A stretch of 10,136 bases of DNA. It comes from Hyphomicrobiales bacterium. GTDB lineage: Bacteria; Pseudomonadota; Alphaproteobacteria; Rhizobiales; Aestuariivirgaceae. A program made the translations under genes and the position numbers. The notes under the pieces are model-generated. The model ran no database searches. It was not told the DNA's origin and saw nothing but the letters and a program-made list of their open reading frames with translations. The stretch spans positions 1 to 10,136 of the forward strand of contig JANYGE010000428.1 in the NCBI GenBank assembly GCA_025362535.1, read 5' to 3'. Of this stretch, positions 1-10,136 are shown piece after piece. Each line of letters opens with the position of its first letter. Within the stretch, counting starts at the first letter, position 1.

Positions 1-13
1 GGTATATGTGAGC

Positions 14-799
14 ATGGCCAAAATTCTCGCTATCTCATCGCAAGTGACATTTGGCCCCGTTGGCCTCAATGCGATCGTACCGACTTTGCAGGCCGAGGGC
101 CACGACGTGCTGGCCTTGCCAACGGTGCTCTTGTCAAACCACCCGGGTCTTGGTCCACCAAAAGGGCAGAGCTTCAGTGCTGAATTCTTAGGTGGCATGA
201 TTGAAGCCCTTGTAACGCGCAATGCCTTCAACAATTTAGACGCTGTCATCACTGGATATTTTGCCAATGCCGAGCAGGTACACATCATTGCCAAGCAGAT
301 CAAGAAATTAAATCCAGTTCATGTTCTGATTGACCCAGTAATCGGTGATCATGGCAAGCTCTACGTGCCAGCCCCAGTTGCTGAAGCGATCCGCGATGAA
401 TTGCTTCCTCTGGCCAGCATTTGCACACCCAATGCTTTTGAGCTCTCTTGGCTCACCGGCCTCAGCGTAGAAAATGAGGCCGAAGCCATTGCCGCAGCGC
501 GCATTTTGCAAGTGCCCGAAATTATCGCAACCTCGGTGCCAGCAGGTGACCAACTGGCAACATTGCGCATAACGCCATCGCACGCGACAACTATCAAGAA
601 TATAAAGCGCGACTCGGTTCCAAATGGCACCGGTGATATGTTATCTGGCCTCTATCTCGCGCGGCAATTTGGTAATGCACAGGCTTCTGCTCTGGCTCAA
701 TCACTGGCGATCTTGCAAACTGCAATTGCCCTGAGTGGAACCACCAAAATTCTGGCCGTCGCTGAGGCGCTCCACCATAAGGACAAACACCATGACTGA
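14..799 (+). CDS. pdxY: Pyridoxal kinase (PdxY-like, ribokinase superfamily)
   Basis: Predicted to phosphorylate pyridoxal, and probably related B6 vitamers, with ATP to make pyridoxal 5'-phosphate in the cytoplasmic salvage route. The 261-residue product matches the PdxY/PdxK family in length and order of motifs: an N-terminal ILAISSQV strand, SNHPG near residue 41, the DPVIGDHGKLYVP block near 107-119, TPNAFELSWLTG near 138-149, and the C-terminal NGTGD anion-hole motif near 204-208, whose Asp is the expected catalytic base. The first substrate-loop segment reads SSQVTFGPVG rather than the SHVVYGHVG usual in PdxY, so vitamer preference may differ. I chose ATG at 14; GTG at 8 is in frame, adds two residues and is the main alternative. 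The frame is open to the window edge, so the ribosome binding site cannot be judged. The stop overlaps the next gene by 8 nt, indicating translational coupling. ThiD-type HMP kinase is a less likely alternative because the DPVIGDHGKLYV block is pyridoxal-kinase-like. Confidence 0.87.
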   Translation: MAKILAISSQVTFGPVGLNAIVPTLQAEGHDVLALPTVLLSNHPGLGPPKGQSFSAEFLGGMIEALVTRNAFNNLDAVITGYFANAEQVHIIAKQIKKLNPVHVLIDPVIGDHGKLYVPAPVAEAIRDELLPLASICTPNAFELSWLTGLSVENEAEAIAAARILQVPEIIATSVPAGDQLATLRITPSHATTIKNIKRDSVPNGTGDMLSGLYLARQFGNAQASALAQSLAILQTAIALSGTTKILAVAEALHHKDKHHD

Positions 800-1739
800 G
801 TTGAGCCAAGCCAGTATTGCAGCAGCAGCCAAGCGCATCGCCCCTCATATCCGGCGCACCCCTGTTATCGATGTAAATTTGCCATCGCATGACAAGCCGA
901 TAAATCTAAAGCTTGAGCTCTTTCAGTTTACCGGAAGCTTTAAAGTGCGTGGTGCATTTAACAGCCTGGTAGGGCAGCAAATCCCAGCTGCTGGTGTTGC
1001 CGCAGTGTCCGGAGGCAATCATGGTGCCGCCGTGGCCCTTGCAGCCCGCAGCTTTGGCCATAAGGCCCGTATTTTTGTGCCTGGCTATGCGCCAGCGGCA
1101 AAGGTTGCTTTGATTAAATCATTCGGTGCAGAAATCATCCAAGAGGGCGATGATGTGGCCCATGTGATTGGCCTGTGGAATGCCTATGTCGCTGAAACTG
1201 GTGCGCTCAGCATCCATCCCTATGATGCACCCGCAACCTTGCAGGGCCAAGCCACCACCGCTTTGGAATGGCACGAACAGGTGCCTGATCTTGATACAGT
1301 GTTGGTGGCTGTGGGCGGCGGCGGTCTGATTGGTGGTATTGCCGCCTATTTTGATAGGCGCGTCAAAGTGATCGCCGTCGAGACCGAAAACACCGCAGCA
1401 CTGAACTTGGCGTGGAGCAAAGGCGAACCTGTCAATATTAAGCCCTCTGGCGTGGCCGCTGATTCACTCGGCGCAAACCGCATCGGCAACATGGCTTTTG
1501 CAATGATCAATACAGTGATCACTGGCACTATTCTGGTCAGCGATGACGATGTTCGGGCCGCCCAGCGCCACCTATGGAACGAAGCTCGCATTGTAACAGA
1601 ACCTGGAGGAGCCACAGCATTCGCTGCTTTATTGTCGGGCGCTTATAAGCCTGCCAAGGGCGAACGTGTTGGCATATTGGTTTGTGGCGGCAACACTGAT
1701 TTAGATGCCTTCGCCAAAACCATCAAGCAAACGCCGTGA
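792..1739 (+). CDS. PLP-dependent threonine/serine dehydratase (short form, no ACT domain)
   Basis: Fold-type II PLP enzyme, predicted to deaminate L-threonine to 2-oxobutyrate and ammonia and/or serine to pyruvate in the cytoplasm. In the 315-residue product, Lys51 in GSFKVRGA is the expected Schiff-base lysine, SGGNHG at 73-78 is the substrate carboxylate loop, the GGGG run at 175-178 binds the PLP phosphate, and CGGN at 298-301 is the segment near the PLP ring nitrogen, with Cys where many relatives have Ser. No C-terminal ACT regulatory domain is present, so it resembles catabolic TdcB or serine-racemase-like enzymes rather than biosynthetic IlvA of about 500 residues. ATG at 792 was preferred over an in-frame upstream ATG at 735 because AAGGA at 779-783 lies 8 nt before it and the longer N-terminus is not family-like. 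The gene overlaps pdxY upstream by 8 nt and htpG downstream by 17 nt on the opposite strand. The exact substrate (Thr, Ser, hydroxyaspartate, or racemase activity) cannot be settled from sequence. Confidence 0.88.
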   Translation: MTELSQASIAAAAKRIAPHIRRTPVIDVNLPSHDKPINLKLELFQFTGSFKVRGAFNSLVGQQIPAAGVAAVSGGNHGAAVALAARSFGHKARIFVPGYAPAAKVALIKSFGAEIIQEGDDVAHVIGLWNAYVAETGALSIHPYDAPATLQGQATTALEWHEQVPDLDTVLVAVGGGGLIGGIAAYFDRRVKVIAVETENTAALNLAWSKGEPVNIKPSGVAADSLGANRIGNMAFAMINTVITGTILVSDDDVRAAQRHLWNEARIVTEPGGATAFAALLSGAYKPAKGERVGILVCGGNTDLDAFAKTIKQTP

Positions 1740-3561
1740 GCATCACAGCGCCTAAGCGCTTGGCAAACTCTGCCGGTTCCGCCACGATTTCACCTTCCAA
1801 CATGAAAGCCTGATCCAAAAGCAAATGAGCCGCATCATCAACCGATGTGGCACCCTTATCGGCAATCAGTTTCGCCAAGGCCTTCATCAAGCCATGGCCG
1901 GCATTGATTTCCAAAACTGGCGCACTTAACGCAACACCAGAATCTTTTTGCCGCGACAAAAGCTTTTCCAAAGTCCGGTCCATCTGGCCATCATTGACCA
2001 GACACACAGCACTGTCTGTCAACCGTTTTGAAACCCGAACATCAGAAACCCGATCACCCAATGCCTGTTTGAAGGCTAGCAACAGAGCCGCAATTTCAGG
2101 TGCCGCAGATTTATCTTCTGGTGCTGCCTCCTTGGTCTTGATCAAATCCAAATCGGCAGAACCCTGCGATACTGATTTGAAGGGCTTACCATCAAATCCC
2201 AAAGCCGTGCGCACCCAGAAACTGTCTACAGGGTCGGTCAGCAGAAGCACTTCAACATCACGCGCCTTGTAACCTTCAAGCTGCGGAGAAGAAGCGGCCT
2301 TGGCCGCATCTTCAGCCGTTAAATAATAAATCGCCGTCTGGTTTTCCTGCAGCCGCGAAATATAATCCTTGAGAGTTGTCGCTTCAGATTTTGTGGTTCT
2401 GAATGTCGCAATATCAAATAGGGCGTCACGGCGCTCATAATCTTCATAAAGCCCTTCCTTAAGCACCGGCCCAAATACATCCCAGATTTTTTTAAAGGCA
2501 ACGGCATCATTCTCCGCGCATTTTTTAAATTCAGCTAACACCCGGTTGGTGACAGCCTTGCGGATCACAGCAACATCAGGATTATTCTGCAGCATCTCGC
2601 GCGACAAATTAAGTGGCATATCCGCACTGTCAATCACCCCGCGCACAAAGCGCAAGTAAGGTGGCAGCAAGCCTACATCATCCGCGATAAACACACGTTT
2701 CACATAGAGCTTCTGCCGGCCTTTGCGTTCAGGGTCATAGAGATCAAAGGGCCTTTCGCCTGGCACATAAAGCAACACATTATATTCCTGCCTGCCTTCA
2801 GCGCGGTAATGGATCGTGAGCGCTGGTTCATCCGTGCCATGATTGAGCAGACCGAAAAATTCTTTGTGTTGTTCGGCAGTAATCTCAGACTTGGGCCGCA
2901 TCCAAATCGCACTCGCCGAATTGATTTGACGGACTTCGCCTTCTCCGGCCAGCATAATGGGATGCGCGATATGATCTGAATAGGCCCGCACCACCTCTTC
3001 AAGTTTCCACGCCTCAAGATAATCAGACGCATCATCGCGCAAATGCAGAACTATTCGGGTGCCGCGTTCCTTGGTTTCAGCTTCTTCAACCGTAAACGTG
3101 CCTTCGCCTTTGGAGCGCCACACATTGCAAGCTTTGGCACCCGCTTTACGCGAAAACACTTCGACTTCCGAAGCCACCATGAAGGCGGCATAGAACCCCA
3201 CACCAAACTGCCCAATCAGGCTTGGTCCATCTTTGGCTTTTTCAACAAAGCTTTGCGTGCCAGATTTGGCAATGGTACCGAGATTGTCGGTGAGTTCTTT
3301 CGAAGACATGCCAATGCCACTGTCTTCGATTGTCAAAGTCTTGGCCGCCTTGTCGGGCCGCAAGGTGATGCTGAGTTTTGCCTCTTGCTCCAAAAGTTCC
3401 GGTTTGGCGATGGCATGGTAGCGCAACTTATCCAGCGCATCTGAGGCGTTGGAAATAAGTTCACGCAAAAACACATCGCGGTCAGAATAAACCGAATGCA
3501 CCATCATGTGCAAAAGTTTGCCGACTTCGGCTTGAAATTCTTGTGGTTTTGCTTTGGTCAT
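1723..3561 (-). CDS. htpG: Molecular chaperone HtpG (bacterial Hsp90)
   Basis: ATP-dependent homodimeric cytosolic chaperone that remodels client proteins with the DnaK system. The 612-residue product has the full Hsp90 layout. The N-terminal GHKL ATPase domain carries ELISNASDA (Glu34 is the expected catalytic Glu), DSGIGM at 80-85, GTIAKSGT at 95-102 and the lid motif GQFGVGFYAAFMV at 117-129. The middle domain follows (around 220-490, including RGVIDSADMPLNLSREMLQ), then the C-terminal dimerisation domain. The length is normal and no residue appears to be missing. ATG at 3561 was chosen over an in-frame TTG at 3582 because two AGGG motifs (3565-3568 and 3571-3574) precede it and MTKAKPQEFQAEV is a normal HtpG start. 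A heat-shock-type promoter lies just upstream, and a terminator separates it from anything further upstream. The last codons overlap the convergent dehydratase gene by 17 nt; no intrinsic terminator for htpG is visible. Confidence 0.98.
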   Translation of the reverse strand: MTKAKPQEFQAEVGKLLHMMVHSVYSDRDVFLRELISNASDALDKLRYHAIAKPELLEQEAKLSITLRPDKAAKTLTIEDSGIGMSSKELTDNLGTIAKSGTQSFVEKAKDGPSLIGQFGVGFYAAFMVASEVEVFSRKAGAKACNVWRSKGEGTFTVEEAETKERGTRIVLHLRDDASDYLEAWKLEEVVRAYSDHIAHPIMLAGEGEVRQINSASAIWMRPKSEITAEQHKEFFGLLNHGTDEPALTIHYRAEGRQEYNVLLYVPGERPFDLYDPERKGRQKLYVKRVFIADDVGLLPPYLRFVRGVIDSADMPLNLSREMLQNNPDVAVIRKAVTNRVLAEFKKCAENDAVAFKKIWDVFGPVLKEGLYEDYERRDALFDIATFRTTKSEATTLKDYISRLQENQTAIYYLTAEDAAKAASSPQLEGYKARDVEVLLLTDPVDSFWVRTALGFDGKPFKSVSQGSADLDLIKTKEAAPEDKSAAPEIAALLLAFKQALGDRVSDVRVSKRLTDSAVCLVNDGQMDRTLEKLLSRQKDSGVALSAPVLEINAGHGLMKALAKLIADKGATSVDDAAHLLLDQAFMLEGEIVAEPAEFAKRLGAVMLTAFA

Positions 3562-3585
3562 TTGCCCTGTCCCTGTTGGCAAGCG

Positions 3586-3614
3586 ATATTGAGAAACATC
3601 CGCTCTACGTCAAG
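3586..3614 (-). promoter_or_regulatory. Heat-shock (RpoH-type) promoter of htpG
   Basis: On the minus strand the -35 element CTTGAC (3614-3609) is followed, after 15 nt, by CTCAATAT (3593-3586). The E. coli sigma-32 consensus is CTTGAA, a spacer of about 13-15 nt, then CCCCATNT. The -10 matches five of the seven defined positions. The predicted transcription start is near 3579, giving a leader of about 18 nt before ATG 3561. Reading the same site as a housekeeping promoter would need a poor -10 (AATATC after 17 nt). htpG is a known RpoH-regulon member in many bacteria, which supports the call. Confidence 0.6.
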
Positions 3615-3617
3615 GAT

Positions 3618-3648
3618 AAAAAAAGGGCGGTCGCAACCGCGAACCGCC
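3618..3648 (-). terminator. Rho-independent terminator of the putative small RNA, upstream of htpG
   Basis: On the minus strand GGCGGT pairs with ACCGCC (3648-3643 with 3631-3626). After one bulged base, CGC pairs with GCG around a four-base loop, and seven T residues follow at 3624-3618 after one C. The T-run is on the minus-strand side only, so it terminates leftward transcription entering from above 3648. No minus-strand protein gene lies there (DUF2794 is on the plus strand and the BI-1 gene has its own terminator), which implies an RNA gene. The htpG -35 starts only four bases beyond the T-run. Confidence 0.8.
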
Positions 3649-3680
3649 TTAAATTACTCAACTGACTAAACTCGAGTCTT

Positions 3681-3730
3681 GGGGACTTGGGGGGCCCGGC
3701 TGGTCTTTAATGCTTCGGGGGGCTGGGGGG
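3681..3730 (+). other. Potential G-quadruplex motif
   Basis: The plus strand has four G-runs of at least four: GGGG at 3681-3684 and GGGGGG at 3689-3694, 3717-3722 and 3725-3730. The long middle loop is itself partly self-complementary with flanking sequence. It lies opposite the C-rich loops of the putative minus-strand sRNA, so it may simply be the complement of selected C-runs. Folding as a DNA quadruplex is an inference from run length only. Confidence 0.35.
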
Positions 3731-3785
3731 CTAAACCGAAGCGAAGGCCAACCGGGCGATCGAGGCAACAAACAAACTATCATCC

Positions 3786-3810
3786 TGCATCTTGTCCAAG
3801 ACTTGATGCA
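3786..3810. repeat. 25-bp dyad symmetry between the sRNA and DUF2794
   Basis: TGCATC (3786-3791) and GATGCA (3805-3810) are perfect inverted arms around 13 bp, and the centre contains a further small palindrome, CTTGTCCAAG (3791-3800). It lies upstream of the putative minus-strand sRNA and about 70 bp upstream of the plus-strand DUF2794 start, a suitable place for an operator serving either direction. No T-run follows on either strand, so it is not a terminator. I do not recognise the regulator; chance occurrence is possible. Confidence 0.3.
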
Positions 3811-3878
3811 ATTGCGGCAAAACCAAGGAATTTTACGCCCTTGCAAATCAGAGCCTGCAGAGTCATTGTTACACCTTG

Positions 3879-4241
3879 ATGACAGACATCAGTGAACCGG
3901 AAAACCCTTCCAATATTTTGCGCTTTGCCAGCAAAACGCCAAAATCCATTCGTTTTGACCGCCGTGAATTAAGTCTGATTATGAGCCTCTATGGGCGTTA
4001 TGTCGCCGAAGGCGAATGGCGCGACTATGCCATTGATTTTAGTCCCGAAGCCGCAACTTTCGCCATCCACCGCAGGGCCAGCGAGCAGCCCCTTTACCGC
4101 ATCACCAAAAATCCGGCGCTTGCCCAAAAACAGGGTCAATATGCGGTAATCGCACCGGGCGGCCTGATCTTGAAGCGCGGGGCAGATCTCGAACAGGTTC
4201 TGCGTGTATTGGTCAAAAAGCCAAAACTGGTGGATGCATAA
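3879..4241 (+). CDS. DUF2794 family protein
   Basis: This 120-residue protein has no known function. It matches my recollection of DUF2794, a small conserved alphaproteobacterial family. Family-like segments are IRFDRRELSLIMSLYGRYV (about 25-42), EGEWRDYAIDF (about 45-54), the PLYRITKNP block (71-79), KQGQYAVIAPGGLILKRG (84-101) and the closing LEQVLRVL helix (104-111). There is no signal peptide or membrane segment, so it is probably cytoplasmic. The first 20 residues look disordered. ATG 3879 is chosen over the adjacent in-frame TTG at 3876; no good Shine-Dalgarno sequence is visible, and a GCAGAG at 3857-3862 is too far away. The gene stands alone on the plus strand, and its TAA overlaps the A-run of the terminator of the facing BI-1 gene. 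The recurring basic and aromatic residues do not allow a function to be assigned. Confidence 0.88.
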   Translation: MTDISEPENPSNILRFASKTPKSIRFDRRELSLIMSLYGRYVAEGEWRDYAIDFSPEAATFAIHRRASEQPLYRITKNPALAQKQGQYAVIAPGGLILKRGADLEQVLRVLVKKPKLVDA

Positions 4242-4268
4242 AAAAGGCCCCGATTTTCACCGAGGCCT
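4240..4268 (-). terminator. Intrinsic terminator of the BI-1 gene
   Basis: On the minus strand AGGCCTCG (4268-4261) pairs with CGGGGCCT (4252-4245), 8 bp with one U-G, around an 8-base loop, and is followed by a T-run at 4245-4240. It begins 21 nt after the BI-1 stop. The same hairpin read on the plus strand follows the DUF2794 stop directly but has only a broken T stretch (CATTT), so it may terminate DUF2794 transcription weakly as well. The T-run overlaps the DUF2794 stop codon. Confidence 0.8.
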
Positions 4269-4289
4269 CATTTCAAATATGCGCTCTTA

Positions 4290-5021
4290 TCAGTTGCGGT
4301 TGCCGAAAATCCGCAACAGAGACAAGAACAGATTGATAAAATCGAGATAAAGCGTCAAAGCACCACTGATGGCTTTTTGACCCATCACCTCAGCGCCATC
4401 ACCTTCAAAATACATTTCCTTGATCTTCTGTGAATCATAAGCGGTAAGGCCTGTAAAAATCAAAACACCAATGATCGAAAGCGCAAAGCTCAAAGCCGAG
4501 CTTGCCAAGAAAATATTGACGACAGACGCAATGATAATGCCAATCAAACCCATAAACAGGAAAGAACCCATTCCAGTTAAATCGCGCTTGGTTGTGTAGC
4601 CATAAAGGCTGAGCGCACCAAAGGTTACGGCGGTGATCAGAAACACTTGGGCTATGCTACTATGCGTATAAACCATGCCCAGCGAAGCAAAGCTCACACC
4701 CATCAAAGCGGCATAAAGCCAAAATACCCCTTGCGCTGCGGCAACACTCATTTTGTGTAAACGAAACGACAGGAACATGACCAACGCGAAGGGCGCAAGC
4801 ACCAGAACCCACTTCAATGGACTATTAAACAGGGCCTGCCCAAAGGCTGTTAAACCATCAGAACCAACAGCCAGATTATAGGTGCCAACAGCAGCAAGGC
4901 CAGTCAGCGCCAAACCAGCAGCCATATAATTATAGACCTTGAGCATATAGGCCCGAAGACCTTGATCAATCGCAGCATCGGTGCGAGCACCTGATTGCGG
5001 TAAATTACGAAATTCTGCCAT
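4290..5021 (-). CDS. Bax inhibitor-1 (BI-1/YccA-type) integral membrane protein
   Basis: This 243-residue inner-membrane protein of the BI-1 (UPF0005) family contains about seven hydrophobic segments: roughly 29-50, 70-87, 93-114, 122-142, 151-173, 178-196 and 219-238. The hydrophilic N-terminus (MAEFRNLPQSGARTDAAID) faces the cytoplasm by analogy. The GLTAYDSQKIKEMY segment after TM6 carries the conserved Asp196 proposed to form the pH/Ca2+-sensing latch in bacterial homologues, and the protein ends in the family-typical FGNRN. Known relatives are E. coli YccA, a substrate and modulator of the FtsH protease, and YbhL; the precise role here is unknown. ATG 5021 is supported by a perfect AGGAGG (5032-5027) 5 nt upstream. 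The gene is monocistronic: it has a heat-shock-like promoter upstream and an intrinsic terminator downstream. Stress-responsive membrane quality control is a reasonable inference. Confidence 0.93.
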   Translation of the reverse strand: MAEFRNLPQSGARTDAAIDQGLRAYMLKVYNYMAAGLALTGLAAVGTYNLAVGSDGLTAFGQALFNSPLKWVLVLAPFALVMFLSFRLHKMSVAAAQGVFWLYAALMGVSFASLGMVYTHSSIAQVFLITAVTFGALSLYGYTTKRDLTGMGSFLFMGLIGIIIASVVNIFLASSALSFALSIIGVLIFTGLTAYDSQKIKEMYFEGDGAEVMGQKAISGALTLYLDFINLFLSLLRIFGNRN

Positions 5022-5047
5022 GAGTCCCTCCTAAGAACATGCGAGGA

Positions 5048-5076
5048 ATATGGGGATGCGCCTTGCAACCGTCAAG
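5048..5076 (-). promoter_or_regulatory. Near-consensus heat-shock (RpoH-type) promoter of the BI-1 gene
   Basis: Minus-strand CTTGAC (5076-5071) is followed after exactly 15 nt by CCCCATAT (5055-5048). The -10 agrees at every defined position with the sigma-32 consensus CCCCATNT, and the -35 differs from CTTGAA only in the last base. The predicted start is near 5041, leaving a leader of about 20 nt that holds AGGAGG before ATG 5021. Geometry and leader length match those of the htpG promoter in this window. The match was found by eye; no matrix score was calculated. Confidence 0.7.
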
Positions 5077-5078
5077 GC
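5060..5078. repeat. Inverted repeat overlapping the -35 of the BI-1 promoter
   Basis: GCCTTG (5060-5065) and CAAGGC (5073-5078) form perfect 6-bp arms around a 7-bp centre, and one arm contains most of the CTTGAC -35 element. It could be an operator, or a weak hairpin at the end of the pterin dehydratase transcript whose stop is at 5100. There is no T-run after it on the minus strand, so it is a poor terminator. It may also be coincidental. Confidence 0.35.
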
Positions 5079-5099
5079 CCTAGAAACCAGTTTCAGTTA

Positions 5100-5393
5100 T
5101 TAACCAAGAGCAATCATATCCATGGCTTTTGCCAACGCCACATCGAGGGCCGTCACGCCATTTGCCGAGTGCGTCGTCAGCGTCACATCTACCCGCGCAT
5201 AAACATTAAACCACTCTGGATGATGGTCCATTTTCTCAGCAACCAAAGCCGTTTGAGTCATAAAACCAAAAGCCGCCCGAAACGATTTAAACTTGAAACT
5301 TTTAAAAATTGCATCGCGGCTCTCAATTTTGCTCCAGCCCGAAAGTTCCTGTAGAGCAGCAACAATTTCACCATCGGAAAATTTTTGACTCAT
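5100..5393 (-). CDS. phhB: Pterin-4a-carbinolamine dehydratase
   Basis: Predicted to dehydrate 4a-hydroxytetrahydrobiopterin to quinonoid dihydropterin, recycling the cofactor of phenylalanine hydroxylase. The 97-residue length is typical of this single-domain cytosolic family. The signature [13 protein letters not shown] at 53-65 contains the active-site His57-His58-Pro59, and the third active-site His is His75 in LTTHSANGV. No aromatic amino acid hydroxylase gene is in the window, so the pterin substrate in this organism is unproven; some family members have been linked to molybdopterin or act as DCoH-like accessory proteins. Its ATG overlaps the TGA of the upstream thpR gene (ATGA, 5393-5390) and has no clear Shine-Dalgarno of its own, so translation is probably coupled. 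It is the last gene of the tesA-thpR-phhB cluster. Confidence 0.93.
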
Positions 5394-5929
5394 GCCGCGA
5401 CCATGGCATAGGATTCCTCAACCGCATAAGGCCCACCCCCACGCAAAGGCCGCGAAGAGAAGAGGACAAAGCGCTCAACAACAATAGACCGCGACCGATA
5501 AAGCGCATGCGATTCAATAAAGTTTCGCAAATCTTTAGGATCGGCATCGCGCAGTCTGGCAAGTGTAACATGCGGAATGAATTTGCGCGGCTCCGGCTCC
5601 AAGCCCAGTGATTGGCAGAGCCGCTCTTGCGCCAGTTGCAAACGGCGCAGTTCTGCACTTTCTTCAACCAAAGCGATAATCGCATGGGGTTTATTACCAC
5701 CAAAAACATCAATGCCTTTGATCGTGACAGCAAACGGTTTCATCTCAAGGCGATCCAAAGCAAAAGCTACTTCACGCCCCAGACCATCATCAATATCACC
5801 AATAAACCGCAAGGTAATATGAAAGCTGGCCGCATCAATCCAGCGTGCCCCCAATACCCCACCTTGCATGATTTTAAGATCGAGAGCGACATCCGCTGGA
5901 AGCTCTACACCGGTAAATAAGCGCAACAT
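5390..5929 (-). CDS. thpR: RNA 2',3'-cyclic phosphodiesterase / 2'-5' RNA ligase (2H superfamily)
   Basis: A 179-residue member of the LigT/ThpR branch of 2H phosphoesterases. Known members hydrolyse RNA 2',3'-cyclic phosphate ends to 2'-phosphate and can join tRNA halves through 2'-5' linkages in vitro. Both catalytic HxTx motifs are present and spaced as expected: HITL at 37-40 (in [11 protein letters not shown]) and HVTL at 120-123 (in [11 protein letters not shown]). The N-terminal [10 protein letters not shown] strand and the closing YAVEESYAM strand are also family-like. ATG 5929 is preferred over GTG 5935, because GGAGG upstream is about 9 nt from the ATG but only 3 nt from the GTG. 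It lies about 50 nt downstream of tesA on the same strand and overlaps phhB by 4 nt, so all three are probably co-transcribed. Its physiological RNA substrate is unknown. Confidence 0.94.
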
Positions 5930-5979
5930 AATCACTGCCCTCCGCCCAAATGATTCGACCAGTCTAACTCACCTGCCGA

Positions 5980-6597
5980 TTATGGCAACTTGGTAACAAG
6001 GCTTTCCACATCGGGTAAAATCTTTGCAATAATAATGGCAAGGCCCTTCACATTGGGATGAATTCCATCGGCTTGATTGAGCTCTGGCTGAGCCACAACG
6101 CCTTCAAGATAAAATGGATAAAGTGTGACTCCAAATTCTGCCGCAAGCTTTGGATATATGCCATCAAACTTGGCGACATAATCTGCCCCTAAATTAGGCG
6201 GCGCCTTCATGCCCAGCAAAAGCGTTGGAATTTTGCGATCCCTCAATTTCTGCAAAATCTCACGAATTGCGGCTTCCGCTTGTACGGGATCAAGTCCACG
6301 TAGAGCGTCATTGCTCCCAAGTTCAACAATTGCGGCTTTAACATCTTCAGTTAGCGCCCAATCGAGTCGGGCCGCTCCTTGCGCTGCAATATCCCCAGAA
6401 ACTCCAGCATTGATGATTTTGACGTCCAGCCCCTTGGCTTGGAGTGCCGCTTGCAATCTGTCAGGCATGCTCTGGCCCGGGTCCAGGCCATAGCCTGCAG
6501 TTAAACTGTCGCCTAAGGCCAAAATTGTAGTTGTGCCAGCCAAAGCCTGACCCCACATGAACCAAACGCCCAAAAATACTGTAATGAGTCGCAACAT
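5980..6597 (-). CDS. tesA: Periplasmic GDSL esterase / lysophospholipase TesA
   Basis: An SGNH-hydrolase of the TesA (thioesterase I / protease I / lysophospholipase L1, arylesterase) type, 205 residues long. Residues 1-20 (MLRLITVFLGVWFMWGQALA) form a signal peptide with an ALA-G cleavage site, placing the enzyme in the periplasm. Catalytic blocks are in order: GDSLTAGYG at 29-37 with nucleophile Ser31, AGVSGD at 64-69 (block II Gly), GSND at 94-97 with Asn96, and DGIHPN at 177-182 with Asp177 and His180. ATG 6597 was chosen because it gives a proper signal peptide; an in-frame start at 6693 would add 32 non-family residues and run into ybbA. The gene is divergent from ybbA with 49 nt between start codons, the same arrangement as in E. 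coli. It appears to lead the tesA-thpR-phhB cluster. No strong promoter was identified in the 49-nt gap. Confidence 0.95.
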   Translation of the reverse strand: MLRLITVFLGVWFMWGQALAGTTTILALGDSLTAGYGLDPGQSMPDRLQAALQAKGLDVKIINAGVSGDIAAQGAARLDWALTEDVKAAIVELGSNDALRGLDPVQAEAAIREILQKLRDRKIPTLLLGMKAPPNLGADYVAKFDGIYPKLAAEFGVTLYPFYLEGVVAQPELNQADGIHPNVKGLAIIIAKILPDVESLVTKLP

Positions 6598-6646
6598 TAT
6601 ATCTTTATTGGGTGCTCCACTCCAACTTACAAGGCCGTTCACATAA
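6598..6646. promoter_or_regulatory. Compact divergent intergenic region between tesA and ybbA
   Basis: Only 49 nt separate the two divergent start codons, so promoter elements must overlap each other or extend into the coding regions. On the minus strand TTGTAA followed after about 17 nt by AATAAA is a possible but weak tesA promoter. For ybbA an AAGG at 6631-6634 lies 12 nt before the ATG. Nothing here matches a consensus well, so I do not assign exact promoters. Confidence 0.3.
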
Positions 6647-7336
6647 ATGTTAAAAGCCAATACAGCACTCGATTTAAAAGATGTGCATCTCACGTTGAGC
6701 AGCCGGGCAGGGCCTGTAAAAATTTTGCGTGGTGTGAATGTTCATGCGACGGCTGGTGAAGCGATTGGCATTGTCGGGCCATCTGGCTCTGGCAAAACGT
6801 CACTGCTCATGGTGATCGCTGGATTGGAGGCTGTAACGTCAGGCCAGATTTCTGTCGGCGGCGAAATGTTAAATGGCCGCAAGGAGGAAGCTCTGGCGAG
6901 GTTCCGCCGCGACCATATCGGCATTATTTTCCAATCTTTCCACCTGATCCCCACTATGACAGCACTGGAAAACGTGGCTGTGCCCTTGGAGTTCAAAGGT
7001 GTAAAAAATGCTCTGGAGCGCGCCAAAGAAGGTCTTTCCCGTGTGGGCCTCGGCCATAGGCTAACCCATTATCCGGGTCAGCTTTCAGGCGGTGAGCAAC
7101 AACGCGTGGCGATCGCCAGAGCCGTAACTTCGGGTGCAAAAATTCTATTGGCCGATGAACCCACCGGTAATCTCGATCAAGAAACCGGATCGACCATTAT
7201 TGATTTGTTGTTTGATCTTAAAACCCGCGAGCAAGCAACTTTGCTTCTGGTCACGCATGACCGAGCATTGGCCAAACGCTGCAACCGTATCCTCGAAGTG
7301 CGCGATGGGCTGGTGAGCGAAGGCAAGACGAAATGA
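6647..7336 (+). CDS. ybbA: ABC transporter ATP-binding protein, YbbA/LolD-like
   Basis: The 229-residue cytoplasmic ATPase subunit of a MacB/LolD-type (type VII) ABC system. All nucleotide-binding motifs are intact: Walker A GPSGSGKT at 44-51, Q-loop at FQ 95-96, signature LSGGEQQRVAIARA at 146-159, Walker B ILLADEP at 166-172 followed by TGNLD, and the H-loop His204 in THD. The partner permease starts inside its stop codon (ATGA, 7333-7336), so the two form a complex from one mRNA. Systems of this architecture usually perform mechanical work on periplasmic or outer-leaflet substrates rather than classical transport; the substrate of YbbAP itself is not established. The divergent neighbour tesA encodes a periplasmic lipid-ester hydrolase, consistent with envelope lipid handling but not proof of it. 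LolD is less likely because the permease is a single large YbbP-type protein rather than a LolC/E pair. Confidence 0.93.
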   Translation: MLKANTALDLKDVHLTLSSRAGPVKILRGVNVHATAGEAIGIVGPSGSGKTSLLMVIAGLEAVTSGQISVGGEMLNGRKEEALARFRRDHIGIIFQSFHLIPTMTALENVAVPLEFKGVKNALERAKEGLSRVGLGHRLTHYPGQLSGGEQQRVAIARAVTSGAKILLADEPTGNLDQETGSTIIDLLFDLKTREQATLLLVTHDRALAKRCNRILEVRDGLVSEGKTK

Positions 7337-9849
7337 GACCAGACTTGTGGCTCATCTATGCCCGCCGCAATTTGCGCTCAGGCTTGAAAGGTTTTTGGAT
7401 TTTTCTGAGCTGCCTCACTTTGGGTGTTTCAGCTATTGCCATTATCGGTTCACTCGCCGCTGCCTTGCAGCGCGGTCTTGATGAGCAGGGGCAAACACTT
7501 TTGGGTGGTGATCTCGAGTTTGCCTTAACCCAGCGCGAAGCAACACCTGATGAATTATCTTACATAAACTCAATTGGCCAAACCAGCCGCATTGCCACCC
7601 TGCGCGCCATGGCGCAAAGCAATGGCACTTCAACTTTAGTAGAGCTTAAAGCCACCGATAAAAACTACCCGCTTTATGGCGAGATGAAACTTAATCGTGA
7701 TGCGCGGTTTTATTTTTTATCGGAAGAGGGATCATATGGCATCGAAGTTGATCCGCTTTTATTGTCGCGCCTCAATCTAAAACTTGGCGATCACCTCAAA
7801 CTCGGCAAGGCTGTTTTTACAATTAGTGCTACTATCGAAACCGAACCAGATCGCATTGCAGATGGTATCATCTTCGGCCCGCGCATTATGCTGTCGCAAG
7901 AGGCTTTGGCAACAACGGGTTTGGTTCAGCCGGGTTCGCTAGTAACCTGGCATTACCGCGTGAAACTCAAAACCGATACAAGCTTGAAAGCTGGCAAGGT
8001 TGCCGCCGATGCCGCAACTAAAAAATTTCCTGATGCTGGTTGGCGTATCCGCACCACCGATAAAGCGGCCCAAGGTGCTGACGAATTCATCAATCGGTTA
8101 GGCTATTTCATGACGCTGGTTAGTGTCGCTGCCCTCACCATCGGTGGCGCTGGTATTGCCAATGCGGTGACAGCATTTATCAACCGCAGGCGCTCTTCGA
8201 TTGCCACATTGAAATGCCTTGGCCTGCCAAACCGCAATGTTGTTGGAATCTGCCTCACCGAAATCATGGCGGTGAGCTTACTTGGCATTAGCCTCGCCCT
8301 TACCGCTGGAGCTGCAGCACCCTATATCGTTCACACGCTCTTTGGAAAAATTCTTCCCCTGCCAATCTCAACCACTTTGGATTGGAAACCTCTCGGATTT
8401 GCCGCAGTGCTAGGCTTGCTCGTCACCTTGGCCTTTGCGCTCTGGCCACTTTCACGCATCGCCAATATTCAAGGCGCTGCTTTGTTCCGCTCGCATAGCA
8501 TGGATGAAGGAGGCAAGCCCGCTTGGCACTACGTCATCGCATCAACAGTCATTCTTGCGTTTGCGGCCATTGTTATTCTCCTCGGCTTTGACGAACCAAA
8601 AGTCACCGCCGCTTATCTTGGTGGTTTAGCTGCAAGCTTTGTGATCCTCGCTGTTCTTGCGTCAACCATTGTCAAAGCAGCAAGCTTTTTACCGCGTCCC
8701 AAAAACTTACTACTGCGGCAAGCTATTCAGAGCCTCTACCGCCCCGGAGCGACCAGCCGTTCCGTGATCATGGCCTTGGGCTTGGGTCTGACCTTGTTTG
8801 TAACCCTGGCCTTGACCGATCAAACCATCAGCACGGAACTCAAATCCGGCATACCAGATCAAGCCCCAGCTTTCTTTTTTCTCGATGTGCAGAATACTGA
8901 ACTGGATCAATTCCGCATCAGCTTGCAAGCCCAGACAGGTGTATCCGAAATCACCAATGCTCCCATGCTGCGCGGCCGCATTACCAAAGTGAAAGGCGTA
9001 GCCGCTGATCAAGCGAAAGCCAGTTCCGATACCAGCTGGGCCTTAAAAGGCGACCGTGGCCTCACCTATTCTGATGACTTGCCCAAAGGCTCGACCCTTA
9101 CAGAAGGTAAATGGTGGCCCAAGGATTATGCCGGGCCAAATCTTGTATCGATGACCGAGGATATTGCCCATGGCCTTGACCTTAAAATTGGCGATAAAAT
9201 TACGGTGAATGTTTTAGGCCGCGAGGTGGAAGCCGAACTTGCCAATTTGCGCAAAGTAAATTGGCGGAGCATGGGGATTAATTTTGTGATGGTATTTTCT
9301 CCGAACACTTTGAAAGCTGCACCGCACAGCCACATCGTGACCGTTGCCATGACCGGAGGCGATGAGGGGCAATTGCTCAACACCATGGCCAGCACCTATC
9401 CATCAGTCACCGCTGTGCGCGTGAAAGATGCCCTTGCCACCGTCAGTGATCTTCTTAGCAAAATGCTAACCGCCGTGCGCGGGGCCAATATAATTACATT
9501 GCTCACGGGGATTTTGGTGTTGGCCGGAGCTTTGGCAGCGGGCCTCTCATCACGCAGCTATGAAGCTGTTGTGCTTAAAACCTATGGTGCCACCAGACGC
9601 CAATTGCTGCTCGCTTTTATCATCGAATATGCCTTGCTCGGTCTCGTTGCGGCCCTCTTTGGTATTGTAGTTGGCTCCCTCGGCTCTTGGTTCCTCGCCC
9701 ATTATATTCTAGAAATGCCTTGGGTGTTTTCAGCGACCACGGCAATTACCACTGCGTTGATCGCCATGGTACTAACTATCGTTGCAGGCCTCACAGTTAC
9801 GCTGCGCGCCCTATCTGCTAAGCCTTCCTTCTATCTGAGAAATGAGTAA
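7333..9849 (+). CDS. ybbP: ABC transporter permease, FtsX/YbbP family
   Basis: An 838-residue inner-membrane permease, similar in length to E. coli YbbP. I count ten hydrophobic segments, at about 20-44, 257-283, 305-332, 354-375, 398-419, 426-449, 475-496, 719-739, 758-789 and 803-826. TM1 is followed by a periplasmic domain of about 210 residues (45-256) and TM7 by another of about 220 residues (497-718), both MacB-periplasmic-core-like. This is two FtsX-like halves joined in one chain, with ExxxLKxxG-type coupling segments after TM2 (SSIATLKCLGLPN, 288-300) and after TM8 (YEAVVLKTYGATRRQ, 743-757) expected to contact YbbA. The GAAGG at 7319-7323 is a usable ribosome binding site 9 nt from the ATG, which overlaps the ybbA stop. 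Substrate is unknown; lipid or lipoprotein extrusion at the envelope is an inference from family and from tesA next door. Confidence 0.92.
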   Translation: MRPDLWLIYARRNLRSGLKGFWIFLSCLTLGVSAIAIIGSLAAALQRGLDEQGQTLLGGDLEFALTQREATPDELSYINSIGQTSRIATLRAMAQSNGTSTLVELKATDKNYPLYGEMKLNRDARFYFLSEEGSYGIEVDPLLLSRLNLKLGDHLKLGKAVFTISATIETEPDRIADGIIFGPRIMLSQEALATTGLVQPGSLVTWHYRVKLKTDTSLKAGKVAADAATKKFPDAGWRIRTTDKAAQGADEFINRLGYFMTLVSVAALTIGGAGIANAVTAFINRRRSSIATLKCLGLPNRNVVGICLTEIMAVSLLGISLALTAGAAAPYIVHTLFGKILPLPISTTLDWKPLGFAAVLGLLVTLAFALWPLSRIANIQGAALFRSHSMDEGGKPAWHYVIASTVILAFAAIVILLGFDEPKVTAAYLGGLAASFVILAVLASTIVKAASFLPRPKNLLLRQAIQSLYRPGATSRSVIMALGLGLTLFVTLALTDQTISTELKSGIPDQAPAFFFLDVQNTELDQFRISLQAQTGVSEITNAPMLRGRITKVKGVAADQAKASSDTSWALKGDRGLTYSDDLPKGSTLTEGKWWPKDYAGPNLVSMTEDIAHGLDLKIGDKITVNVLGREVEAELANLRKVNWRSMGINFVMVFSPNTLKAAPHSHIVTVAMTGGDEGQLLNTMASTYPSVTAVRVKDALATVSDLLSKMLTAVRGANIITLLTGILVLAGALAAGLSSRSYEAVVLKTYGATRRQLLLAFIIEYALLGLVAALFGIVVGSLGSWFLAHYILEMPWVFSATTAITTALIAMVLTIVAGLTVTLRALSAKPSFYLRNE

Positions 9850-9858
9850 ATAGATTTC

Positions 9859-10136
9859 ATGGTAGTTCTCAATCGCATCTACACAAGAACCGGCGACGCT
9901 GGCGAAACCGCTTTGGGCAATGGCGAGCGCCTGTCCAAAGCCAATATCCGCATTGCCGCCTATGGCACCGTGGATGAAACAAATGCCACCGTAGGTATAG
10001 TTCGGTTGCATACCGCGAACCTGCAAAAGCTCGATACCATGTTGGCCCGCATTCAGAATGAGCTCTTTGATTTGGGAGCCGACCTGTGTGTGCCAGATCG
10101 CGGCGAGAAATTAGAATTTGAACCCTTGCGCATTTT
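9859..10136 (+). CDS. pduO: Cob(I)yrinic acid a,c-diamide adenosyltransferase, PduO type (5' part; runs off window)
   Basis: The first 92 codons are visible and the gene continues beyond the window edge. The start MVVLNRIYTRTGDAGETALG carries the PduO-type ATP-binding signature YTRTGDAGET (about residues 8-17). The segment GTVDETNATVG near 45-55 and the helix RIQNELFDLGADL further on are also typical. The enzyme transfers adenosine from ATP to cob(I)alamin, making coenzyme B12, in the cytoplasm. ATG 9859 follows the ybbP stop by 9 nt with only a weak GAG upstream, so it is probably read from the ybbA-ybbP transcript. In alphaproteobacteria this protein usually serves methylmalonyl-CoA mutase or related B12 enzymes, none of which is in the window. 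The symbol could equally be given as cobO-like or mmaB; the family is clear. Confidence 0.92.
   Translation, partial: MVVLNRIYTRTGDAGETALGNGERLSKANIRIAAYGTVDETNATVGIVRLHTANLQKLDTMLARIQNELFDLGADLCVPDRGEKLEFEPLRI

Follow-up and report, generated by a model that had tools for sequence, protein, structure and literature searches.

A small RNA gene divergent from DUF2794 across much of the Hyphomicrobiales, a counterpart of BjrC174 and probable RNA arm of the ChvG-ChvI response

A structured small RNA gene in a noncoding gap

What does the long noncoding gap between htpG and a DUF2794 gene encode? We analyzed a 10,136-nucleotide stretch of DNA from a Hyphomicrobiales bacterium (the window), in which htpG (HSP90; 1723..3561) lies on the minus strand and the DUF2794 gene (Pfam PF10984; 3876..4241) on the plus strand. 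An earlier note, made from the sequence alone, had placed in this gap an unannotated, leftward, structured small RNA (sRNA) gene with its own terminator. This proposal was borne out and gains support from compensatory changes in relatives. The gap upstream of htpG carries a real sRNA gene, which would be transcribed leftward in the window organism.

The gene occupies 3618..3769 of the minus strand (about 152 nt), with a 5′ end inferred from conservation of GUUGCC and a 3′ end at a T tract. Along the RNA follow the 5′ end, helix P1, helix P2 with its loop, a linker, a terminator hairpin, and seven T, all on the minus strand. The near-invariant 5′ end, GUUGCCUC (3762..3769), includes CCUC, an anti-Shine-Dalgarno-like word. 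P1 (3694..3757) comprises 10 bp, 3757-3748 with 3703-3694, plus three inner pairs, while P2 (3712..3742) is a perfect 7-bp helix (3742-3736 with 3718-3712) that displays the C-rich loop AGCCCCCCAGCCCC (3719..3732), our proposed seed. The terminator hairpin (3626..3648) has nine Watson-Crick pairs (6 + 3, with one bulged base), and its T7 tract is read directly in the sequence at 3618..3624. Thus, the nine-pair terminator with seven T and the nested 7-bp and 10-plus-3-bp helices described earlier were all found, on the strand proposed. A covariance model built from 20 same-genus sequences (R1, from alignment A1) matched the window copy (G000:C172:3618-3769) with an E value of 4.6e-30, this sequence being itself part of the model. 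A terminator-like hairpin was present downstream in 66 of 78 sequences.

The weakest part of the earlier proposal was an outer 5-bp helix closing the 5′ end against the 3′ linker. In the window copy, it was no better than in shuffles (p 0.37), and no more than 14 of 78 sequences scored p ≤ 0.05 for it, so it is not a general feature. The note had also judged a chance origin unlikely, and for the remaining structure, conservation and covariation show that it is nonrandom. We considered and rejected a small protein, as neither of two overlapping open reading frames tested had a Pfam match and alignment gaps were often not in threes.

Covariation across relatives, a check that the note had named, was examined in a sequence-only alignment (A3) of 79 diverse cores, taken from 80 representatives after exclusion of L159 for a long insert. 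Of 182 loci read, 145 were kept, which required GTTGCC and the loop, enough length, and no duplication of a kept sequence. This filter dropped the Bradyrhizobium-type loci L051-L060, as well as L029 and L043, so the lack of variation at the 5′ end and loop in A3 is to some extent built in by the selection. An enclosing helix was present in all 145 kept sequences. In A3, P1 was paired in 95.0% of cells, with double changes at 8 of 10 pairs, and P2 in 79.0%, with double changes at all seven. Together, the two helices had 154 double-changed cells, compared to 32.9 ± 9.4 in shuffled alignments and 24 to 63 with slid partners.

Folding both strands confirmed a structured minus strand (−56.9 kcal/mol versus −39.9 ± 3.7 in shuffles; z −4.6) but left the strand undecided, since the plus strand folds even better (−72 kcal/mol; z −6.5) and energy alone cannot choose between them. 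The functional strand could then be plus, with a structured element in the upstream or transcribed region of DUF2794, the commonest neighbor of the locus. We rejected this reading, which we hold to be extremely improbable. The T tract and the promoter array and −10 element described below all point left, and the sRNA 5′ end lies 105 to 816 bp before the DUF2794 match, on the opposite strand. In addition, nine P1 pairs contained 60 G-U or U-G cells against 8 A-C or C-A cells when read on the minus strand; these counts would swap on the plus strand, which argues that the minus-strand RNA is under selection. We chose the minus strand because of the promoter, the terminator, and this asymmetry.

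Neighbors and distribution of the locus

The earlier note had described the gene as lying upstream of htpG, which is true in the window. We surveyed the neighbors of 158 distinct elements, for which the BLAST queries were partly taken from the same loci. Where at least 900 nt of upstream sequence was available, a divergent DUF2794 gene was found within 900 nt in 134 of 146 loci, with the pattern set represented by the matches listed (same genus, 19/19; R1, 19/19; RF02355, 11/12; listed pattern matches, 85/96). By comparison, 54 of 132 loci had htpG downstream in the same orientation (same genus, 16/16; R1, 17/21; RF02355, 0/12; listed pattern matches, 21/83). The usual defining neighbor is therefore the divergent DUF2794 gene and not htpG, which is the downstream neighbor in part of the order only.

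These counts bear on whether the element is a cis-acting leader or attenuator, in which the structure and terminator set read-through into htpG. The element does lie on the same strand, directly upstream of htpG, in 16/16 same-genus loci with enough DNA. However, a separate htpG promoter, TTGACG-N16-CAATAT, is seen downstream of the sRNA terminator in the window (3586..3613, minus strand), and 18 of 20 aligned same-genus loci have a promoter-like CTTGAC block between the terminator and htpG (L006 is without it, and L010 has CTTGAA). Where htpG is missing, as in the RF02355 set, the RNA and mostly DUF2794 remain. We rejected an htpG leader or riboswitch, since the element does not keep a constant place in the htpG 5′ region, and we consider this explanation very improbable.

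Starting from DUF2794 alone, we searched 31 genomes and obtained 28 loci. A covariance model of the core alone (R2) matched upstream in 17 of them (E < 0.005), the window among them, and gave weak matches at the same place in two more. The other nine loci had no sRNA element nearby by R2; among these, R1 matched 2.4 kb (G048) and 6.3 kb (G040) from DUF2794 and far away in G046 and G055. On the other side of the DUF2794 gene in the window, at 4244-4269, where this gene and Bax1-I converge, we observed a terminator-like hairpin of 11 pairs with T residues after it on the minus strand.

Plain blastn with the region found 28 of 61 relatives: 26 of the 37 that share the genus and 2 of the 24 that belong to other families of the order. 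Within the order, R1 recovered the sRNA from 75 of 122 genera (151 of 297 genomes), mostly as one copy per genome. Across the class, R2 recovered the core from 13 of 337 genomes, one of them the window's own. Both counts were made with stricter filters, at which weak matches are lost. A pattern holding GTTGCCTC and the loop picked at least 120 further stretches from public genomes (L063-L182). Among the pattern matches listed were Bosea, Microvirga, Methyloceanibacter, Hoeflea, Rhodoplanes, Chelatococcus, Stappia, and Parvibaculum, together with many unclassified Hyphomicrobiales/Rhizobiales.

Both conserved segments were intact in all 20 blastn-found loci read, with L005 having one C fewer just past the loop. 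The 5′ end differs from GUUGCCUC in Bradyrhizobium-type loci and several outgroup copies. The loop is one C shorter in Bradyrhizobium-type loci, and variants such as AGCCCCCAAGCCC occur in copies outside the order. Several copies had features of their own. One genome outside the order (G363) has tandem sRNA copies adjoining DUF2794 (L269:1044-1120 and 1237-1312, minus strand), both of them with a phased array, plus a further copy at another place (L193). Inside the order, G047 has a tandem pair (L255:867-948 and 1160-1232, minus strand) with diverged loops, AGCCCCCCAGCCCC and AGCCCCCAAGCCCC. A GGTTCAATC(CCC) block, which we take to resemble a tRNA T-arm, recurs 3′ of P1 in the linker before the terminator (L132, L152, L162, L163, L172, and L176). 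The L157 copy sits on a contig binned as a Pirellulaceae metagenome-assembled genome, probably a misbinned alphaproteobacterial contig.

Relation to BjrC174 and other known small RNAs

The earlier note had recognized no Rfam family and thought that the RNA might be new. For the window itself this stood: Rfam gave no match at E ≤ 5, and the window copy (L001) had no match to RF02355 at E ≤ 10. The claim of novelty did not extend to its relatives. RF02355 (BjrC174), titled in Rfam as a Bradyrhizobiaceae sRNA and having a gathering cutoff of 45 bits, matched 10 of 13 relatives at E ≤ 1, two of them over the cutoff. A second scan of 20 loci (L030 was in both) gave 14 matches at E ≤ 10, one over the cutoff; the window copy and five same-genus copies had none at that threshold. 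Scores in relatives within the order reached 54.5 (L040), 50.4 (L033), and 45.5 bits (L036). Across the order, RF02355 matched in 97 of 297 genomes, 21 over the cutoff, again with the stricter filters that lose weak matches. Separately, we observed that RF02355 (below the cutoff) and PF10984 both match in the Caulobacter vibrioides controls.

R1 and RF02355 name the same place in the 10 genomes compared by eye (G053, G067, G112, G143, G167, G201, G223, G244, G285, and G312). The nine highest-scoring RF02355 loci (L051-L059) have CAGCCCCCAGCCCCCC in the same stem and adjoin DUF2794. The RNAs thus share a homologous core of stem and C-rich double loop at the same locus, the loop less one C. Like the window element, BjrC174 is divergent from DUF2794 (11 of 12 RF02355-found loci) and has the same stem, a CAGCCC(C)CCAGCCCCCC loop, and a terminator. 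Unlike the Rfam model, which has about 80 more 5′ positions, the window copy starts with GUUGCCUC directly before P1; it also has htpG downstream and stays below RF02355 even at E 10. Because the models name the same places, with the same neighbor and the same stem with a near-identical loop, locus and core make the window element, on sequence grounds, an ortholog of BjrC174, even though its Rfam score does not qualify it as a member.

In Bradyrhizobium japonicum, BjrC174 is reported to be abundant; of the validated starts for which no promoter had been mapped, its start site showed the strongest promoter activity, in the parts of that report at hand (PMC4842269). In the literature searched, BjrC174 turned up in a single paper, and we found no function for it, nor the loop sequences of the sRNA in the literature text searched.

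Three other sRNAs were weighed as the same RNA and rejected on loop or locus, all three being set apart by their published descriptions. ChvR of Caulobacter crescentus is transcribed under ChvI-ChvG, as we propose here. Unlike our RNA, it is 84 nt long, lies at the recF locus, and pairs via two stem-loops, and excerpts of the same report state that its authors found no conservation beyond C. crescentus (PMC6237742). PmaR of Agrobacterium likewise has an accessible C-rich loop, borne on a spoon-like hairpin, that it needs to regulate its targets; unlike our RNA, it is given in the portions consulted as confined to Agrobacterium species and one Rhizobium strain, with several targets activated (PMC6234868). 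Like our RNA, EcpR1 (SmelC291) is a trans-sRNA conserved widely in the Rhizobiales, most strongly so in its loop, but that loop is UCCGCCGCAUCU and its locus in Sinorhizobium meliloti is divK-pleD/rpmG, according to partial text of the source (PMC4414408).

The family is therefore not entirely new. The earlier reading was right in kind, and BjrC174 of RF02355 is the known counterpart. What is new is the extent across the order and beyond, the DUF2794 anchor, the ChvI-type promoter, and the failure of the RF02355 cutoff on most copies.

A phased promoter array and its probable regulator

While aligning 77 upstream regions at GUUGCC, ungapped and with no selection on the promoter array, we found a phased pattern upstream of the sRNA. 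C occurs at −58 in 91%, followed by GCC at −49/−47 (87/88/96%), −38/−36 (71/66/96%), and −27/−25 (79/69/95%), with T favored at −53 and −42. Of 76 sequences, 70 (the window among them) had a C at each of the four positions, which lie 11 bp apart. In the window, this putative activator array spans −64 to −20 (3789..3833, minus strand; period, 11 bp), with the C residues of −58, −47, −36, and −25 at 3827, 3816, 3805, and 3794. One unit is a full GCC, and two units keep the final C only (ATC and GAC). Closer to the start, A-11, T-10, A-9, T-8, and T-7 are each present at 48 to 78% in the 77 regions, and from these preferences GATAGT (3776..3781, minus strand) is the probable −10 element of the window.

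A matrix trained on the A3 upstream regions was then tested within ±300 nt at 27 outside places, drawn from outgroup families and DUF2794-anchored loci and not picked by upstream sequence. In 19 of 27, the highest score fell on the array, at most 3 nt out of the expected register, a count for which the training set holds a few Parvibaculum-type sequences and test copies L184-L187 may have near relatives there. In two, nothing but a tandem copy's array scored higher; five were best at a shift of 6 to 25 nt; and L238 was weak. A strict GCC-array pattern proved unusable as a finder of other targets. In 37 same-genus genomes, it gave 313 matches against 150 in the reversed control, which we regard as background, and it does not match the window's own array.

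The letters and period of the array, GCC-N8-GCC, are the same as in the reported S. meliloti ChvI consensus, N-GCC-N8-GCC, in the part of that report at hand (PMC9731502). Some of the regions behind an earlier S. meliloti consensus had no shown binding (PMC3687685), and partial text on Caulobacter gives the ChvI motif in other letters, TTGC-N3-GCAA. Two papers on the ChvI regulon (PMC3687685 and PMC9731437) named no sRNA in a word search of their text. The products of chvI/bvrR are reported to target their own promoters (PMC9731502, in part; PMC9491525).

The genome of the window encodes, on L199, a response regulator beside a kinase segment with Sensor_TM1 and Stimulus_sens_1. This segment scored 355 bits against the ChvG model, under the cutoff of 740; we take the regulator to be ChvI from this ChvG-like neighbor plus known sequence features. 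All 31 genomes tested had a close match to it. The matrix alone placed 10 of 24 chvI upstream regions at ≤5/60 shuffles. We then fixed a 14-mer, GCC..AWTY...YC, from the array column frequencies, after the matrix result on chvI upstream regions had been seen. Using 29 of 30 chvI loci (L342, at a contig end, was excluded), it matched 12 times in 11 upstream regions; nine of these matches fell between −63 and −86, and the opposite strand gave one. Expected counts were 0.14 from the rest of the chvI loci, 0.53 from unrelated loci, and 0.23 from shuffles. The strict 14-mer was absent from the other 18 of the 29 loci. The window copy itself has the four phased C and one 14-mer match, yet two degenerate units.

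The same sRNA could have its array read by another OmpR-family regulator, or the array could reflect some other conserved promoter contact. Tandem 10- to 11-bp repeats are general for OmpR-family regulators, CenR with TGA-N8-TGA being an example (PMC9275681), and the window genome has nine OmpR-type DNA-binding domains. Set against this, the letters of the array, GCC-N8-GCC, agree with the published ChvI consensus and differ from the CenR half-site, and 11 of 29 chvI loci carry the motif upstream of the gene in a similar position. We consider a regulator or contact other than ChvI unlikely, though credible. The sRNA is probably the RNA arm of the ChvG-ChvI envelope-stress response, judging from these sequence comparisons.

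We therefore favor, as the likely account, a ChvG-ChvI-activated trans-acting sRNA, orthologous to BjrC174, whose C-rich loop would pair with G-rich mRNA sites. The gene, usually single copy, would be read leftward from its own promoter. With a weak −10 and no clear −35, this promoter would depend on an OmpR-family activator, most likely ChvI; phosphorylated ChvI would bind the four 11-bp-phased half-sites of the GCC-N8-GCC type and recruit RNA polymerase. An RNA of about 150 nt would be made under envelope or acid stress and end at the intrinsic terminator, its long covarying stem presenting the near-invariant loop. The loop, perhaps with the 5′ GUUGCCUC, would pair with G-rich mRNA regions such as ribosome-binding sites. 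Targets would probably be envelope or outer membrane genes, with expression lowered. Such repression of envelope proteins would parallel that by ChvR, the ChvI-activated sRNA of Caulobacter, as far as excerpts of its report describe it (PMC6237742).

We scanned the window's own genome (G000) for the loop complement, GGGGCTGGG, and found 46 matches, one being the sRNA itself, versus 2 for the reversed sequence. The 30 sites read lay mostly inside long open frames, so they are no evidence for targets, and the scan yielded no target list. That no target was named fits a different role for the C-rich loop, in which it would bind a protein, as decoy or scaffold, with no mRNA pairing. A loop near-invariant across great distances would also be expected of a protein site. 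Within the order, the C-rich loop of PmaR, several of whose targets are activated, is nonetheless reported to pair with mRNAs, in the portions of that report at hand (PMC6234868). We regard a purely protein-binding role as distinctly unlikely and retain mRNA pairing by the loop as our working model.

The phased array and the C-rich double loop also co-occur in families outside the order, e.g., at L269. We see about an even chance that the locus is an ancestral alphaproteobacterial one, older than the order, and a core output of ChvG-ChvI; on this reading, DUF2794 may be cocontrolled by the array in the common intergenic region. The promoter of CCNA_R0088 is a highlighted ChvI ChIP-seq match in partial text on Caulobacter, and CCNA_R0088 might be the counterpart of the sRNA there.

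At its cutoff, RF02355 misses most of this family, finding it in 21 genomes of the order compared to 151 of 297 with R1. ChvR, the published ChvI-activated sRNA, was reported as species specific in excerpts of its description (PMC6237742). If our reading is true, a ChvI-type sRNA across much of an order that spans plant symbionts and free-living bacteria, mostly of soil and water, would equip this regulator of envelope stress with a general RNA arm. The abundant Rfam sRNA BjrC174 would likewise gain a pathway, and its targets and the role of DUF2794 would become directly testable.
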